This document shows positions 1-64,000 of a stretch of DNA of 64,000 bases, in pieces. Made by a program: the position numbers and the translations under genes. Position 1 is the stretch's first letter. Every line of letters starts with the position of its first letter. Below the pieces are notes generated by a model. It did no database searches and had not been told where the DNA came from. It saw only the letters and a list, made by a program, of their open reading frames with translations. Source of the DNA: Thermococcus sibiricus MM 739 (GTDB lineage Archaea > Methanobacteriota_B > Thermococci > Thermococcales > Thermococcaceae); assembly GCF_000022545.1 (NCBI RefSeq), contig NC_012883.1, positions 1,542,276 to 1,606,275 on the forward strand, given 5' to 3'.

Positions 1-106
1 TCTGCTTCTCTCTGCCCGTGCGTCTGAGGTACACAATTATTATCGCCACTATTATGGCCGCCTCAAGGGCCTCTCTAAAGGTTATGAGGAAAGCTCCAAC
101 GTTCAT
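1..106 (-). CDS. FTR1-family iron permease, N-terminal fragment (gene runs off left edge)
   Basis: The reverse strand from 106 reads MNVGAFLITFREALEAAIIV and then a hydrophobic run ending in a basic stretch (YLRRTGREK). The REALE motif in the first membrane segment is the iron-ligand REXLE motif of FTR1-type high-affinity iron permeases. A GGGGGTGA ribosome binding site sits 4 bases upstream of the ATG, fixing the start. Only about 35 residues are inside the window. A TTAGG-type palindrome lies 19 bases upstream and matches the one in front of the neighbouring peroxiredoxin, which suggests iron-dependent control. The assignment rests on one membrane segment but the motif and its position are characteristic. 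Confidence 0.75.
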   Translation of the reverse strand, partial: MNVGAFLITFREALEAAIIVAIIIVYLRRTGREKQ

Positions 107-124
107 GGATTCACCCCCAATCTT

Positions 125-138
125 TTAGGCCAACCTAA
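125..138. promoter_or_regulatory. DtxR/IdeR-like operator upstream of the FTR1 gene
   Basis: TTAGGCCAACCTAA is an inverted repeat (TTAGG/CCTAA arms) close to the iron-box consensus bound by DtxR/IdeR-family repressors. A perfect version, TTAGGTTAACCTAA, lies at 965-978 before the peroxiredoxin gene. That an iron-responsive repressor binds here is inferred from the sequence and from the iron-permease gene downstream. Confidence 0.55.
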
Positions 139-140
139 TA

Positions 141-374
141 TTTGTAGGAGGACTTATGAGTTTTACCTTTGCCAAATTGAAATTTTGAGGAATTTGCAGG
201 GAAGTTACGATGCTTCAAACGGGGTATACCATCTGCCAATCCAGCAAGGTTCGAATTTTGCACCTCTACAATATGAATTTCCATCCAATTTCCCAAAACT
301 GTGAAAAGAAACGGGGATATTGGACAAATCGTGGCAGAAATGCCGTGGAAAAATTTACAAAATGGAAAAAACGG
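141..374. other. Intergenic stretch, no convincing gene
   Basis: This interval separates the divergent FTR1 start from the peroxiredoxin stop. A good AGGAGG site near 147 precedes an ATG, but the frame closes after 10 codons. A longer frame starting at 210 runs into the peroxiredoxin gene on the other strand and looks like composition-driven open frame. No RNA fold or repeat stood out. Confidence 0.4.
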
Positions 375-944
375 TCAAATCTTTCCTACCAGATCGAGGC
401 TGACCTTAAGAGTCTCCTTACCGGGCTCCCAGCTGGCCGGGCAGACCTGACCGGGGTGCTCGCGAACGTACTTTGAAGCCCTGAGCATCCTCAGGATTTC
501 CTTCGCACTCCTCCCTATGCTGTTGTCGTGGATGTGCATGCTGACAACCTTTCCGTCCGGGTCTATGATGAAGGTCGCCCTCCACGAAACGCCCTCGTCT
601 TCGATGTAGGTGCCGAACAGGCGACTTATCTTCCCGGCCGGGTCGGCGAGCATCGGGTACTTTATCTTCTTTATCGAGGGTGAAGTGTCGTGCCAGGCCT
701 TATGGACGTAGGCTGTGTCCGTTGAAACGCTGATTATTTCGGCCCCCTCCTTCTTGAACTCCTCGTAATACTTTGCCAGCTCCTCAAGCTCCGTCGGGCA
801 GACGAAGGTAAAGTCTGCCGGATAGAAGGCGAGGATGACCCACTTGCCCCTGTAGTCCGAGAACCTGAGCTTTCCTATCTCGTCCTTCTCCGGGAAGTAG
901 GCATTGGCTTCGAAGTCTGGAACCGTTTCTCCAACCATCACCAT
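375..944 (-). CDS. 2-Cys peroxiredoxin (AhpC-like)
   Basis: Thiol peroxidase that reduces hydrogen peroxide and organic peroxides in the cytoplasm. The 189-residue product has the peroxidatic cysteine in PADFTFVCPTE (about C49) and a second, resolving cysteine in HPGQVCPASWEPG (about C168), the typical AhpC arrangement, plus the conserved Thr in PADFTF and an Arg in GVSWRATF. The open frame could start at 953 with GTG, but that GTG lies inside the GAGGTGA ribosome binding site. The ATG at 944 has ideal spacing, so I use it. The promoter carries a perfect TTAGGTTAACCTAA palindrome. The gene is GC-rich compared with sequence further right. Confidence 0.93.
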   Translation of the reverse strand: MVMVGETVPDFEANAYFPEKDEIGKLRFSDYRGKWVILAFYPADFTFVCPTELEELAKYYEEFKKEGAEIISVSTDTAYVHKAWHDTSPSIKKIKYPMLADPAGKISRLFGTYIEDEGVSWRATFIIDPDGKVVSMHIHDNSIGRSAKEILRMLRASKYVREHPGQVCPASWEPGKETLKVSLDLVGKI

Positions 945-964
945 GATTTTCACCTCGATATTAA

Positions 965-986
965 TTAGGTTAACCTAATTTAAAAA
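965..986 (-). promoter_or_regulatory. Peroxiredoxin promoter with iron-box palindrome overlapping TATA
   Basis: TTAGGTTAACCTAA at 965-978 is a perfect 14-base palindrome. It abuts a reverse-strand TATA-like TTTTTAAATT at 977-986. A bound factor would block TBP/TFB, so repression is the likely outcome. A weaker, related GGTTGTCCTAA lies at 987-997. It is related to the site at 125-138. Confidence 0.6.
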
Positions 987-1084
987 GGTTGTCCTAACAA
1001 AATGAAAAATTTCGAGATTCAAAACTTTCCACTTCGAAGCCATAAATTTAAAGTCCAGAGAGTCAAAATTTCACCGGTGATAAC

Positions 1085-1651
1085 ATGAAGCTTAAGGTGA
1101 TTCTCGGGACGGCAAGGGAAAGTAGGAAAAGCGAGAAAGTCGCAAACTACATCGTCAGAAAAGCCCAAGAACTCGATCTGAAAACCGAACTGATAGACGT
1201 AAAGGACTACCTCTTAGCATACACGCACCGCTGGAAGATAACGCCCGAGATGGAGAGGTACAGGAAAAAGATAATCGAGGCAGATTCCCTCATCATAGTC
1301 GCCCCCGAATACAACGGGAGCTATCCGGGGGAGCTGAAGATCCTCCTCGACACAATCTACGACGAGTACGAGGCCCTGCCGGTGGGAATTGTCACCGTGT
1401 CTGTCGTCACCGGTGGGATGAGACTCCTCCAGGAGCTAAGGCTCGCGGCCTTGAACTACAAAATGCTCCCCGTCGGGCAGGTCCTCTTCTACAACGTTGA
1501 CGACCTGTTCGAAGACGAAGAACTGAAAGACAAGAAGTACAAAGAAAGGGTAGAACGGCTTTTGAGAGCACTTGAGAAGTACGCTAAGGCGCTGAAGCCG
1601 ATAAGAGATGAGGTGAGAGAAAAGCTTAGGGAAGAGACGGAGCGAGTTTAA
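1085..1651 (+). CDS. NADPH-dependent FMN reductase / flavodoxin-like flavoprotein
   Basis: The 188-residue protein opens with VILGTARESRKSEKVA, the phosphate-binding loop of the NADPH-dependent FMN reductase family, and has the second FMN-contact motif APEYNGSYPG near residue 80. The rest alternates strands and helices as in a flavodoxin fold and ends in a charged helix. A GGTGATAAC ribosome binding site precedes the ATG. The likely role is reduction of flavin, quinone or metal ions with NAD(P)H; the substrate cannot be read from sequence. It stands divergent to the peroxiredoxin gene, a plausible redox-defence partner. Confidence 0.85.
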   Translation: MKLKVILGTARESRKSEKVANYIVRKAQELDLKTELIDVKDYLLAYTHRWKITPEMERYRKKIIEADSLIIVAPEYNGSYPGELKILLDTIYDEYEALPVGIVTVSVVTGGMRLLQELRLAALNYKMLPVGQVLFYNVDDLFEDEELKDKKYKERVERLLRALEKYAKALKPIRDEVREKLREETERV

Positions 1652-1678
1652 CCCCCATTTCACTTTTGCTCTGCCCAT

Positions 1679-1752
1679 AACTGACCTCCTCCCCGCCGTG
1701 AACGGCGAGGGTTCCAACGAGTTAACCCCTCGCTAGTGACGGGGAGGTAAAC
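1679..1752 (+). repeat. Compact double hairpin resembling an IS200/IS605-type element end
   Basis: The segment opens with GACCTCCTCCCCGCCGTGAA, folds as CGCCGTGAACGGCG, continues through a second arm CCCCTCGCTAGTGACGGGG, and closes with GGGGAGGT, which pairs with the opening ACCTCC. It therefore forms a three-way junction. The first part recurs almost exactly at 60767-60803 and in decayed form at 8010-8044 and 58121-58160. Such GC-rich hairpins flank tnpB elements in Thermococcales as far as I know; here no transposase is attached. Confidence 0.55.
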
Positions 1753-1853
1753 TGTCCTCGGAACTCTGTACTTTTCAAGTTTAAAAAATCCGCCAGTTCC
1801 TACAAATGGGTCCGGGGAACCGGATAATAGAAATGAAATAGAAAACACTCCGC

Positions 1854-2987
1854 TCACAACAGCCCTTCAGTGAGCCCTCTTACACTGCTCCTTGCCTTTG
1901 ACCTTAATTTCTCAAGGTGGTCGCTTAAAGCCTCCCCGATGCCGTGCACAAAGAGGCTCAGCGCTTCTTTCCTCGTCAGTCCGCGGGCACGGAGGTAGAA
2001 GAGAGCGTCCTCGTCGAACTGAGAAACGCTCGAAGAGTGCGACGCGGCCTCGATATCTCCGGTATCAACCTCAAGCATAGGCACACTGACGCCAAGGGAG
2101 CCCTTGTCCATGGTAATAACGTGGGAGCTGACCTCGCTCGAAGAGCCCCTGGCCCCTTCAAAGACCTTTGCAACACCCCTGTGGACAGTCCAACCGTTCT
2201 GGTAGGCGAAACCATGAACTCTCGTCTCGCCCACAGTCCTTTCCCCGTACTGAAGGACATTGGTAAGGTAGTCAACAGCCGAGCCTATGCCTATTGGCAT
2301 CCCTCTCAGTACGAGCTCGCTTCCCTTTCCCTCGAGGGAGTAGTCCTCGCGATGGTGGCTCATTTTACCTCCGCTGATAATGGTGAAAGCTTTGACTCTT
2401 GTCCCTCCTCCAAGGCTCGCTCTCAAGAGGTAATGCGACAAGCTTTTGTGTTTTCCGACAGTAAGTAACTCAAGCTCGGCCTTTCTTGCCTTGAGCTCAA
2501 TAACAAAGGATTTTACTCCTTCTTCGGTCATGTCGTAGATTATTATCGGGACCTTGACGTTCTCGGCCTCGATGTTGATGTGGTGGCTTATGAATACCTT
2601 CTCCGAGAGGTGGGAGACTATAACAAGCGGCTCTACCAAGTCCTCAGTGATCCTCAACCGGTAGGCTCTCTTGAGGACGTAGAAGTGGAAGCCGAGTATC
2701 CTTGACTCCTCTGGTTGGGAAAGCCCCAGAGTCCCCTCGCTCAGCTCAACACCCTTAGGAAGGTCAAACTTCGTCCCGCTTCCAGACAAAAGCACGTTGG
2801 CTTTGATTCTAACTTCTCCTGCCTTTGCCTCGGTCGGAAGCCTGAGGGGCGAGTTCTCTTCGAAGAGCTTCCACTTTGTATAGCTCTTAATCGTAGGGCT
2901 GTCGCCGTACTTCTGGTAAGTGAGCTCCTCAAGTGCCTCCTTAGTGATTGAAGGAACGTGCTCGTTAGAGAACTCATCAGAGCGCAT
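1854..2987 (-). CDS. sufD: SufD-like Fe-S cluster assembly scaffold subunit
   Basis: Third gene of a sufC-sufB-sufD operon. SufD pairs with SufB and SufC to build Fe-S clusters. The 377-residue product has the SufBD right-handed beta-helix core in its middle and the family's C-terminal signature, an internal SHSSSVSQFDEDALFYLRARG followed by a helix with LSLFVHGIG. Unlike SufB it has few cysteines, as expected. Its ATG overlaps the SufB stop as TAATG, so translation is coupled. The gene is GC-rich, whereas sufC and parts of sufB are AT-rich, which suggests recombination within the operon. Confidence 0.88.
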   Translation of the reverse strand: MRSDEFSNEHVPSITKEALEELTYQKYGDSPTIKSYTKWKLFEENSPLRLPTEAKAGEVRIKANVLLSGSGTKFDLPKGVELSEGTLGLSQPEESRILGFHFYVLKRAYRLRITEDLVEPLVIVSHLSEKVFISHHINIEAENVKVPIIIYDMTEEGVKSFVIELKARKAELELLTVGKHKSLSHYLLRASLGGGTRVKAFTIISGGKMSHHREDYSLEGKGSELVLRGMPIGIGSAVDYLTNVLQYGERTVGETRVHGFAYQNGWTVHRGVAKVFEGARGSSSEVSSHVITMDKGSLGVSVPMLEVDTGDIEAASHSSSVSQFDEDALFYLRARGLTRKEALSLFVHGIGEALSDHLEKLRSKARSSVRGLTEGLL

Positions 2988-4414
2988 TAGCCAACACCCC
3001 CAACCTCGCTGAACTCAAGCTCTATGACCTTCTTGAGCACCTCGACGTACTCGAAGGGCAGTCCTTCGAGGATTTCACTTATGAAGCCGAGCACTATGAG
3101 GCTCTTAGCTTCCTCCTCCTTTATTCCCCTGGCATTGAGGTAGAAGAGCTTGTCCTCGCTGAGCTTTCCGGTGGTTGCCTCGTGGATTATGCTCGCGCTC
3201 GGCTCGTCGTTCTGGTTGTGCGGGTATGTGTAGGCCCTGCTCTCCCCGTCGAGAATTAGTGAGTCACAGGAAACCGTCGCTGTTGAGTTCTCAGCACCCC
3301 TGGCTATCCTAACGAGACCGCGGTAGATGTTTATTCCTCCGTTGGCGCTTATGCTCTTGGAGACTATCTTTGAACTGGTATTCTTGCCTACATGAAAACT
3401 TTTTGCACCAGTATCTTTCATAAATGGGCCATTGCTAAGTGAGACAACATACTGAGCAGTTCTCGAGTAATCACCTTTTAGAACGCTGGAAGGATACGTA
3501 TATGTTATCATGCTCCCAATACTTCCTTCAATCCACTCTACGTAGGCATTATCCTCTATAATGGCCCGCTTGTTGTTGAAGTTTATCACGTTGCGACTCC
3601 AGTTCTGTATCGTGGTGAACTTTACCGTGGCGTTTTTGTGGGCATATATCTCGACCATTCCGTCGTGGAAGGAGAAACCCTTATACATTGGAGCCGAACA
3701 GCCCTCTATAAAGTGAACATAACTCCCTTCATCTGCCACAAGAAGAGTATGCTCGAATTGTCCCTCTAGGGCGGAACCTATGACAAAGAACGCCTCAATC
3801 GGGAATGGGACTCTAACTCCCTTCGGTATGTATACGAACGCTCCCCCACTCCATAAGGCGTGGTGCAAAGCTGAAAACTTGTGCTCTCCCGGGGGAAAGA
3901 CTTTTCCAAAGTATTTCTTAACTAGGTCGGGGTATTTCTTCACAGCTTCTTCCATCGGGAGCATTATGATACCCTTCTTCTCGAACTCTTCCTTGAGCTG
4001 GGAATAAACGCTCTCACTATCAAATACTGCTGTCAGTCCAGAGAGGAACTTCTTCTCTATCTCGGGGATGTTCAGCCTTTCAAAGGTCTTTCTGATGTTC
4101 TCGGGCAGGTCGTCCCAGTCTTTCACTTCCTTCTGGAGCTCAGGCTTTGTGTAAAGGATTAGATTGTCTAAGTCGAGCTCTTCAATACCGACGACCCACT
4201 TTGGCATTGGAAGCTTCTCGAAAACCTCTAACGCCCTTAACCTGTGTCTGAGCATCCACTCAGGCTCTTTCTTTATCCTTGAAAGCTCCTCCACAGTATC
4301 CCTGCTTATCTTTCCCTTCAGTTCTATCTCCTTTGGATATGGAACGGCGGTGCCGAGTATCTCTTCAAGAGAACCAGCCTTCAAGATCTCCTCAAGCTTT
4401 GATTGATCACTCAT
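2987..4414 (-). CDS. sufB: SufB Fe-S cluster assembly scaffold
   Basis: Core scaffold of the SUF system, forming the SufBC(D) complex in the cytoplasm. The 475-residue protein contains EGCSAPMYKGFSFHDGMVEI, with its conserved cysteine, in the middle, a later VSCDSLILDG with another cysteine, and the C-terminal TTGKLSEDKLFYLNARGIKE signature shared with SufD. The start overlaps the end of sufC as ATGA. Base composition changes several times within the gene: the 3' part near 2990-3370 is GC-rich and 3370-3540 is AT-rich. This patchiness is unlike ordinary single-gene drift. Confidence 0.93.
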   Translation of the reverse strand: MSDQSKLEEILKAGSLEEILGTAVPYPKEIELKGKISRDTVEELSRIKKEPEWMLRHRLRALEVFEKLPMPKWVVGIEELDLDNLILYTKPELQKEVKDWDDLPENIRKTFERLNIPEIEKKFLSGLTAVFDSESVYSQLKEEFEKKGIIMLPMEEAVKKYPDLVKKYFGKVFPPGEHKFSALHHALWSGGAFVYIPKGVRVPFPIEAFFVIGSALEGQFEHTLLVADEGSYVHFIEGCSAPMYKGFSFHDGMVEIYAHKNATVKFTTIQNWSRNVINFNNKRAIIEDNAYVEWIEGSIGSMITYTYPSSVLKGDYSRTAQYVVSLSNGPFMKDTGAKSFHVGKNTSSKIVSKSISANGGINIYRGLVRIARGAENSTATVSCDSLILDGESRAYTYPHNQNDEPSASIIHEATTGKLSEDKLFYLNARGIKEEEAKSLIVLGFISEILEGLPFEYVEVLKKVIELEFSEVGGVG

Positions 4415-5136
4415 ACTGCCTCCACCGCCGCAAACCCCTTTTCCTCTATTATCTTTACCAGTTCAACACCGCCGGAAGCAACTATCTTTCCTTCCTTTAT
4501 GACGTGCACCCTGTTGGGCTTGAGGTGTTCCAAAATCCTTCCGTAGTGGGTTATCAGGAGAATTGAAGTGCCCCCTTCATGAAGTTTGTTTATAACGCTG
4601 GCTATCATCTTCAGAGAATCAACATCAACTCCACTATCGGGTTCATCAAGAATAAGAAGTTTTGGTTTCACAAGATAGGCTTGTAGCATTTCCAACTTTT
4701 TCCTTTCTCCCCCAGAAAATCCAACATTTAAGAATCGTGTGAGTATTGAATCATCCAAACCAAGTTCCTGAACTGCAGCAAAAATAATTTCATAAGCTTG
4801 AATTTCATCAAGGTTTTTGAGATTCTTCAATACTCTTTGCAAGAATTGAATAACCTTCACTCCCTCTACTTCAACAGGATGTTGAAAACTCAAGAAAACA
4901 CCTCTTCTAACCCTTTCCTCAGGAGGCAAGTTAGTTATATCCTCTACATCAAAAATAATTCTCCCATCTATCACTTGATACTTGGGATGACCAGCTATCG
5001 TTAAGGCTAATGTTGATTTCCCGCTCCCGTTAGGACCCATTACAACGTGAAGCTCTCCATCATCAACGATAAGATTAATATCTTTGAGAATTTCCTTGTC
5101 CTCTGCTTTTACTTTTAGATTTTCAACTTTCAACAT
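4411..5136 (-). CDS. sufC: SufC ABC-type ATPase
   Basis: ATPase that drives Fe-S assembly on SufB/SufD; it is soluble, not a transporter. The sequence has Walker A GPNGSGKST near residue 36, the ABC signature FSGGERKKLEM, Walker B LLILDEPDSGVD and the switch histidine in ILLITHYGR, all typical of SufC. The open frame begins at 5145, but the ATG at 5136 is best spaced from GGTGATG. First gene of the operon; a TATA element and an inverted repeat lie at 5182-5213. Confidence 0.93.
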   Translation of the reverse strand: MLKVENLKVKAEDKEILKDINLIVDDGELHVVMGPNGSGKSTLALTIAGHPKYQVIDGRIIFDVEDITNLPPEERVRRGVFLSFQHPVEVEGVKVIQFLQRVLKNLKNLDEIQAYEIIFAAVQELGLDDSILTRFLNVGFSGGERKKLEMLQAYLVKPKLLILDEPDSGVDVDSLKMIASVINKLHEGGTSILLITHYGRILEHLKPNRVHVIKEGKIVASGGVELVKIIEEKGFAAVEAV

Positions 5137-5181
5137 GACCATCACCGTCCATTATCGGTACATTTTTGTGTAAGAGAAAAC

Positions 5182-5213
5182 CCTTTTAAAAGTTTTCTAC
5201 CCAATAGTGGGTA
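5182..5213 (-). promoter_or_regulatory. suf operon promoter with TACCCA-N4-TGGGTA inverted repeat
   Basis: On the reverse strand a TATA-like CTTTTAAAAG occupies about 5183-5192. Immediately upstream, at 5198-5213, TACCCA and TGGGTA face each other across four bases. The repeat sits where archaeal activators or BRE-overlapping repressors bind. The cognate factor is unknown. Confidence 0.45.
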
Positions 5214-5300
5214 ATGAGAACTCACATAACAAGAGATCCAAACACTTTACTCAAAACTCAAAAATAAAAGTTTGAAAACAAGGAAAAACATGAAGCGAAA

Positions 5301-5822
5301 TCATTCTCCCTGCATTAGAAGAGACGGGAGCTTTGGAGTCCTCGTGCCTAGTTCACTATCAAGCATGAACACTATCTGTGGGCTACCCTTGGCAAATTTA
5401 AGTTTATCGAGTACCTTTTTCACACTTGCCTCTTCCTCGACCTGCTCGTTGATGAACCACTCCAAAAATGCTCTTGTTGGATAATCTTTTTCTTCCTCAG
5501 CTAAAACGGCGAGCTCGTGTATTGATTTACTTATGAACTTTTCATGTTCATACGCTGCTTCAAACGCCTCTATTGGGCTTCCCCATTCTTTTGGGGGTTT
5601 TGGAATCTCGCTAAGTTCCACTCTTCCGTTCCTGTCGTAAATGTAGTTATAAAACCTCAATGCATGGCCTACCTCTTCTTCGGCCTGAGCCTTCATCCAG
5701 TTGGCAAAACCTTCAAGGTTTAAATCATCGAAATATCCAGCCATGGCAAAGTACAGGTATGCAGAATATATCTCTTTGTTTAGTTGCTCATTTAGAGCCT
5801 TAAGCATTTTTTCACTCAACAT
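5301..5822 (-). CDS. Ferritin (iron-storage, non-heme)
   Basis: Iron oxidation and storage shell protein. The product is a four-helix bundle of 173 residues with ferroxidase ligands visible as E in [12 protein letters not shown], the [10 protein letters not shown] pair in helix B and a later [10 protein letters not shown] in helix D. Length and order match the FtnA family of Thermococcales. The open frame extends to 5834 through GTG codons that lie inside the GGAGTGGTGG ribosome binding site; the ATG at 5822 is preferred. It sits next to suf genes and close to other iron-related genes. Confidence 0.93.
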
Positions 5823-5870
5823 AACTACCACCACTCCTATTTTGATTTTAAAACTATTTAAGTCTTTAGT

Positions 5871-6962
5871 TCAAATTACGCCCTCTTTTTTCAGTTCAGT
5901 TCTTATCCTCTCAAACTCTTCTAATTTTCCTTGTGTTACAACTCTCTCAGGCCTGAAAGGACAATCACAGTAGGGATACTCCAAAAAGGCATCATAAGTT
6001 TTTATTTTTCTGGCTATAGAGACTATCTCTTCTTTATCAAAACCCAAGAGGGGTCTATGAACTGGAAAATCCACAGTAATAGTCTCAAAGTATAGGTTTG
6101 TTAAAGTTTGAGAAGCAACTTGACCGAGAGAGTCTCCCGTTACTATTCCAAGGGCCCCGTTCTCCTTTGCTACCTCTGCTGCTCTCCTAAGCATAGCAAC
6201 CTTACATACAACACATGTCCACTCCCTTCTGTTAAGCTTGTTCAACGTAATCACGTAGGGTTTGAGAACTTCAAAATGATTCTCCACTATGAGCTCTATC
6301 GGCTCGGGGGAATAATCGCTGAGGATTTCCACGACCTTCTCAACTACCTTCCTTGCATTTTTTCCTTGGTCAAAGTGAACCGCTATTACTTCAGCTCCCC
6401 TTTTCAACATTAGAAAAGCTGCAACCGGTGAATCTATGCCTCCGCTCAAGAGAGCAACAACCTTTCCTTGCGTCCCTACGGGCAGTCCACCAACTCCTTC
6501 GATCTTCTCAAAGAACACGTAGGCCTTTCCGTTGATTATCTCTATGCCCACGGTAAGTTCCGGATTTTCTAAGTCAACTTTCCAACCGAATTCCTTCGCA
6601 ATGAACGCCCCCACCTCTCTATTGACCTCAACGGAAGTCTTGAGAAAAGTCTTATCTAGTCTTTGAGTTTCAACCCTAAAGCTTCTTGGATTAAACTTTT
6701 TAAGAGCCTCTCTGAGGTACCCGGGGGCTTCATCATAACTCATGACCCTCGCAGGGGATACCGAAACTACTCCGGGGACTTTGGCTATTATCCAGGCCGC
6801 TTTGTCGGGGGCGTCAACGAGAATCCGCCCTCTTATTACTTTCACTTTTCCCGTTATGCCTTTTCTTTTTAGAATTTTCTCGATGTTCTCGGCCAGCTTT
6901 CTCTCAAATTCCCTTCTCTTACCTCGTTTTATCGCTATCTCACCGTATCTTACTATTATCAC
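5871..6962 (-). CDS. thiI: tRNA 4-thiouridine synthetase ThiI (THUMP + PP-loop)
   Basis: Transfers sulfur to U8 of tRNA. The N-terminal ferredoxin-like/THUMP region covers about residues 1-165, followed by the PP-loop VVALLSGGIDSPVAAFL that adenylates uridine and a conserved catalytic-type cysteine in REWTCVVCKVAML. The rhodanese domain of bacterial ThiI is absent, as usual in archaea; the C-terminal YPYCDCPF adds cysteines. An upstream in-frame ATG at 6986 lies within thiF. GTG at 6962 follows GGTGGTTGA and starts one base past the thiF stop, so I use it. Confidence 0.9.
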   Translation of the reverse strand: MIIVRYGEIAIKRGKRREFERKLAENIEKILKRKGITGKVKVIRGRILVDAPDKAAWIIAKVPGVVSVSPARVMSYDEAPGYLREALKKFNPRSFRVETQRLDKTFLKTSVEVNREVGAFIAKEFGWKVDLENPELTVGIEIINGKAYVFFEKIEGVGGLPVGTQGKVVALLSGGIDSPVAAFLMLKRGAEVIAVHFDQGKNARKVVEKVVEILSDYSPEPIELIVENHFEVLKPYVITLNKLNRREWTCVVCKVAMLRRAAEVAKENGALGIVTGDSLGQVASQTLTNLYFETITVDFPVHRPLLGFDKEEIVSIARKIKTYDAFLEYPYCDCPFRPERVVTQGKLEEFERIRTELKKEGVI

Positions 6963-6963
6963 G

Positions 6964-7920
6964 TCAACCACCCAAGTATCTTGCAAATAGGTTCTTTGCT
7001 TCTCTTTCCTCCTCAGCCCCTCTAACTACCATCCTCCCGCTTTTGAAGACCAATATCTCGTAATCCTCATCTTCAAACTGAATAAACTGAGAAGTTTTTA
7101 GATATTCAATGCCAAGCTTTTCAAGCCTCTCTGCGAATTCATCGAGGTTTATGTTCATAGGCTCTGGGGGTGTTATCTGAATCGAGCCGTCGCAAAGCCT
7201 TTCTATCTTTATCCGCTTTTCCAAAAATGTAAATTCCCTTTTTACACAAGCTGGACATTCTTCTCTTCTAGGAACTTCAACTCTCTCGAACTCAAGTGTT
7301 TTCGTATCAAAGAATATTAACTCGCTTTTAATTTCTTCTCCCAAAAGGATTTTTGCAGCAAGGCCAACTGCTATAGAAGTAGCTAACGAAGGAACATAAC
7401 TCATTATCCCAGCGACGGCACAGGTTGGCATTGGCCTTTCAGGAAGTTTCGGCATAAGACACCTAAAACAGGCTGTTTTTCTAGGAATTATCGGCATTAT
7501 ATTGCCATATGTACTCAAAACTCCCACATAAATCCATGGTTTGTTATTCTTTACGGCATAGTCGTTTATGACTTGCCTCGTGTATATGTTGTCTGTCCCG
7601 TCTATTATCAGATCGGCTTCGTCGAGAAGATTAACTGTTGATGGGTTCAGATCCTCAAAGTGCCCAATGACTCCAAACCTCTCCTTTAGAGCCTCGACCT
7701 TTGGCTTTCCCACATCTTCTTTGGTGTATATCGTCCTTGGAAGGTCGCTCTCATCTACAAAATCCCTATCCACAACGATTATCTTCCCCACTCCAAGCTT
7801 GTGGAGAAAGTAGACCTCCCAACTACCCAGCGCGCCGGCTCCAACCACTGTGACGGTACTCTCGCTTAGCTTTCTCTGCCCCTCGATTCCTATGATCGGG
7901 AAGTGCCTTGAAAAGTCCAT
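6964..7920 (-). CDS. ThiF/MoeB/HesA-family E1-like adenylyltransferase
   Basis: Adenylates the C-terminus of a ubiquitin-like sulfur carrier for thiamine, molybdopterin or tRNA thiolation. The nucleotide-binding GAGALGS lies near residue 28, the acidic VVDRDFVDESDLPRT loop follows, CFRCLMP and CPACVKR supply the zinc tetrad, and TCAVAG supplies the candidate catalytic cysteine. An extra C-terminal region of about 80 residues follows the zinc site. The gene is one base from thiI, supporting a tRNA 4-thiouridine role. The frame extends to 7944; the ATG at 7920 gives the more usual MDFSRHFPIIG start, but this choice is uncertain. Confidence 0.85.
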   Translation of the reverse strand: MDFSRHFPIIGIEGQRKLSESTVTVVGAGALGSWEVYFLHKLGVGKIIVVDRDFVDESDLPRTIYTKEDVGKPKVEALKERFGVIGHFEDLNPSTVNLLDEADLIIDGTDNIYTRQVINDYAVKNNKPWIYVGVLSTYGNIMPIIPRKTACFRCLMPKLPERPMPTCAVAGIMSYVPSLATSIAVGLAAKILLGEEIKSELIFFDTKTLEFERVEVPRREECPACVKREFTFLEKRIKIERLCDGSIQITPPEPMNINLDEFAERLEKLGIEYLKTSQFIQFEDEDYEILVFKSGRMVVRGAEEEREAKNLFARYLGG

Positions 7921-7944
7921 CTTTACATCCACGTACACCACCAC

Positions 7945-8346
7945 TGTGAACTTGGTAGGGTGGGATAAAAAGGATTTTGGAAACTAAAGGTTGCATGATT
8001 CCTAGGGGTGCCTCCCTACCCTAAAGGGCAAGGCTTGAAAAAGAAAAAGTCACAATAAAAATGGGTGATTAAAATTCATCGCTTCAGTCCCAAGCGATGC
8101 TTTTTGGACTTTCGGCAGAGGAGAGACCTTCCCTGGGGCATCCTCCGACTGGTCAAAAATTTCGAACTAGTAAAATATCGGGAGCTGAGTACCACTACCT
8201 GATGCTCCTAAAACCCATGGCATGAAATGTCGAGTTCCTTCAACAAGAGAGCTTCGCCGTCTTCGAGCTGGGCGACTTCTTCGCGCATAACCCCGGCCAA
8301 AAACCCTAAATACCATCACCACGATTTTATTGGTTGAGGTGAGTTT
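7945..8346. other. Intergenic region with repeat remnants and decayed coding sequence
   Basis: Three things are visible. A decayed IS-end-like hairpin lies at 8010-8044. A perfect 8-base-pair stem, CATCGCTT/AAGCGATG with a seven-base loop, lies at 8077-8099. From about 8110 composition becomes GC-rich and short open stretches appear, for example VEFLQQESFAVFELGDFF at about 8229-8282 in the forward strand, closed by stops on both sides. I cannot name the parent gene. The last 20 bases hold the GAGGTGA site of the rhodopsin gene. Confidence 0.5.
8010..8044 (+). repeat. Decayed IS200/IS605-like end hairpin
   Basis: GCCTCCCTACCCTAAAGGGC, followed by AAGGCTTGAAAAAG, matches the hairpin at 60767-60803 with several substitutions and a looser stem (CCCTAAAGGG). 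No flanking transposase remains. Confidence 0.4.
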
Positions 8347-9153
8347 ATGGACTCGGGAGAAAATGAAGAAGCTGTTTTTAAGCGATTAAGGAGAATGAAC
8401 ATTATAGCCGGCATACTACACGCCATAACCGGCGTTTCAATGCTGGCCTTGGGCTTCCTGCTGGAGTGGGAGCGCTCGGTTTACACATTCTACCTGAAGT
8501 ACGAGATCATAAGGGAAGGCGGAAAGCTGGCTTTCAACATCTACCCTGAACCTCGGGTGTTCTTCACCCTGAAGTACCTGGGTGTGCTGGTGGCCCTCTT
8601 CCCGCTGATGTCCGCGGTAGCGCACTTCACGGTGGCCGGCCCGAAGTTCGATAAATACGTGGAGAACCTGAAAAAGGGCATGAACCCCTACCGCTGGTAT
8701 GAGTACACCCTCTCCAGCTCCGTGATGATAGTGCTGATTGCCCTCTTCATCGGTGTCGTGGACTTCTGGTCGCTGGTTATGATATTCACGCTCAACGCGG
8801 TGACGATGCTCCTCGGTTACTTGATGGAGCTCCTCAACCAGTACACGGAGAAGACCAACTGGTCGCCGTTCATCATCGGCTGGATATCCGGGATAGTGCC
8901 GTGGATAGTCCTGTTCGCTTACTTCTTCGCCGCCGTTTCAGTGGCCGAGGCAAAGCCCCCAACGTTCGTCTACCTGATATTCTTCATCTACTTCATCCTG
9001 TTCAACATTTTCCCGTTGAACATGTACCTGCAGTACAAACGCGTTGGAAAGTGGAAGGACTACCTCCACGGCGAAAAGGTCTACATAACCCTGAGCCTGG
9101 TCGCGAAGACCCTCCTTGCATGGATAGTGTTCGCGGGGGTCTTCTCGCCGTGA
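8347..9153 (+). CDS. Heliorhodopsin (seven-helix retinal-binding membrane protein)
   Basis: The 268-residue protein has seven hydrophobic segments and the residues that define heliorhodopsins. There is a Schiff-base lysine K254 in SLVAKTLLAW of the last helix, the serine four residues before it (S250) and the tryptophan five after it (W259). The counterion glutamate E119 sits in RWYEYTLSSS of helix 3. Histidines H25 (GILHAITG) and H93 (SAVAHF) match the cavity histidines. The E119-K254 spacing equals that of heliorhodopsin 48C12 within one residue (E107-K241). A long charged helix 1-2 connection is also typical. GAGGTGA precedes the ATG. The function of the family is unsettled (sensor, enzyme regulator or transporter). 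The gene is clearly GC-richer than its flanks, consistent with acquisition. Confidence 0.92.
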   Translation: MDSGENEEAVFKRLRRMNIIAGILHAITGVSMLALGFLLEWERSVYTFYLKYEIIREGGKLAFNIYPEPRVFFTLKYLGVLVALFPLMSAVAHFTVAGPKFDKYVENLKKGMNPYRWYEYTLSSSVMIVLIALFIGVVDFWSLVMIFTLNAVTMLLGYLMELLNQYTEKTNWSPFIIGWISGIVPWIVLFAYFFAAVSVAEAKPPTFVYLIFFIYFILFNIFPLNMYLQYKRVGKWKDYLHGEKVYITLSLVAKTLLAWIVFAGVFSP

Positions 9154-9282
9154 GCTCTTTTCCATTTTTGCAGCACTTATACCATATCCGTCGCGAGTTT
9201 TCCGTAATAATCTGCAGAGGGTAAACCCAGTTTCCGGCACGATAGATGTTCGGTATTGGTGTAAAGACGCAAGTAATTGTAA

Positions 9283-9732
9283 TCAGGTCTCCAGTTCCTC
9301 CATGAGCTCTTTTATTCCCTCATCGAGCTTTTTCCTCATTAAGATCTTCTTGAGGACGGGCTTCTTTTCCAAAAGCTCTTCCATCTGCTCAAGGCATTTT
9401 CCCGCCCTTCCCTCACACGTGCAGAAAAAGGCAGCGTTTTTAATCTTATCTTTGTTCTGGAGCAAGTAAGTCCTTATGGCGGGAGTTACTCTTCCGTTCC
9501 AGACAGAAGTCCCGATTATCACGAAGTCATACTCGGAAGGGTCCTTCTCAAACTCTATTTCCGTTGTTTTACCTCTTGTTGCATCGTAGCCGGCCCTCAG
9601 AAAGCCAAGAATGCCTCTTCGGGACTTTTTATCTATTACCTCATCAACATCGGCGTTAAGAGCTTTAGCAATCTCTTGGGCGACTCTTTTTGTGGTTCCA
9701 CTCCGTGAATAGAATACAACGAGCGTTTTCAT
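9283..9732 (-). CDS. Flavodoxin-like protein
   Basis: A 149-residue flavodoxin-fold protein with the FMN phosphate loop VVFYSRSGTTKRVAQ at the N-terminus, an IIGTSVWNGRVTPAI loop near residue 75, and a CTCEGRAGKC segment that carries three cysteines. It probably carries electrons or reduces a flavin-dependent partner. The frame extends four codons upstream to a TTG, but ATG at 9732 begins the conserved MKTLVVFYSRSG. It faces the MarR/MATE pair divergently, so the two transcription units may share regulatory sequence between 9733 and 9813. Confidence 0.85.
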   Translation of the reverse strand: MKTLVVFYSRSGTTKRVAQEIAKALNADVDEVIDKKSRRGILGFLRAGYDATRGKTTEIEFEKDPSEYDFVIIGTSVWNGRVTPAIRTYLLQNKDKIKNAAFFCTCEGRAGKCLEQMEELLEKKPVLKKILMRKKLDEGIKELMEELET

Positions 9733-9782
9733 GAATATCCCCAACTAAAATCATCCTTATGGTTAATATGTGTTTCTGAGAA

Positions 9783-9813
9783 AAATTTTAAAGTCAAAGT
9801 TTCAATTGAAACT
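9783..9813 (+). promoter_or_regulatory. marR-MATE promoter with 16-base palindromic operator at the start codon
   Basis: A TATA-like AAATTTTAAA at 9783-9792 is followed by AGTTTCAATTGAAACT at 9798-9813, a perfect 16-base palindrome that ends directly before the ATG. The transcript would be leaderless or nearly so, and a dimer on the palindrome would block initiation. Autoregulation by the MarR protein is the natural inference. Confidence 0.6.
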
Positions 9814-10230
9814 ATGCCCGCAAAGAGTGAAAAGGCATGCGACCTCATATCGGAACTCTACTGGGTCATGAGAAAGGCCTTTGAGGAGAGGCTCGAGGAG
9901 TTAGGAGTTACGTTCCTTGAGTTCAAAGCCCTAGTGCACCTGAAGAGTGCAAAAACTCAGAAAGACCTCCTAAAAGAGATGAACGTCTCCAAATCAACGG
10001 CTTCAAAGGTGCTTTCTTCCCTTGAGAGAAAGGGAATTGTGAAAAGAGAACGCAGGGGAAAGGCATATATCGTTGAGCTAACGGATAAGGGCCTTGAGGT
10101 GCTAAAGGCTATTGAGGAAGCTGGAAAGGAGCTTGAGGAAAAGATGTTTGCCCAAATGACGAGCAAAGAAAAATCCGAGTTCCTATCTCTCCTTAAAAAG
10201 GCAATAGACGGACTGGAGGTGAGCAGATGA
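9814..10230 (+). CDS. MarR-family transcriptional regulator
   Basis: A 138-residue winged-helix protein. The recognition helix region is MNVSKSTASKVLSSLERKG and the wing is IVKRERRGKAYIVELTDKG, with N- and C-terminal helices for dimerisation, all as in MarR. Cysteines C8 (EKACDLI) and nothing else suggests ligand or redox sensing cannot be decided. Its stop overlaps the MATE gene start, so the two are co-translated. The palindrome abutting the ATG is the probable own operator. Confidence 0.9.
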   Translation: MPAKSEKACDLISELYWVMRKAFEERLEELGVTFLEFKALVHLKSAKTQKDLLKEMNVSKSTASKVLSSLERKGIVKRERRGKAYIVELTDKGLEVLKAIEEAGKELEEKMFAQMTSKEKSEFLSLLKKAIDGLEVSR

Positions 10231-11606
10231 GCGAAAAGATGACAAAGGGTGTGCAGATTTTAAGAGGCGACCCGAAAAAGGCCATAGTCAAGCTCTCAAT
10301 CCCAATGATGATAGGAATGTCTGTGCAGACAATATACAATCTCGTTGATGGAATATGGGTTTCCGGCCTCGGCCCCAACGCTCTGGCCGCTGTGGGACTC
10401 TTCTTCCCGGTCTTCATGGGAATTATAGCACTCGCTGCAGGACTTGGTGTAGGTGCGAGCTCCGCAATAGCGAGGAGGATAGGGGCCAGGGACAAGGAAG
10501 GGGCCGACAACGTCGCCGTGCACGCCATCATTCTCTCGGTGATTCTCGGCGTGGCCATACCGCTCACCATGCTCCCCACGATAGATTCACTATTCATGTC
10601 AATGGGTGCCAGAGGTGAGGCCGTTGATCTGGCCATAGCTTATGCAAGGGTGCTCCTCATAGGGGCCTTCGTGGCCGTCTTCAGCAACGTCGGAAACGGC
10701 ATCCTGAGGGGAGAAGGGGATGCAAATAGGGCAATGCTCGCGATGGTGCTCGGTTCGGGCCTCAACATGATCCTAGACCCAATATTCATCTACACCCTTG
10801 GCTTCGGCGTCGTTGGTGCGGCTTACGCGACCCTGCTTTCGATGATGGTTACTGCCCTCTTCATCGCCTACTGGCTCTTCGTCAAGAGGGACACCTACGT
10901 GGACATAACGCTCAGGGACTTCTCGCCGAGCCGAAAAATCCTCAGGGACATACTGCGCGTCGGCCTTCCAGCATCGCTCTCCCAGCTCTCCATGTCCATA
11001 GCTATGTTCTTCCTCAACCGCGTTGCGATAATGGCTGGCGGGGAAAACGGCGTTGCCGTCTTCACGAGTGCCTGGCGCGTCACGATGCTCGGGATAGTCC
11101 CGATACTGGGAATGGCCACTGCAACGACCGCCGTCACCGGAGCGGCTTATGGAGAGAGGAATATCGAGAAGCTCGAAACAGCTTACCTCTACGCCATAAA
11201 GCTTGCTTTCATGATAGAGCTCGGGGTGATCGCATTCATAATGGTCTTCGCTCCGCAGGTGGCATATCTCTTCACGTATTCCGAGGCCGCCCAGGTGATA
11301 AAGCCCGAGCTGATCTCTGCCCTTAGAACGCTCCCCATATTCCTAGTTCTAACGCCATTCGGTATGATGACCTCGGCGATGTTCCAAGGTATAGGAGAGG
11401 GTGAGAAGTCGCTCGTTTTAACCATCTTCAGAACTCTCATCATGCAAGTCGGCTTTGCTTACCTGTTCGTACACTACACTTCCTTCGGCCTCAGAGGAGT
11501 GTGGATTGGCATCGTGATGGGCAATATGGTAGCAGCACTTACCGGGTTCACCTGGGGAAGGTTGAAGGTAAAAGCGTTGAAACGGGTTTTTCACGGCTCC
11601 GCTTAG
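10227..11606 (+). CDS. MATE-family efflux transporter
   Basis: A 459-residue inner-membrane protein with about twelve hydrophobic segments in two homologous halves, starting PKKAIVKLSIPMMIGMSVQTIYNL and repeating SRKILRDILRVGLPASLSQL in the second half. The conserved ILRGEGDANRAM and MFQGIGEGEKSL motifs after the sixth helix of each half are typical MATE features. It exports drugs or cationic metabolites using Na+ or H+. It overlaps the MarR gene by four bases, indicating a regulator-pump operon. The gene is GC-rich compared with the neighbouring sulfur-redox cluster. Confidence 0.92.
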   Translation: MSEKMTKGVQILRGDPKKAIVKLSIPMMIGMSVQTIYNLVDGIWVSGLGPNALAAVGLFFPVFMGIIALAAGLGVGASSAIARRIGARDKEGADNVAVHAIILSVILGVAIPLTMLPTIDSLFMSMGARGEAVDLAIAYARVLLIGAFVAVFSNVGNGILRGEGDANRAMLAMVLGSGLNMILDPIFIYTLGFGVVGAAYATLLSMMVTALFIAYWLFVKRDTYVDITLRDFSPSRKILRDILRVGLPASLSQLSMSIAMFFLNRVAIMAGGENGVAVFTSAWRVTMLGIVPILGMATATTAVTGAAYGERNIEKLETAYLYAIKLAFMIELGVIAFIMVFAPQVAYLFTYSEAAQVIKPELISALRTLPIFLVLTPFGMMTSAMFQGIGEGEKSLVLTIFRTLIMQVGFAYLFVHYTSFGLRGVWIGIVMGNMVAALTGFTWGRLKVKALKRVFHGSA

Positions 11607-11654
11607 CCCTTTTATTCAATTGTCAATAAAGCCAAAAAGAAAAGAGAGTTCAAA

Positions 11655-11849
11655 TCAGCCTTTTCTCTTAGCTATCGCATCCGAGAGAAGTTCCCCATCA
11701 ACGCCCACATTCTCAAGCTCGTTCTCGTGGATTATCACGGTCACGTGGTGTATCTTGTAGACTTCCCTGACGACCTCCGTTATTTTCTTCACGAGCTCTC
11801 TTTTGGTTTCCACATCGGCCTTCAGTCCCTCAATTATTATCGTGGGCAT
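11655..11849 (-). CDS. 4-oxalocrotonate tautomerase-family small protein
   Basis: After removal of the initiator Met the 64-residue protein begins PTIIIEGLKADVETKRELV, with the catalytic amino-terminal proline of the tautomerase superfamily. The following VTVIIHENELENVGVDG strand also fits 4-oxalocrotonate tautomerases. The frame runs to 11861, but only the ATG at 11849 places Pro at position 1, so that start is chosen; a GGTTATCATCAA-type leader makes the ribosome site poor. The physiological substrate is unknown. Confidence 0.85.
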   Translation of the reverse strand: MPTIIIEGLKADVETKRELVKKITEVVREVYKIHHVTVIIHENELENVGVDGELLSDAIAKRKG

Positions 11850-12010
11850 GGTTATCATCAAATTTATTTTTGTTTTATTATGTTTAAAAAGTCCTTGTTG
11901 GATTTAGAGTTAGCCCAAAGCAAAGGAAGTCGCAAATATTAAATATCTATCCAAGAAATTTTTCCATTTTGTAAATAGTAAGAGCCATAACTTCACTCTC
12001 ATTAAAGGAA

Positions 12011-12229
12011 ATGGGGATGGAAATGGACGCTAAAGTTTGTAAATTCTGTGCAGGAGAAAGACTCGAGGACATTGTTAAAAGACTTAAAGAGAGAAACTTT
12101 AACGTGAGCGTCGAGGAATGCATAGAGCTCTGCGCGAAATACGAATGCGGGAATATAAATGTCATAGCTGGAGAAAAAGAGATCTCTGTAAAAAGTTTTG
12201 AAGATTTCCTTAAAGCCCTGGAGGGTTAA
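12011..12229 (+). CDS. Small cysteine-rich protein, first gene of sulfur-redox cluster
   Basis: Up to 72 residues with a CKFC motif near the N-terminus and further cysteines in VEECIELCAKYECGN, five in a short protein. The arrangement suggests metal binding or thiol chemistry. I do not recognise the family with certainty. The start is unclear because ATGs occur at 12011, 12017 and 12023, with GGGGAT before the last. The DsrE-like gene begins two bases after its stop, so they form one transcription unit. Confidence 0.65.
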   Translation: MGMEMDAKVCKFCAGERLEDIVKRLKERNFNVSVEECIELCAKYECGNINVIAGEKEISVKSFEDFLKALEG

Positions 12230-12231
12230 AA

Positions 12232-12561
12232 ATGGTAAAAGCTCTGATTATAATATCGAGCGCGGATGAAAAAGCTCTTGTAGGTTTTATGTGGGCTACC
12301 AATGCAATAAAGAACGGATGGACTCAGGACGTTGAGGTGATACTCTTCGGCCCGATAGAAAAGGCAGTCGCAAATGGAGATGAACGATTTGTACCATGGA
12401 TCGAGAAACTCAGAGAGCTGGGAAAGGTTCCACTAGCGTGCAAACGGATAGCGGAGCTTGAAGGTTTTGAAACCTCCCTCCAAAAATACACAAAAGTGGA
12501 ATATGTGGGAAAAACCATAGCAGAGCACTTAGAAAAAGGCTACGTACCAATGACTTTTTAG
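12232..12561 (+). CDS. DsrE/DsrF-like sulfur-relay protein
   Basis: A 109-residue alpha/beta protein that starts KALIIISSADEKALVGFMWA, with the strand-loop-helix of the DsrE/F/H family, an internal VEVILFGPIEKAV and one cysteine in KVPLACKRIAELEG at about the position of the sulfur-carrying cysteine. It probably carries persulfide or senses thiol state. It is tightly linked to the cysteine-rich gene upstream. Family assignment is from pattern, not search. Confidence 0.65.
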   Translation: MVKALIIISSADEKALVGFMWATNAIKNGWTQDVEVILFGPIEKAVANGDERFVPWIEKLRELGKVPLACKRIAELEGFETSLQKYTKVEYVGKTIAEHLEKGYVPMTF

Positions 12562-12620
12562 TGAAAAATTCTTCAAAAAAAGCCTTTTAATTTATTTTTC
12601 CATTTTTTATGGGTGGGAAC

Positions 12621-13871
12621 GTGAAAAAAGCCATCATATTCCTTGTTGCACTTGTGATCTTTACAAATCTGGTAAGTGCAAATGCCATGACTTACGGAGA
12701 ACTAAAGTTTTACAATCCTTCAAACGAGGAAGAACTCGAAGAATTGCTTTCAGCTCACGAAGGAGAATATTTCCTAGTCTTTTACCATTCGGAAACCTGC
12801 CCAGCCTGTACTTATATGAAGAACAACGTTTTTCCCACTGAAAAGGCCAGGGAAGTTCTGAAAGGCATTAACTTGATAACCATCGACGTGTATAGAGTAC
12901 GAGGGCTCACAAATCTCAGATACAGAGTTTATGGTGAAGTTCTCGTCATCCAACCAGATAACACTGGTTATTACAGACCAAAGGAGAGAGGGGAAGTTGT
13001 AAACGTCGGCGTTCCCGGCACACCGACAATGGTAATATTCAAAGTTGAAAATGGGGAAAAGATTCTAAAAAGCATAGCTGTTGGGGCGTTAAACCCACAA
13101 GGCCTTGAGTTTTTCGTGCAAAATAGCATCGGGGATGAGAAACCAAAAGAAGAAAAAGAAAACTCTTCCAATATATCTCTCGTCCTTCTCCTCTCAATCT
13201 TCTCGGCTGGAATTCTGAGCGTATTTTCTCCCTGCGTCCTTCCCCTTATAGTGGGAACTTTTTCACTCCTTTTTGCAAAAAGAAGAGTTGAGGTTATTAT
13301 AGTGGGTCTTGTGATGTCTTTCTCTTTACTCGGGGCTTTGGCTGGCGTCTTGGGCTCTTACATTGTCCAGATTAGAGGAGCTCTCTATTTTATAGGCGGT
13401 CTCGGATTCATCTTCGTTGGAGCTTCTTTGATAAGTGACACCATCAATCAAAAGTTTACCAGCTTCATACCTCATCCCTCGGAGAGAGTTTACTCAAAAA
13501 ATGGACACATTTACGACTTCCTGTTGGGTTCTGCACTTGGGGTTACTTGGATTGGATGTATAGCTCCATACGTCGGGTTTGCAGTTATTACAGCAGCCCT
13601 CAGTGGGAGCATCTTAAAGGGGATAATAATAATGAGCGTTTACGGATTGGGAATTGGTCTCACAATTTATCTGCTTCTAAGTTCAAAAGATCTGGCAGAG
13701 TGGATAAACAAAAAGTTCCTTTCGGGCAAGATCAGCCTCAACGAAGGTAAAAAAGCCAGATGGGAGAAAATCTTAGGAATTGTGATTATTCTTTTCGGAC
13801 TTCTAATGCTCACCGAGCTTACACCGCTCAAGCTCTGGAGTAGGATATTCGAAGAGCTCGCAAAACTTTAA
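12621..13871 (+). CDS. Thioredoxin domain fused to CcdA/DsbD-type membrane domain
   Basis: A signal-like N-terminus (KKAIIFLVALVIFTNLVSA) is followed by an extracytoplasmic thioredoxin domain with YHSETCPACTYM, then a short linker and about six membrane helices. The membrane part has the DsbD/CcdA cysteines in SVFSPCVLPLIVG and GVTWIGCIAPYVG. Such proteins move reducing equivalents from cytoplasmic thioredoxin to extracytoplasmic disulfides. The frame opens at 12609, but GGGTGGGAAC directly precedes GTG at 12621, which begins the basic signal sequence. The domain order (Trx first) is the reverse of E. coli DsbD. Confidence 0.87.
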   Translation: MKKAIIFLVALVIFTNLVSANAMTYGELKFYNPSNEEELEELLSAHEGEYFLVFYHSETCPACTYMKNNVFPTEKAREVLKGINLITIDVYRVRGLTNLRYRVYGEVLVIQPDNTGYYRPKERGEVVNVGVPGTPTMVIFKVENGEKILKSIAVGALNPQGLEFFVQNSIGDEKPKEEKENSSNISLVLLLSIFSAGILSVFSPCVLPLIVGTFSLLFAKRRVEVIIVGLVMSFSLLGALAGVLGSYIVQIRGALYFIGGLGFIFVGASLISDTINQKFTSFIPHPSERVYSKNGHIYDFLLGSALGVTWIGCIAPYVGFAVITAALSGSILKGIIIMSVYGLGIGLTIYLLLSSKDLAEWINKKFLSGKISLNEGKKARWEKILGIVIILFGLLMLTELTPLKLWSRIFEELAKL

Positions 13872-13883
13872 GGAGGTCGTAGA

Positions 13884-14237
13884 ATGTTTAGATACAGAAG
13901 AAAGGTTGAAATGTCTCTAAAGGATGCCGAAGAAAAACTGAAGGCAGAACTTGAAAAGAAGGGCTACAAAGTCGTTCTTGAGTTTACTCCAAGCGACGTC
14001 GTGAAGGCCAAGCTCGGCGTTGATATGGAGCCATACAAGATTCTTTATGTTTGCAATCCAAAGAAGTTCTACGAGATGACGAAGGCAGAATACGAGATAG
14101 GTTCATTTGCTCCCTGCCCAGTACTGCTTTATGAAAAAGATGAAAGTGTATACATCGCTATAAAAACAACAAATGAAATCGTGGATGTAATTAAAGAACC
14201 TCTTGAGGACGTTAGAGCTGTTATAGATTCTCTCTAA
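13884..14237 (+). CDS. DUF302-family protein
   Basis: 117 residues with the DUF302 pattern: FRYRRKVEMSLKDAEEKLKA, then VKAKLGVDMEPYKILYVCNP and an APCPVLLYEKD segment, matching the family's conserved core. AGGAGG lies eight bases before the ATG. It follows the thioredoxin-CcdA gene by 12 bases, so the same operon is likely. The biochemical role of DUF302 is not established; the two cysteines (VCNP and APCP) fit thiol chemistry. Confidence 0.75.
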   Translation: MFRYRRKVEMSLKDAEEKLKAELEKKGYKVVLEFTPSDVVKAKLGVDMEPYKILYVCNPKKFYEMTKAEYEIGSFAPCPVLLYEKDESVYIAIKTTNEIVDVIKEPLEDVRAVIDSL

Positions 14238-14292
14238 CTTCTTTTCCACAATTTTAATAAGGTTAAAATACAAAATTTAATGAGGTGATTTC

Positions 14293-15111
14293 ATGCAAAG
14301 AGCCCTTGTAACCCTTACCCCAAGTGAAAGCAAACGCTTAATTGCCAAAGCCATTGTAGCACTTGAAGAAGTACAACATGCTCTTGAAAACGGTTTTGTT
14401 TATATTGCCACTGGCACAACTGCTGCATATGTGGCAGAGGAGATTTTAAGAGAAAAAATCGAAAAAGAAAAGTGGACTGTTGGAACAATAAGCAAAGGAA
14501 GAACATGTGTAACAGCAAAAAAGACGTGGCCAAAACATCTCGTCCTTTATAAAGGAAAACCGTACGAAGGTGAACCCTTAGAGGCTCTAAAAGAGATGGG
14601 CCCTGACGATGTATATATAAAAGGAGCAAATGCCATAGATCAAAACTGGAATGTAGCTGTTTTTGCAGCCGCTCCTGATGGTGGAACAATAGGAAGAACC
14701 TTTGGATGGACAATAACAAAAGGAGTCATCACGATAACCCCAATAAGCCTTGAAAAGTTCACTCCTACACCAGTTGAGGTTAGTGCCAAACTTACAGGCA
14801 TTTATTCTTTTGATTGGGGAACAGGACTCTATGCTGCGTTAGTTCCAATCCCACATGCCATTCCAGTTACAGAAGTAGAGGCCTATGAAATCCTAGCTAA
14901 TGTTGATGCAATCCCCATAGCCTCTGGAGGAGCTGGAGGTGCAGAAGGAAGCGTAACACTCGTCCTTGAGGGTGATGAAGAGGATATGGAAAAGGCCAAG
15001 GAGATAACGAAGGCAGTTAAAGGAGAGCCTCCTTTAAAGCCGTACACAGAAGAAGACTGCTCGATCTGTCCGTTCGCAAAGGTCTGTGGAATTGGAACCG
15101 GAGTGTTCTAA
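14293..15111 (+). CDS. Conserved protein of unknown function with C-terminal cysteine motif
   Basis: 272 residues. The N-terminal part (NGFVYIATGTTAAYVAEEIL) resembles the strand-glycine-loop-helix of ribose-5-phosphate isomerase/NagB-like folds, and the middle is glycine-rich (IASGGAGGAEGSV). The protein ends with CSICPFAKVCGIG, a CX2CX5C motif that could bind a metal or Fe-S cluster. GAGGTGATTTC precedes the ATG. I do not recognise a named family. It is followed directly by the convergent end of the broken M24 gene. Confidence 0.7.
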   Translation: MQRALVTLTPSESKRLIAKAIVALEEVQHALENGFVYIATGTTAAYVAEEILREKIEKEKWTVGTISKGRTCVTAKKTWPKHLVLYKGKPYEGEPLEALKEMGPDDVYIKGANAIDQNWNVAVFAAAPDGGTIGRTFGWTITKGVITITPISLEKFTPTPVEVSAKLTGIYSFDWGTGLYAALVPIPHAIPVTEVEAYEILANVDAIPIASGGAGGAEGSVTLVLEGDEEDMEKAKEITKAVKGEPPLKPYTEEDCSICPFAKVCGIGTGVF

Positions 15112-15317
15112 CCTCTAGTATTTTGTCACGTTTTCCATTTTTTTGCCCATTATAAAAGTGTCTTCCTTTTTTACTGCTCCTTCAGGGATCATGAGAGGAG
15201 CATGAACCATTGCAAGTACCATGTTCTCCTTAACTCCCATCGCTCTATGGGCTGTTTCATAAATAATAACAAGCGAAACTTTTAAATATTTTTGGCACTA
15301 ATTTCTTTTGGGCGAGA

Positions 15318-15932
15318 GTGGTGAGGCTTTACCGGACTGGTGAAGCATCAAAGAAACTCGGAGTTTCCAAGATGACAATCCTCCGCTGGATAAAATCGGG
15401 TAAACTCAAAGCCCACCGCATTGGAAAAGAATACAGAGTTCCAGAGAGCGAAATCAAGAAGATTCTTGAAGGCAAAATCCCCGACCAAGTTGCCATTTAC
15501 GCCAGAGTATCTAGTCAAAACCAAAAAGAAGACTTGGAAAGGCAAGTCGAATACCTCAAAAACTACTGCTCGGCAAAAGGCTACCAGGTTGCTAAAATCA
15601 TAACAGACATCTCCTCCGGCCTGAACGAGAACAGAAAAGGACTAAAACAACTCTTCAAACTCGTTGAGAATGGAGAAATAACCAAAGTCGTGATAACATA
15701 CAAGGACAGGCTCACCCGCTTCGGCTTCAAATACCTCGAACAGTACTTCAACTCCCACGGCGTTGAAATCGAAGTAATCTTTGACGACGAGGAGAAGACT
15801 CTAGAAGAAAAAGAACTTGTCGAAGACTTGTTGGCCATTGTAACTTCCTTCGCTGGAAAACTTTATGGAGCTCGCTCCCACAAGAAAAAACGCCTCGTCG
15901 AGGCGGTAAAGAATGCCCTCAGAGACGATTAA
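15318..15932 (+). CDS. tnpA: IS607 TnpA serine recombinase
   Basis: 204 residues. The N-terminal MerR-type helix-turn-helix (TGEASKKLGVSKMTILRWIK) precedes a serine-resolvase catalytic domain. Nucleophile Ser lies in AIYARVSSQNQKEDLERQ, with later arginines in YKDRLTRFGFKYLE, the order typical of IS607 transposases. GTG at 15318 or the next codon GTG starts it. It overlaps tnpB by 20 bases, suggesting coupled translation. It catalyses excision and integration of the element. Confidence 0.93.
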   Translation: MVRLYRTGEASKKLGVSKMTILRWIKSGKLKAHRIGKEYRVPESEIKKILEGKIPDQVAIYARVSSQNQKEDLERQVEYLKNYCSAKGYQVAKIITDISSGLNENRKGLKQLFKLVENGEITKVVITYKDRLTRFGFKYLEQYFNSHGVEIEVIFDDEEKTLEEKELVEDLLAIVTSFAGKLYGARSHKKKRLVEAVKNALRDD

Positions 15933-17094
15933 ACTCGCCTCAAAATTCAAGCTGAAGGAAACTCCCGAAGGGTTAAACGAGCTATTCTCGACCTACCGTG
16001 ATATTGTGAACTTCCTAATCACCCACGCTTTTGAGAACAACATAACCAGCTTTTACCGCCTGAAAAAAGAGATATACAAGAGCCTCAGGAAAGAATATCC
16101 AGAACTCCCGAGCCATTACATTTACACGGCCTGTCAAATGGCTGCTTCAATCTACAAGAGCTACCGGAAAAGGAAGCGGAGGGGAAAAGCCAGTGGAAGA
16201 CCAGTGTTCAAGAAAGAAGCCATAATGCTCGACGACCACCTGTTCAAGCTTGATCTTGAAAAGGGAATAATCAAACTCTCCACTCCAAACGGGAGAATAA
16301 CTCTGAAATTTTACCCGGCAAAGCACCACGAGAAGTTCAAGAACTGGAAGGTTGGCCAAGCGTGGCTCGTGAGAACGCCTAAGGGCGTCTTCATCAATGT
16401 CGTCTTCTCGAAGGAAGTCGAGGTTAAAGAACCCGAAGATTTTGTTGGCGTGGACTTGAACGAGAACAATGTAACACTCAGCCTTTCAGACGGGGAGTTT
16501 GTTCAGATAATCACTCACGAAAAGGAAATTAGGACTGGTTACTTCGTGAAGCGGAGAAAAATCCAGAAGAAAGTCAAAGTCGGCAAGAAGAGGCAAGAAC
16601 TCCTCGAAAAGTACGGTGAGAGAGAAAGGAACAGGCTGAACGACCTTTACCACAAGCTTGCCAACAAAATTGTTGAACTGGCCGAGAAGTACGGCGGGAT
16701 TGCTTTGGAGGATTTGACGGAAATCCGGAATTCGATTAGATACTCCGCCGAGATGAATGGTCGTCTTCACAGGTGGAGTTTTAGGAAGCTTCAGTCAATC
16801 ATCGAGTACAAGGCGAAGTTAAAAGGTGTTGAGGTTGTTTTTGTTGATCCAGCTTACACTTCCTCCCTGTGCCCGGTATGTGGGGAGAAGTTAAGCCCGA
16901 ATGGGCACAGGGTTTTGAAGTGTTTGAATTGCGGTTTTGAGGCCGACAGGGATGTTGTTGGCTCTTGGAATGTTCGTTTGAGAGCCCTGAAGATGTGGGG
17001 AGTTTCCGTTCCCCCCGAAAGCCCTCCGATGAAGATGGGAGGAGGGAAGGCCAGCCGTGGCGATGTTTATGAACTTTACACAAATTACGGCTGA
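15913..17094 (+). CDS. tnpB: TnpB RNA-guided nuclease of the IS607 element
   Basis: 393 residues. The RuvC-like acidic residues are present in FVGVDLNENNVTLS, GIALEDLTEIRN and EADRDVVGSWNVR, and the zinc ribbon is CPVCGEKLSPNGHRVLKCLNCG. TnpB proteins are RNA-guided DNA nucleases that help retain the element, and the guide RNA normally derives from the element end, here the roughly 200 bases at the right boundary including the tnpB 3' end. All motifs look functional. Confidence 0.93.
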   Translation: MPSETIKLASKFKLKETPEGLNELFSTYRDIVNFLITHAFENNITSFYRLKKEIYKSLRKEYPELPSHYIYTACQMAASIYKSYRKRKRRGKASGRPVFKKEAIMLDDHLFKLDLEKGIIKLSTPNGRITLKFYPAKHHEKFKNWKVGQAWLVRTPKGVFINVVFSKEVEVKEPEDFVGVDLNENNVTLSLSDGEFVQIITHEKEIRTGYFVKRRKIQKKVKVGKKRQELLEKYGERERNRLNDLYHKLANKIVELAEKYGGIALEDLTEIRNSIRYSAEMNGRLHRWSFRKLQSIIEYKAKLKGVEVVFVDPAYTSSLCPVCGEKLSPNGHRVLKCLNCGFEADRDVVGSWNVRLRALKMWGVSVPPESPPMKMGGGKASRGDVYELYTNYG

Positions 17095-18077
17095 CCAGAA
17101 CGGGACGACTATGGTCGTTATTGGGTCTTCCTCGATAAGCAAACCAACTCCATGCGCGTAGCCAGTGATATATGCATCAATAAGGCCTCTCTCCCGGTAT
17201 ATTTTTTCGAGTTCCCTTTCAACGGCAATAAACTTAATTCCGGGCTTTGTCAATTCTACAGCTTTTGTATAAGCTTCTTCCATGGCATTGAGTGCCAGCT
17301 TAGCTCTTTCATTTATATTACCAACTGGGAAAGAACGGGACATGTTAACATAGTAGTGATCCCAATCGGCTCCAATGACCACCGTTACAACTTTTCCTTC
17401 CTTAATCTCTACATCTCTGAAGGGTTCTGCATGGGCTCTTGGAGTGGCAGAAACGTATACTTTGGGCTCTTCACTTCCATTAATCATAAGTTCCCTCACA
17501 ATTTCCGCAGCAACTTCAAGCTCACTTTTTCCAGGCTTTATTTCCTCCTCCGCCACTTCCATTCCTTTTTTCGCTATCTTTCCGGCCTTTCTTATCTTTT
17601 TAAGTTCCCATTCATCCTTTATCATCCTAAGCTCCATAGAAAGACCCCTTACATCAACGATCTCAACTCCGGGGTTGAGCTTTTTAAAGAGCTCATAGAA
17701 TAAAATATATGCATCTCTCTCAATGCTGAATTCCATTCCAACAGTGTTGAACCCGTTTTTCTTTATCCAAACCGTTACACTAGCCATAAGTTCTTCAGTC
17801 TTTTGAAACTCTATTACATTCTTAATCCAGCTTCTCTGTTTGAAAAGTTCACCTTCTCCCTTAGCAACTATGACGGTAGGTTCACCCTCAGCAGGTATTA
17901 GAAGAGATGGCCTAAGCCATTTTGTCCCAGTGAAGTAAACAAAGGTTGAGAGAGTTCTTATAACAGCGCCGTCAATGTTGTTTCTTTTTAAAAGATTTTG
18001 AAATCGTTTTACCCTTTTTTCAAAAATTTTTTTCCATAAAACCACCCAATCTATATAAAGTTTTGAAAAATAAAAAT

Positions 18078-18389
18078 TTAACCAAGCTTCACAACTAAAA
18101 ACTTCAAGGTTAGATTGCCCTCGTTCTTAACTGCGTGGGGAATATCCTTCGGGAGAAAAACTAAGGTGTCTTTTTTAACCTTTTCGTTCTCTTCCCCAAC
18201 CTCTACAACCGCTTTTCCCTTTATAATGTAGATAAAGGCATCAAAAGGTGTTGTGTGTCTTTCCAGAGCTTCTCCCGGTTTCAGCGTGACCAGCATTACC
18301 TTTACATTTTCCTTTTTGAGGAGAGCCCTGACGTCAACCCCGTGGGGATTCTCCATCCTCTCGGCCTCTTCCGCCTTGACCACAAACAT
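18078..18389 (-). CDS. Small cupin-domain protein
   Basis: 103 residues with two cupin motifs: GEALERHTTPFDAFIYIIKG, then FLPKDIPHAVKNEG. Histidines in these motifs probably bind one metal. Upstream in-frame codons reach 18422, but GGAGGGATTGAT stands directly before ATG 18389, which follows the DUF438 stop by one base. It is the third gene of the flavodiiron-DUF438-cupin operon. Its catalytic role is unknown; single-cupin proteins in such operons may handle thiols or small oxidants. Confidence 0.83.
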   Translation of the reverse strand: MFVVKAEEAERMENPHGVDVRALLKKENVKVMLVTLKPGEALERHTTPFDAFIYIIKGKAVVEVGEENEKVKKDTLVFLPKDIPHAVKNEGNLTLKFLVVKLG

Positions 18390-18390
18390 A

Positions 18391-19731
18391 TCAATCCCTC
18401 CAGTCCAGAAGCCTCTTTTCATCTTCTATCTGTTTGTATGGGGCGATGTCCATCGTTATCTCAAGGGTTCCCAAGTAGGTGCCCTCTTTGTCAAAGAGGG
18501 GCACGTATTTGATGTAAATGTACTTCTCTCCAATCCTGAGCCAGAATGTGGCCTCACTCTTCCTGCCTTCCTTGAAGGCTTTCAGGATTTTGTTGACGAT
18601 TTGGACGCTCTTCGGCGGATGACAGAGCTGAACGGGCCTTCCGAGCACCGATTTTGTCCTTGAGAATATTCTCTCGCCAGGTGAGAAAAAGCGAACGCGG
18701 TCATCTTTGTCTATAAAGGTCACGTCAACCGGTAAAGCCTCAAAGATGGCCTTCAGCTCCTCGACGCTTATGTAACCAGTTCCGAGGTCTATATCTCCTT
18801 CCCTCTTTAGCTCACTTTTATCGAACTCTAATGGCTGTCCCTTAAGCGCCTGCTGGACTTCCTTGGGAAGACTCAAAAGCTCCTCGACGCTGAGCTCGGG
18901 ATTTATCTCCCATGGGTGGAGCGGTTTAACGTCCTCTCCAGGATCCCAGGCGGGCGGATTTACTTTGTAGTAGCCAATTTCATCCTCCTGCTGACGGATG
19001 GCCTTCCACTCACCCTTACTGAGCAGGGCTTTGAGCGTGGGGTAAAAGATGTTGTTTTCCCTGAAGACCATGTCGCTAAGTGCGAAGGCAGCCTCACCGG
19101 CCTTTTCCTTAAAGCGCTCCAAAAACTCTTCCCATGACATCTCGTCCTTCTTCCTCAAAAGCTCGGCAAGCCTCTTTATCATGAACCTGATTTCGTCATG
19201 TTTCGTCCAGAGGACGGTCGCTATCGCCGTCAGACCGCGGCGCTCTATGTACGGGAAGATGAGCATCTCCTCTCGGTTGTAGTGGGTGAAGCCGACCTTT
19301 TTGAGGTCGTTAACAAGCTCCTCCAGGACGCCGAGGATTTCACCCCTCATGCGCTTGTCCTTTGTGGTGGCTAAAGTCCTGGCGTAGAGGTTGAGCATCT
19401 CTGCGTCCTTCATTATCTCCTTGTTTTCCAGGTAAAGGGTCTTGAGCGGGTGCCCATCTGGAAGGTCCCTCTCCTCAAGCTCATCCGTCCCCTTAACAGC
19501 CTCTCTGAACAGCTCTACGTGCAGGTCGCACATCTTCGCTATGTCCCTTGCAGAAATCCCCTCCTTCACGAGCTCCTGCTCTATAATTGGAATCTCGAGG
19601 GGCGAAATTCCACTCAAGACCTGGCGGAACTCCTCCTTAAGCTTGTTTACGTCTTCACCCCCGTGGATTCTAAGGAGAAGCTTCTTCAGCTGCTCCTTTT
19701 TGTATTCACGGTTGTTCAGCAGTTCGGTCAT
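18391..19731 (-). CDS. DUF438 + hemerythrin-like + PAS multidomain protein
   Basis: 446 residues. A DUF438 domain occupies about 1-75, with KLLLRIHGGEDVNKLKEEF. A hemerythrin/HHE four-helix region follows at about 85-260, with HYNREEMLIFPYIE, TKHDEIRFMIKR and FRENNIFYPTLKALL supplying His/Glu ligands for a di-iron site. A PAS domain covers about 330-440 (TFIDKDDRVRFFSPGERIF). It probably senses or binds oxygen or NO. It starts three bases after the flavodiiron stop, so both are under the ATGACATATGTCAT operator. The gene is GC-rich. Confidence 0.88.
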   Translation of the reverse strand: MTELLNNREYKKEQLKKLLLRIHGGEDVNKLKEEFRQVLSGISPLEIPIIEQELVKEGISARDIAKMCDLHVELFREAVKGTDELEERDLPDGHPLKTLYLENKEIMKDAEMLNLYARTLATTKDKRMRGEILGVLEELVNDLKKVGFTHYNREEMLIFPYIERRGLTAIATVLWTKHDEIRFMIKRLAELLRKKDEMSWEEFLERFKEKAGEAAFALSDMVFRENNIFYPTLKALLSKGEWKAIRQQEDEIGYYKVNPPAWDPGEDVKPLHPWEINPELSVEELLSLPKEVQQALKGQPLEFDKSELKREGDIDLGTGYISVEELKAIFEALPVDVTFIDKDDRVRFFSPGERIFSRTKSVLGRPVQLCHPPKSVQIVNKILKAFKEGRKSEATFWLRIGEKYIYIKYVPLFDKEGTYLGTLEITMDIAPYKQIEDEKRLLDWRD

Positions 19732-19733
19732 AA

Positions 19734-20909
19734 CTACTCCTCCCTAATCTTTTTTGTGAGCATATCGGCAAGCTTGCTAAGGGACTCGTAATCCTCTTCT
19801 CTGGGTTTTGCACGTACCTCCAAACTCCCTACAAGCTCGATTTTCATGCCACTTAACATCTGAAGAAGTGCATCTTTGCTCCTTCCGTGCCATCCGTACG
19901 AACCCAATATTACGGCGTATTTTGCAGGAGGCCGAAGAGCTTTCACGAGATATGCACCGTAAACCGCTAAAGGATGCGCCCCAGCAAGGACAGTGGGAGC
20001 CCCTATAACTATAGCTCTTGAATCTACAAGATCCTTGGCTATCTCCCCAATGTCAGCACCCACAAGATTGTGGACTCTAACCTCAACCCCTTTTGCAAGC
20101 AGGAGGTTGGCAAGTTCCCTAACCATTGCATCGTTTGCCCCCCACATGCTCACGTAAACTATGAGCACCTTCTCCTGTGTTTCCCCACTGGCCCATTTTC
20201 GGTAGGCATCAAGGATTTTTTCCGGAAGTTTGTATATGGGACCGTGACTTGGGGCTATCATCTCTATTTCGAGATTATCAAGTTTTTGAAGGGCTTTCTT
20301 TGCCATTTGCGCAAAAGGCATCATAATTTCTCCAAAATATCGTTGGGCATGCTCCAAAAGCTCCGGCACCTCTTCGTCGTATAATCCCTTTGCAACATGT
20401 GCCCCAAAGAAGTCACAGGGAAAGAGTATTTTGTCCTCAACGAGATACGTAAACATCGTTTCTGGCCAGTGGAGCCAGGGTGCTTCTATGAACCTGAGGG
20501 TTTTCCCACCGAGAGAAACTGTATCTCCATCTTTCACAACCATTATTCTCTCATCGGGAACATCATAGTACGTCTTTGCCATTTCTGCTCCCTTTTGGGT
20601 TGCTATCAGGAGTGCCTTTTTGTTCTTTGACATGAGGTAGGGGATAGCACCGGCGTGATCAGGCTCGGCGTGGTTCATCACTATGTAATCAATATCACCG
20701 ATGTTTTTGACATCGTTTATCTTGTTCTCAAACTCTTCCTCAAAACCAGGGTTTACGGTGTCGATTAAGGCCATTTTCTCTTCTCCAACTACTAGATAAG
20801 CATTGTAAGAAGTCCCTTCCGGTAGGGGTATCAAAGAGTCAAATATCCTTCTATCCCAGTCCTTGACTCCAACCCAATAAATTCCGTCAGCAATTTTTAC
20901 AGTTTTCAT
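19734..20909 (-). CDS. Flavodiiron protein (FprA/NorV-type, O2 or NO reductase)
   Basis: 391 residues. A metallo-beta-lactamase-like di-iron domain (HAEPDHAGAIPYL, later LHWPETMFTYL and APSHGPIYKL) is followed by a flavodoxin domain with VYVSMWGANDAMVRELA and VIGAPTVLAGAHPLAVY. The enzyme reduces oxygen to water or NO to N2O in the cytoplasm. The frame opens at 20978, but GAGGTGAATATT lies right before ATG 20909. The operator ATGACATATGTCAT begins 14 bases upstream of the start. First gene of a three-gene operon with the DUF438 and cupin genes. Confidence 0.93.
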   Translation of the reverse strand: MKTVKIADGIYWVGVKDWDRRIFDSLIPLPEGTSYNAYLVVGEEKMALIDTVNPGFEEEFENKINDVKNIGDIDYIVMNHAEPDHAGAIPYLMSKNKKALLIATQKGAEMAKTYYDVPDERIMVVKDGDTVSLGGKTLRFIEAPWLHWPETMFTYLVEDKILFPCDFFGAHVAKGLYDEEVPELLEHAQRYFGEIMMPFAQMAKKALQKLDNLEIEMIAPSHGPIYKLPEKILDAYRKWASGETQEKVLIVYVSMWGANDAMVRELANLLLAKGVEVRVHNLVGADIGEIAKDLVDSRAIVIGAPTVLAGAHPLAVYGAYLVKALRPPAKYAVILGSYGWHGRSKDALLQMLSGMKIELVGSLEVRAKPREEDYESLSKLADMLTKKIREE

Positions 20910-20922
20910 AATATTCACCTCT

Positions 20923-20936
20923 ATGACATATGTCAT
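20923..20936. promoter_or_regulatory. Operator ATGAC-N4-GTCAT before the flavodiiron operon
   Basis: ATGACATATGTCAT is a perfect 14-base palindrome between the flavodiiron start and its promoter. It is one of at least four copies within 2.2 kb, all beside nitrosative/oxidative stress genes. Confidence 0.65.
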
Positions 20937-20985
20937 GATAAGTGTTTTTAAACCTTTCTGGCCAAATTTGTCCAGCAAAGTTTAT

Positions 20986-20999
20986 ATGCCAAATGTCAT
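20986..20999. promoter_or_regulatory. Operator-like site overlapping TATA of the DUF2249-DUF1858 gene
   Basis: ATGCCAAATGTCAT matches the ATGAC-N4-GTCAT pattern with one arm substitution and overlaps TTTATAT at 20981-20987, the likely TATA box of the gene at 21022. Binding there would block TBP. Confidence 0.5.
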
Positions 21000-21021
21000 A
21001 ACACGAAAATGGTGAAACACA

Positions 21022-21498
21022 ATGATGTTAGATGTCAGAGGATTAAAGCCTCCCCAGCCGGCGGTCATAATAATCGAGTCCCTCGGAAAGCTCAGAGTAG
21101 GGGAAACGCTTGAGGTCATAGGGGACAAGCCTTTCGTTGACATAATTGGAAAACTCGAAGAAGCCGGATATCTGGTCGAACTGAAGGATATCGGCGGGGC
21201 GTTTGTACTCAGGGTGACCAAGACCAAGAACTCCAGAGAGCTTAGCATGGAAGTCAAGGAGTGCGACGACAGGTTGGAGGAGATAACGGGGGATACTAAC
21301 GTGGCCAAGCTGCTCAAAGCTTACCCCGAGTCCCTCAAGATACTGGTGAAGTATGGATTTTCACCCCTTGAGAACCCCGTGATGAGGAAGACCCTCGCGA
21401 GGACCGTAACGCTCAAGCAGGCAAAGAAGCTCATCGGCATGAACGACGAGAAGTTTAGAGAAATGATGGAGGAGCTCAAAAAATTGGAAAAGAACTGA
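21022..21498 (+). CDS. DUF2249-DUF1858 two-domain protein
   Basis: 158 residues. The N-terminal 75 residues (LDVRGLKPPQPAVIIIESLG) fit the DUF2249 family, a TusA-like fold lacking the catalytic cysteine. The C-terminal part (TNVAKLLKAYPESLKILVKYGFSP) fits DUF1858. Both domains commonly occur next to hybrid-cluster and hemerythrin proteins. ATG 21022 follows GGTGAAACACA; the next codon is also ATG. It is divergent from the flavodiiron operon and sits under an operator of the same family. It probably belongs to the NO/O2 stress response, mechanism unknown. Confidence 0.78.
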   Translation: MMLDVRGLKPPQPAVIIIESLGKLRVGETLEVIGDKPFVDIIGKLEEAGYLVELKDIGGAFVLRVTKTKNSRELSMEVKECDDRLEEITGDTNVAKLLKAYPESLKILVKYGFSPLENPVMRKTLARTVTLKQAKKLIGMNDEKFREMMEELKKLEKN

Positions 21499-21577
21499 CT
21501 TTAGCCCCCTTCTTTTTCCTTTAGATGCTTAGCCGATTTCTCCAATTTAGTTGCAGACTAAAAAAAGATAAACGAGC

Positions 21578-22948
21578 TCAGTCAAGCTCCTCAGCGAGCG
21601 GTGCGCTCTCTTCTACGCTTATGCCCTTGTTCAGCATGTCCCTGAGGTCTTTCTCAGGGTCTCCGGTGAGCTTCAGGTCAAACTGCTTCCTGAGGACTTC
21701 GAACACGTTGGAAGTCAGGAACTCAGGCGGCTTCGGCCCGATGTAAATGCCCTTGATTCCAAGGTAGAGGAGCGAGTAAAGTATAGCAATTGCTTTCTGC
21801 TCCATCCAGCTAAGGACTATGCTCACTGGCAGGGAGTTCACGTCCGTTCCAAGCTCGTTCGCAAGTGCTATTGCGATTTCGATTATGGAGTAAACGTTGT
21901 TGCACTGGCCAAAGTCAAGGAATCTTGGAATTCCATCAATGGTGCCATAGTTTCTCGCGTTGTAGCGGAACTTGCCACATGCGGCTGAGAGTATTAGGGC
22001 GTCCTTCGGGATAAGCTCCGTCAGCCTTTCATAGTAGCCCATGCCCTTGTGTGGTGTATCACAACCACCAACGACGAATATGTGCCTTATCTTGCCCCCC
22101 TGGATGAGCTCCAGCAGTCTGTCCTTCATCGCGAGGACGTTCGTGTGGTGGAAGCCGGTAAGGAGCTTTCCGCCGTCGTAAGCCTTCATCCTAGGGGTTT
22201 CAAGAGCGCGGTTTATGAGCGGTTCGAAGTTGTAATCTTCGATGTGAGGAACCCCCTCAAGGCCCGCTATTCCAACGGTGAAGATTCTGTCCTGGTATGC
22301 CTTCGTTGGCTGCTGGACACAGTTGCTTGTTCCCAAGATTACTCCTGGAAACTCTGCAAACTCCTTCTTCTGGTGGAGCCATGAACCTCCCCAGTTGCCG
22401 TATAGGGCCTTGAACTTCTTCAGCTCGGGATAAGCATGAGCCGGGAACATCTCCGCGTGGGTGTAGACTTTGAGCTCGTCCTCAAGGTCCATCTCCTTGA
22501 TCTGCTTAAGGAGCTCGTAGAGGGCCTTGTAGCTGTGGCCGGTGACGAGTATGCCGTGACCTTCGGCGGTTCCAGTTGGGACTTCGACCGGCTCGGGCCT
22601 TCCGAAGGTCTCGACATAGGCCTTATCGAGGAGTTTCATGGCCTCAAGGTGAACCCTTCCGTTTTCGAGGATGAGTTCAAGGAAGCGATTCTTGTCGAAG
22701 TTAACGTTGGTCAGGGTCGAGTAGAGTGCCTCGGCCAGAAAGTGCCCTATTTTCGGGTCGTCGTAGCCAACTTCAAGGGCGTGGTAATAGTAGGCCGAGG
22801 TTCCCTTTATGCCGTACAACAGGGCTTCCTGCAGGGAGTTCAAATTCGGATCCTTCCCACATACTCCCTGAACTGTACATCCACCTGTTAAACTCATAGA
22901 GCATTGATTACACAACATTTCATATTCCTTTGGGAGTCTTATTGCCAT
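21578..22948 (-). CDS. hcp: Hybrid cluster protein (hydroxylamine/NO reductase)
   Basis: 456 residues. The N-terminal cluster ligands are in MLCNQCSMSLTGGCTVQGVCG, and the hybrid 4Fe-2O-2S cluster ligands are recognisable in TSNCVQQP, VGGCDTPHKG, LSAACGKFRYN and FGQCNNVYS, with a conserved Glu-Lys in WMEQKAIAIL. It is shorter than the roughly 540-residue class I enzymes, as expected for class III Hcp, which lacks one helical bundle. It reduces NO or hydroxylamine and may act in S-nitrosylation. AGGTGGATG precedes the ATG. The operator ATGACAGTTGTCAT lies 21 bases upstream. Confidence 0.93.
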   Translation of the reverse strand: MAIRLPKEYEMLCNQCSMSLTGGCTVQGVCGKDPNLNSLQEALLYGIKGTSAYYYHALEVGYDDPKIGHFLAEALYSTLTNVNFDKNRFLELILENGRVHLEAMKLLDKAYVETFGRPEPVEVPTGTAEGHGILVTGHSYKALYELLKQIKEMDLEDELKVYTHAEMFPAHAYPELKKFKALYGNWGGSWLHQKKEFAEFPGVILGTSNCVQQPTKAYQDRIFTVGIAGLEGVPHIEDYNFEPLINRALETPRMKAYDGGKLLTGFHHTNVLAMKDRLLELIQGGKIRHIFVVGGCDTPHKGMGYYERLTELIPKDALILSAACGKFRYNARNYGTIDGIPRFLDFGQCNNVYSIIEIAIALANELGTDVNSLPVSIVLSWMEQKAIAILYSLLYLGIKGIYIGPKPPEFLTSNVFEVLRKQFDLKLTGDPEKDLRDMLNKGISVEESAPLAEELD

Positions 22949-22969
22949 TTTTCATCCACCTCCAATTTT

Positions 22970-22983
22970 ATGACAGTTGTCAT
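22970..22983. promoter_or_regulatory. Operator ATGAC-N4-GTCAT before hcp
   Basis: ATGACAGTTGTCAT, with perfect five-base arms, lies 21 bases upstream of the hcp start codon. It is the same motif as at 20923-20936 and 23047-23060. Confidence 0.65.
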
Positions 22984-23046
22984 ATCCGATTTATTATTGA
23001 AAGGTTCTTCATAAAAGCTTTGCGGTTTATTAACCTAAAGAAGAGC

Positions 23047-23060
23047 ATGACTTATGTCAT
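23047..23060. promoter_or_regulatory. Operator ATGAC-N4-GTCAT between hcp and the regulator gene
   Basis: ATGACTTATGTCAT has perfect arms and lies 75 bases from the regulator start and about 100 from the hcp start, so it may serve either divergent promoter. Confidence 0.6.
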
Positions 23061-23089
23061 TACAAGAAATTAGAAAACTTGACAGAAAG

Positions 23090-23111
23090 GTTTATATATT
23101 CCATTCGTCAT
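23090..23111 (+). promoter_or_regulatory. Promoter of the HTH regulator with degenerate operator
   Basis: TATA-like GTTTATATATT (23090-23100) is followed by ATTCCATTCGTCAT at 23098-23111: the right arm GTCAT is intact and the left arm degraded. The layout copies that at 20981-20999, with the arm just after TATA. It would permit weak autoregulation. Confidence 0.4.
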
Positions 23112-23121
23112 AAAAGACATC

Positions 23122-23508
23122 ATGAAGACAAATGCTTTTGAAGCCGTTGCAAAATATGTATATCCTTCTCTCCGTAGGAGGCTAGTAGAAATTTTAAGAG
23201 AGAAAGGCCTTAACCAGCTGCAAATAGCTAAGCTTTTGTACATAACTCAATCCGCTGTTTCGAGATATTTAAGAATGAACAGAGGCGCACTTGTAGACGT
23301 GGAAAAATTCCCAGAGATTGACAACAAATTGAAAGAGCTTGCAGAGACAATAATAAAAAAGAGGCCCGATGAATATTACATCCACGGAGAGCTCGTCAAG
23401 ATCACTATTGAAATGCTTGGAAAGGGCTATGTTTGTTCCTTCCACTCTAAGGTGGATTCGGAGATAGACCCAAAAGTCTGTAGAGTATGTATAGAAGCAT
23501 TTGGATAA
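23122..23508 (+). CDS. HTH transcriptional regulator with C-terminal cysteine cluster
   Basis: 128 residues. The helix-turn-helix is LNQLQIAKLLYITQSAVSRYL near residue 35, of Cro/XRE type as in archaeal predicted regulators. The C-terminal end has VCSFHSKVDSEIDPKVCRVC, a C-X12-C-X2-C cluster that could bind Fe-S, zinc or react with NO. It is encoded inside the group of repeated ATGAC-N4-GTCAT sites and divergent from hcp. It is the best candidate for the factor that binds them; no binding data can be seen. A leaderless or short-leader start is likely. Confidence 0.8.
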   Translation: MKTNAFEAVAKYVYPSLRRRLVEILREKGLNQLQIAKLLYITQSAVSRYLRMNRGALVDVEKFPEIDNKLKELAETIIKKRPDEYYIHGELVKITIEMLGKGYVCSFHSKVDSEIDPKVCRVCIEAFG

Positions 23509-23521
23509 TAAAAAGAAAAAA

Positions 23522-24823
23522 TCACTCAAGCATGTTCTCCTTTTTGGCCACAATATATGTACAACACAGATCTCCGGTAACATTGTTCATTGTCTCGAAC
23601 ATATCTATAAGCGGATTGACTCCTAAGGCAAGAGCGACGATTATTGCTATCTGGCTTGGCTCAAGACCAAGGGTTCCAAGAACTATGAAAAGTAACATTA
23701 AACTTCCTCCGGGAACCCCTCCAGCACCTATTGCGGACAGTACCGTTGTTATTATAACTATAGCCAAAGAGCTAATTGTAAGGTCAATGTTGAAGACATC
23801 TGCTGCGAAGACAGCCCACATTGGAAGGTGTATACACACTCCGTTCATGTTTATCGTTGCACCAACTGGAAGGGAGAACTCAGCAAGCTCCTTCTTTACT
23901 TTAAACGATTCTATTGCAGTTTTGATGGTAACTGGGAGTGTGGCGGCACTACTCCTAGTGAAAAATGAGGTTATCATGACCTCCTTGGCCCTCTTGAAGA
24001 AGTCTATCGGGTTCTCCTTGAGGAAAACGGAGACGAGTATTGAGTAAACAATGAATATCATTATGACAATTCCCGAGATGACTCCCAGCACTGCCTTCAA
24101 ATAGGGCCCAATGATTGAAGGTCCATAAAGGCCGAAGTTGACAACTGCAAGTGAGAAGACACCTATTGGGAAGTATTCCAGAATCCAAGAGACTATTCTG
24201 AACATAACTGAATTCGCACCTGCGGCGAAGTCGAGTATTGATTGAATCTGCTTTTTCTCGGTTTCATTTTGGGTGTGGTCAAGCAAAACTCTCGCTGCAA
24301 GACCAAAGAGGAGTGCAAAGACTATTATTGGGAGGAATTCCCCATTCGCCAATGCCTCAAATGGGTTAGTAAACATCTTGAGAATCAGGTCCGTTAAACC
24401 TGATGGTGGAGTTATAGATGGGCCTCCCTCTCCCATAGAGCTTCCCAGTTTCTCGACGTCAACTGCAACGCCCTGTCCCGGGTGTACAAACATGGCAATA
24501 CTCACTCCAATCATGGCCGCAACGAAGGAGGTAAAAATGTACCATAAGATGACCTTTCCTCCGACCCTTCCCAGCTTCTTTGGTGAAAGTCCCGAAGATC
24601 CCACTATGAGGGAGAAGAACACTATTGGTATAACAACCATTTTGAGCATTCTTACGAGCACCGCGCCAAAAGGCGATATGTACGTTGCAACCCTTTCACC
24701 GAGATTGCTGCCGTTCGCCATGTCATAATACCACAGAACCAATCCAAATGCAACACCCAGCAAAAATGCAACACCAACTCTATATGGCAGAGGTATACTA
24801 GTATACTTTTTTATGATGCCCAC
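23522..24823 (-). CDS. DAACS-family (GltPh-like) cation-coupled symporter with altered substrate site
   Basis: About 433 residues with the GltPh fold: hairpin 1 TRSSAATLPVTIK, helix 7 ATINMNGVC, hairpin 2 SAIGAGGVPGGSL and helix 8 MNNVTGDLCCTYIVAK. In GltPh/GltTk helix 7 reads NMDGT and helix 8 has an arginine that binds the acidic side chain. Here the Asp is Asn and the Arg is Glu (IDMFETMNNVTGD), so aspartate or glutamate is an unlikely substrate. Na+-site residues N and D of NNVTGD remain. The frame opens at 24838; GTG at 24823 follows GGGGGTGAACC and is preferred. The stop lies 13 bases from the regulator stop, convergent. Confidence 0.88.
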   Translation of the reverse strand: MGIIKKYTSIPLPYRVGVAFLLGVAFGLVLWYYDMANGSNLGERVATYISPFGAVLVRMLKMVVIPIVFFSLIVGSSGLSPKKLGRVGGKVILWYIFTSFVAAMIGVSIAMFVHPGQGVAVDVEKLGSSMGEGGPSITPPSGLTDLILKMFTNPFEALANGEFLPIIVFALLFGLAARVLLDHTQNETEKKQIQSILDFAAGANSVMFRIVSWILEYFPIGVFSLAVVNFGLYGPSIIGPYLKAVLGVISGIVIMIFIVYSILVSVFLKENPIDFFKRAKEVMITSFFTRSSAATLPVTIKTAIESFKVKKELAEFSLPVGATINMNGVCIHLPMWAVFAADVFNIDLTISSLAIVIITTVLSAIGAGGVPGGSLMLLFIVLGTLGLEPSQIAIIVALALGVNPLIDMFETMNNVTGDLCCTYIVAKKENMLE

Positions 24824-24839
24824 ACGGTTCACCCCCAAA

Positions 24840-25179
24840 TTGAATCCTTGAACTTTTTTACACCTAACTGTTACATGATTGTTATATATAACCTTTTGTG
24901 TCGATTAAGTTCCATTAATACATCAATGAGTTATATTATTCAATAAGGTATATTGATAATCAGCATAGTTATAAGAAATATCCAAGATGTCCATTAGCCA
25001 TGTTGGTTACCCAAATTCACTTCAATGCAATATCCAATTAAACTCCTAAATTTAGCAGAGCCAATGAATTTCTGAGAAAATTCAAAAGAATTCATGTTGC
25101 CTGCTCCGGCTATTACTGAAAATTTCTTCATAAATTAATTTTTAAATCCTTTCACTTGAAGTTTTCTTGGGGTGAGAAA
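24840..25179. other. AT-rich intergenic region
   Basis: The left end carries the symporter promoter (TATATATAAC near 24885). The right end carries the ribosome site GGGGTGA of the thioredoxin-like gene. A reverse-strand frame of 45 codons begins at 25131 but lacks a ribosome site, and I do not call it. No repeat of the families seen elsewhere was found. Confidence 0.4.
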
Positions 25180-25527
25180 ATGGACGAACTGGAGATGATT
25201 AGGAGAAAAAAGATGCTTGAACTCATGAAAAAAGCGGGAATTATAGAAGTTAAACAAGAGAAACCAAAAGTCATCATAGAGGTCATAACTTCTCCCGGTT
25301 GTCCATACTGTCCGATAGCATGGGCAATGGCTCAGGAAATAGCAAGAAAATACGATGGTATAATAGCGAAGGAAATAAGCGTTGCAACGCCAGAAGGTCA
25401 GAGAAAGGCAAGGGAGCACAATATAATGGGGACCCCAACAATTTTGATAAATAACCGCGTTGAATTCATAGGCGTGCCAAACTTTGCTGAATTTGAAAGA
25501 AGGGTCAGGCAATATCTTTCCGCATAA
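25180..25527 (+). CDS. Small thioredoxin/glutaredoxin-like protein (CPYC)
   Basis: 115 residues. A charged N-terminal helix of about 35 residues precedes a thioredoxin fold with active site SPGCPYCPIAWAMA, the cis-proline in MGTPTILINN, and a final helix. The CPYC redox pair is glutaredoxin-like. The frame opens at 25156; GGGGTGAGAAA before ATG 25180 sets the start. It likely reduces disulfides in the cytoplasm with ferredoxin- or NADPH-dependent reductase. Taw3 follows 32 bases later. Confidence 0.87.
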   Translation: MDELEMIRRKKMLELMKKAGIIEVKQEKPKVIIEVITSPGCPYCPIAWAMAQEIARKYDGIIAKEISVATPEGQRKAREHNIMGTPTILINNRVEFIGVPNFAEFERRVRQYLSA

Positions 25528-25559
25528 ACTTTAAAAATTACTTTCTTTAATTTCCCTTC

Positions 25560-26153
25560 ATGTTTCTATATGAGAAAAATTTTGATCTTCAAAAAAAGAA
25601 GGCCTTAGAAAGTCTAAATGATGCTCTGGAAAAGGGATTAGTGGACAGTGATATAATATCCCTATTAAACAAAATAAACTCTCTAAAAAACTATTTCACG
25701 ACATCCTCATGCTCAGGAAGGATAAGTATCATGCAAATGCCTGATTTGGGGGACAAACTCAATGCAATATGGCTTGGCAAGTGGCACAGAGAAGTAAAAA
25801 TCGAAGAAGTGCTCGATACCATAAATAAACATGATGGAGGAATGTTATGGTTTATGGTCCACAGCCCAATTCTCCACGTTTCAGCAAAGACTTTGGAGGA
25901 CGCTGTTGAACTCTTAAATCTCGCAATGGCCTGTGGGTTTAAGCACTCAAATATCAAAAGTGTAAGCCACAAAAAGCTTGTAGTGGAGATTCGTTCAACC
26001 GAAAGAATGGATATCCCCTTAGGCAGTGATGGTGAACTGTGGGTGAATGAAAGCTATCTTGTGAAAATAGTTTCAATGGCAAATCTTCAACTAAGGAGAA
26101 CCAAAGAAAAGCTCAGAAAACTCGAAGATGAAATTCAAAAACTTAAGAAATAA
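25560..26153 (+). CDS. taw3: tRNA-Phe wyosine methyltransferase Taw3 (TYW3 family)
   Basis: 197 residues. YFTTSSCSGRISIM near residue 50 and MLWFMVHSPILHV near residue 95 are hallmark TYW3 motifs, and the C-terminal coiled segment RRTKEKLRKLEDEIQKLKK is usual. It methylates N4 of the wybutosine precursor at G37 of tRNA-Phe. The ATG lacks an upstream ribosome site and lies close behind AT-rich promoter sequence, so a leaderless transcript is likely. Convergent with the thermosome gene. Confidence 0.9.
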   Translation: MFLYEKNFDLQKKKALESLNDALEKGLVDSDIISLLNKINSLKNYFTTSSCSGRISIMQMPDLGDKLNAIWLGKWHREVKIEEVLDTINKHDGGMLWFMVHSPILHVSAKTLEDAVELLNLAMACGFKHSNIKSVSHKKLVVEIRSTERMDIPLGSDGELWVNESYLVKIVSMANLQLRRTKEKLRKLEDEIQKLKK

Positions 26154-26163
26154 AGAAAGAGCT

Positions 26164-27798
26164 TCAGAATTCAGTCTCCTCTTCACCCATGCCCTTGCCG
26201 CCTTCCTTCTCTTTCTCAAGCTTGCTTGCAGCTATGACATCATCGATTCTAAGGATCATTACTGCAGCTTCACTTGCGCTCTTAATGGCCTGCCTCTTGA
26301 CTCTTAATGGCTCAATAACTCCTCTTTCCATCATGTCTGCTGGTTCTCCTGCAAACACGTCAACGCCGACTGTTGGACCTTTCTCTTTGTGGGCTGCAGT
26401 GACCTTCACTAGGACATCAACTGGATCAAGTCCCGCATTCTCTGCAAGTGTCTTTGGTATTATCTTCAATGCATCAGCAAATGATTCAATGGCAAGTTGC
26501 TCTTTTCCACCAACTTTCTTAGCATATTCATCAAGCTTGATGGCAAGTTCGATTTCACTTGCACCGCCACCAGCAACAATCTTTCCATCTTCAACGATGT
26601 CCTTGACGACTTTTATTGCATCTTCAAGAGCTCTTTCTACTTCGTCAACGACGTGTTCTGTTCCTCCTCTGATGAGGATTGTAACTGCCTTTGGATTCTT
26701 GCATCCTTCAACGAAGACCATGTTTTCTCCAGCAACCTTTCTCTCTTCAACAAGTTCAGCATGACCAAGGTCTTCACTTGTGAGATCTCTTATATTGGTG
26801 ACAATCTTTGCACCGGTTGCCTTGGCGAGCTTCTCCATATCACTCTTCTTAACCCTTCTAACAGCTAATATACCGGCCTTAGCGAGGTAGTGTTGTGCTA
26901 GATCGTCGATTCCCTTCTGACAGAATACTACATTCGCACCTGTAGCAACAATTTTATCAACCATCTCTTTGATCATTCTTTCCTCTTGTTCGAGGAATGC
27001 CTGTAATTGGTCTGGGCTTGTAATTCTGATCTCTGCATCTGTCTCAGTTTCTTTGACCTCAAGTGCCTCGTTAATAAGAGCAATCTTGGCATCCTCGATC
27101 TTTCTTGGCATAGCCGGGTGAACTCTCTCTTTGTCAATAACCACACCCTTGATGAGTTGAGTATCTCTGACACTTCCACCCTCTTTCTTCTCAAGCTTAA
27201 TGTTGTCAATGTCAACTTGATACTCCTCACCAACTTTTTCACCAACGAGTTTTACAGCTTCTACTGCCAGCTTAGCCAAGTAATCTCTCTCTTCCTCAGC
27301 GGCTTTTCCAGTTATAGCTGTTGTTGCCGCCTTCATGAGTATCTCTTCATCCATCGGGCTAACATCTTTTGCAATGCCTTCAAGTATCTCCTGGGCCTTC
27401 TCAGCAGCAAGATTGTAACCCTTAACAATTACACTCGGATGAATGTTCTGGTTAAGTAACTCTTCAGCTCTTCTTAGAAGTTCACCAGCTATTACAACAG
27501 CTGTCGTGGTTCCATCCCCGGCTTCTTTGTCCTGAGTCTTTGCAACTTCAACCATCATTTTAGCCGCTGGGTGCTGAATATCCATCTCATCGAGAATTGT
27601 TGCACCATCGTTTGTTATTACTATATCCCCAAGGCTGTCAACGAGCATTTTGTCCATGCCCTTTGGACCAAGAGTAGTCCTTACAGTCTCTGCAATAATT
27701 CTTGCAGCCAAAATGTTGAGTCTTTGGGCATCCTTTCCAACATATCTCTGAGTTCCTTCAGGTAGAATCAAAATTGGTTGTCCGGCAAGTTGGGCCAT
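26164..27798 (-). CDS. Thermosome subunit (group II chaperonin)
   Basis: 544 residues of the CCT/thermosome family. Visible are [14 protein letters not shown], the nucleotide-binding GDGTTTAVV with its catalytic Asp, [10 protein letters not shown] in the intermediate domain, and a Gly/Glu-rich tail [12 protein letters not shown]. It folds proteins in a double-ring ATPase and is strongly heat-induced in Thermococcales. The open frame runs to 27870; GGGAGGTGG gives ATG 27798 ([15 protein letters not shown]), the family's standard start. A TGCAT...ATGCA inverted element lies upstream near 27865, function unknown. Confidence 0.96.
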
Positions 27799-27951
27799 TT
27801 CCATCCACCTCCCATATTTTTGTTTTTTGATGGGAGGATTACTTTTAGTTACAATATGTTTGCATTGCAATTATGCATTCCTTTGTGCTATTTATAAATT
27901 TTTCGCTCAAGGTTTTTAAGCTTTTTAGCAAAGCAAAAACCGGTGGAAACT

Positions 27952-28968
27952 ATGGAAGAGTTTGAAAGAGCATTAAAAAGCAGAGATTGTCAAAAAATTC
28001 TTGAAATACTTGATGATTATCTTGAAAAAATAGAAAATGAGGATGAACTTAGGGCGTTCTTAGAAAAAGTAGAAACATTAATCTTAAAGTGTGAAGGTTC
28101 TGATGCTTATGAACTAGCACATGAAATTACTCATATATATGCTCATCTAGGTGAATTAGATAAAGGAATTGAGATTTACAAGAAACTTGTTGAGAAATAC
28201 AAGGAAGAAAGAGAAAAATATTTAGACGCTCTATACCACCTTGCAGATGCTTATGAACACTTTGGAATGCCAAATAAAGCCATAGACGTCTATGAAAAAT
28301 TATTGGAACTTGAAAAAAAGATTGGAAATAAACGAGAGGAAGCATTAACTCTTGCCCATATAGCCATAAACTATGATGAACTTGAAGAGGTTGATAGAGC
28401 AATAGAACTCATGAACGAAGCAAGTAAAATGTTCAAAGAACTTGGTGATGAAAGGAATTATCTAGTAAGCATTCTTGACTTGGCCCACTTCCATTATGAA
28501 GTAGGGGATTATAACAGGGCTGAAGAGCTCATCCTGGAGGTATTAAAGAGCCCCAGAGATGCAGAAATTGAAGTAAATGCTAGAATTGTAGATGCGGAGA
28601 TAAAAGCAGCACAGGAAAACTTTAAAAAAGCATTCTCTGCTCTTAGATTCAGTCTTTTAAAAGCTCTAGAAACTGAAGATCTTTTTACTCTTGCATTTGA
28701 AGCACTTTATGAATTCATAACAGGACTCTTCGAAGAGAAACTGTACAAAGAAATATATGAAAATATTGAAAGTCTAGCTGAACCTTTTGAAGATACAAAC
28801 CCCGAGTATACGAAGTTCTTCATAGCCATTGGTGAGCTGGCAAAATTAAAAGAAGGACAAGAAAACAGGTATGAAGAAGTATATACCTCAATTGAAGTGA
28901 ACGAATTCAAAGAACTTCTTGATGAGCTCAAAAAAATTGGAACTACTGTTCTAAAAATTGGGTTTTAA
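27952..28968 (+). CDS. TPR-repeat protein
   Basis: About 338 residues built of helical repeats, for example LGELDKGIEIYKKLVEKY, LADAYEHFGMPNKAIDVYEK, IAINYDELEEVDRAIELMNEA and LAHFHYEVGDYNRAEEL, each with the TPR spacing of small and aromatic residues. There is no signal peptide or membrane segment, so it acts as a cytoplasmic scaffold. GGTGGAAACT precedes ATG 27952; the GTG at 27943 is part of that site. It diverges from the thermosome with 153 bases between the starts, so the two may share heat-related control. Partners unknown. Confidence 0.88.
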   Translation: MEEFERALKSRDCQKILEILDDYLEKIENEDELRAFLEKVETLILKCEGSDAYELAHEITHIYAHLGELDKGIEIYKKLVEKYKEEREKYLDALYHLADAYEHFGMPNKAIDVYEKLLELEKKIGNKREEALTLAHIAINYDELEEVDRAIELMNEASKMFKELGDERNYLVSILDLAHFHYEVGDYNRAEELILEVLKSPRDAEIEVNARIVDAEIKAAQENFKKAFSALRFSLLKALETEDLFTLAFEALYEFITGLFEEKLYKEIYENIESLAEPFEDTNPEYTKFFIAIGELAKLKEGQENRYEEVYTSIEVNEFKELLDELKKIGTTVLKIGF

Positions 28969-29031
28969 TTTCTCAATTTTTATATAAGCTCAAAAAAGGA
29001 TAAAAAATATTTAACTTAACGGACAGGGAGT

Positions 29032-29059
29032 CTCCACCCAAAAGGGAGGAGTAGCTCAC
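29032..29059 (+). repeat. Short hairpin with TAGCTCAC tag (possible element end)
   Basis: CTCCACCC and GGGAGGAG pair across AAAA with one A-A mismatch, followed by TAGCTCACC. The same arrangement, a hairpin followed by TAGTTCAC, occurs at 44136-44158 and, inverted, at the ends of the elements at 49330-49437 and 61061-61330. It lies between the convergent TPR and aEF1-beta genes and could also act as a terminator. Confidence 0.4.
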
Positions 29060-29064
29060 CTGAT

Positions 29065-29352
29065 TCAGAATCTTGAAATGGTTTCAACTTCTGCACTTTC
29101 TACATTCTCGACTTCTCTGAAAGCATCGGTCACTTCATCAAATGAATACCCTTCAGCATCCTTTCCAAGCACATAGACTTTAAGTGCAACAAGTCCAAAG
29201 GCTATTGGCTCCCTATCAATTTTTGAAAGCCCGTATTTGCCTCCAAACTTCTCTTCAAGAGTCTTTTTGAGAGCTCCTTCGAGTTCATCGAGGTTTATCT
29301 CCGGGTCTGTAGGCATGACCTTAATAACTCCAACTAAATTGAAATCGCTCAT
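29065..29352 (-). CDS. Archaeal elongation factor 1-beta (aEF1B)
   Basis: 95 residues matching the C-terminal exchange domain of eEF1B: VGVIKVMPTDPEINLDELEG, FGLVALKVYVLGKDAEG, then DAFREVENVESAEVETISRF. It exchanges GDP for GTP on EF-1alpha during translation. The open frame reaches 29427 through an upstream zinc-ribbon gene in another frame; GAGGTGAAGAAA fixes ATG 29352. Its start overlaps the region just after the zinc-ribbon stop, giving a two-gene operon common in Thermococcales. Confidence 0.92.
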   Translation of the reverse strand: MSDFNLVGVIKVMPTDPEINLDELEGALKKTLEEKFGGKYGLSKIDREPIAFGLVALKVYVLGKDAEGYSFDEVTDAFREVENVESAEVETISRF

Positions 29353-29362
29353 TTTCTTCACC

Positions 29363-29536
29363 TCAAGGCCCTTCCCATCCACATTTGGGGCATTTGTATG
29401 TGACTCCCAATACGCGGCAGCTTTCACATCTCCATATTACTTCTTCCCCACAGTTCGGACATATAAAATGGGTAGCGTGTTCTCTCGGTGTTATTTCCTT
29501 TCCACATGATGTGCATACAGGTATACTCTCTGTCAT
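29363..29536 (-). CDS. 57-residue zinc-ribbon protein (HVO_2753-like)
   Basis: ATG 29536 follows GGAGGTGGTTTGAA. The product has four CxxC knuckles: C8/C11 (VCTSCG), C26/C29 (FICPNCG), C37/C40 (WRCESC) and C49/C52 (YKCPKCG), and ends WEGP. This is the pattern of small archaeal zinc-ribbon proteins often annotated as RNA-binding and encoded directly before aEF1-beta. The stop is 10 bases before the aEF1-beta start. It probably binds rRNA or tRNA; function is not settled. Confidence 0.9.
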
Positions 29537-29618
29537 TTCAAACCACCTCCTTTAGAAATGAGGTTTTTTATTATCGTGATTCTTAACGGTGTAAAGGAAG
29601 TGCATTTATAAAACTTTC

Positions 29619-29677
29619 GAGGGTCAGACCATGCGAGTCTCCTCATATTTCAGACGAAATCTCCCTCATCATCCCTA
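29619..29677 (-). ncRNA. C/D box guide sRNA
   Basis: Reading the reverse strand: box C ATGATGA (29672-29666), a 12-base guide, box D-prime CTGA (29653-29650), a 3-base spacer, box C-prime ATGAGGA (29646-29640), a 12-base guide, and box D CTGA (29627-29624). GGG directly before C pairs with CCC directly after D, giving the kink-turn stem. The D guide GACTCGCATGGT is complementary to CCATGCGAGTC, a conserved stretch near the 5' end of archaeal 16S rRNA. The fifth base from D would place 2'-O-methylation on the U of CCAUG. The symmetric spacing and matching target make chance unlikely. Confidence 0.85.
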
Positions 29678-29697
29678 CAAAGAATAAAGAAAAGAGC

Positions 29698-30037
29698 TTA
29701 TAAATCTTCCTCAAACAACAAAAGTTCCGCAAATTTTTGTTTATAGGCTAAAACTTCCTCTATTTGTTTTTCATCTACTATGTCAGATAGGCTGATCTGC
29801 TTATAGAGTGCTTCAAGCTCTTTTAGTACTCTTTCCACCTGCATCCTTGCATCTCCGTAACTTCCGTTAGATTTCGGTATCCTGCTCAAAAGTTTGCCAC
29901 TCAGAAACGGCAACACTTCAAACGGTCTGCCCATATAGGCCCAATATATTCCTTCTCTTAAAATTTCACCTAAAATTTCGATTTCAGAATAGTTTATTTT
30001 CTTTCCTTTATTAATTGGTTTCCCACTCCCTCCTCAT
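29698..30037 (-). pseudogene. Small protein gene, apparently frameshifted near its 5' end
   Basis: A 78-codon frame starts with ATG 29934, but the same frame stays open and protein-like upstream (KINYSEIEILGEILREGIYW, then WAYMGRPFEV), with no start codon of its own. ATG 30037 with GGTGAT five bases before it begins MRREWETN in a frame offset by one and stops after 8 codons. A single indel between 30000 and 30030 would join them into a protein of about 110 residues ending VLAYKQKFAELLLFEEDL. I do not recognise the family; it is charged and helical. Confidence 0.5.
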
Positions 30038-30494
30038 GGATATCACCATTTTCAACCCTACCCCCAACTAAATTAGGTTTTCGCTTTATTTTTTGTCAAA
30101 AATCCAAAAATTTCATTACAGTAGAAAATCAATCCGACAATATGTCACAGTTTTATCAGATCTTTGTCAAGTTAAACTCCAAAAACCTGAGATTTAAATA
30201 TTTAAACAGGGCCCAAACGCTTTTTTCTGATTTCTACAGTTTTTTAAAACCTATTATATCAATTATACCTAATCATACCCCCAGTATTAACTCCCACAAG
30301 GTTATTTACATCACAAAATCATTTTAAAGTGCACCAAGACCAAAAATTTCTCTTAGGTCTTATTTTGAGCCATTATGAGTGAGCCTAGTTTTACAGAAAC
30401 GTAACTCTTAAATAGGTCTTTTGATGTATATTCTTATGCCATTATACACTAAGGCATGCAATATTGAAGAAAAAATGTAAGGAGGCCGAAGTGA
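30038..30494. other. AT-rich leader region of the dpp locus
   Basis: No gene is convincing here. A strong TATA-like TTTAAATATTTAAAC sits near 30193, and a second AT-rich promoter-like stretch is at 30408-30440, about 60-85 bases before dppA. GCC and GGC half-sites in ATGCC...AAGGCAT around 30436-30462 form an imperfect inverted repeat. The ribosome site AAGGAGG is at 30479. Confidence 0.4.
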
Positions 30495-32936
30495 ATGAAG
30501 AAAACATTTGGAATGTTTGTTGCAATTTTGTTGTTGTTTAGTTTAATAGCAGCTCCAGTAGCTAAACCAGTTGCTGCAGCAGATAATGATAAAGTCCTAA
30601 AGACTGTTATATACTCCTCAACTGGCGCCCTCTTCATGGGCGTCTGGAACCCAAGCGCTAACGGTTACAGTGACACTTATTCAAGGAGAATTGCCGACTT
30701 AGTTTTTGACAGTGGTTTCCCCTATAGTACTGAGGGAGTTCCTGCCCCCTACCACTGTCACGTAGTTGAATACAAGAAGGACGTAACCGTGCCAAATGAT
30801 GCAGTCATATTCAACTCAACAACCGATACTTGGCAAGCAGCTTATGCAGGCGAAACTGCAACTACTTACGCAAAGATCGAGTGTGACAGGCCCTACTTCC
30901 ACGATGGCCACAAGGTCAGTGCCGCCGACGTCATGTACAGCTTTGCATTTGAGTGGGAGTGGATCAACCAAGACGGCGATGACGACCCATACTACGACGC
31001 CGGCGAAGCCGACTGGATGATTGACTTCATGAATACCATCCTCGGTTTAAAGTTCGTCGAACAAACCGATGATAGGATGATATTCGAAGTCTACCACAAT
31101 TACTACTTCCCTGCAAGTGAAATAATGACTGCCGCTTATGTTGTTCCATTCACTGGAACACCATGGCAACTCTGGTACGCAATGAGCGAGCTTGTCGCTC
31201 ACAACGAGAAGTACTCTTGGAGTGAGTCGACTGAAACTATTGAGCAAGTGGATCAGATCAACCCGCACCATGCTCAAGCCATAAAAGAGTCTCTACTTCA
31301 AGTTAAGAATAGCAACCCAATTCCCGAATACCTCAAGCCATACATTGAGGATGAGAACGCTGCCAAGGCTGCTTATGATTCCATAGCTAACTTCATTGAC
31401 CAGTATGGCCATGCAGTTATCGGTCAAGGCCCATACTACATAACAGATTACCAGCCAGAGAACCTCTACGTAAAGCTCGAAAAGTTCGACAAGTGGACCG
31501 TCCCGGCCTTTCCAGAGCCGGGATACGACGTTGAACCATACTTTGAAACCATTGAAATTTATGGTCTGCAGAATGAAGACACTGCTATCCTTGAGGTCGC
31601 TAAGGGAACTTACGACGTCCTCTGGTACCCATTCGCAGCATATAGGTTTACCGGCCTCAGCGAAGAGCAAAAGAATAGTATTGACCTTTACAAGAGTACT
31701 TCCGCATTTGGTGACCTCGTCTTCAACCCAGTCCACGACCCAGACAACCCGTACGTGATTACCGTTGGTGACAAGAAGTACTTCAACCCGTTTGCAGTTA
31801 GAAAGGTTAGATTCGGGTTACAATATCTGATAAGTAGAGCTCACGCTGTTCAGAACATCTTCCAAGGTAGTGCGGGTGCAATGTACACTCCATGGGTCTC
31901 CAGTGAGACTGGTTACAATTACGTTCAATCAGTTGTCGAAGCTTACGACCTCTCTGAACAACCCGATGAAGCGTTCGCACTTCAACTGATTGAGGAAGGA
32001 ATGCAAGAGGCCGCCCAAGAACTCGCTGAGATGGGGTACAAACTCGAAAAGGTTGATGGCAAGTGGTACTTCGAGGGCGAACCCGTGAAGATCATTGGCC
32101 TCGGTCGTAGCGAGGACGAAAGAAAAGACATTGCTCTATATGTAGTTAATGAAATTCTACCAAAGGTAGGTATTGAATCAGAAGCCAACATTGTGGACAG
32201 AAGAACTGCTTCAGGAATGGTCTACACCAGTGACCCGAGCTCATACCAGTGGAACTTCTACACTGAGGGTTGGGTTTCCTCAACTAACGTCAAGTTTTCA
32301 ATAAGCAGAATCATCCAGTATTACTCGAGCATCTGGTATGCTCCAGGTTTCGTTGGATGGAAGTGGAGCCCGAAAAACACCGAGAGGGTTACCCTTGAGG
32401 AAGTCCTCAAGTACCTCGGTGATGGAGACATTCAAAAAGGTATTGACGCTCTTGGACTGGATTATTACACTACCACTGATAAAATCCAACCACTTCTTAA
32501 CTGGACTGCTGACGACTTTGCCGTTGTTATATACGCTGGTGAAAACAATGACGTGAAGATGGATAATGAGGACAAGTATTGGGATTTCAACAGGCTCGGC
32601 ACTGCAATCGGTATCTACGAGAGCTACAGAGTCTTCCTCTACGAGAACTGGGAGTTCTACGCTGTGAACAAGAGAGTTAAGATTAACATCGTTGACCCAG
32701 TTGCAGGTCTTGCCGCATCTTGGTCTCTCAGAAGTGCCAAGCCAACAACCAGCACTACTGAGACTACAAGTAGCACCGAAACTACAAGTACTACTGAGAC
32801 TACAAGTAGCACCGAAACTACAAGTACTACTGAGACTACAAGTAGCACCGAAACTACAACTGAGGGAGGAATCTGCGGTCCAGCGGCAATCTTGGCCCTT
32901 GCAGTTATCCCCCTCCTTCTCAGAAAGAGGAAGTGA
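30495..32936 (+). CDS. dppA: Peptide ABC transporter substrate-binding protein (DppA/OppA family)
   Basis: 813 residues: signal peptide (KKTFGMFVAILLLFSLIAAPVA), a family-5 extracellular solute-binding domain with the typical early YFHDGHKVSAADVMYSF, a Thr/Ser repeat linker (about 755-790) and a C-terminal GGICGPAAILALAVIPLLLRK anchor of the archaeal PGF/membrane-anchor type. It captures peptides outside the cell and passes them to the Dpp permease encoded downstream. AAGGAGG precedes the ATG. It is separated from dppB by a 600-base gap with a tnpB remnant, and a T-rich terminator follows, so dppA is probably also made as a separate, more abundant transcript. Confidence 0.93.
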   Translation: MKKTFGMFVAILLLFSLIAAPVAKPVAAADNDKVLKTVIYSSTGALFMGVWNPSANGYSDTYSRRIADLVFDSGFPYSTEGVPAPYHCHVVEYKKDVTVPNDAVIFNSTTDTWQAAYAGETATTYAKIECDRPYFHDGHKVSAADVMYSFAFEWEWINQDGDDDPYYDAGEADWMIDFMNTILGLKFVEQTDDRMIFEVYHNYYFPASEIMTAAYVVPFTGTPWQLWYAMSELVAHNEKYSWSESTETIEQVDQINPHHAQAIKESLLQVKNSNPIPEYLKPYIEDENAAKAAYDSIANFIDQYGHAVIGQGPYYITDYQPENLYVKLEKFDKWTVPAFPEPGYDVEPYFETIEIYGLQNEDTAILEVAKGTYDVLWYPFAAYRFTGLSEEQKNSIDLYKSTSAFGDLVFNPVHDPDNPYVITVGDKKYFNPFAVRKVRFGLQYLISRAHAVQNIFQGSAGAMYTPWVSSETGYNYVQSVVEAYDLSEQPDEAFALQLIEEGMQEAAQELAEMGYKLEKVDGKWYFEGEPVKIIGLGRSEDERKDIALYVVNEILPKVGIESEANIVDRRTASGMVYTSDPSSYQWNFYTEGWVSSTNVKFSISRIIQYYSSIWYAPGFVGWKWSPKNTERVTLEEVLKYLGDGDIQKGIDALGLDYYTTTDKIQPLLNWTADDFAVVIYAGENNDVKMDNEDKYWDFNRLGTAIGIYESYRVFLYENWEFYAVNKRVKINIVDPVAGLAASWSLRSAKPTTSTTETTSSTETTSTTETTSSTETTSTTETTSSTETTTEGGICGPAAILALAVIPLLLRKRK
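32745..32868 (+). repeat. Tandem 36-base coding repeat in dppA
   Basis: Three near-identical copies of a unit encoding TTSSTETTSTTE, differing at few bases. The Thr/Ser-rich product is a spacer, likely O-glycosylated, lifting the binding domain off the membrane. The repeat number is expected to vary between strains. Confidence 0.85.
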
Positions 32937-32937
32937 A

Positions 32938-32976
32938 TTTTCCTCTTCTTTTTTCCTTCAAAATTTTTTTCATTTT
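32938..32976 (+). terminator. T-rich terminator after dppA
   Basis: Beginning two bases after the dppA stop there are T-runs: TTTTCC, CTTTTTTCC, ATTTTTTTCATTTTG. Archaeal RNA polymerase terminates at such oligo-T tracts without a hairpin. Confidence 0.5.
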
Positions 32977-33075
32977 GTAACATTACTGTTGGAATGTCTT
33001 TTGAGAGTATTTGCTGGATTTTATGAGGTGCTAAATGTCTCACGTAGTTTTTAATCTAATTTGAACGAATGCTCG

Positions 33076-33318
33076 TGAATTACAAGGATTAATTGAGTAC
33101 AAGGCGAAGCGTTTTAGTGTTCCTGTTGTTTACATTAATCCGAGGAATTCTTCCTGAGTTTACTTCACACGTGGAGTTGGTTAATACTCCAACAAGAGAG
33201 GTTAATGAAGTGTTCCTCCTGCGGGTTTATTGAGGATAGGCATTTTATTGCTGTTGGAGGTTATGACTTCCCGAAAGGTGTGAAGGTTTTGAGGCTTTCG
33301 TTGATGATGGGTCAATGA
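33076..33318 (+). pseudogene. Degraded C-terminal fragment of a tnpB gene
   Basis: Forward translation gives LQGLIEYKAKRFSVPVVYINPRNSS, matching the IEYKAK...VDPAYTSS region of intact TnpB at 16801-16860, then a stop. After frameshifts RLMKCSSCGFIEDRHFIAVGG appears, the second zinc knuckle and the RuvC DR segment. The nearby GVKVLRLSLMMG corresponds to the TnpB tail. Several stops and shifts show a dead copy. Its family differs from the IS607 tnpB. Confidence 0.75.
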
Positions 33319-33545
33319 AGAACAAACCCTATGGGATAATAACAGCAAAAAAATAAAGAATTAAATTGAAATTTGACAAAATTGTACTAAAAATCCATAG
33401 GAAAGCCCCTTCATTATGATACTTAGTTATGCTGGTGACCGTGATTGTAGTTCCAAAAAGTATTTAAAGAAAGTTTTACAGAACAGAAAAAGATGATGAT
33501 CAAAAATGAGTCCCCTAATACAACAAAGGTAAAGGAGGGAACTTG

Positions 33546-34595
33546 ATGGGATTTGGTAGATATCTGGTCATTAGGTTACTAAATGCTCTTGTAGTTTTAG
33601 CTATAGTTACACTTGTGATGTCAAGCCTTTTCGTTAAGGTCGCTGAAAAGGATTTAGAGAATACAATAATCCAAAAAGTGAATGCTGAGTTTCAAAGCCT
33701 CCAACAACAGGGTAGAATTCCCGAAGATCCAGATGCATGGAGAGCAGAAAGAATTGCACACTACAGAAGTCAATATCACCTTGACAAATCATACTGGTGG
33801 AGGGTTCAATACTACTTCAGAAATACTCTAACCTTTAACTTTGGAAAAACCAAAAACCCAGTTTTTGGCTCTGAAAAGGATGTAATGGCAATTCTCAAGG
33901 TAGCTATCCCCCGTACAATCCAGCTTTTCACCACGGCACAGATAATAATCATAACACTTGGGATCCTCCTTGGTGTAAAAGCTGCTCAGATGGTTGGCAG
34001 TTTCTTTGATAGAGCACTTTCAATTTTAGCATTAGTTATGAGCAGTATCCCAATGTGGTGGTTCGGAATGATAATGCTCCTCATATTCTCGTTTAAGATG
34101 GGGTGGTTCCCCTCTAGGGCGATTCCAGACCCTAACCTTACAGGCTGGCCCCATATAGTTGATCTTCTCAAGCGTATGACCCTCCCCGTAGCTACAATCG
34201 TTATAGTTTCCTTTGGAGCATGGGCGTGGGTCATCAGAAACATCATGATAGGTACAATGCAGGAAGACTTTATAATGGCTGCAAGGGCAAAGGGTGTGCC
34301 TGAGAGAAAAGTAATATACGGCCACGCCCTCAGAGCTGCTGCACCACCAGTTGTAACCATGATTATCTTCAGTCTGCTTACCTCTCTCGGAGGTGCTATA
34401 ATTACAGAAAGCGTCTTTACCTGGCCCGGGATGGGTAGAGTCTATTGGATTGCTATCGAAACCAACGAAACCAACCTTATTATGGGTTTGACCTTCGTAA
34501 ACGTGCTCCTTTACCTTGGCGGAGTAATTCTTGCAGATGTGGCTTATGGATTCCTCGATCCAAGAGTTAAAGTCGGCGCTTCAGAAAATGTGTGA
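33546..34595 (+). CDS. dppB: Peptide ABC transporter permease (DppB family)
   Basis: 349 residues, first membrane segment at 8-28 (LNALVVLAIVTLVMSSLFV), a long external loop to about residue 115, then five more segments. The EAA loop reads DFIMAARAKGVPERKVIYGHALRAA, contacting the ATPases DppD/F. GAGGGAACTTG precedes ATG 33546 (the TTG at 33543 is in frame but less likely). A TATA-like GTATTTAAAG at 33460 suggests a promoter internal to the locus. Confidence 0.93.
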   Translation: MGFGRYLVIRLLNALVVLAIVTLVMSSLFVKVAEKDLENTIIQKVNAEFQSLQQQGRIPEDPDAWRAERIAHYRSQYHLDKSYWWRVQYYFRNTLTFNFGKTKNPVFGSEKDVMAILKVAIPRTIQLFTTAQIIIITLGILLGVKAAQMVGSFFDRALSILALVMSSIPMWWFGMIMLLIFSFKMGWFPSRAIPDPNLTGWPHIVDLLKRMTLPVATIVIVSFGAWAWVIRNIMIGTMQEDFIMAARAKGVPERKVIYGHALRAAAPPVVTMIIFSLLTSLGGAIITESVFTWPGMGRVYWIAIETNETNLIMGLTFVNVLLYLGGVILADVAYGFLDPRVKVGASENV

Positions 34596-34603
34596 GGTGA
34601 AAA

Positions 34604-36025
34604 ATGATGCGATGGGTTGACATTAAAAAATCTCTTTCAGAGTTCTGGTATGATTTCAGAAGACAAAAATCTGGCCTGTTAGGTTTATTATTGCTCTTCC
34701 TGTTTATATTCACTGCAGTTACAGCCCCAGTATTAACCTCCCCGGACATTCCTCAGAAGTGGCAAGGGTTTTGGCTAGATAATCCTAAAAATGTGCCTCC
34801 CACATGGATTAATACACTCTCAAGCCAGTCAATGGCCCCTCACCTAACAATAACGGGTGAAGAACTCCAAAAATTAATCACTAAGACGGATTCGGGATAT
34901 CTCATTAAAGTCTCTTACAACAACGAGTATGATATTCCCCCACAGGATGTGGTGATAAAAGATCTTACCGGAGATGCCTCTGGGGGCAAACTTTCCATTA
35001 GTGTCATGGTGGAGAGACCTGATGGCCGTAAGATAACACTACTAGAAAATTACAAGTTCTCCGGTAGTATTGTCCTCCAACTGGGATCTCAGCCTCAAGT
35101 TAGGGACAACTTGATCAAATGGGCTAAGGAAGAAGGTATTTATGTTGATCCACTTCAAGAATTCCAGTATAAAACCCTCATGGATGCAACTAAGGTCATC
35201 TTTGGAGAGCTTAATGAGGACATCTTTGAGAGACCTAAGCCTCTTACCGGCACATACACATTCACAATCATCATAAACGTCCCAGAAGGAAGTAGCGCAT
35301 CCTTTGAGAACGCCAAAGTTATTTTTACAGGAAGAACATACGGTAAACTTGGAACCGATTTCAAGGGCAGAGATATACTCTCAGGCATTATCTGGGGTTC
35401 AAGAGTCTCTCTCGTGATTGGTATATCGGTGGCCGTGTTCAGTGTCATAATAGGAATATTCTATGGTGTCACAAGTGCATACCTCGGAGGATGGAGTGAC
35501 GAAATGATGATGAGATTTCAGGAGTTCATGGCCTCAATTCCAAGCCTCCCCATACTTATACTCATGGGTGCGTACTTCGGAGGACATATAAAACTTTGGC
35601 AGATAGTAGTACTGCTTGTAATCTTTGGATGGGTAGGAATAGCAAGAGTTGCCAGGAGTATGGCACTCCAGATTAAGGAGCAGGTCTACGTAGAAGCTGC
35701 AAGAGTATTAGGCGCAGGCACAGGCAGAATTATTTTCAGACATATGGTACCACAACTCCTCCCGTATGCATTTGCCCAGATGGCACTCAGTGTCCCAAGT
35801 GCAGTACTTTCAGAAGCCTCTCTTAGTTACCTTGGTCTCGGTGACCCAACTGCAGTTACATGGGGACAAATACTCCACGATGCCCAAGTTGCAGGTGCTG
35901 CAGTAAACGGATACTGGTGGTGGGTCATTCCTCCAGGACTCGCAATAGCTCTTGTCGGATTGACTTTCGTGCTTATAGGTACTGCTCTTGACAGGGTGCT
36001 CAACCCAAGATTAAGGAGGCTATGA
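34604..36025 (+). CDS. dppC: Peptide ABC transporter permease (DppC family) with large external domain
   Basis: 473 residues, much longer than the usual 290-300. After the first membrane segment (SGLLGLLLLFLFIFTAVTAP) comes an extra region of about 190 residues rich in beta strands (PPQDVVIKDLTGDASGGKLS, RPDGRKITLLENYKFSGS), then the permease core starting GTDFKGRDILSGIIWGSRVS with EAA loop YVEAARVLGAGTGRIIFRHM. The inserted region probably docks the binding protein or substrate. Start follows GAGGTGAAAA, 8 bases after dppB. Confidence 0.92.
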   Translation: MMRWVDIKKSLSEFWYDFRRQKSGLLGLLLLFLFIFTAVTAPVLTSPDIPQKWQGFWLDNPKNVPPTWINTLSSQSMAPHLTITGEELQKLITKTDSGYLIKVSYNNEYDIPPQDVVIKDLTGDASGGKLSISVMVERPDGRKITLLENYKFSGSIVLQLGSQPQVRDNLIKWAKEEGIYVDPLQEFQYKTLMDATKVIFGELNEDIFERPKPLTGTYTFTIIINVPEGSSASFENAKVIFTGRTYGKLGTDFKGRDILSGIIWGSRVSLVIGISVAVFSVIIGIFYGVTSAYLGGWSDEMMMRFQEFMASIPSLPILILMGAYFGGHIKLWQIVVLLVIFGWVGIARVARSMALQIKEQVYVEAARVLGAGTGRIIFRHMVPQLLPYAFAQMALSVPSAVLSEASLSYLGLGDPTAVTWGQILHDAQVAGAAVNGYWWWVIPPGLAIALVGLTFVLIGTALDRVLNPRLRRL

Positions 36026-36035
36026 GGTGATAAAA

Positions 36036-36995
36036 ATGACGAAAAATGTCCTTGAAGTTCGCAACCTCAAGATGTACTACTTCACTAACAGAGGTATGGT
36101 AAGAGCAGTCGATGATATAAGTTTTGACCTCAAGAAGGGGGAAGTTTTAGGACTCGCTGGTGAGAGCGGCTGTGGTAAATCTTCCCTTGGGTTTACCCTT
36201 ATAGGCATGCCAACTCCCCCTGGAAAAATCGTTGATGGAAGCATAAAAATCGATGGAAGAGAAATAGTAGGCCTTCCAGAGAACGTGCTGAGAAAAGAGA
36301 TTCGTTGGCAAAAGATATCCATGATATTCCAAGGCGCCATGAATGCCCTAAATCCGGTCTACACAGTCGGTTATCAAATGATAGAGCCCCTTATGTACCA
36401 AAAAGGTATGAACAAAGAAGAAGCAATTAACAAGGCCCAGAAATACCTTGAACTCGTTGGGCTTGATCCAGAAATTGTATACCGCTATCCTCACGAACTT
36501 TCAGGGGGTATGAAGCAACGTGTTGTCATAGCCACAGCACTCCTCCTTGAACCCGAAGTAGTCATAGCAGACGAACCGACCACAGCTCTTGACGTTGTTG
36601 TTCAAGCCCAGATCGTCAATATGATGAAAAAGTTGAAAAAGGAGTTGGGCCTTTCGATGATATTCATCACCCATGATCTAAGCATTCTCGCAGAGATAAG
36701 CGACAAGATTGCAATAATGTATGCAGGTAAAATTGTCGAGATTGGCGACAGCGAAAAAGTATACTATGAACCAGCACACCCGTACACCCAAAAGCTTCTC
36801 GCAGCTATACCCAGACTCCACGAAGATTTGAAGAAACTCGAATTCATTCCAGGACAACCCCCCAATCTCATTAACCCACCTAATGGCTGTCGTTTCCACC
36901 CTAGATGCCCCTATATTATGCAGGTCTGCAAAGAGCAAGAACCTGAATTGAAAGAGGTTGATAAAGATCATTACGTTGCATGCTGGTTACTGTGA
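36036..36995 (+). CDS. dppD: Peptide ABC transporter ATPase (DppD family)
   Basis: About 319 residues. Walker A GESGCGKSSLGF, signature LSGGMKQRVVIATAL, Walker B VVIADEPTTALDV and switch FITHDLSIL are all intact. The C-terminal oligopeptide-transporter extension has CRFHPRCPYIMQVCKE, the four-cysteine Fe-S/metal motif found in DppD/OppD. The open frame begins at 36027 within the GAGGTGATAAAA ribosome site; ATG 36036 is chosen. Powers peptide import together with DppF. Confidence 0.94.
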   Translation: MTKNVLEVRNLKMYYFTNRGMVRAVDDISFDLKKGEVLGLAGESGCGKSSLGFTLIGMPTPPGKIVDGSIKIDGREIVGLPENVLRKEIRWQKISMIFQGAMNALNPVYTVGYQMIEPLMYQKGMNKEEAINKAQKYLELVGLDPEIVYRYPHELSGGMKQRVVIATALLLEPEVVIADEPTTALDVVVQAQIVNMMKKLKKELGLSMIFITHDLSILAEISDKIAIMYAGKIVEIGDSEKVYYEPAHPYTQKLLAAIPRLHEDLKKLEFIPGQPPNLINPPNGCRFHPRCPYIMQVCKEQEPELKEVDKDHYVACWLL

Positions 36996-37005
36996 GGTGT
37001 GAAAA

Positions 37006-38013
37006 ATGACCGAACCAGTACTTAAAGTTAAAAACCTTAAGAAATACTTCTCCATCAAGAAAAGCTTCATTGATACTCTTAAAGGTACTCCTCAGAAGAT
37101 AGTTCATGCCGTTGATGGAATAAACTTTGAGATATACCCCCAACAGGTCTTTGCCCTCGTTGGTGAGAGTGGCTGTGGTAAATCTACCACCGGAAAACTC
37201 ATTGTAAAGCTCTTAGAGCCTACAGATGGCAAAATATACCTTAGAGGTCAAGACGTCACTGACATCAAAACCAAAGAAGAAGTTCTTGAATACAGAAGAA
37301 AGGTCCAAATGATATTCCAAGATCCCTTCAGTTCACTAAACCCACGATTTAGGATATTTGATGTCTTGGAAGAACCCCTCCTTATTCACGGGATAGGTGA
37401 AACCAAAGCAGAACGTGAAGAACTAATCTACAAAGCACTTGAAATGGTTAAGATTATACCCCCCGAGGATTACATAGGTAGAAACCCTCACATGCTCTCA
37501 GGGGGGCAAAGACAAAGAGTAGCAATAGCTAGAGCTCTCATCCTAAATCCAACATTTATAGTAGCTGATGAACCAGTATCAATGCTTGATGTTTCAATTA
37601 GAGCAGAAATTCTTGAATTAATGAAGGATCTCAAAGAAAAAATGGGTGTTACATACCTTTACATCACCCATGATCTTTCAACAGCCAGATACTTTGCAGA
37701 TTACATTGCAGTTATGTATCTAGGAAGAATTGTCGAAATGGGACCTGCAAAAGTTGTCATTGACAACCCAATACACCCCTATACAAGAGCCTTACTTGCA
37801 GCAGTGCCAGAACCAATTCCAGAGAGAAGAAATATAATCAAGGAGATCCCAATTAAGGGTGAAGTTCCAAGTGCTGCTAATATACCTCCCGGATGCAGAT
37901 TCCATCCAAGATGTCTTTACGCGGAAAAAGGACTGTGTGATACTAAGTATCCACAATTAGTAGAATACGAGCATAACCACTGGGCTGAGTGTCACTTAAT
38001 TGGAAAGTATTGA
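37006..38013 (+). CDS. dppF: Peptide ABC transporter ATPase (DppF family)
   Basis: 335 residues with Walker A GESGCGKSTTGK, signature LSGGQRQRVAIARAL, Walker B FIVADEPVSMLDV and LYITHDLSTARYF, then the C-terminal CRFHPRCLYAEKGLCDTKYP cysteine motif. GAGGTGTGAAAA precedes the ATG. Last core gene of the transporter; a T-rich tract at 38025-38043 follows, possibly partial termination before the three small downstream genes. Confidence 0.94.
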   Translation: MTEPVLKVKNLKKYFSIKKSFIDTLKGTPQKIVHAVDGINFEIYPQQVFALVGESGCGKSTTGKLIVKLLEPTDGKIYLRGQDVTDIKTKEEVLEYRRKVQMIFQDPFSSLNPRFRIFDVLEEPLLIHGIGETKAEREELIYKALEMVKIIPPEDYIGRNPHMLSGGQRQRVAIARALILNPTFIVADEPVSMLDVSIRAEILELMKDLKEKMGVTYLYITHDLSTARYFADYIAVMYLGRIVEMGPAKVVIDNPIHPYTRALLAAVPEPIPERRNIIKEIPIKGEVPSAANIPPGCRFHPRCLYAEKGLCDTKYPQLVEYEHNHWAECHLIGKY

Positions 38014-38061
38014 CTCTTTACATCCTTATTTTTCATTTTTTCTAGTTTGAAGGTGATCCTG

Positions 38062-38556
38062 ATGAGTAAGTTTAAGGATGGTCTTACTTATCCTCCAATC
38101 AAAGCAGGGTTCATATTGCTGTTCATAGCATTTGTACTGTCTCTGGGAGCATCTTACAATGTTCTCAGGGAAGAAACTTGGACTGGGATTTGGAAGCCTG
38201 GTAACTACACTCTAGAAGAGGAAATGGAAAATTCCGTGGAGATAGTTAGCAGAACTCTTAAAATCTCCTCCGATAATGCTTCAGTTAAAATAGCTACAGA
38301 AGATAGTGAGAATACTTATACCTTGTCCGGAGATACCAAGATACTCCATCTTACCTCAAGAGTGTCAATCCTAGTCGAAATTGGAGAGGTTACATACTCT
38401 TATACTGTAAAATGGGTTGATTATCCTTATACCTATCTCAGCCTTCCCGCATTTTTCATCATGATAGTGGGGAGTGTTCTAGCAATTAGGGGCTATTTCA
38501 GTTTTCTAGAGTCCTTGAAAGAAGAAAAACTACAACAAAAAAAAGGAGAAGAGTAA
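38062..38556 (+). CDS. Membrane protein with two transmembrane segments, unknown function
   Basis: About 164 residues. Helices at 11-31 ([20 protein letters not shown]) and near the C-terminus ([19 protein letters not shown]) flank an external beta-rich domain ([21 protein letters not shown]). It ends in a charged tail. No family recognised. The frame opens at 38047; GAAGGTGATCCTG before ATG 38062 sets the start. nadE begins two bases after its stop, so they are co-transcribed. Confidence 0.75.
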
Positions 38557-38557
38557 A

Positions 38558-39322
38558 ATGAGGTCCTTAGATTATGCAAAAGTTATAACTAAATTAGTTT
38601 CCTTTATACAAGAAAAAGTTGAAGAATCCAACGTCAAGGGAGTAATTTTAGGAATAAGCGGTGGAGTAGACAGTGCCACCGTAGCATACCTCGCAGCTAG
38701 GGCAATTGGAAAAGAAAAAGTTTTGGGGCTTGTGATGCCCTATCATATAAACAGAGATGTAGAAGACGCTCTTTTGGTATGTAATAACCTCGGGATAAAT
38801 TACAAGGTTATAAATATAAAAAGCATTGTAAACGAGTTTGAGAAAAATTTAGATTTTGAATTGAACAATGTTTCCAGAGGAAACATAATGTCGAGAACCA
38901 GGATGATTCTCCTTTATGCTCATGCAAACTCCAAAAATTATCTTGTTCTAGGAACTTCCAATAGGAGCGAATTTTTAACCGGATATTTCACCAAATGGGG
39001 AGATTCAGCAAGTGACTATGCACCATTAATCAACCTGTATAAAACTGAAGTTTGGAACATTGCAAGGATATTGGGAGTTCCAAATGAAATAATAAATAAA
39101 AAACCAAGTGCTGGTCTTTGGGAAGGGCAAACCGATGAAAAAGATCTGGGAATAACCTACAAACTATTAGACGAAATCCTCTACAGATTAGTCGATTTAA
39201 AAATGAAGAAAGAAAATATTGCAAGAGAATTAAATATCCCTCTTAACAAGGTGGAATACGTAGAATCTCTAATCAAGAAAAGCGAGCATAAACGCAAACT
39301 TCCAATTGGCCCAGAAATTTAA
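38558..39322 (+). CDS. nadE: NH3-dependent NAD+ synthetase
   Basis: 254 residues with the PP-loop [15 protein letters not shown], later [21 protein letters not shown] and [16 protein letters not shown], both hallmark NadE motifs. It amidates deamido-NAD+ with ammonia and ATP in the last step of NAD synthesis. It lacks a glutaminase domain and so relies on free ammonia, as in other Thermococcales. The ATG follows the previous stop by one base. Confidence 0.95.
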
Positions 39323-39334
39323 GGAGGTAAAAAC

Positions 39335-40174
39335 TTGAAAAAGGGTTATATTTTGATTTTTTTAGCTGCCAGCATGTGGGGAACTCTTGGAATTTTTGCT
39401 AAGTTGCTTTATCAGTTTAACCTAGATCCTTTCACCATTACATTCTATCGGACACTAATTGCATTTTCCATCCTTCTATTATATAACTATTCAAATGACT
39501 TTCAAATAAAAAGACATAGACTGCCATTCTATGCACTTTATGGTTTTTTTGCAGTATTTTTGTTTTACATCCTATACTTATACACAGTAAAGATCTCCTC
39601 CGTGTCATTTGCAGTACTTCTCCTTTATTCCGCCCCTGTTTATTCCACCATTCTAGGTTATGCATTATTTAAAGAAAAAATAACCAAAGCAAAGATTTTA
39701 GCTTTAATCATGGTAATATTTGGAGTTTTTCTGGTTGCGAATCTTGATCACTGGGATGCAAACAAGATTGCCACCGTGTTGGGTCTGCTCTCGGGACTAA
39801 CATATGCACTTTATGGGATTTTGGCCAAAATTGCTGTAAAAAATGAAAAACCAGAAGAGGCCCTTCTTTACACAATTGGTTTTGGAGCATTATTTTTAGC
39901 ACCATTTTCTCATTTTAAAATACCCTATGAGTCTCTCCCCTACTTATTTGGACTTGCATTCTTTCCAACAGTTTTAGGGTATATTCTTTATAACAAGGCT
40001 CTCCAGGAAGTAGAGGTTAGTAAAGCATCTATAATATCCACAGTAGAACCAGTAGTAGCTTTGATTCTAGCATATTTAATATTCCGTGAGACATTAACAC
40101 CACAACAAATAGTAGGGGCGGTTTTCATAATCTTAGGATCGCTCATCCTCCATATCGAAGAAAAAAGAGTTTAA
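39335..40174 (+). CDS. DMT-superfamily (EamA) permease
   Basis: 279 residues, ten hydrophobic segments in two EamA repeats: LAASMWGTLGIFAKLLYQF starts the first and LLSGLTYALYGILAKIAVKN the second, ending VGAVFIILGSLIL. Probably exports an amino acid or metabolite. The start is TTG at 39335 after GGAGGTAAAAAC. It is convergent with glnA, and the last four bases overlap its stop. Confidence 0.88.
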   Translation: MKKGYILIFLAASMWGTLGIFAKLLYQFNLDPFTITFYRTLIAFSILLLYNYSNDFQIKRHRLPFYALYGFFAVFLFYILYLYTVKISSVSFAVLLLYSAPVYSTILGYALFKEKITKAKILALIMVIFGVFLVANLDHWDANKIATVLGLLSGLTYALYGILAKIAVKNEKPEEALLYTIGFGALFLAPFSHFKIPYESLPYLFGLAFFPTVLGYILYNKALQEVEVSKASIISTVEPVVALILAYLIFRETLTPQQIVGAVFIILGSLILHIEEKRV

Positions 40175-41493
40175 ACATAAAAATACCTCTCTAATTCCCA
40201 TTCAGTAACCTCCATACTGTCCATAGGTATTCCCTTTCTTTCTAGATATTCTTGATAAGCCTCCCACTCTTTTGTTTTATATTTAATGAAGTTATGATAT
40301 GCTTTACCAAGTGCCTCTTTAACAACCTTGTCTTTTTTAAGAGCTTCAAGTGCTACTGCTAGAGTTGAAGGTAATGTCTCCACTCCTAACAAAGCACGTG
40401 CTTTATCATCTAATTCATATACATTCTCTTCCACATGTGCAGATGGTTCTATTTGCCGTCTTATACCATCCATCCCAGCTTTCAAAACTGTAGCAAACGC
40501 AAAATATGGATTTGTACTCGGATCAGGGGCCCTATACTCAATTCTTGCACTATTCCCTTTATATGCAGGTATTCTCACTAAAGCACTCCTATTTGCATAC
40601 CCCCAAGATATGTAAACTGGGGCTTCATATCCCGGAACCAATCTTTTGTATGAGTTAACAGTTGGGTTTGTAATTGCTGTCAAAGCTTTTGCATGTTCCA
40701 AAATTCCCCCTATAAAGTAGAGGGCTTCTTCACTCACTCCATTATCACCAACGAAAATATTCTTTCCGTCATTCCAAAGACTTATGTGAAAATGCATCCC
40801 ATTACCCGGTTGCCCAAAGAGTGGTTTTGGCATGAATGTGGCATAAAGTCCGTAACTCTCTGCAACCGCCTTAACCAAGTATTTAAATCTAACTATGTTA
40901 TCTGCCGTGGTTAATGCATCTGCAAATCTAAAACCTATCTCATGCTGCCCTGGGCCAACTTCATGATGTAATACTTCTGGAATCAACTTAAATGAAGGCA
41001 TGTAGTGAGCTATTGCCCTTTTTATTTCCCTTGCCTTATCCAAACCCAGTAAATCAAAGTATCCGCCACCATCTGGAAGCTTGAGCTCCCATGATCCATT
41101 TTTCTCAAATAAGTAGAACTCGGGTTCTACTCCTATATATGCTGTTATCCCCTCTTTTTGCAAGTCCTCAGTAACTGATTTTAGTATTCTTCTGGGATCC
41201 GCATAATAGGGTTCTCTATTTTTGTATATGTATCCAAATACTTTCGCTACCTCCTCCCAAGGGACTTCAACATAAGTATCTGGATCTGCCTTAAATGTAA
41301 GATCACTGTCTTCTATTCCTTGAAACCCTGGAATTGATGATCCATCAAATGAAATCCCCTCTTTCACAACATCTTCATATCGTTCTATTGGCACTTCCAT
41401 TCCCTTGGCCATTCCATCTATATCCACAAATACAAGCTGAAGAAATCGTGATTTGCCTGAGAACACGCTTTTAGCGGATTTTATTTCGTTCAT
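40171..41493 (-). CDS. glnA: Glutamine synthetase type I
   Basis: 440 residues. The beta-Grasp N-terminus has VFVDIDGMAKGMEVP and SFDGSSIPGFQGIEDSD; the active site has GVEPEFYLF, EVGPGQHEIGF, GNGMHFHISLW and NKR-region VNSYKRLVPGYEAP. The length and the lack of the bacterial adenylylation-loop Tyr context suggest the archaeal GSI-alpha type under feedback, not adenylylation. It makes glutamine from glutamate, ammonia and ATP. GGTGAGATAAAA precedes the ATG. A heliorhodopsin, a family reported to contact glutamine synthetase, is encoded 31 kb away but not adjacent. Confidence 0.96.
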   Translation of the reverse strand: MNEIKSAKSVFSGKSRFLQLVFVDIDGMAKGMEVPIERYEDVVKEGISFDGSSIPGFQGIEDSDLTFKADPDTYVEVPWEEVAKVFGYIYKNREPYYADPRRILKSVTEDLQKEGITAYIGVEPEFYLFEKNGSWELKLPDGGGYFDLLGLDKAREIKRAIAHYMPSFKLIPEVLHHEVGPGQHEIGFRFADALTTADNIVRFKYLVKAVAESYGLYATFMPKPLFGQPGNGMHFHISLWNDGKNIFVGDNGVSEEALYFIGGILEHAKALTAITNPTVNSYKRLVPGYEAPVYISWGYANRSALVRIPAYKGNSARIEYRAPDPSTNPYFAFATVLKAGMDGIRRQIEPSAHVEENVYELDDKARALLGVETLPSTLAVALEALKKDKVVKEALGKAYHNFIKYKTKEWEAYQEYLERKGIPMDSMEVTEWELERYFYV

Positions 41494-41714
41494 TTTTATC
41501 TCACCTTAATGCTATTATTTTCATTATTAACTCAAATTTTTATACAATGTTTATAATATAAGCTTTTCTAATGAACTTTTGCCACAATGGCAATTTCTAA
41601 TTTTTCTACTATCTATATGTACAAAAGTAGCGATATTAGGATGTATTTTTAACTTTTATATGTCAATAACTTTTTAGGAAAAAGCTTTATTATCCTTGCC
41701 TCAAAGATTCAATC

Positions 41715-42122
41715 ATGCCTAAAGAAGATGAAATTATACACAGAGAAATCTCTCGCTTGAACCTGCACCTTCCCAAAAGCAGAAAGAAACTTGGCCAACT
41801 CCTCGAGGAAGAAGAACCAAAAATACAACTCCGAAATGGCCAGTTCCACTATTTTAAAAAAGAAGAACTTGAATATCTCTTTTCATTAATTGAAGAAAAT
41901 GAAAAGGATTTACTATACCTGCCAATAATCCTCGAGATTACAACCCTATGGCATGGGTATTTCAAAGTAAGAGGGAGAGTCGCTGTTAAAGTTGTTGAGA
42001 AGGTACTTGGAAGTTATGACATGCTTGAAGAAAAGACTGAAGTGATTTTACCCCGTTATTTATTGCCAAAAATTCGAAAAAAACTCCCAACCACTACCAC
42101 ATATGCATTCATCGTGGAGTGA
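41715..42122 (+). CDS. DUF61/UPF0216 family protein
   Basis: 135 residues with RLNLHLPKSRKKLGQLLEEE near the N-terminus and ITTLWHGYFKVRGRVAVKVV in the middle, the conserved pattern of DUF61. The ATG has no ribosome site and lies close to AT-rich promoter sequence, so it is probably leaderless. Found throughout Euryarchaeota; function unknown. Confidence 0.82.
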   Translation: MPKEDEIIHREISRLNLHLPKSRKKLGQLLEEEEPKIQLRNGQFHYFKKEELEYLFSLIEENEKDLLYLPIILEITTLWHGYFKVRGRVAVKVVEKVLGSYDMLEEKTEVILPRYLLPKIRKKLPTTTTYAFIVE

Positions 42123-42394
42123 TGAAGATGAACAAAAATAGAATATTACTCAACTATTATCTTTTCACAATACCTCAAGTTACGGTTTTCGCTGGAGCTG
42201 TGCTAGGGATTATGTTAATCTTAGATATAAAGACTCAAACTGCCCTTGGCATATTTGCCTCCTTTTACGGTCTTCTGCTCACTATCATAGCTCTTTTGGT
42301 CAAAAGACAGTTCTCAAATCTCTTATTATATAAAATAAGTTTATTGTTCTTTGTAGGATTTATGATGCTTGGAATTTTTCTACTTCTAATGTGA
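42122..42394 (+). CDS. Small membrane protein, three hydrophobic segments
   Basis: About 90 residues, nearly all hydrophobic: QVTVFAGAVLGIMLILDI, ALGIFASFYGLLLTIIALLV and ISLLFFVGFMMLGIFLLLM. The ATG overlaps the DUF61 stop by one base and a second ATG follows at 42128 with GGAGTGA upstream. No family recognised. Confidence 0.65.
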   Translation: MKMNKNRILLNYYLFTIPQVTVFAGAVLGIMLILDIKTQTALGIFASFYGLLLTIIALLVKRQFSNLLLYKISLLFFVGFMMLGIFLLLM

Positions 42395-42437
42395 AGTTTT
42401 ATATTTGTTGATGTACAAGATACATAGGGGGAAATTT

Positions 42438-44093
42438 ATGCGAAAGGTACTTGTAGTCTTTATGACACTCCTAATTATTTCATCAGTGGCATGCTCACAA
42501 ACCCTACTATTCTCAACTGTAGAAGAGAAAATCCTTGTGATTTCAGGTGATTATAGAGAAGGAAGTTTGACTGTAACAAATAATGCAGATAAAGACTTTC
42601 AAATAGTGACTTTCCGAAGATATTATGTGCTCGATTCCAACAACGACGAAATCCCAGGAATTACTCTAAAAGTTTACAAACCCGATGGGGAACCCCTATC
42701 CACAGGCGTTCTTTACACATACTGGAGATCTGGGGAAGAAAGACAATTGAGATATAAAATTTATGTGAATGAGAGTGTTAAACCTGGAACTTACACCCTT
42801 TTCATAGTCTTATGGGGATTCTTAAGTTCAGGAGATCCCAGAGTTATACAAATCCCCATTACTCTCGAAATCACAGATATACCTCTTAGTTTCAAGGAAG
42901 CATTTGTTGAGGTCAAAGAGAGGTCAATTACAACAAATCACGTATTGAATGGAGAGACTATTGCTATATACTCCACAGTACACAACCTCAAAAATTCTCC
43001 AGTAGCAATAAATGGAACTGCATACTTAGAAAGGAATGGAAAACAGTACCTTGCCAAGTATCTAGCTATGAATTTAACTCCTGGTGATAATCTAATCCAA
43101 GTAGAAATTCCAATACCCTATGACCTTCCGGAGGGAGAATACAAACTCATTTATAAATTGGAATACCCTAAAGGCACTTATCTTTTCTCCAAAGCTTTTT
43201 ACATAACTTTTGGGGTAGATCTAACCTCAATTTCCCTAGAAAAGACAGAGATCATGGAAGATGAAACAAGCACTGTATACACAACAATATTTTCCGAAAG
43301 AAATATTGTAATTAATCACACCATTGAAGTATATGGAGTTAATAACAACATTTTACACAATACTACTGAGAGACTAGAAATAACGAGAGGGACTACAATA
43401 ACAAAAACGACCATACCTCCATTACCTCCAGGGAGTAAGAAAGTCATGAGTAAGGTAAGTTTCGGTAAAATTCCCCTTGGTCAGAAATCCATTTCGTATA
43501 AAGTATTTGCATATCCTAGAATTGAGGATGTAACATACAAAGAAGTTTCCTTAAATAAAACTACTGGAGTGTTCAATTTTTCTGTGGTAATTTATAACGC
43601 CAATTCTGAAGAAGTAACAACCAAACTCTCATATAAATTTTTTAAATTTAATCAAACCCTTGATAAAGGCTCTCAGACCCTAATTTTGAACCCTGGAGAA
43701 AACTATGTAAACATCATTGAAGACCTTCCAATAGGAGAAAAAATATTCTACGAATTTTCTCTCACGAGCAATAATAAAGAACAAAAGATCAGCGACAGTT
43801 TAGAGATAACCCCTCCAATTGCCTCGAACACAACCACATCAACATCCTCCACAACGACATCTATAACAAATACAACAACTCCTCTTCCCACACCTCAAGA
43901 GAGAAATATTTTGAAGTACTTCGCTGCAGCACTTGTAGTAATCTTTCTATTTCTATTAGCATTGTATCTAATGCCTACCTCCCCACAAAAGAGGCGTGAA
44001 CGGCCCAAACCAAAGAGAAGATCCCCTCTGGGTAGGTTTAAACGACCTAAAAGGCCTGAAACTAGAGAATATAAAGAACTGCCTAAAAAATAG
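42438..44093 (+). CDS. Secreted/surface protein with Ig-like domains and C-terminal membrane anchor
   Basis: 551 residues: signal peptide MRKVLVVFMTLLIISSVACS, a beta-rich ectodomain of about 430 residues made of CARDB-like or Ig-like units, for example EEKILVISGDYREGSLTVTN and SVKPGTYTLFIVLWGF, then a Thr/Ser linker (TTTSTSSTTTSITNTTTP), one membrane helix (YFAAALVVIFLFLLALYLMP) and a very basic cytoplasmic tail. Many NxS/T sites suggest glycosylation. The frame opens at 42405, but GGGGAAATTT fixes ATG 42438. Function unknown, perhaps envelope assembly. Confidence 0.78.
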   Translation: MRKVLVVFMTLLIISSVACSQTLLFSTVEEKILVISGDYREGSLTVTNNADKDFQIVTFRRYYVLDSNNDEIPGITLKVYKPDGEPLSTGVLYTYWRSGEERQLRYKIYVNESVKPGTYTLFIVLWGFLSSGDPRVIQIPITLEITDIPLSFKEAFVEVKERSITTNHVLNGETIAIYSTVHNLKNSPVAINGTAYLERNGKQYLAKYLAMNLTPGDNLIQVEIPIPYDLPEGEYKLIYKLEYPKGTYLFSKAFYITFGVDLTSISLEKTEIMEDETSTVYTTIFSERNIVINHTIEVYGVNNNILHNTTERLEITRGTTITKTTIPPLPPGSKKVMSKVSFGKIPLGQKSISYKVFAYPRIEDVTYKEVSLNKTTGVFNFSVVIYNANSEEVTTKLSYKFFKFNQTLDKGSQTLILNPGENYVNIIEDLPIGEKIFYEFSLTSNNKEQKISDSLEITPPIASNTTTSTSSTTTSITNTTTPLPTPQERNILKYFAAALVVIFLFLLALYLMPTSPQKRRERPKPKRRSPLGRFKRPKRPETREYKELPKK

Positions 44094-44100
44094 GGAAACA

Positions 44101-44158
44101 TTTATTAACTTTCTATCTTTCCCTTGCTTGCAAGACCCTTCCAAAGGGGGTAGTTCAC
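44101..44158 (+). promoter_or_regulatory. rnpB promoter and 5' leader carrying a small tagged hairpin
   Basis: TATA-like TTTATTAACT at 44101-44110 is followed, about 25 bases on, by TTGCTTGCAAGACCC (44124-44138), a CCCTT/AAGGG hairpin (44136-44148) and TAGTTCAC (44151-44158). The left and right ends match the element ends at 49437-49330 and 61330-61061. If transcription starts near 44127 this 35-base unit lies in a leader processed off the 5' end of RNase P RNA. Confidence 0.5.
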
Positions 44159-44170
44159 CTACTGTAAAAT

Positions 44171-44495
44171 GGTGAGGGAGCTGGGGCTGTCGGGTGTTAA
44201 AACCCGAGGAAGTTCCGCCCACCACACCGGAACGTGGTGCCGCAAGGCACCTCCTGAAAGGGAGGGCAACGGCGCAGAAACGACACGTCCTCTCACGTAT
44301 GAGAATGAAGGCGGAGAAAGGAACTCGTAAGAGTTCCCGAGATAACCCGCCGACGACTTGAGAGGGAACGGTGAAACGGCCGCCCCACGTGGTGCAAGGC
44401 CGAGAAAGGGGCGATGAGTTCCCGGTGGGAGTCCCGTGGTAGGCTGCTCAGTCGAATGCCCCAGAGTACAGAAGGCGGGCTATAGCTCCCTCACC
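44171..44495 (+). ncRNA. rnpB: RNase P RNA (archaeal type A)
   Basis: The universally conserved regions are present: GAGGAAGTTCCGCCC near 44206, the P10/11-like CAACGGCGCAGAAACGACAC, the GGTGAAACGGCCGCCCC region, AGTTCCCGGTGGGAGT, and the 3' conserved ACAGAAGGCGGGCTATAG. The ends GGTGAGGGAGCT (44171-44182) and AGCTCCCTCACC pair as the long P1 helix. It is the catalytic RNA for 5' maturation of tRNA. The 3' strand of P1 overlaps the last five bases of the convergent DMT permease gene. Confidence 0.95.
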
Positions 44496-45348
44496 TCATC
44501 TTTATGTCCAAGAGTGATGCTACCAATATCAGCGAACCACCAATAACCGTTTTAAATGTAGGAATTTCTCCAAAGAGTATTGCTGCATAAACTATTGCAC
44601 TTAACGGGTCAAGATAGCTTAAAATGGCTGCCTCATTTGCTTCAACTTCTTTAAGCCCATCCATGTATATAAATAGGGCAACAACAGTATGAAAAATCGC
44701 TATAATGAGAATAATTGCAAGCGAGCTCGAAGTAACATGAAAAGTGCCTACACCCACCAGAACGGGGAAAAGAATTAATGTAGCAAACAATAACTGGAAA
44801 AATGTTAAATATGTACTATCAACATCTTTAAGATACCTACCAAGTACTGTCACACTAGCATAGAATATTGCACCTAAAAGAGCAAACACTACTCCTAAAA
44901 AATCCCTATTTCCAAGAGAGAATTCAGCTTGAGTGCCTATTATAAGTGCTCCTAAAAATGCCAAAAATACTAAAAATAATCTTTTTCTTGTAATCCTCTC
45001 TCTCAAAAACACTGAAGAAAGAACAACCACCAATATCGGTGCCAAGTAATAAATAAGGGTTGCTTTAGCTATATCTGTATATATTACCGCGGAAAAGAAA
45101 AATACCCAGTTTAATGCTAAGACAAGACCTAAAAAACATAACAAGAGAAGTTTGTGTCTCACAGCTAAAAAAGCTTTTTTGGCCCACATAATGTCCTTCA
45201 ATGAGTGCACAAAAATAAGAACTAGGCTTCCTAGAAGAACCCTATAAAATGCCAATCTAAGACCGTCCAACCCGGAGTATCTGGCAAAAATTCCTACGCT
45301 TCCCCATATTAACATAGAAAGTATTATTTTAACCCTGCCTTGGAGCAT
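44491..45348 (-). CDS. DMT-superfamily (EamA) permease, second copy
   Basis: About 285 residues in two EamA repeats: ILSMLIWGSVGIFARYSGLD starts the first and LLGAIFYASVTVLGRYLKDV the second, with FHTVVALFIYMDGLKEVEAN near the end. Ten hydrophobic segments. ATG 45348 has GGAGGAGTAGAA before it; the frame itself extends to 45375 inside priS. It starts three bases after the priS stop, an unusual partner for primase. Substrate unknown. It is distinct in sequence from the permease at 39335-40174. Confidence 0.86.
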   Translation of the reverse strand: MLQGRVKIILSMLIWGSVGIFARYSGLDGLRLAFYRVLLGSLVLIFVHSLKDIMWAKKAFLAVRHKLLLLCFLGLVLALNWVFFFSAVIYTDIAKATLIYYLAPILVVVLSSVFLRERITRKRLFLVFLAFLGALIIGTQAEFSLGNRDFLGVVFALLGAIFYASVTVLGRYLKDVDSTYLTFFQLLFATLILFPVLVGVGTFHVTSSSLAIILIIAIFHTVVALFIYMDGLKEVEANEAAILSYLDPLSAIVYAAILFGEIPTFKTVIGGSLILVASLLDIKMR

Positions 45349-45350
45349 TT

Positions 45351-46379
45351 CTACTCCTCCATGGTTTCCTTCCAAAGGTCGTACGCTTCTTTGACCTCCT
45401 TTTCTCTGAACTTCGGAACAGCGTCTTTAAAAGGATTGAACTTTTCAAGGTCTTTTTCATCATTTCCAATGTACGTGGCCACAAGGCCCACTTTAGAGTG
45501 TAATGAAGAGGGGACTCTTAAAATTCTTTTTACGTCTACTGTAACCCTACCATCAAAATAAGCTTTGGAAAATGTAGTCGACAAACTAAAAAGCCTTAAA
45601 AGTGTTTTATAACCCACACCTTGAGAAAACGCGCTTATCATTGCCTTTTTTACAAAATTTTCGTATATTTCATCTCTTCCATCAATTATTTGTTCAATTT
45701 GACGTTTATTTAGACCAATATTTCGTAGATGATATTCGGAAACCCGTTTGATAAAGTATCCAAATCTAAGTCGAAATACTCTGTAATAACCAGAAGAGAG
45801 TAAGATTTTCCTTTCCTGGAGATCCTCAAATGTTATTTCCTCAGCGCTGGAGATGTAAGATAAAATCTTTTCTCTCGCTTTTGAATCTAGTCCAAGCGCC
45901 CAATCATCTAAAACCCTTATATGGTACCCTCTTCCAGAGTAAATAAGATGAATATTTTCAAATCCAAAGTCTTCTCTTAAAATTAGAAGAGTATCTTTAG
46001 TGAGTTCTTTAGCATCATCCAAACAGATTGGACACACTTTTCCTGTTTCATGATTACATCTTTTTAGTGGTAAATCTTTCGCATCTATATCAAAAACTAG
46101 TTCTGCTCCTAACCATCCCTCCATATTCTTAGGTTCCTCATAAAGGGCAACACTTGAATAAATTGAATATGGGGCCGTTATCTTTACATAATCTTCAAGA
46201 TCTTTTATATGGTGAAATACATTTTTCCTATCGTTAGGGCCCTCCCCCGTATGATCGAAACCAAACTCCCTATTTTCGAGAGTTTTAGTTATAAATGAGG
46301 GTATTTTCTTCACATTCCATTCCTTCAAGTAGTAAATCTTTCTTTCTTCTTTGGTCATTTCCTTAAAAAGCTCACTCAT
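45351..46379 (-). CDS. priS: DNA primase small (catalytic) subunit PriS
   Basis: 342 residues. The catalytic acidic triad begins with ELVFDIDAKDLPL, the zinc motif reads CNHETGKVCPICLDDAK, and HLIYSGRGYHIRVLDDW carries the conserved SGRGxHxxVxD. It synthesises RNA/DNA primers for replication with PriL. It overlaps priL as ATGA, so both subunits are made together. Confidence 0.96.
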   Translation of the reverse strand: MSELFKEMTKEERKIYYLKEWNVKKIPSFITKTLENREFGFDHTGEGPNDRKNVFHHIKDLEDYVKITAPYSIYSSVALYEEPKNMEGWLGAELVFDIDAKDLPLKRCNHETGKVCPICLDDAKELTKDTLLILREDFGFENIHLIYSGRGYHIRVLDDWALGLDSKAREKILSYISSAEEITFEDLQERKILLSSGYYRVFRLRFGYFIKRVSEYHLRNIGLNKRQIEQIIDGRDEIYENFVKKAMISAFSQGVGYKTLLRLFSLSTTFSKAYFDGRVTVDVKRILRVPSSLHSKVGLVATYIGNDEKDLEKFNPFKDAVPKFREKEVKEAYDLWKETMEE

Positions 46380-47569
46380 TGCTCCTCACCAGCTGTATTT
46401 TCCTTTTTACTTTGCATGTAAAGCTTTCTTAGGTAATAAGTAAGGGGATTTTTAATATATCTACAATCCCGATCAGGTTTACAAAGTTGAGGTGCACTTG
46501 CCCGAATTTTCTCACAGTTGGGAGGGAAGTACCAAGTAGAATTTCCACTATCTTCTAAATTTGGTTCCAGAGTGTATCCAAACCCCAAGTGATACCATAT
46601 ATTTTTGATCTCATTTGGCTGATCTTGGAACAGCGGTGGACTACATCTATTGCCCGCTTGAATTATTACTGGTAATATCTCTTCCTTGATGACTTTTAAA
46701 TCCTTTATACAGTCCTTGACTTTAACATCTCTTTTAGGTGGATTTGGGCAGATTCTAGCATAACTTAGAAATGAAGTCAAAAGAACTGTTATTCCGTAGT
46801 TTCTTAACCCACTAGGCACTCCATTTAAAGTTATTCTAATACAAGGAGGGAAGAGGTGAAACCGAAGAGGTTGAGCAGTTGTACTTCCTAATCTTTCAAA
46901 TTTCTCTTTAAAATGTTCCCTTGCAACCTCACTCAGCTCAGAGTACAGTTTCATGTAATATTCAGGTAACTCTTCCCGAATTTCATAAAGAATGTTAACT
47001 GTCTTCTCCAAGTTTTTTTCAAAACTTTTTTTCCATAATGTAATTAGTTGAGACTTGTTAAGATAAACATGACCTTTCCTTACATAAAACCCCTTTAGAG
47101 AGTCTTCATTAAATATTAAGAAATCTTTTAGAGCCATTTTATATTGAAGAATGCGCCGTTCCTTCTCTTCTGGTGGCAATTCCTCATGCAAGCTTTTTTC
47201 AAGTATTACTCTATCTTTTCTGGGAAGTTCACTGGTGTTTACCCTTTCAACAGGCAAAGCCAATTCTTCAAACTCTCCTGCTTCCATTATCCTCTTTAAG
47301 TAGATTTTTAGATTCGTATCCTTAACCAGTTCCATTTCCAGACCATAGGGTGAAAATGCCAAAGCTCCCAATAGTGCATAAAAACTTATCAAATCCTTCC
47401 ACTCATCTAAATATAAAATCGATTGAGGAACATCTCCCTCTTTCACCCATTTAACTCTCTCCAATGCCATATTAGTATCAAGGTAATTTGGAATAACCTC
47501 TAAAAAATCATTGATGCTACCAAATTCATTTAAGAGTTTTTGTGCTCGCTTTCCAAAAGGATCTAACAT
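46376..47569 (-). CDS. priL: DNA primase large subunit PriL
   Basis: 397 residues. Helical N-terminal half, then the C-terminal Fe-S domain: cysteines in FPPCIRITLNG, AGNRCSPPLFQD, FPPNCEKIRASAPQLCK and PDRDCRYIKNP, four of which coordinate the 4Fe-4S cluster. It regulates priming by PriS and contacts the initiating nucleotide. GGTGGGTGC precedes the ATG. First of the priL-priS-permease operon. Confidence 0.95.
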   Translation of the reverse strand: MLDPFGKRAQKLLNEFGSINDFLEVIPNYLDTNMALERVKWVKEGDVPQSILYLDEWKDLISFYALLGALAFSPYGLEMELVKDTNLKIYLKRIMEAGEFEELALPVERVNTSELPRKDRVILEKSLHEELPPEEKERRILQYKMALKDFLIFNEDSLKGFYVRKGHVYLNKSQLITLWKKSFEKNLEKTVNILYEIREELPEYYMKLYSELSEVAREHFKEKFERLGSTTAQPLRFHLFPPCIRITLNGVPSGLRNYGITVLLTSFLSYARICPNPPKRDVKVKDCIKDLKVIKEEILPVIIQAGNRCSPPLFQDQPNEIKNIWYHLGFGYTLEPNLEDSGNSTWYFPPNCEKIRASAPQLCKPDRDCRYIKNPLTYYLRKLYMQSKKENTAGEEQ

Positions 47570-47763
47570 GCACCCACCTTCTATTAATGCTCATATTAAA
47601 ATAAAACTCTTTTGTTAATTACCAAAGTATAAAAAGATCAAAATATTGGAAAAAATATAATGCATCACAGTAACCTTATATAAACTTCCAAAAACCTTAT
47701 ATTATCTTATTAAGTAACTTTAACAGTCGAGTGTAAACTGAATTAAATTACAAGGTGGGAATT

Positions 47764-48513
47764 ATGAGTGAGCCGTTTTCAGGTAAAAGAATTAAAAGCG
47801 GAATACCTGGGTTTGATGATTTGATAGAAGGAGGATTCCCCGATCAATCCACTATCCTCATAACTGGTAGTACAGGTACTGGAAAAACCACATTCGTGGC
47901 ACAGTACATATACAAAGGAGCAGAGGAATATGGGGAACCAGGGGTTTTAGTTTCATTAGAAGAAAGAGCCAAAGATATTAGAAGAGAAATGGAACAATTT
48001 GGATGGGATCTTGAGAAATATGAAAAACAAGGGCTCATAGCAATAGTGGATGGGGTTAGTTCTATCTCCGGAATTCCTTCTGAAGAAAAGTTTGTATTAG
48101 AAGACACCCTCAATGTTGACAACTTTTTGAGGTATATATACCGTGTTGTAAAATCAATAAATGCCAAACGATTGGCAATTGATTCCATTCCATCAATAGC
48201 TTTTAGGCTTCAAAATGAAGGAGAGATTAGGAAAGTTCTATTAAAACTCAACACAATTCTTCTTGAAATGGGGGTTACCAGTCTTCTAACTACAGAAGCT
48301 CCTGATCCCAAAGGGGGAAAAATCAGCAAATATGGGATCGAAGAGTACATTTCCAGAGGCGTAGTACTCCTTGATCTACAGGAAAAGAATATAGAACTAA
48401 AGAGATACCTCCTAGTCCGAAAAATGCGTGGAACTAAACATTCAATGCGGAAGTATCCCTTTGAAATTACAAGTAGAGGAGTCGTGGTTTACCCGAGTGG
48501 AGAGATCTATTAA
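47764..48513 (+). CDS. KaiC/RadA-like ATPase, complete active site
   Basis: 249 residues of the archaeal KaiC-like RecA superfamily. Walker A ITGSTGTGKTTF at about 35-46, the catalytic Glu pair in VSLEERAKDIRREM, Walker B AKRLAIDSIPSI, and terminal TEAPDPKGGKISKYGIEEYIS and KMRGTKHSMRKYPFEI loops are intact. GGTGGGAATT before ATG 47764 sets the start. Paired with the next gene, 14 bases downstream. Members act in signalling or regulate transcription and motility, and the exact job here is unknown. Confidence 0.85.
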   Translation: MSEPFSGKRIKSGIPGFDDLIEGGFPDQSTILITGSTGTGKTTFVAQYIYKGAEEYGEPGVLVSLEERAKDIRREMEQFGWDLEKYEKQGLIAIVDGVSSISGIPSEEKFVLEDTLNVDNFLRYIYRVVKSINAKRLAIDSIPSIAFRLQNEGEIRKVLLKLNTILLEMGVTSLLTTEAPDPKGGKISKYGIEEYISRGVVLLDLQEKNIELKRYLLVRKMRGTKHSMRKYPFEITSRGVVVYPSGEIY

Positions 48514-48527
48514 GGAGGGAGTTTTAA

Positions 48528-49310
48528 TTGAATTTATACTCCAGTAGTTCAAGTAACTCAGAACTAGAAGAGAAAGTTGAACGAATCCCCACAAATCTCA
48601 TTGATCACCTTTTGATGGGAGGTATTCCTAGAGGAAGTGTTATTCTTCTTATAGGGGACCCCAAATCAGGTAAAACAACGTTTATAAGCCAGTTTATATA
48701 TAATCAGTTAATCTCTGGTGCTAATGTAATTAGTTTATTGATTGATATCCCCCGATATGAATTTGTAAGTAATGCTTTAGATTTTGGATGGAATCTTATC
48801 ACAAATCTAAATGAAAGATTGTACATTTTGGATGCATATACTCAAAGAATTAGAGGTGGCCCTAAGTTTTCTTTTACTGAGGAAGCTATTCCAGATATTC
48901 GAGATACCACCCACATAATAGATATCATAAAAGACACTACCACAAAAATTCTCTTAAATAATCCACATATAGAAGACCCCCTTATAGTAGGCGCAATTTC
49001 CTCTATAACTCCTATGTTCTTCGAAACTGAAAAAAAAGAAATATACAAGTTTTTGGAGGATTTAAAAGCATTTTCGCATAAGAACAAGCAGGTTTGGTTA
49101 ATAGAAATGAACTCTGGTGTTGAAGACCCGCAGGTAGAGACTATAATCAAGGCAATAGTAGATGGTATAATAGAAATGAAACTCTTTGAAGAAAACCGCA
49201 ATCTTCAAAGATATTTAAGAGTTTATGGTATGAAAAGGACTAGACATGTACTCTCATGGATTCCATATGACATAACTGATAGAGGAATTCTTCTAAAAAG
49301 CGAGAGATGA
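48528..49310 (+). CDS. KaiC/RadA-like ATPase paralogue with degenerate catalytic residues
   Basis: 260 residues. Walker A GDPKSGKTTFISQ is kept, and the RYLRVYGMKRTRHVLSWIPYDI loop matches the first protein's KMRGTKH loop. In contrast the catalytic EE becomes SLLIDIPRYE and the Walker B Asp is missing (DPLIVGAISSIT). It likely binds but hydrolyses ATP poorly, acting as a regulatory partner for the upstream ATPase. Start is TTG at 48528 after AGGAGGGAG. The first 15 residues are a Ser-rich stretch. Confidence 0.78.
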   Translation: MNLYSSSSSNSELEEKVERIPTNLIDHLLMGGIPRGSVILLIGDPKSGKTTFISQFIYNQLISGANVISLLIDIPRYEFVSNALDFGWNLITNLNERLYILDAYTQRIRGGPKFSFTEEAIPDIRDTTHIIDIIKDTTTKILLNNPHIEDPLIVGAISSITPMFFETEKKEIYKFLEDLKAFSHKNKQVWLIEMNSGVEDPQVETIIKAIVDGIIEMKLFEENRNLQRYLRVYGMKRTRHVLSWIPYDITDRGILLKSER

Positions 49311-49329
49311 AAGTTATATAATTACAGGT

Positions 49330-49437
49330 GTGAACTGCTCCTTGCTTACGCAAGGATTTTTGTGAGAGTTTGCTCCCACAGGCCGGTTCACGCGACCACT
49401 ACTCCCTATCCTCCCGGAAGGGGTCTTGCAAGCAACA
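49330..49437 (-). repeat. Tagged structured element, 108-base form
   Basis: Read on the reverse strand it begins TGTTGCTTGCAAGACCCC, then GGGAGGATAGGGAGTAGTGG, TGAACCGGCCTGTGGGAGC, a perfect CCTTGC-GTAA-GCAAGG hairpin, and ends AGCAGTTCAC. The same ends and the internal GGGAGGATAGGG and TGAACCGGCC blocks occur in the 270-base element at 61061-61330, which has extra sequence between LE and the first block. It looks like a nonautonomous element or a gene for a folded RNA. Confidence 0.6.
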
Positions 49438-49470
49438 GAAAGATAAAATTAGATTAAAAGTTCAAAATCT

Positions 49471-49776
49471 CTATTTCCTTTCTTTTAATATCTTCTGGAA
49501 TTCAATGTAGTCTGTAACAATTTTAACTCCTTCAAGGGTCTCAAAATATGCTTTCTTTATCTTAATTACTCGTGCATCAGTATATTTCATTTGAGGTGGG
49601 TCATATGAGCCGGGTTCAACTATCTCATCTTCTAGGACATATTTTTTAATCTCTGGCTGGCCCAAATATTTCCAAACTTCATAAAAAACCTTTGGTTCAA
49701 GGTGGATTTCTCCTTCAACCTCTGTATAATCCCCTCCAATAGCCTCTAGAAACTCCTTTATTACCTCAAAGTTCAT
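49471..49776 (-). CDS. Small conserved-looking protein, unknown function
   Basis: 101 residues, charged, with no cysteine, signal or membrane segment: MNFEVIKEFLEAIGGDYTEV at the start, KYLGQPEIKKYVLEDEIVEPG in the middle. ATG 49776 follows GGTGAGTTCT; GTG 49785 is inside that site. It diverges from the methyltransferase gene at 49851 with 74 bases between starts. No family recognised. Confidence 0.65.
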   Translation of the reverse strand: MNFEVIKEFLEAIGGDYTEVEGEIHLEPKVFYEVWKYLGQPEIKKYVLEDEIVEPGSYDPPQMKYTDARVIKIKKAYFETLEGVKIVTDYIEFQKILKERK

Positions 49777-49850
49777 AGAACTCACCAGTATAATATTAGG
49801 AGCCCAAGAGTTAAATACCTATCGTTTCTACTTCTGAAAGGGGGGTGGTA

Positions 49851-51041
49851 ATGAGTAAAGTGTATGTCGATGCTCAAGCTTATAAAGCAATTGATAAAGG
49901 CGCAATGATAGTCTTTAAAAAAGGAGTGATAAGAACTGAAGGCGAGATTAAACCAGGAGATGTTGTAGAAGTTTATTCACGAAACGGAAAATTTCTAGGC
50001 AAAGGTTTTGCTAACCCAAACTCAAACATAATGATTCGCTTGATCACAAAGAAAAAGGATGTGAAGATCGATAGAGAACTACTTAAAAAACGTATAAAAA
50101 AAGCGAATGAATATCGAAAAAAGATTTTAGGATACGATAAAGCTTATAGAATGATATATGGAGAAGCAGACTACCTTCCAGGGTTAATTGTGGATAGATT
50201 TAATGAGATAGCATCAATTCAAATTTCAAGCGCTGGGATGGAAAAGTTCAAAATGAACGTTGCTGAAGCTATTCTCGAAATAGAACCTGAAATTGAGACT
50301 GTTTTTGAAAAAAACACTGGAAGATCGCGAAGAAGAGAGGGCCTTCCTGAGATTGAAAGAGTTCTCTTAGGAAAAGAAAAATATCGTACCATTATTAAAG
50401 AAGGTCAAGCCAAGTTTATTGTTGATATGCGAGGCCAAAAAACAGGATTTTTCTTAGACCAAAGAGAAAATAGAATTGCTTTGGAAAAATACATAAAGGG
50501 TGGAGAAAAAGTCCTCGATGTATTTACTTATACAGGGGGTTTTGCCATTCATGCTGCTGTTGCAGGTGCCGAGAAGGTTATTGCAGTAGACAAATCTCCT
50601 GCTGCAATAGAACAAGCAAAAGAAAACGCAAAACTAAATGATGTAGACGGTAAGATGGACTTTTTAGTAGGCTCCGCATTTAGCATTATGGAGAAAATGC
50701 AAAAGAAAGGAGAAAAGTTTGATATAGTTATACTGGATCCTCCCGCATTTGTACAACATGAAAAGGACTTAAAAAGAGGCCTTAGAGCATATTTTAATGT
50801 AAATTATCAAGGGCTAAAACTGGTTAAGGACGGCGGTATATTAGTAACCGCTTCATGTTCCCAACACGTTGATATGCAGATGTTCAAAGATATGATAATA
50901 GCTGCTGCCGCAAAAGCCGGGAAATTCCTAAAACTCCTTGAACCATACAGAACCCAAGCACCAGACCACCCGATATTAATGGCATCCAAAGACACCGAAT
51001 ATCTGAAGTGCCTGTTCCTCTATGTAGAGGACATGAAATGA
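49851..51041 (+). CDS. PUA-domain SAM-dependent rRNA methyltransferase (RlmI family)
   Basis: 396 residues. An N-terminal PUA domain (about 1-75, VYVDAQAYKAIDKGAMIVFKKG), a central domain with MIYGEADYLPGLIVDRF, and a Rossmann-fold methyltransferase with KTGFFLDQREN, VLDVFTYTGGFAIHAA, and catalytic VILDPPAFVQHEKD and TASCSQHVD. The Cys in ASCSQ is expected for m5C transfer on 23S rRNA. ATG 49851 is set by GGGGGTGGTA. Confidence 0.92.
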   Translation: MSKVYVDAQAYKAIDKGAMIVFKKGVIRTEGEIKPGDVVEVYSRNGKFLGKGFANPNSNIMIRLITKKKDVKIDRELLKKRIKKANEYRKKILGYDKAYRMIYGEADYLPGLIVDRFNEIASIQISSAGMEKFKMNVAEAILEIEPEIETVFEKNTGRSRRREGLPEIERVLLGKEKYRTIIKEGQAKFIVDMRGQKTGFFLDQRENRIALEKYIKGGEKVLDVFTYTGGFAIHAAVAGAEKVIAVDKSPAAIEQAKENAKLNDVDGKMDFLVGSAFSIMEKMQKKGEKFDIVILDPPAFVQHEKDLKRGLRAYFNVNYQGLKLVKDGGILVTASCSQHVDMQMFKDMIIAAAAKAGKFLKLLEPYRTQAPDHPILMASKDTEYLKCLFLYVEDMK

Positions 51042-51043
51042 TT

Positions 51044-51109
51044 CGGCATCAGGTCGTGGGCGTATCTTCATCGCAATACTCAGTGGAGGTGCTTTCTCCT
51101 CATCTGCCA
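51044..51109 (-). ncRNA. Candidate C/D box guide sRNA
   Basis: In the gap between two convergent methyltransferase genes the reverse strand has box C ATGAGGA (51103-51097), 13 bases, box D-prime CTGA (51083-51080), 8 bases, box C-prime ATGAAGA (51071-51065), 12 bases (TACGCCCACGAC), and box D CTGA (51052-51049). GGCA before C faces TGCC after D as the terminal stem, with one extra G. Box C and C-prime each deviate by one base from RTGATGA. I could not place the guide targets in rRNA from memory. Confidence 0.5.
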
Positions 51110-51142
51110 TGGGCTTATAGAAATTCCAAGATATAAGGATTT

Positions 51143-51889
51143 CTACTCTCTAGAGAAAATTAGTGAGTGCCTCCACCTCGTGCCTACTTTGAACTTTATG
51201 TCCTTTGGAAGATAACTGAGCTTCTCCGCCTTTGAGATAATAGATTTTAGCAAACTTGGTTTATCCGGAAGGAAAAGCGCAACTTTACCATTCTCAGTCA
51301 TGTATTCCCTTGCTTCTCTTAGAATTCTTACGGCAAATTCCTCTCCATACACTCCCCCACCAATCCCCTCAATTGGGGTTAAAACCCCTTTTGTAGGTTT
51401 CTCATAGTAGGGAGGGGCAGAAAATATCACATCAAATATCTCTCTTTTTGGAATTATTCCATTGATGATTTCCCCATTACTTTTTATAAGCTGCACTTTA
51501 GAATTATTTGCAGAAATATTAGCCTTTGCATATTCAAAGAATTCATCATCAATTTCAGTCGCAATTACGTCACATTTGAATATCTTTGCAGCCATAATTG
51601 CCATCATTGCCGTGTGACCGGTTCCTATTTCCAGAACCCTTTCTCCTCCCCTCAGAAAAGTCTTTAAAAAGATAAAACGAGAAATTGGCGTTGTGATAAG
51701 TCCCTTGGGATGATATTCCACTTCAATATCAAAAACAACCCTGGCAATTGCTTTGTTATACAGGATCCTTGCTCTTCTGCTTGATAAATCTAATCTGCCT
51801 CTTTCATCAAGGTATTTTTCAAGCTCGGGGAAAATTTTAATCGCTTCTCTAACTGGTAGCCCAAGTTTTCCATCTCTCCATGATGGCAT
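51143..51889 (-). CDS. SAM-dependent RNA methyltransferase (RlmF/DUF890-like)
   Basis: 248 residues. The central Rossmann motif is VLEIGTGHTAMMAIMAAK, the acidic motif VIATEIDDEFFEYAK, and the catalytic motif VIFSAPPYYEKP, a version of NPPY/F used by N6-adenine methyltransferases on rRNA or U6-like RNA. An N-terminal helical part of about 60 residues precedes it. ATG 51889 seems leaderless. Target nucleotide not determined. Confidence 0.82.
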   Translation of the reverse strand: MPSWRDGKLGLPVREAIKIFPELEKYLDERGRLDLSSRRARILYNKAIARVVFDIEVEYHPKGLITTPISRFIFLKTFLRGGERVLEIGTGHTAMMAIMAAKIFKCDVIATEIDDEFFEYAKANISANNSKVQLIKSNGEIINGIIPKREIFDVIFSAPPYYEKPTKGVLTPIEGIGGGVYGEEFAVRILREAREYMTENGKVALFLPDKPSLLKSIISKAEKLSYLPKDIKFKVGTRWRHSLIFSRE

Positions 51890-51948
51890 GAAAAGGGTTA
51901 GAAAGAAAACTTAAAAGCTTAGCCCTTGCCAAAATAATAGTGGAAAAA

Positions 51949-53211
51949 TCAGAGGAGGGCTAAAGCGGCCATTATCTTCGCATCTTCAACCATGTTTTCA
52001 ATTTTGGCATACTCGTTCGGCTGGTGAGCCATCTCATCCAAAGTGGCCCAAACAACTGCTGGAATTTCGAGCTTTCTAAAGTAAGCCGCGAAAGTTCCCC
52101 CACCAATACCACCAATTTTAACATCCTTTCCTCTGAACTCCTTTATGACCTTCTGTAAAAGCTTAACAATCTCACTATCCTTAGGAGTTGGGGCCGGAGC
52201 ATCAAGTCTCTGTAAAACCTCTACCTTTACCTCAGGCAATACTTTGCCATCGATCTCTTTCTTGTACTTCTCCTTAATCTCTTCAGCAACTTCCTGAGCA
52301 TCACTTAAAACTTCATCCAGCTTGTATTGAGGTAAGACTCTACAATCAAAAACCACCTCATGTTCACCCGGGGCGATGTTCGGAGCATCACTAGGATTAC
52401 CTCCCATTGTAGGTTCGAAAGTGCTCTCCGGGGGATCAAAGAGCTCATCCCTTGCGTTATACTTCTTATGGAGTAGGCCATCAAGGGCTTTTGTATAATC
52501 AATAGCAACCCTGTGAGCATTTAATCCCAATCCAGGCATGCTTGCATGAACCTGCTTGCCCTTAACCTTAATTTTCATCCAGAGAATGCTCTTTTCAGCG
52601 ATTTCAATAAAAGTGCCTTCCTCATTTCCTCCATCGGGTACTAATACTAGATCATCTTTTCTGAATAGTTCTGGGTGTTCTTTCATTAGCCATTCTAAAC
52701 CATGCTTACTGCCAGTTTCCTCATCACTCACAAAAGCGAGGATTATAGTTTTCTTGGGTCTTATGCCAAGATTCATCAAAGCCTTAACAGCGTAAAGCGA
52801 GGCGACCAAGCTTTGACCATTATCCTCACTACCCCTACCATAAACTTTGCCATCCTTCACAACGGGCTCGAAGGGTTTTGTAATAGTCCACTTACTCAAA
52901 TCTCCTGGAGGAACAACATCCAAATGAGTGAGAATCCACAATCTTGGACTTTTTTCGCCTTGCTCTCCATAATAGTATGCTAGAATGTTGGGTCGTACAC
53001 CGTTTTTTGCTCTTGGGTCTGGGGCGTTGTAAACGTCAACCTTATCAAACGGCCAGTCTTTGATGATTTCCAAGAGTTTTTGAGCCTTATCGTACTCTCC
53101 CTCACCACCACTATCAGGACTAATCGCTGGAATTCTTACAAGCTCCATTAAAACACTCACCATCTCATCCCTAAGTTTTTCTATTCCCTCAGAAACAACT
53201 CCCACCTCCAT
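51949..53211 (-). CDS. M20-family metallopeptidase (dipeptidase/carboxypeptidase)
   Basis: 420 residues. Zinc ligands are visible in WILTHLDVVPPGD, GRGSEDNGQSLVA, VSDEETGSKHG, LVPDGG and EMAHQPNEYAK near the C-terminus, with a lid/dimerisation domain between about 200 and 310 (GKQVHASMPGLGLNAHRVA). It hydrolyses small peptides or N-acyl amino acids. It stands next to an OPT-family peptide transporter in the same direction, so uptake followed by cleavage is likely. The GTG at 53220 lies in the ribosome site; ATG 53211 chosen. Confidence 0.92.
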   Translation of the reverse strand: MEVGVVSEGIEKLRDEMVSVLMELVRIPAISPDSGGEGEYDKAQKLLEIIKDWPFDKVDVYNAPDPRAKNGVRPNILAYYYGEQGEKSPRLWILTHLDVVPPGDLSKWTITKPFEPVVKDGKVYGRGSEDNGQSLVASLYAVKALMNLGIRPKKTIILAFVSDEETGSKHGLEWLMKEHPELFRKDDLVLVPDGGNEEGTFIEIAEKSILWMKIKVKGKQVHASMPGLGLNAHRVAIDYTKALDGLLHKKYNARDELFDPPESTFEPTMGGNPSDAPNIAPGEHEVVFDCRVLPQYKLDEVLSDAQEVAEEIKEKYKKEIDGKVLPEVKVEVLQRLDAPAPTPKDSEIVKLLQKVIKEFRGKDVKIGGIGGGTFAAYFRKLEIPAVVWATLDEMAHQPNEYAKIENMVEDAKIMAALALL

Positions 53212-53289
53212 TTGAATCACCTTTCTTGATTTTTAATAGACCTTTAAAGTAATTTTGGTTTTAAAAACAATAAGTTAAAAGAAAAGAAA

Positions 53290-55176
53290 TCATTCAACTT
53301 CTTTCTTTCCTGTGAGATAGAGCCAAACTGCTATAATAGCTAGGAAGAGTACTCCAATAACGTCACTGCTGAAGCCTATTGATGGGGCCTTATCTGCTAC
53401 TATTAACCCTGCAAAGAGTATACCCATCAATGCTTCACCAGCAATTAATCCAGCCGCTCCCAAAACTCCCGCATCGGTTGGTTTTTCTTCCGTTTTAGCA
53501 CCTCTTGCTTTTCCTACAAGCCACCTTAGGACACCGCCGATGAATATTGGGACACCCAAGCTCAATGGGAGGTAAATACCAACAGCAACTGGCATCACTG
53601 GTGTTCTAAAGCTTGAATTCTTCATTGCTAAGATTTCATCGAGGATTATCAATGCTATTGCAATCCCTGCACCAATGAACACCATGTTCCACTCAAGTGT
53701 TCCAGTAAAGACACCCTCTGTAACTTTGGCCATAAGGAATGCCTGTGGTGCGGCTAAGGCATTTTCTTTAGCTGTTGGAGTTCCGGCAATACCATAAGCT
53801 TTTATAAGGAGGTTAAGCACTGGAGCCATTACTAAAGCTGCAGTAAACGTCCCCACGACTTCAAAAACCTGCTGCCTCTTGGGAGTTGCGCCAACAATAT
53901 GCCCCGTTGCTAAATCCTGCATTGTATCTCCAGCAATGGCCGCTGCAGTACAGATAACTGCTGCCACTAATATTGTAGCAGTCATGCCATCTAAACCGCT
54001 AAGTCCTAACCCTTTAAGCACCAATGCCGTAAAAAGCAAGCTCATGATTGTAATACCTGAAACTGGATTATTTGATGATCCAACGACACCGGCCAGATAA
54101 CCGGCGATAGAGCTTCCAAAGAATCCCACAATGAGCATTATAATAGCCATTACTGCTGCTATCCCAATGGAGTCTATGATATGTGCATACAAAAGGAACA
54201 ACGGAACAACAAAAGCCGTAATAAGCATAAGCACTGTGTTCATTGGCATATCCTCTTCAGTTCTAAGTATTAGTTCGCCGCTTTGCTTTCTCCTAGTAGC
54301 TTCAAGCCCTGCTTTTATACCTCTTGAAATTGGGCCTCTAAGCTTTACAAGGCTCCAGAGACCACCAACGACCATCGCTCCGACTCCCATGTATCTTATC
54401 TTTGTGCTCCATGTAACCCAAGCAAGATCCAAAGCGCTGAGTCCATCCGGATTCCCTGTCTTGGCAACGTAGATTGGTATTGCAATGAACCACGCAATTG
54501 CACCGCCAAGAAACACAAGGAATGCTATGTTAAGACCAACAATGTAACCAACACTGAGTAAAGCCGCTGAAAGGTCACTTCCTAAATATAAGACTCTCCT
54601 ACCAACAAATTTGGCCGTTTCAACAGCTGGGGCCCATAGACCAGAACTTCCTAAGAGTTTGTAAAGACCACCAAAAATACCACCTACAAATATGGGCTTT
54701 GCATGGGAACCTCCCTTGTCTCCAGCAATAAGGACTTCAGCACATGCTGTACCTTCTGGATATGGAAGTCTTTCTTCAACAATGAAAGCTCTTCTTATCA
54801 CAATTGTGAAGAGAGCACCCAATGAACCACCCAATGCCGCTATGATGGTCACAAGCCAGTAGGGGAATTCAGTATAGGTGCCTAAAACCACCAAAGCTGG
54901 GAAGGTGAATATAACACCTGCTGCCAATGATTCACCTGCTGAAGCTGCTGTTTGGACCATGTTGTTTTCAAGGATATTTTTGTCCTTAAAAGCCATCAAT
55001 ATGGCCATAGAAATTACTGCAGCAGGAATACTGGCGCTAACAGTCATACCTGCATACATGCCGAGGTATGCATTTGCCGCACCCATAATTATTGAAAGCA
55101 CAACGCCCAAAATAAAGGCTTTAACAGTGTATTCAGGTAATGATTTCTCTGGTGGGGTATATGGTTTAAACTCCAA
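53290..55176 (-). CDS. OPT-family oligopeptide transporter
   Basis: 628 residues with about 14-16 membrane helices. The N-terminus has KAFILGVVLSIIMGAANAYLG, the loop PYPEGTACAEVLIAGDKGG is characteristic of prokaryotic OPT proteins, and TMQDLATGHIVGATPKRQQ is another conserved loop. It probably imports peptides or metal chelates with protons. GGAGG lies 8 bases before TTG 55176, the likely start; the TTG at 55191 is upstream of that site. Its partner in the same direction is the M20 peptidase. Confidence 0.92.
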   Translation of the reverse strand: MEFKPYTPPEKSLPEYTVKAFILGVVLSIIMGAANAYLGMYAGMTVSASIPAAVISMAILMAFKDKNILENNMVQTAASAGESLAAGVIFTFPALVVLGTYTEFPYWLVTIIAALGGSLGALFTIVIRRAFIVEERLPYPEGTACAEVLIAGDKGGSHAKPIFVGGIFGGLYKLLGSSGLWAPAVETAKFVGRRVLYLGSDLSAALLSVGYIVGLNIAFLVFLGGAIAWFIAIPIYVAKTGNPDGLSALDLAWVTWSTKIRYMGVGAMVVGGLWSLVKLRGPISRGIKAGLEATRRKQSGELILRTEEDMPMNTVLMLITAFVVPLFLLYAHIIDSIGIAAVMAIIMLIVGFFGSSIAGYLAGVVGSSNNPVSGITIMSLLFTALVLKGLGLSGLDGMTATILVAAVICTAAAIAGDTMQDLATGHIVGATPKRQQVFEVVGTFTAALVMAPVLNLLIKAYGIAGTPTAKENALAAPQAFLMAKVTEGVFTGTLEWNMVFIGAGIAIALIILDEILAMKNSSFRTPVMPVAVGIYLPLSLGVPIFIGGVLRWLVGKARGAKTEEKPTDAGVLGAAGLIAGEALMGILFAGLIVADKAPSIGFSSDVIGVLFLAIIAVWLYLTGKKEVE

Positions 55177-55347
55177 ACTTAACACCTCCAAAGTTTGTTG
55201 ACACTTTAATTACACAAATTCACATATAAAATACTTTTGGTTCTATAAAATAGGTTTTATATAACATTTAAGCACACTATTGTATTAAAAATAGCATATA
55301 TGGATTAAAAAATTCAGCGATGTTTCTTTATATGAATAAGGATTCAT

Positions 55348-55367
55348 AAATTTTGCTAGCAAAATTT
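55348..55367. promoter_or_regulatory. 20-base perfect palindrome upstream of a metallo-hydrolase gene
   Basis: AAATTTTGC followed by its exact reverse complement around TAGC gives a perfect 20-base palindrome. It lies just upstream of a TATA-like ACTTATATAC at 55376, which would drive the gene at 55433. Such a position upstream of BRE/TATA fits an activator or repressor dimer site. No second copy was found in the window. Confidence 0.5.
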
Positions 55368-55432
55368 CCATAGAACTTATATACATAGTTACTCCTACTA
55401 TTAATATCGCTAAAAAAGCGGAGGGAGGTAAA

Positions 55433-56248
55433 TTGGTTGAGATAATCTTTTTGGGCAGTGGTGGTGGACGGTTTATTACGATAACACAATTCCGCCCCAC
55501 TGGTGGTTTTTTCATCAACTCAAGCAGGCGAATATACGTAGACCCTGGCCCAGGAGCCTTAGTACGAGCATGGAGGTATAAAATCGATCCTAGGAAAATA
55601 GATGTACTTTTTGTCTCCCATAGACATACAGATCATTGTAATGACTCAGAAATCATGGTTGAAGGTATGACTGTAGGAGTTACAAAAAAAAGAGGGATGT
55701 TAATAACCTCAAAGAGCGTAGTTTATGGAGATGAAGATCACACCCCTGCGATTTCTAAGTACCATTTAGATTCTCTAGAAGAAATTCATATTCCTAATCC
55801 AGGAGAGAGAATACAGCTTGGAGATGACGAAATGACAATAACACCTACAATACATTCGGACAGTACTGCAATAGGATTTATACTAAAAACCAAACTCGGG
55901 AAAATTGGATATATTCCTGATACAGAGTACTTTGATGATCTCAAAAAGATATACGAAGGAACTAGACTATTAATTGCCTCTGTAACAAGACCTACAAACA
56001 TGAAAATCCCCTATCATCTCTGTACTGAAGATGTGATCTATATGCTAAAAGACATGAAAAAAAAGCCAGAAATGTTAATCATGAGTCACATAGGAATGAA
56101 AATGCATTTTGCGAACCCATATAAAGAAGCCAAGTTTATAGAAAACGTAACTGGGGTAAAGACTTTAATCGCAAAAGAAGGCTTTAAAGTTAAAATGGAA
56201 AAAAAAGACATAAAACTAAAAACTTTAAGGCCTGCAAGAGAGCTCTGA
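55433..56248 (+). CDS. Metallo-beta-lactamase-fold hydrolase
   Basis: 271 residues. The metal site is VSHRHTDHCND (HxHxDH), followed by ITPTIHSDSTAIGFIL, GYIPDTEYFDD and IMSHIGMKMHF with the later His/Asp ligands. The opening EIIFLGSGGGRFITITQFRP resembles the RNase Z/ElaC and PqqB-like branch. Substrate unknown. TTG 55433 starts it after GGAGGGAGGTAAA. Its end overlaps the convergent phosphohexomutase by 24 bases. Confidence 0.85.
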   Translation: MVEIIFLGSGGGRFITITQFRPTGGFFINSSRRIYVDPGPGALVRAWRYKIDPRKIDVLFVSHRHTDHCNDSEIMVEGMTVGVTKKRGMLITSKSVVYGDEDHTPAISKYHLDSLEEIHIPNPGERIQLGDDEMTITPTIHSDSTAIGFILKTKLGKIGYIPDTEYFDDLKKIYEGTRLLIASVTRPTNMKIPYHLCTEDVIYMLKDMKKKPEMLIMSHIGMKMHFANPYKEAKFIENVTGVKTLIAKEGFKVKMEKKDIKLKTLRPAREL

Positions 56249-57586
56249 GACAAATTTATTAACTAGATTATGCGCCAAACTGAAGAGCTCTTCCTTCCTT
56301 TTTTCTGTTATTCCTTCAACTACAACTCTTATTTTAGGCTCGGTGCCACTTGGTCTCACAAGAACCCAAGAGCCATCTTTGAGGTTCAATCTTATTCCAG
56401 AAATTGTTATAACTTCCTCAACTTGATCTCTCAAGAGGTCTTGCAACCGTTCTTTTACTTTCTCAACCACTTCATACTTTATCTCTTCAGGACATTTAAC
56501 GTTCTTTTTGATTAAGTAATATTTTGGAATATCTTTTATTATCTCTGATAAGGGCTTCCCTTCCTGTGTTATTATCTTCAAGAGCAACCCAATCGTCACA
56601 AAACTATCAATCCAAAGGCCAAATTTTGGATGAATAAACTTCCAAGGTTCCGAAGCGAATATGGCATTGTATCTCTTTATCCCATCGTGAAGTTGGCCCA
56701 GTGGAACACGGTAAACCCTTCCACCTTCCTCTTCAACTACTTTATCAATCCTAAAAGAGGTATTTATTGAAACTACAATGTTCCCTCCATTGTGCTCTTG
56801 TGCATAAAGCCTTGCAAAAAGTGCTATCAGAGTGTCTTCTTCAATATAGTTTCCTTTTTCATCAAACACTGCTATCCTATCTGCATCCCCATCTTGGGCA
56901 ATCGCAAGATCAACCCCTAGTTCCTTAACCAAATTACTTAAATAAGCAATATTTTCATACCTTGGTTCTGATTTTCTTCCGGGAAAGTAACCATCCAGTT
57001 GAGAATTTAACGTTATAACCTTTGCTCCCATTTCTCTAAGGAGGTAAGGAGTTATTAGGCTTCCTGCTCCATTTCCCATGTCCAATAGGACTTTAAGGTT
57101 GGTTTGACTGTCTACGTATTTTAATATCTCTTTAATGTAATTATTTTTTAGATCCAAATCCTTGACATCTCCAATATTATCCCAAGAAGACATTTTATAA
57201 CTCTCAGAGAAGATTATATTCTCGAGTTCCTTTTCTTGTTCTAAAAAGAACTCAATACCCTTTTCATTGAATACCTTAATGCCATTATCGCCGGGTGGAT
57301 TGTGAGATGCCGTTATCATCACTCCAGCGTTCCCAAGTTTATTAGTGGCCCAAGCTAGCATTGGAGTGGGTACTAGCCCAATCCTAATTACATCCACTCC
57401 CGTACTTAGCAAACCGCTTACCAATGCACTCTCAAGCATCACGCTTGAAGTTCTAGCATCTCTACCCACGACCACTGTCCCGGTATCTATGTACGTCCCA
57501 ATGGCTTTTCCAACATTTAAAGCAAGTTCCGGAGTTATTTTTGAATGAACAGATCCTCTAATTCCTGCCGTCCCAAAGAGTCTCAT
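56225..57586 (-). CDS. Phosphohexomutase (phosphoglucosamine/phosphomannomutase family)
   Basis: 453 residues of the alpha-D-phosphohexomutase superfamily. It opens RLFGTAGIRGSVHSKITPEL; the phosphoserine loop is VMITASHNPPGDNG; the metal loop is AIAQDGDADRIAVFDE; the sugar loop has FASEPWKF, where the usual EGEKSGH-like motif is EPW; the C-terminal phosphate loop is VRPSGTEPKIRV. It interconverts sugar 1- and 6-phosphates for glycan or glycogen metabolism. ATG follows GGTGGTGAC. Confidence 0.9.
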   Translation of the reverse strand: MRLFGTAGIRGSVHSKITPELALNVGKAIGTYIDTGTVVVGRDARTSSVMLESALVSGLLSTGVDVIRIGLVPTPMLAWATNKLGNAGVMITASHNPPGDNGIKVFNEKGIEFFLEQEKELENIIFSESYKMSSWDNIGDVKDLDLKNNYIKEILKYVDSQTNLKVLLDMGNGAGSLITPYLLREMGAKVITLNSQLDGYFPGRKSEPRYENIAYLSNLVKELGVDLAIAQDGDADRIAVFDEKGNYIEEDTLIALFARLYAQEHNGGNIVVSINTSFRIDKVVEEEGGRVYRVPLGQLHDGIKRYNAIFASEPWKFIHPKFGLWIDSFVTIGLLLKIITQEGKPLSEIIKDIPKYYLIKKNVKCPEEIKYEVVEKVKERLQDLLRDQVEEVITISGIRLNLKDGSWVLVRPSGTEPKIRVVVEGITEKRKEELFSLAHNLVNKFVSELSCRP

Positions 57587-57616
57587 GTCACCACCATGCT
57601 AATGTTGTAGATTGTT

Positions 57617-58033
57617 TTATATATCTTTTTGATAGGGAGCCCAAAAATATATTGGGATTCCTTTATAGTTTTCGAGCTTTAGAGATTTTGGCATGGTATC
57701 AAGAGAAAAAGGTACAATATATACCGGAACTTTTACCCTCTTTCCCAATTCCAGAATTGGCTTAATTATCTCCGGAGTTGGTCGAATTGAATATATTACG
57801 CTGGCATCCCTATAAAGAATTAAATTAGGGGTAAATATATTATCAACATAAGCTTTAAGTCCGAGTTCTTTAGCCTTCTCAATCGCTTCCAAGTTCCAAT
57901 CCACAACAATAATGTCTCTGCCTAACTCTTTCAGTTTTAAAGCAACTTTGAAGTTAAACCCTACTCCTATCTCAACTATCTTTCCTTTTGAGTGTCTGCC
58001 ATTTAAAAATATAGCTATCTCCTCAAAACTCAT
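57617..58033 (-). CDS. UPF0146 family protein (SAM-methyltransferase-like fold)
   Basis: 138 residues. KIVEIGVGFNFKVALKLKEL and DIIVVDWNLEAIEKAKELGL make a short Rossmann core; DASVIYSIRPTPEIIKPILEL follows. It matches UPF0146, a small archaeal family lacking the usual catalytic loop of methyltransferases. The frame opens at 58072, but the conserved start is ATG 58033 (MSFEEIAIFL), perhaps leaderless. Function unknown. Confidence 0.82.
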   Translation of the reverse strand: MSFEEIAIFLNGRHSKGKIVEIGVGFNFKVALKLKELGRDIIVVDWNLEAIEKAKELGLKAYVDNIFTPNLILYRDASVIYSIRPTPEIIKPILELGKRVKVPVYIVPFSLDTMPKSLKLENYKGIPIYFWAPYQKDI

Positions 58034-58120
58034 GAAAAATACATGAAAGAGAAAGGTTAAAAAGCTTTTCAAAATATTGTCTTCCTAACCTTGCCAAAAA
58101 TATAACCCTCTCTATGAACT

Positions 58121-58160
58121 GGCCTTCTCTGACCTAAAAGACAAGGTTTAAAAAAGAAAA
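58121..58160 (+). repeat. Decayed IS200/IS605-like end hairpin
   Basis: GGCCTTCTCTGACCTAAAAGA, read in the context of the hairpin family, aligns with CCTCCCTACCCTAAAGGGC at 8011-8029, and both are followed by an AAGGNTTNAAAAAG tail. Substitutions weaken the stem to GACCTAAAAGAC-like pairing. Confidence 0.35.
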
Positions 58161-58310
58161 TACCTGAAACTCGGTAGTTCAATTTCTTCAAGTATTCATC
58201 ATCTAAAGCCGAAAATTTTATACACAATAAACACCTCTAATGATTATATATCACTTTTGATGTTTAAATTATCGAAAGTGAATATCTAAGAATCTCTAGG
58301 AGGGATAAAC

Positions 58311-59336
58311 GTGAGGGAAGAAGAGATAATTAAAATGCTACAGAAGCTTGGTTTAACAAAATATGAGAGTTTAGCCTATATAACTCTTCTAAAATTAGGA
58401 ACAAGCAAAGCCACTGATCTTACAAAGGAAAGTGGAATTCCCCACACGAGGATATACGATGTTCTAAGCTCTCTTCACAGAAAAGGATTCGTAGATATAA
58501 TGCATGGCACCCCCAGAATGTACAAACCTGTAAATCCGGAACTTGTTTTTGAAAAATTGAAAGAAGAGATAATAAGCGATATTGATGCCATAAAAGGGGC
58601 CCTCTTGGAATTATATAAATCCATTCATGGTGAAGATATACCCGAAATTTGGACAATCCATGGATTTGAAAACACATTAGAACGGGTTGAGTATATAGTA
58701 AGAAGTGCCAGAAGAGAGGTTCTAATAAATACTCCCCTCGAATTCCTCACACTGCTCAAAGAAGAAGTTAGAAAAAGGAAGAATATCATCTTCGTGATTG
58801 TAAGTAACTTTGATGAAATTCCAGAGTGGTTGAATAAGGAGAACGTGATTCTAGCTAAAAGTGGAGGAGCTCCATGGTTAATGGGGACGTGGATTATTGG
58901 TGACATAGATTATGCACTATTTTTTGGAGCCCTTCCAAAAGATCGGAGAAAAGAAAAGTTTTATTCATTCTGGGGTAAATCTCCCAAACTAATCCAAAAC
59001 TATATGCACTGGTTTTACACAATGTATTTTGATAATAGCGACTTAATAAAACCCGTTGAATATGAAAAACTCAAAAAGCCTTTTGAAATTGCCAATATAA
59101 GAACTCTAATAACTATTCTAAAACAAACCCAATTGCCTAAAAACATAGAGGTTATTGGTCATTTTGTTGATACCAGAGAAGAGGCCACAATCAAAGGTAA
59201 AGTGATAGACTATGAATACACATCCCTAACAGCCAATATAACCCTTGTAGATGAAAATGGAAAAGAATGGAAAGTAGGAGGATTAGGAAGTTACTTTGAG
59301 GATGTGGAAGGAGAAAAGTTTATCCTCCTCGAGTGA
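58311..59336 (+). CDS. TrmB-family sugar-responsive transcriptional regulator
   Basis: 341 residues. The N-terminal winged helix has LTKYESLAYITLLKLGTSKA and GIPHTRIYDVLSSLHRKGF, the central TrmB region follows, and the C-terminal half (about 110-341) is the sugar-binding part beginning WTIHGFENTLERVEYIVRSA. It starts at GTG 58311 after GGAGGGATAAAC. It precedes a glycogen synthase gene by 60 bases and may control it by sensing maltodextrins or glucose. Confidence 0.9.
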   Translation: MREEEIIKMLQKLGLTKYESLAYITLLKLGTSKATDLTKESGIPHTRIYDVLSSLHRKGFVDIMHGTPRMYKPVNPELVFEKLKEEIISDIDAIKGALLELYKSIHGEDIPEIWTIHGFENTLERVEYIVRSARREVLINTPLEFLTLLKEEVRKRKNIIFVIVSNFDEIPEWLNKENVILAKSGGAPWLMGTWIIGDIDYALFFGALPKDRRKEKFYSFWGKSPKLIQNYMHWFYTMYFDNSDLIKPVEYEKLKKPFEIANIRTLITILKQTQLPKNIEVIGHFVDTREEATIKGKVIDYEYTSLTANITLVDENGKEWKVGGLGSYFEDVEGEKFILLE

Positions 59337-59396
59337 TGTAACTCCCAAGATGAAAAAAGGGTTTTGAATAGTATAAATCACAAATGGAGGTGTAAC

Positions 59397-60770
59397 ATGA
59401 TGAAAATATTAATGCTTGGATTTGAATACTTACCAGTAAAGGTTGGTGGACTTGCAGAGGCCATAACAAGCATTGCTGAAACTCTCACAAGGATTGGTAA
59501 CGAAGTTTGGGTTTTCACACCTTCCCATGGTCACATTGAGGGAGAAAAAATATTTGAAATGAACATTGGAATTTATGGAGGAAAAGAGAGAATAAAAGTA
59601 TATGAAAGGGCCCAAAACGGGGTTAGGGTTTTTGCATTTAGCAGTAATCTGCTGGATAACAAAGATGTTTATGGGCCCGGATGGGAAGGAATGCTTGGAA
59701 AAGCTGTGCAGTTTGGAAAAGCGAGCGTTGGACTTTTGAATTACTTAATAGAGAAAGAGGGAAAACCCGACGTTTTACATTTCCATGACTGGCATACTGT
59801 CTTTGCAGCCACTTTAATTAAAAAGTATTTCCAACTCCCCGCGACCTTTACAATTCATCGCCTCAACAAATCTAAGGTTCCAGCCCACTACTTCCACGAG
59901 GCCCATTTGAGAGAACTTGCACCATACCCCGATATAGACCCCGAATATGTTGGGGCATACATAGCAGATGTTGTTACTACTGTAAGCAGAAGTTATCTCT
60001 GGGAAGAGTGGGACTTTTATAGAAACTTTGAGGGAAAAGCTACCTATGTTTACAACGGAATAGCCTGTGACTTCTGGAATGAGGAGCTACTAGAAAACAA
60101 AGACTTGCCAAGAGAGGAAAGAAGAAGAAAAATCTTGGAAACCCTGGGATTAAGTGATGGAATTACATTCATGTTCATAGGCAGATTCGACAAAGGACAA
60201 AAAGGCGTTGATACACTCCTAAAGGCCGTTGAGAATATCGCTGAAAACAATCCCAGCGAATTTTCTAAAATGCGCTTCCTGATCATTGGAAAAGGTGATC
60301 CAGAACTTGAAAAATGGGCCCATGTATTAGGATCAAGGTATCCAGAAAACATCAAAGTAATAACCAAGATGTTAAAAAGAGAATTCACAAGAGAACTCTA
60401 CGGAAGCGTTGATTTTGTAATAGTACCATCTTACTTCGAGCCTTTCGGCCTAGTACAGATGGAAGCTATGTGCTTGGGAGCAATACCCATAGGATCTGCT
60501 GTTGGAGGCATAAAGGATACCATAATAAGCCTAGATGAAGACGAAGAAAAGGCCACTGGTTTGCTAGTCCCACCAAGAGATCCAAACGCCCTTGCAGGAG
60601 CTATTCTAAAAATGACCCAGCTTAGAGAAAAAGATCCAGAGCTTCTTTCAAAAATGCGCAAGAATGGTAAAAGGCGGTCAAAAGAAGACTTCACCTGGGA
60701 AAATGCGTGTAAACGCTATATTAAAGCTTACAGAAATGATATAGACAAGGCGGTGGAGTTCCTAAGCTGA
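59397..60770 (+). CDS. glgA: Glycogen synthase (GT5-like, GlgA)
   Basis: 457 residues in a GT-B fold. N-terminal FEYLPVKVGGLAEAITSIAE carries the ADP/UDP-glucose-binding KVGGL motif; HFHDWHTVFAATLIKK gives the acceptor side; the C-terminal half has FIGRFDKGQKGVDTLL and VPSYFEPFGLVQMEAM with the EX7E motif. It extends alpha-1,4-glucan for glycogen storage. GGAGGTGTAAC fixes ATG 59397; an earlier in-frame ATG at 59364 has no site. Its stop overlaps a hairpin repeat at 60767. Confidence 0.93.
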   Translation: MMKILMLGFEYLPVKVGGLAEAITSIAETLTRIGNEVWVFTPSHGHIEGEKIFEMNIGIYGGKERIKVYERAQNGVRVFAFSSNLLDNKDVYGPGWEGMLGKAVQFGKASVGLLNYLIEKEGKPDVLHFHDWHTVFAATLIKKYFQLPATFTIHRLNKSKVPAHYFHEAHLRELAPYPDIDPEYVGAYIADVVTTVSRSYLWEEWDFYRNFEGKATYVYNGIACDFWNEELLENKDLPREERRRKILETLGLSDGITFMFIGRFDKGQKGVDTLLKAVENIAENNPSEFSKMRFLIIGKGDPELEKWAHVLGSRYPENIKVITKMLKREFTRELYGSVDFVIVPSYFEPFGLVQMEAMCLGAIPIGSAVGGIKDTIISLDEDEEKATGLLVPPRDPNALAGAILKMTQLREKDPELLSKMRKNGKRRSKEDFTWENACKRYIKAYRNDIDKAVEFLS

Positions 60771-60803
60771 CCTCCTCCCCGCCGTGAACGGCGAGGCTTC
60801 CAG
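60767..60803 (+). repeat. IS200/IS605-like end hairpin at the glgA stop codon
   Basis: CTGACCTCCTCCCCGCCGTG continuing AACGGCGAGGCTTCC gives the CGCCGTGAACGGCG hairpin. It is almost identical to the start of the 1679-1752 structure. TGA of glgA is contained in its first five bases, so insertion there may have replaced the original gene end. Confidence 0.5.
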
Positions 60804-60823
60804 CCCGCAAATGGGGTGAGATC

Positions 60824-61486
60824 ATGAACTGCCCTTTTTGCACTCCCTCTGAAGACGTCTTAGTGTATGAGAACGAATTCATTAGAATACTTATTGATTC
60901 ATACCCTGCCAATAGAGGCCATTTACTCATAGTCCCAAAGAGGCACGTAGAAAAGTTAGAAGAGCTCAATGAAAAGGAAAAGCTTGTTCTGATAGAAGGA
61001 ATAGAAATGGCTATTGAAAAACTCAAAAAAGTCTTAGAACCAGATGGGTTTAATATAGGAGTGAACTACCCCACTCTAACGGGTGGGGTTTCGTGAGAGT
61101 TCATTCGGCATCCCGTTGCCGGTAGCCTCACTCTCACTGGCCGGTTCACACGGCCACTACCCCCTATCCTCCCGGAATCGGGGGCTACTTTCCACCAACC
61201 CTAGTAGGCCGTCCAGCCATTCGGCTGTTACGAGGTCATTATATTCTGCATCCTCAGAGTATTTAAACCTTACTCACCCACCTCCCCTTGCGTATCCCCT
61301 CCCTTTTGAAAGGTGATCTTGCAAGCAACAGGGTGATAAGGAGATACTAACTTTCCAAGAGGAGGGATTAGAAAGGCGGTACTGGATGTTGAGGATGAAA
61401 ACCTAAATCCAAAAGAAAGATGGATTAAAAATCACCTTACTTCAGAAGAGAAAGAGAAATTAAAAAGATCATTCACTAATATCTAA
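60824..61486 (+). pseudogene. HIT-family hydrolase gene interrupted by a 270-base element
   Basis: The first part encodes MNCPFCTPSEDVLVYENEFI through LEPDGFNIGVN, the usual HIT N-terminal zinc knuckle and core. The frame then enters the element and stops at 61096. The 3' part reappears after the element as NFPRGGIRKAVLDVEDENLN and ends SFTNI at 61486. Between them, the stretch normally carrying GRAAGQTVPHLHVHVIP, including the catalytic histidine triad, is missing. So the gene lost its active site through insertion with deletion. GGGGTGAGATC marks the original ribosome site. Confidence 0.85.
61061..61330 (-). repeat. Tagged structured element, 270-base form, inserted in the HIT gene
   Basis: On the reverse strand it begins TGTTGCTTGCAAGATCACC, has a TATA-like GTTTAAATACT (61259-61269), then about 180 bases with several GC-rich hairpins (AGCCGAATGGCT; GCCCCCGATTCCGGGAGGATA; GTGGCCGTGTGAACCGGCCA; CGGCAACGGGATGCCG) and ends in the CCCCAC...GTGGGG hairpin followed by TAGTTCAC. 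The TATA position predicts a transcript that starts before the folded part. It shares both ends and two inner blocks with 49330-49437. Confidence 0.65.
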
Positions 61487-62221
61487 AACCTCAGCCTTTT
61501 GAAATTCTACAATTTTCTTTGGATCGAGTTTGCTTAACCTATCTACCCTCCCTCCACCACCAATCACAAACACTTTTTCAACGACTTTTTTGTCAATTAC
61601 TGTCTTCACCGGAATCCCAACTGGAGGAATTCCCCCGACTTTGTAGCCCGTTATTTGCTCGACTTCCTTAGGCTTTGCCATTCTAATATTTCCAAAAATC
61701 CTACTAAGCTTCTCTAAACTTGCCTTTGAACTCCCATCAACTATCACCAGCACTGGTTCTTTTTCATTTACAATGAAAAGCAGAGATTTAATTATCTGAT
61801 CTGGCTGAATACTAAGGAGCTCCACGACTTGTCTTACAGTTTTTACTTCTCCCTTGGGCTCTATTATTTCTCCTCCAAGCTCTTTAATGAGTTCTTCAAT
61901 TCTTATTTCTTTTGCAGGATATTTTTCTTCGTTCTTCTTCAACTTCTCTCTTACAGCTTTATCTAGATCAATTCCAAGTTCATGGGCCAAGAGAACAAGG
62001 TAAATTATTATATCTGCTATCTCATCCTCTATTTTCTCTTTTATTTCTGTGTTGTTTAGCTTTTCTAAGATCTCCTCGTTTGTTTCCCATTGAAAATGTT
62101 CCAAGAGTTCTCCCAGTTCGATCGCTAATGATATTGCAAGGTTCTTTGGGGTGTGATACTTTTTCCATAACCTTTCATCCCTAAATTTCACAGCTTTTTC
62201 TTCAATTTCTTTAAAACTCAT
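61469..62221 (-). CDS. Fusion of MazG-like NTP pyrophosphohydrolase and YbaK/ProX-type deacylase
   Basis: 250 residues. Residues 1-105 are a MazG-like all-alpha pyrophosphohydrolase: LAIELGELLEHFQWETNEE and KIEDEIADIIIYLVLLAHELG carry the Mg-binding ExxE and ExxD. Residues 106-250 match the YbaK/EbsC editing-domain fold: VVELLSIQPDQIIKSLLFIV, GIPPVGIPVKTVIDKKVVEK and GGGGRVDRLSKLDPKKI. The usual stand-alone genes would be separate. The first half removes aberrant nucleotides and the second trims mischarged tRNA, so the joined protein would combine two housekeeping functions. It is convergent and overlaps the HIT remnant end. Confidence 0.85.
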   Translation of the reverse strand: MSFKEIEEKAVKFRDERLWKKYHTPKNLAISLAIELGELLEHFQWETNEEILEKLNNTEIKEKIEDEIADIIIYLVLLAHELGIDLDKAVREKLKKNEEKYPAKEIRIEELIKELGGEIIEPKGEVKTVRQVVELLSIQPDQIIKSLLFIVNEKEPVLVIVDGSSKASLEKLSRIFGNIRMAKPKEVEQITGYKVGGIPPVGIPVKTVIDKKVVEKVFVIGGGGRVDRLSKLDPKKIVEFQKAEVLDISE

Positions 62222-62498
62222 GACTCCTCATCTCCCGCATAACTCTCAGATACTCCAATAACTCCTTTAGTTCTTCTTCTGAAAATTTCCCCTCAACATG
62301 TTCCTCTTCACCAAACTGCTGCAGGTATTTTCTGATTTTATTAAGTCTTTCAAGCTCATCTTCAAGTTTAAGAGATCTTTTTGTGAACTCCCAGGAAGTG
62401 TGAGGACTTTCAAAAATTCTTTGTTTGTTGCTGACTATAGCTATCTTTACATTCGCTATTGCCTCATCAACCAATTCTAAAAGTTCCTTTATTTTCAT
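62211..62498 (-). CDS. Small helical protein, unknown function
   Basis: 95 residues, predicted to be two or three long helices (ELLELVDEAIANVKIAIVSN, LEDELERLNKIRKYLQQFGE, EEELKELLEYLRVMREMRS). No cysteine or membrane segment. It starts with ATG and its stop overlaps the MazG-YbaK start by 11 bases, which implies coupled translation. No family recognised. Confidence 0.65.
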   Translation of the reverse strand: MKIKELLELVDEAIANVKIAIVSNKQRIFESPHTSWEFTKRSLKLEDELERLNKIRKYLQQFGEEEHVEGKFSEEELKELLEYLRVMREMRSHEF

Positions 62499-62571
62499 CT
62501 TTCACACCATTGATAATAACCAAGTAAATTATTTAAAGTTGAGTGTTAAAATCAAAATGAGGGGGAACCCC

Positions 62572-62829
62572 ATGGACTTTGCCCTATTTATGGAAAGGTA
62601 TGGGTACAAAATCCTCTTAGGAATAATGGCGGCAGTTATTATAGGCCTTTTTGCAATACCTGCCCTTGGAATTGCAACGTTAATAAAAACTTATGGACTA
62701 GGAATTGGACTTGTCTTCCTTATAGTGGCAGCAGCTTATGGCTTTACCGTTTGGAGAAGAAGTGCAGAGGCTTATGCAAAAGCACATGGAAAGTACTTCT
62801 ATGACGATAAATGGTATAAAAGAAAGTGA
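62572..62829 (+). CDS. Small membrane protein with two transmembrane segments
   Basis: 85 residues: MDFALFMERYGYKILLGIMA leads into a first helix (AVIIGLFAIPALGIATLI), then GLGIGLVFLIVAAAYGFTV as the second, and a basic C-terminus ending WYKRK. ATG 62572 follows GAGGGGGAACCCC. The longer upstream frame is not needed. Function unknown; convergent with iorA. Confidence 0.7.
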   Translation: MDFALFMERYGYKILLGIMAAVIIGLFAIPALGIATLIKTYGLGIGLVFLIVAAAYGFTVWRRSAEAYAKAHGKYFYDDKWYKRK

Positions 62830-62831
62830 AA

Positions 62832-64000
62832 TCACTTTTTACTGGGATAAACAATCACATCAAACGGGCAGAGCTGTTCGCATAGTCCACAGCCCGTACA
62901 TATGAGAGAGTCAACACTTATCTTCCCTCTTTCTTCATCGAATACCAACGCTGGGCACCCGGTTAGAAGGGCACATGCCTTACATCCTGTGCACTTGTCT
63001 TTTATTACCACTGGAATTTCTCTGATTTCTCCCCTTCTAAGCACTGGGATTATACATTCCCTTTTTGCTATTATCACCGCTGGGCCCTTGACCTGCATGG
63101 CCTCCTTTATGGCCTCTTTTGTGGCTTTTAGATCATAAGGATCAACAATCTTCACGTACTTTACTCCCAGCGCCCTTACAAGAGCCTCAAAGTCTATTTC
63201 ATTGAATTTTCTTCCTGTTTCACTCCCTCCAGTTCCGGGATGTGGCTGATGTCCGGTCATTGCCGTGGTTCTATTGTCAAGAATCATTACGAGGACATCA
63301 AGGTTCTTGTAAACTGCATCCACCAGTGGTTGCAATCCATTGTGGAAAAACGTCGAATCTCCTATTGTTGCAATTATCTTCTTGTTCATAGCTATGCTCT
63401 GACCGTTTGCCAAACTTATGCTTGCTCCCATGACGTATTCTGTCCATATAGCCTCCAGAGGTGGCAGTAACGAGAGGGCATAACATCCTATATCTCCATG
63501 AATCGGCAGTTCATCCTTTTTGAACTTTAACTCCCTAAGAGCGTCAAGCAGGGCTCTGTAAGAGCCCCTATGTGGACAGCCGGGACACATTGTAGGGGGC
63601 CTTGATGGAGCCAGGTTTTCAGCCCCCTCGACTTCTCTGGGTTTTAAATACCTCTCTCCTCCCTTGCCAAGGAGTTTTAAGAGGGCGTTCTTAACCAATC
63701 TGGGAGTTAGTTCTCCTTCCAGAGGTAAATGTTCAGTGCGTTTGCCGTATATAGGGACTCTTATCCCTTCCTCATAAGCCACTATCTTTATTTCCTCCTC
63801 CAGAAACGGCGCACCATCCTCCACAACTATCGCTTTTTTGACCCCTTTTAAGAACTCAACGACAAGTTTTCTTGGCAGAGGATGGGGAGTTGAAATCTTA
63901 AGAATTTTAAATCCCCCTCCAATCTTTGGAACAACCTCCTTTACATAATTATAAGGGGCTCCTTCGGCTATAATTCCAATTTCACCCTCTCCTTCAACCC
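62832..64000 (-). CDS. iorA: Indolepyruvate ferredoxin oxidoreductase alpha subunit IorA (5' end outside window)
   Basis: The reverse frame stays open to the right edge, reading VEGEGEIGIIAEGAPYNYVK and on. It includes the thiamine diphosphate region GDIGCYALSLLP, GDSTFFHNGLQ and LDNRTTAMTGHQPHPGTG, and at the C-terminus two ferredoxin clusters, CTGCKACALLTGCP and CTGCGLCEQLCPF. IorA with IorB oxidatively decarboxylates aromatic 2-oxo acids to acyl-CoA, reducing ferredoxin, in peptide fermentation. The ATG at 63824 is internal, not the start. Confidence 0.94.
   Translation of the reverse strand, partial: VEGEGEIGIIAEGAPYNYVKEVVPKIGGGFKILKISTPHPLPRKLVVEFLKGVKKAIVVEDGAPFLEEEIKIVAYEEGIRVPIYGKRTEHLPLEGELTPRLVKNALLKLLGKGGERYLKPREVEGAENLAPSRPPTMCPGCPHRGSYRALLDALRELKFKKDELPIHGDIGCYALSLLPPLEAIWTEYVMGASISLANGQSIAMNKKIIATIGDSTFFHNGLQPLVDAVYKNLDVLVMILDNRTTAMTGHQPHPGTGGSETGRKFNEIDFEALVRALGVKYVKIVDPYDLKATKEAIKEAMQVKGPAVIIAKRECIIPVLRRGEIREIPVVIKDKCTGCKACALLTGCPALVFDEERGKISVDSLICTGCGLCEQLCPFDVIVYPSKK

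Follow-up and report, generated by a model that had tools for sequence, protein, structure and literature searches.

A Thermococcaceae-wide C/D box sRNA with predicted guides to U52 and A356 of 16S rRNA

The sRNA and its surroundings

The stretch of the Thermococcus sibiricus MM 739 genome analyzed here (NC_012883.1, positions 1,542,276 to 1,606,275; 64,000 nucleotides, hereafter the window) holds on its minus strand a short RNA element of the C/D box class, and its parts are collected in Table 1 together with the promoter-like sequences on both sides. Read along the minus strand, the element runs GGG-ATGATGA-GGGAGATTTCGT-CTGA-AAT-ATGAGGA-GACTCGCATGGT-CTGA-CCC, with a C-to-D core at 29624-29672, two guides of 12 nt each, and an AAT spacer between D' and C'. 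Its C and C' boxes are RUGAUGA-like, its D and D' boxes are CUGA-like, and all four lie at canonical spacing. An earlier sequence-only reading had proposed a C/D box guide sRNA at this place with C-12-D'-3-C'-12-D spacing and GGG/CCC ends; spacing and ends are exactly those of the minus-strand sequence, and the proposed identity is supported by the boxes, the spacing, the conservation, and the complementarity to rRNA described below.

Table 1. Position of the sRNA, its parts, and the adjoining promoter-like elements in the window
Feature	Position	Strand	Remarks
C/D box sRNA, core and GGG/CCC terminal stem	29621..29675	-	boxes, motif search, profile, alignment
C box ATGATGA	29666..29672	-	ATGATGA in 84/86 loci, ATGATGT in 2
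D' guide GGGAGATTTCGT	29654..29665	-	proposed target 16S nt 353-362, one A.C mismatch, +5 = A356
D' box CTGA	29650..29653	-	CNGA in 86/86 loci: CCGA 74, CTGA 7, CAGA 5
C' box ATGAGGA	29640..29646	-	RTGANGA in 85/86 loci
D guide GACTCGCATGGT	29628..29639	-	predicted target 16S nt 48-59, +5 = U52
D box CTGA	29624..29627	-	85/85 complete loci; 1 of 86 cut by contig end
TATA-like element TTTATAAG	29697..29704	-	-29..-22 from GGG; A/T 98-100% of 86 loci at -28..-26
Purine-rich BRE-like stretch	29705-29712	-	just upstream of TTTATAAG
BRE/TATA-like element CGAAAGTTTTATAA	29606..29619	-	sequence reading only; directly after sRNA

The arrangement of the boxes is not one that arises readily by chance. 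A strict C-D'-C'-D regular expression matched once in the window when both strands were scanned and gave no match in 300 first-order Markov resamplings of the window, and a looser expression matched twice against 0.01 expected per 64 kb. The second loose match (51049-51103) overlaps a match to Rfam RF01128; a second C/D box sRNA lies there at 51047-51107 (-), where this family (model sR43, described as sR42) scores 71.2 bits. The window also carries an archaeal RNase P RNA gene at 44172-44494 (+), with 218.2 bits.

No family of Rfam 15 reached its gathering score at the sRNA, either in the window or in the loci of six relatives, and the sRNA is thus not a member of a named Rfam sR family by that cut-off. 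When the scan was made permissive (E up to 10), 16 archaeal C/D families overlapped it on the minus strand, all of them below threshold, as did two eukaryotic C/D families, and the top score was that of sR12 (25.9 bits against a cut-off of 38). Such sub-threshold overlap with many archaeal C/D families indicates that the sRNA belongs to the class and not to a family catalogued in Rfam. With the sR families of Pyrococcus and Thermococcus (snoPyro_CD RF00095, sR12 RF01147, and others) it shares the boxes, the 12-nt guides, the 3-nt D'-C' spacer, the short terminal stem, and the targeting of rRNA, whereas the guides themselves differ.

Over 86 related loci, A/T content reaches 98-100% at -28 to -26 from the GGG against about 20% at -21 to -19, and -28 to -26 is where an archaeal TATA box would be expected. 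The sRNA would probably be transcribed from a promoter of its own. A review (PMC7994747) reports such a motif for only about 20% of the archaeal C/D sRNA genes studied. In the window the TATA-like element overlaps the stop codon of a 78-aa ORF (29698-29934, -), which lies upstream of the sRNA in the same orientation. This ORF, which matched no Pfam family, is a more conserved neighbor of the sRNA than the genes downstream, a relative of it lying adjacent upstream in 69 of the 86 loci. On the other side, CGAAAGTTTTATAA may serve the zinc-ribbon (PF07754) and EF-1 guanine-exchange-domain (PF00736, aEF1-beta) genes that follow as a promoter of their own. Co-transcription of the sRNA with these genes, which had been suggested earlier, does not hold as a general feature: the pair lies downstream in only 17 of the 86 loci, although a few could be missed in a count from loci that hold about 1.5 kb per side and are sometimes cut by contig ends, and a TATA-like element precedes the sRNA over the 86 loci and, in the window, a candidate one precedes the genes. 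In one locus (L121, genome G077) about 880 additional bases, perhaps an insertion, lie between the sRNA and the zinc-ribbon gene and shift the latter from about +140 to +1020.

Conservation in Thermococcaceae

The sRNA is family-wide in Thermococcaceae, with one strong copy in most genomes. We found the exact pattern GACTCGCATGGNCTGA in 22 of the 94 family genomes, in 10 of 13 from the genus of the window, and in two (L004 and L005) of 80 named loci retrieved for aEF1-beta. From 17 copies we built a sequence profile (R1), which gave one strong match (49-71 bits) in 86 of the 94 genomes; the eight others comprise G050, which is 96% complete, and seven genomes that are at most 88% complete. A search of 115 genomes of the phylum at E <= 1e-4, 94 of them in the family, gave no match in the other 21. 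We aligned 89 loci, with the window standing for its own locus (L126), and dropped three weak ones (L220-L222, 17-21 bits), which resemble other sRNAs; 86 remained for counting.

Both boxes and guides are conserved in these relatives. Loss of the boxes in close relatives would have spoken against the earlier proposal; they are kept instead (C in 84/86, D in 85/85, D' in 86/86), and none of the 85 complete copies has an insertion or deletion from C to D, the remaining copy being truncated at a contig end. These counts are not independent of each other, since the copies are related. In G024, whose 16S coordinates are those that PMC9014305 gives for Thermococcus kodakarensis, the copy lies at 254602-254657 (+), between sR05 and sR13 of that paper, and it does not appear in the paper's Table 1, which covers circular RNAs; the 61 sRNAs of the paper are listed in its supplement.

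Predicted targets in 16S rRNA

In the organism's own 16S, the D guide fits best at nt 48-59 (GCCAUGCGAGUC), where 11 Watson-Crick pairs form together with one G.U. The predicted duplex energy is -23.4 kcal/mol, and the score is 22.5, compared with 16.5 for the runner-up among the 16S and 23S loci scanned. The nucleotide singled out by the +5 rule is U52, in line with the sequence-only reading, which had put this target near the 5' end of 16S with the +5 position at a U. The core of the guide, CTCGCATGG, is present in all 85 complete copies, as is the A at its +5 position, and the target lies at nt 48 in 31/31 16S loci as well as in Pyrococcus abyssi (G004) and T. kodakarensis (G024). Sulfolobus sR1 presumably carries a D guide to 16S U52 too, and thus would share the target nucleotide. 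From the sequence of the guide, then, 2'-O-methylation of U52 is predicted. In the tables for the P. abyssi 30S (PMC7005279), no Um appears at nt 64, the paper's number for the nucleotide equivalent to U52. This is mild evidence against the prediction, and weak, because the map has a resolution of 3.2 Å and the only ribose methyls listed are Am373, Cm1376, and ac4Cm250.

The D' guide, for which the sequence-only reading had named no target, occurs in two forms, GGAGATTTCG in 29 copies and GGAAGTTTCG in 57, the latter count being equal to the number of genomes of genus g4 with a strong match. The only site in 16S and 23S at which both forms make 9 of 10 Watson-Crick pairs is 16S nt 353-362 (CGAAACCUCC), and each form leaves one A.C mismatch, at different places. 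Among 5000 shuffled guide pairs, 29 reached a match as good anywhere, and 4 did so within 16S nt 326-375. The +5 nucleotide of the guide is T in 86/86 copies and faces A356. Thus, both guides find a counterpart in the organism's rRNA, the check that the earlier reading had proposed: the D guide at U52 and the D' guide at A356, each with the +5 position paired, the latter with one mismatch. Both target sequences are present in 31/31 16S loci and in two more. A possible counterpart of A356 in yeast 18S is Am420 (snR52). Taken together, the sRNA is probably a double guide whose D' half points at 16S A356.

A published methylation coincides with this site. The equivalent of A356 in P. abyssi is A361, and the D' site had been predicted before we matched the numbering of P. 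abyssi 16S to the table of PMC7005279. Offsets from -40 to +40 were tried, with the ac4C positions scored; at an offset of 12 (paper numbering = P. abyssi 16S + 12), 34 of 34 ac4C fall on the middle C of CCG, and the next best offset gives 5 of 34; this agreement also identifies genome G004 as P. abyssi. It follows that the published Am373 is A361, the nucleotide to which the D' guide's +5 position points. Thus, of the two predicted targets, the equivalent of A356 carries Am in the P. abyssi 30S, and the equivalent of U52 is not in the tables of that paper. In the paper Am373 carries the label 'hairpin loop: h13', with which the D' placement is not obviously consistent; the match rests on the numbering. 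We read the position of Am373 as coming from the map, with mass spectrometry showing that the modification is present (PMC7005279). A P. abyssi structure at 2.1 Å is available as PDB 9SRE (PMC13324472).

A search for ATGANGA-N4-10-TTTCGNCNGA in five genomes gave a single match in each, always at this sRNA, and a perfectly complementary guide, GGTTTCGNCTGA, stands beside CTGA in only one of six genomes, where no C/D boxes were seen around it. On these grounds we propose, for the box patterns searched, that the sRNA is the guide for Am373. In the passages of published work consulted, no guide is named for Am373, and no U52 guide appears for Thermococcales.

Function of the sRNA

We consider an archaeal double-guide C/D box sRNA that directs 2'-O-methylation of 16S U52 and A356 to be the best explanation of the locus, with a probability of about 0.86. 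Such an sRNA, once transcribed, would be bound by L7Ae, Nop5, and fibrillarin; its D guide would then direct methylation of U52 and its D' guide that of A356. The Am of P. abyssi would, in this reading, owe its methyl group to this sRNA.

It is also possible that the two guides serve rRNA folding first, by clamping both sides of one helix during assembly, with methylation secondary. This role is compatible with the double-guide explanation, and we lean against it as the primary one without dismissing it. An archaeal 16S model places the U52-A348 pair within a helix of nt 48-50/349-351 and 52-54/346-348. The 5' strand of this helix is spanned in full by the D duplex, and the Watson-Crick D' duplex starts at nt 353, one nucleotide past the 3' strand. 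Since the two targets flank a single helix, the RNP may in addition clamp the rRNA as it folds. A chaperone role of this kind has been proposed for sR15 and sR17 of Nanoarchaeum equitans, in which sequence-distant sites meet in one 16S helix (Dennis et al., PMC4644070). There, likewise, two guides address 16S sites that are distant in sequence and neighbors in the fold; however, the N. equitans sites involve helices 28 and 30, whereas the helix here belongs to the 5' domain and has one guide on a strand and the other beyond the opposite strand. Table 3 of the same paper speaks against the idea in that it lists no pair near the U52 and A356 positions.

Carried further, the Thermococcaceae-wide double guide could, besides methylating U52 and A356, time closure of the 16S 5' domain by holding the sides of helix 48-54/346-351 apart, with the D' mismatch kept for release of the clamp. 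We regard this extension as speculative and rather doubtful. The A.C mismatch is present in 86/86 copies, two or three nt from the methylated position, in the state AG in 57 copies and GA in 29, and the perfect GG never occurs. However, with only two mismatch states, one evolutionary switch could explain the pattern, which makes the idea that selection keeps the mismatch a weak one.

The imperfect fit of the D' guide to A356 also leaves room for a narrower reading, in which only the D guide acts, on U52, and the D' guide is structural or aimed at another RNA. Two rRNA sites come into question, and we keep them as rivals and not as main D' targets. At 23S nt 2041-2050 (CGAAAUUCCU) both forms make 9 of 10 pairs if G.U is allowed, but the duplex is weaker than at A356 (-10.4 against -13.0 kcal/mol). 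The site near nt 553 of 16S is predicted to be nearly as stable as A356 in this genome's 16S, both for the window guide (-12.6 against -13.0 kcal/mol) and for the P. abyssi guide (-11.7 against -11.9 kcal/mol). However, it is the equivalent of A356 that carries a published Am in P. abyssi (PMC7005279), and we judge a single acting guide to be improbable. Finally, the element could be a K-turn located in a 5' leader, where L7Ae would bind it and control the genes that follow, a possibility that Jager et al. raise for some predicted snoRNAs near transcript 5' ends. In place of a free guide RNA this is very improbable, since the sRNA and both guides are kept in 86 loci but the zinc-ribbon/aEF1-beta pair follows in few of them, and a separate TATA-like element stands between sRNA and gene in the window.

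As a probable double guide, the sRNA adds to Thermococcaceae a family-wide member of an ordinary kind of RNA that has no Rfam family at threshold. It is the likely guide for Am373 of P. abyssi, a published methylation for which the text covered names none, and it predicts a second methylation, at U52, besides that published site.
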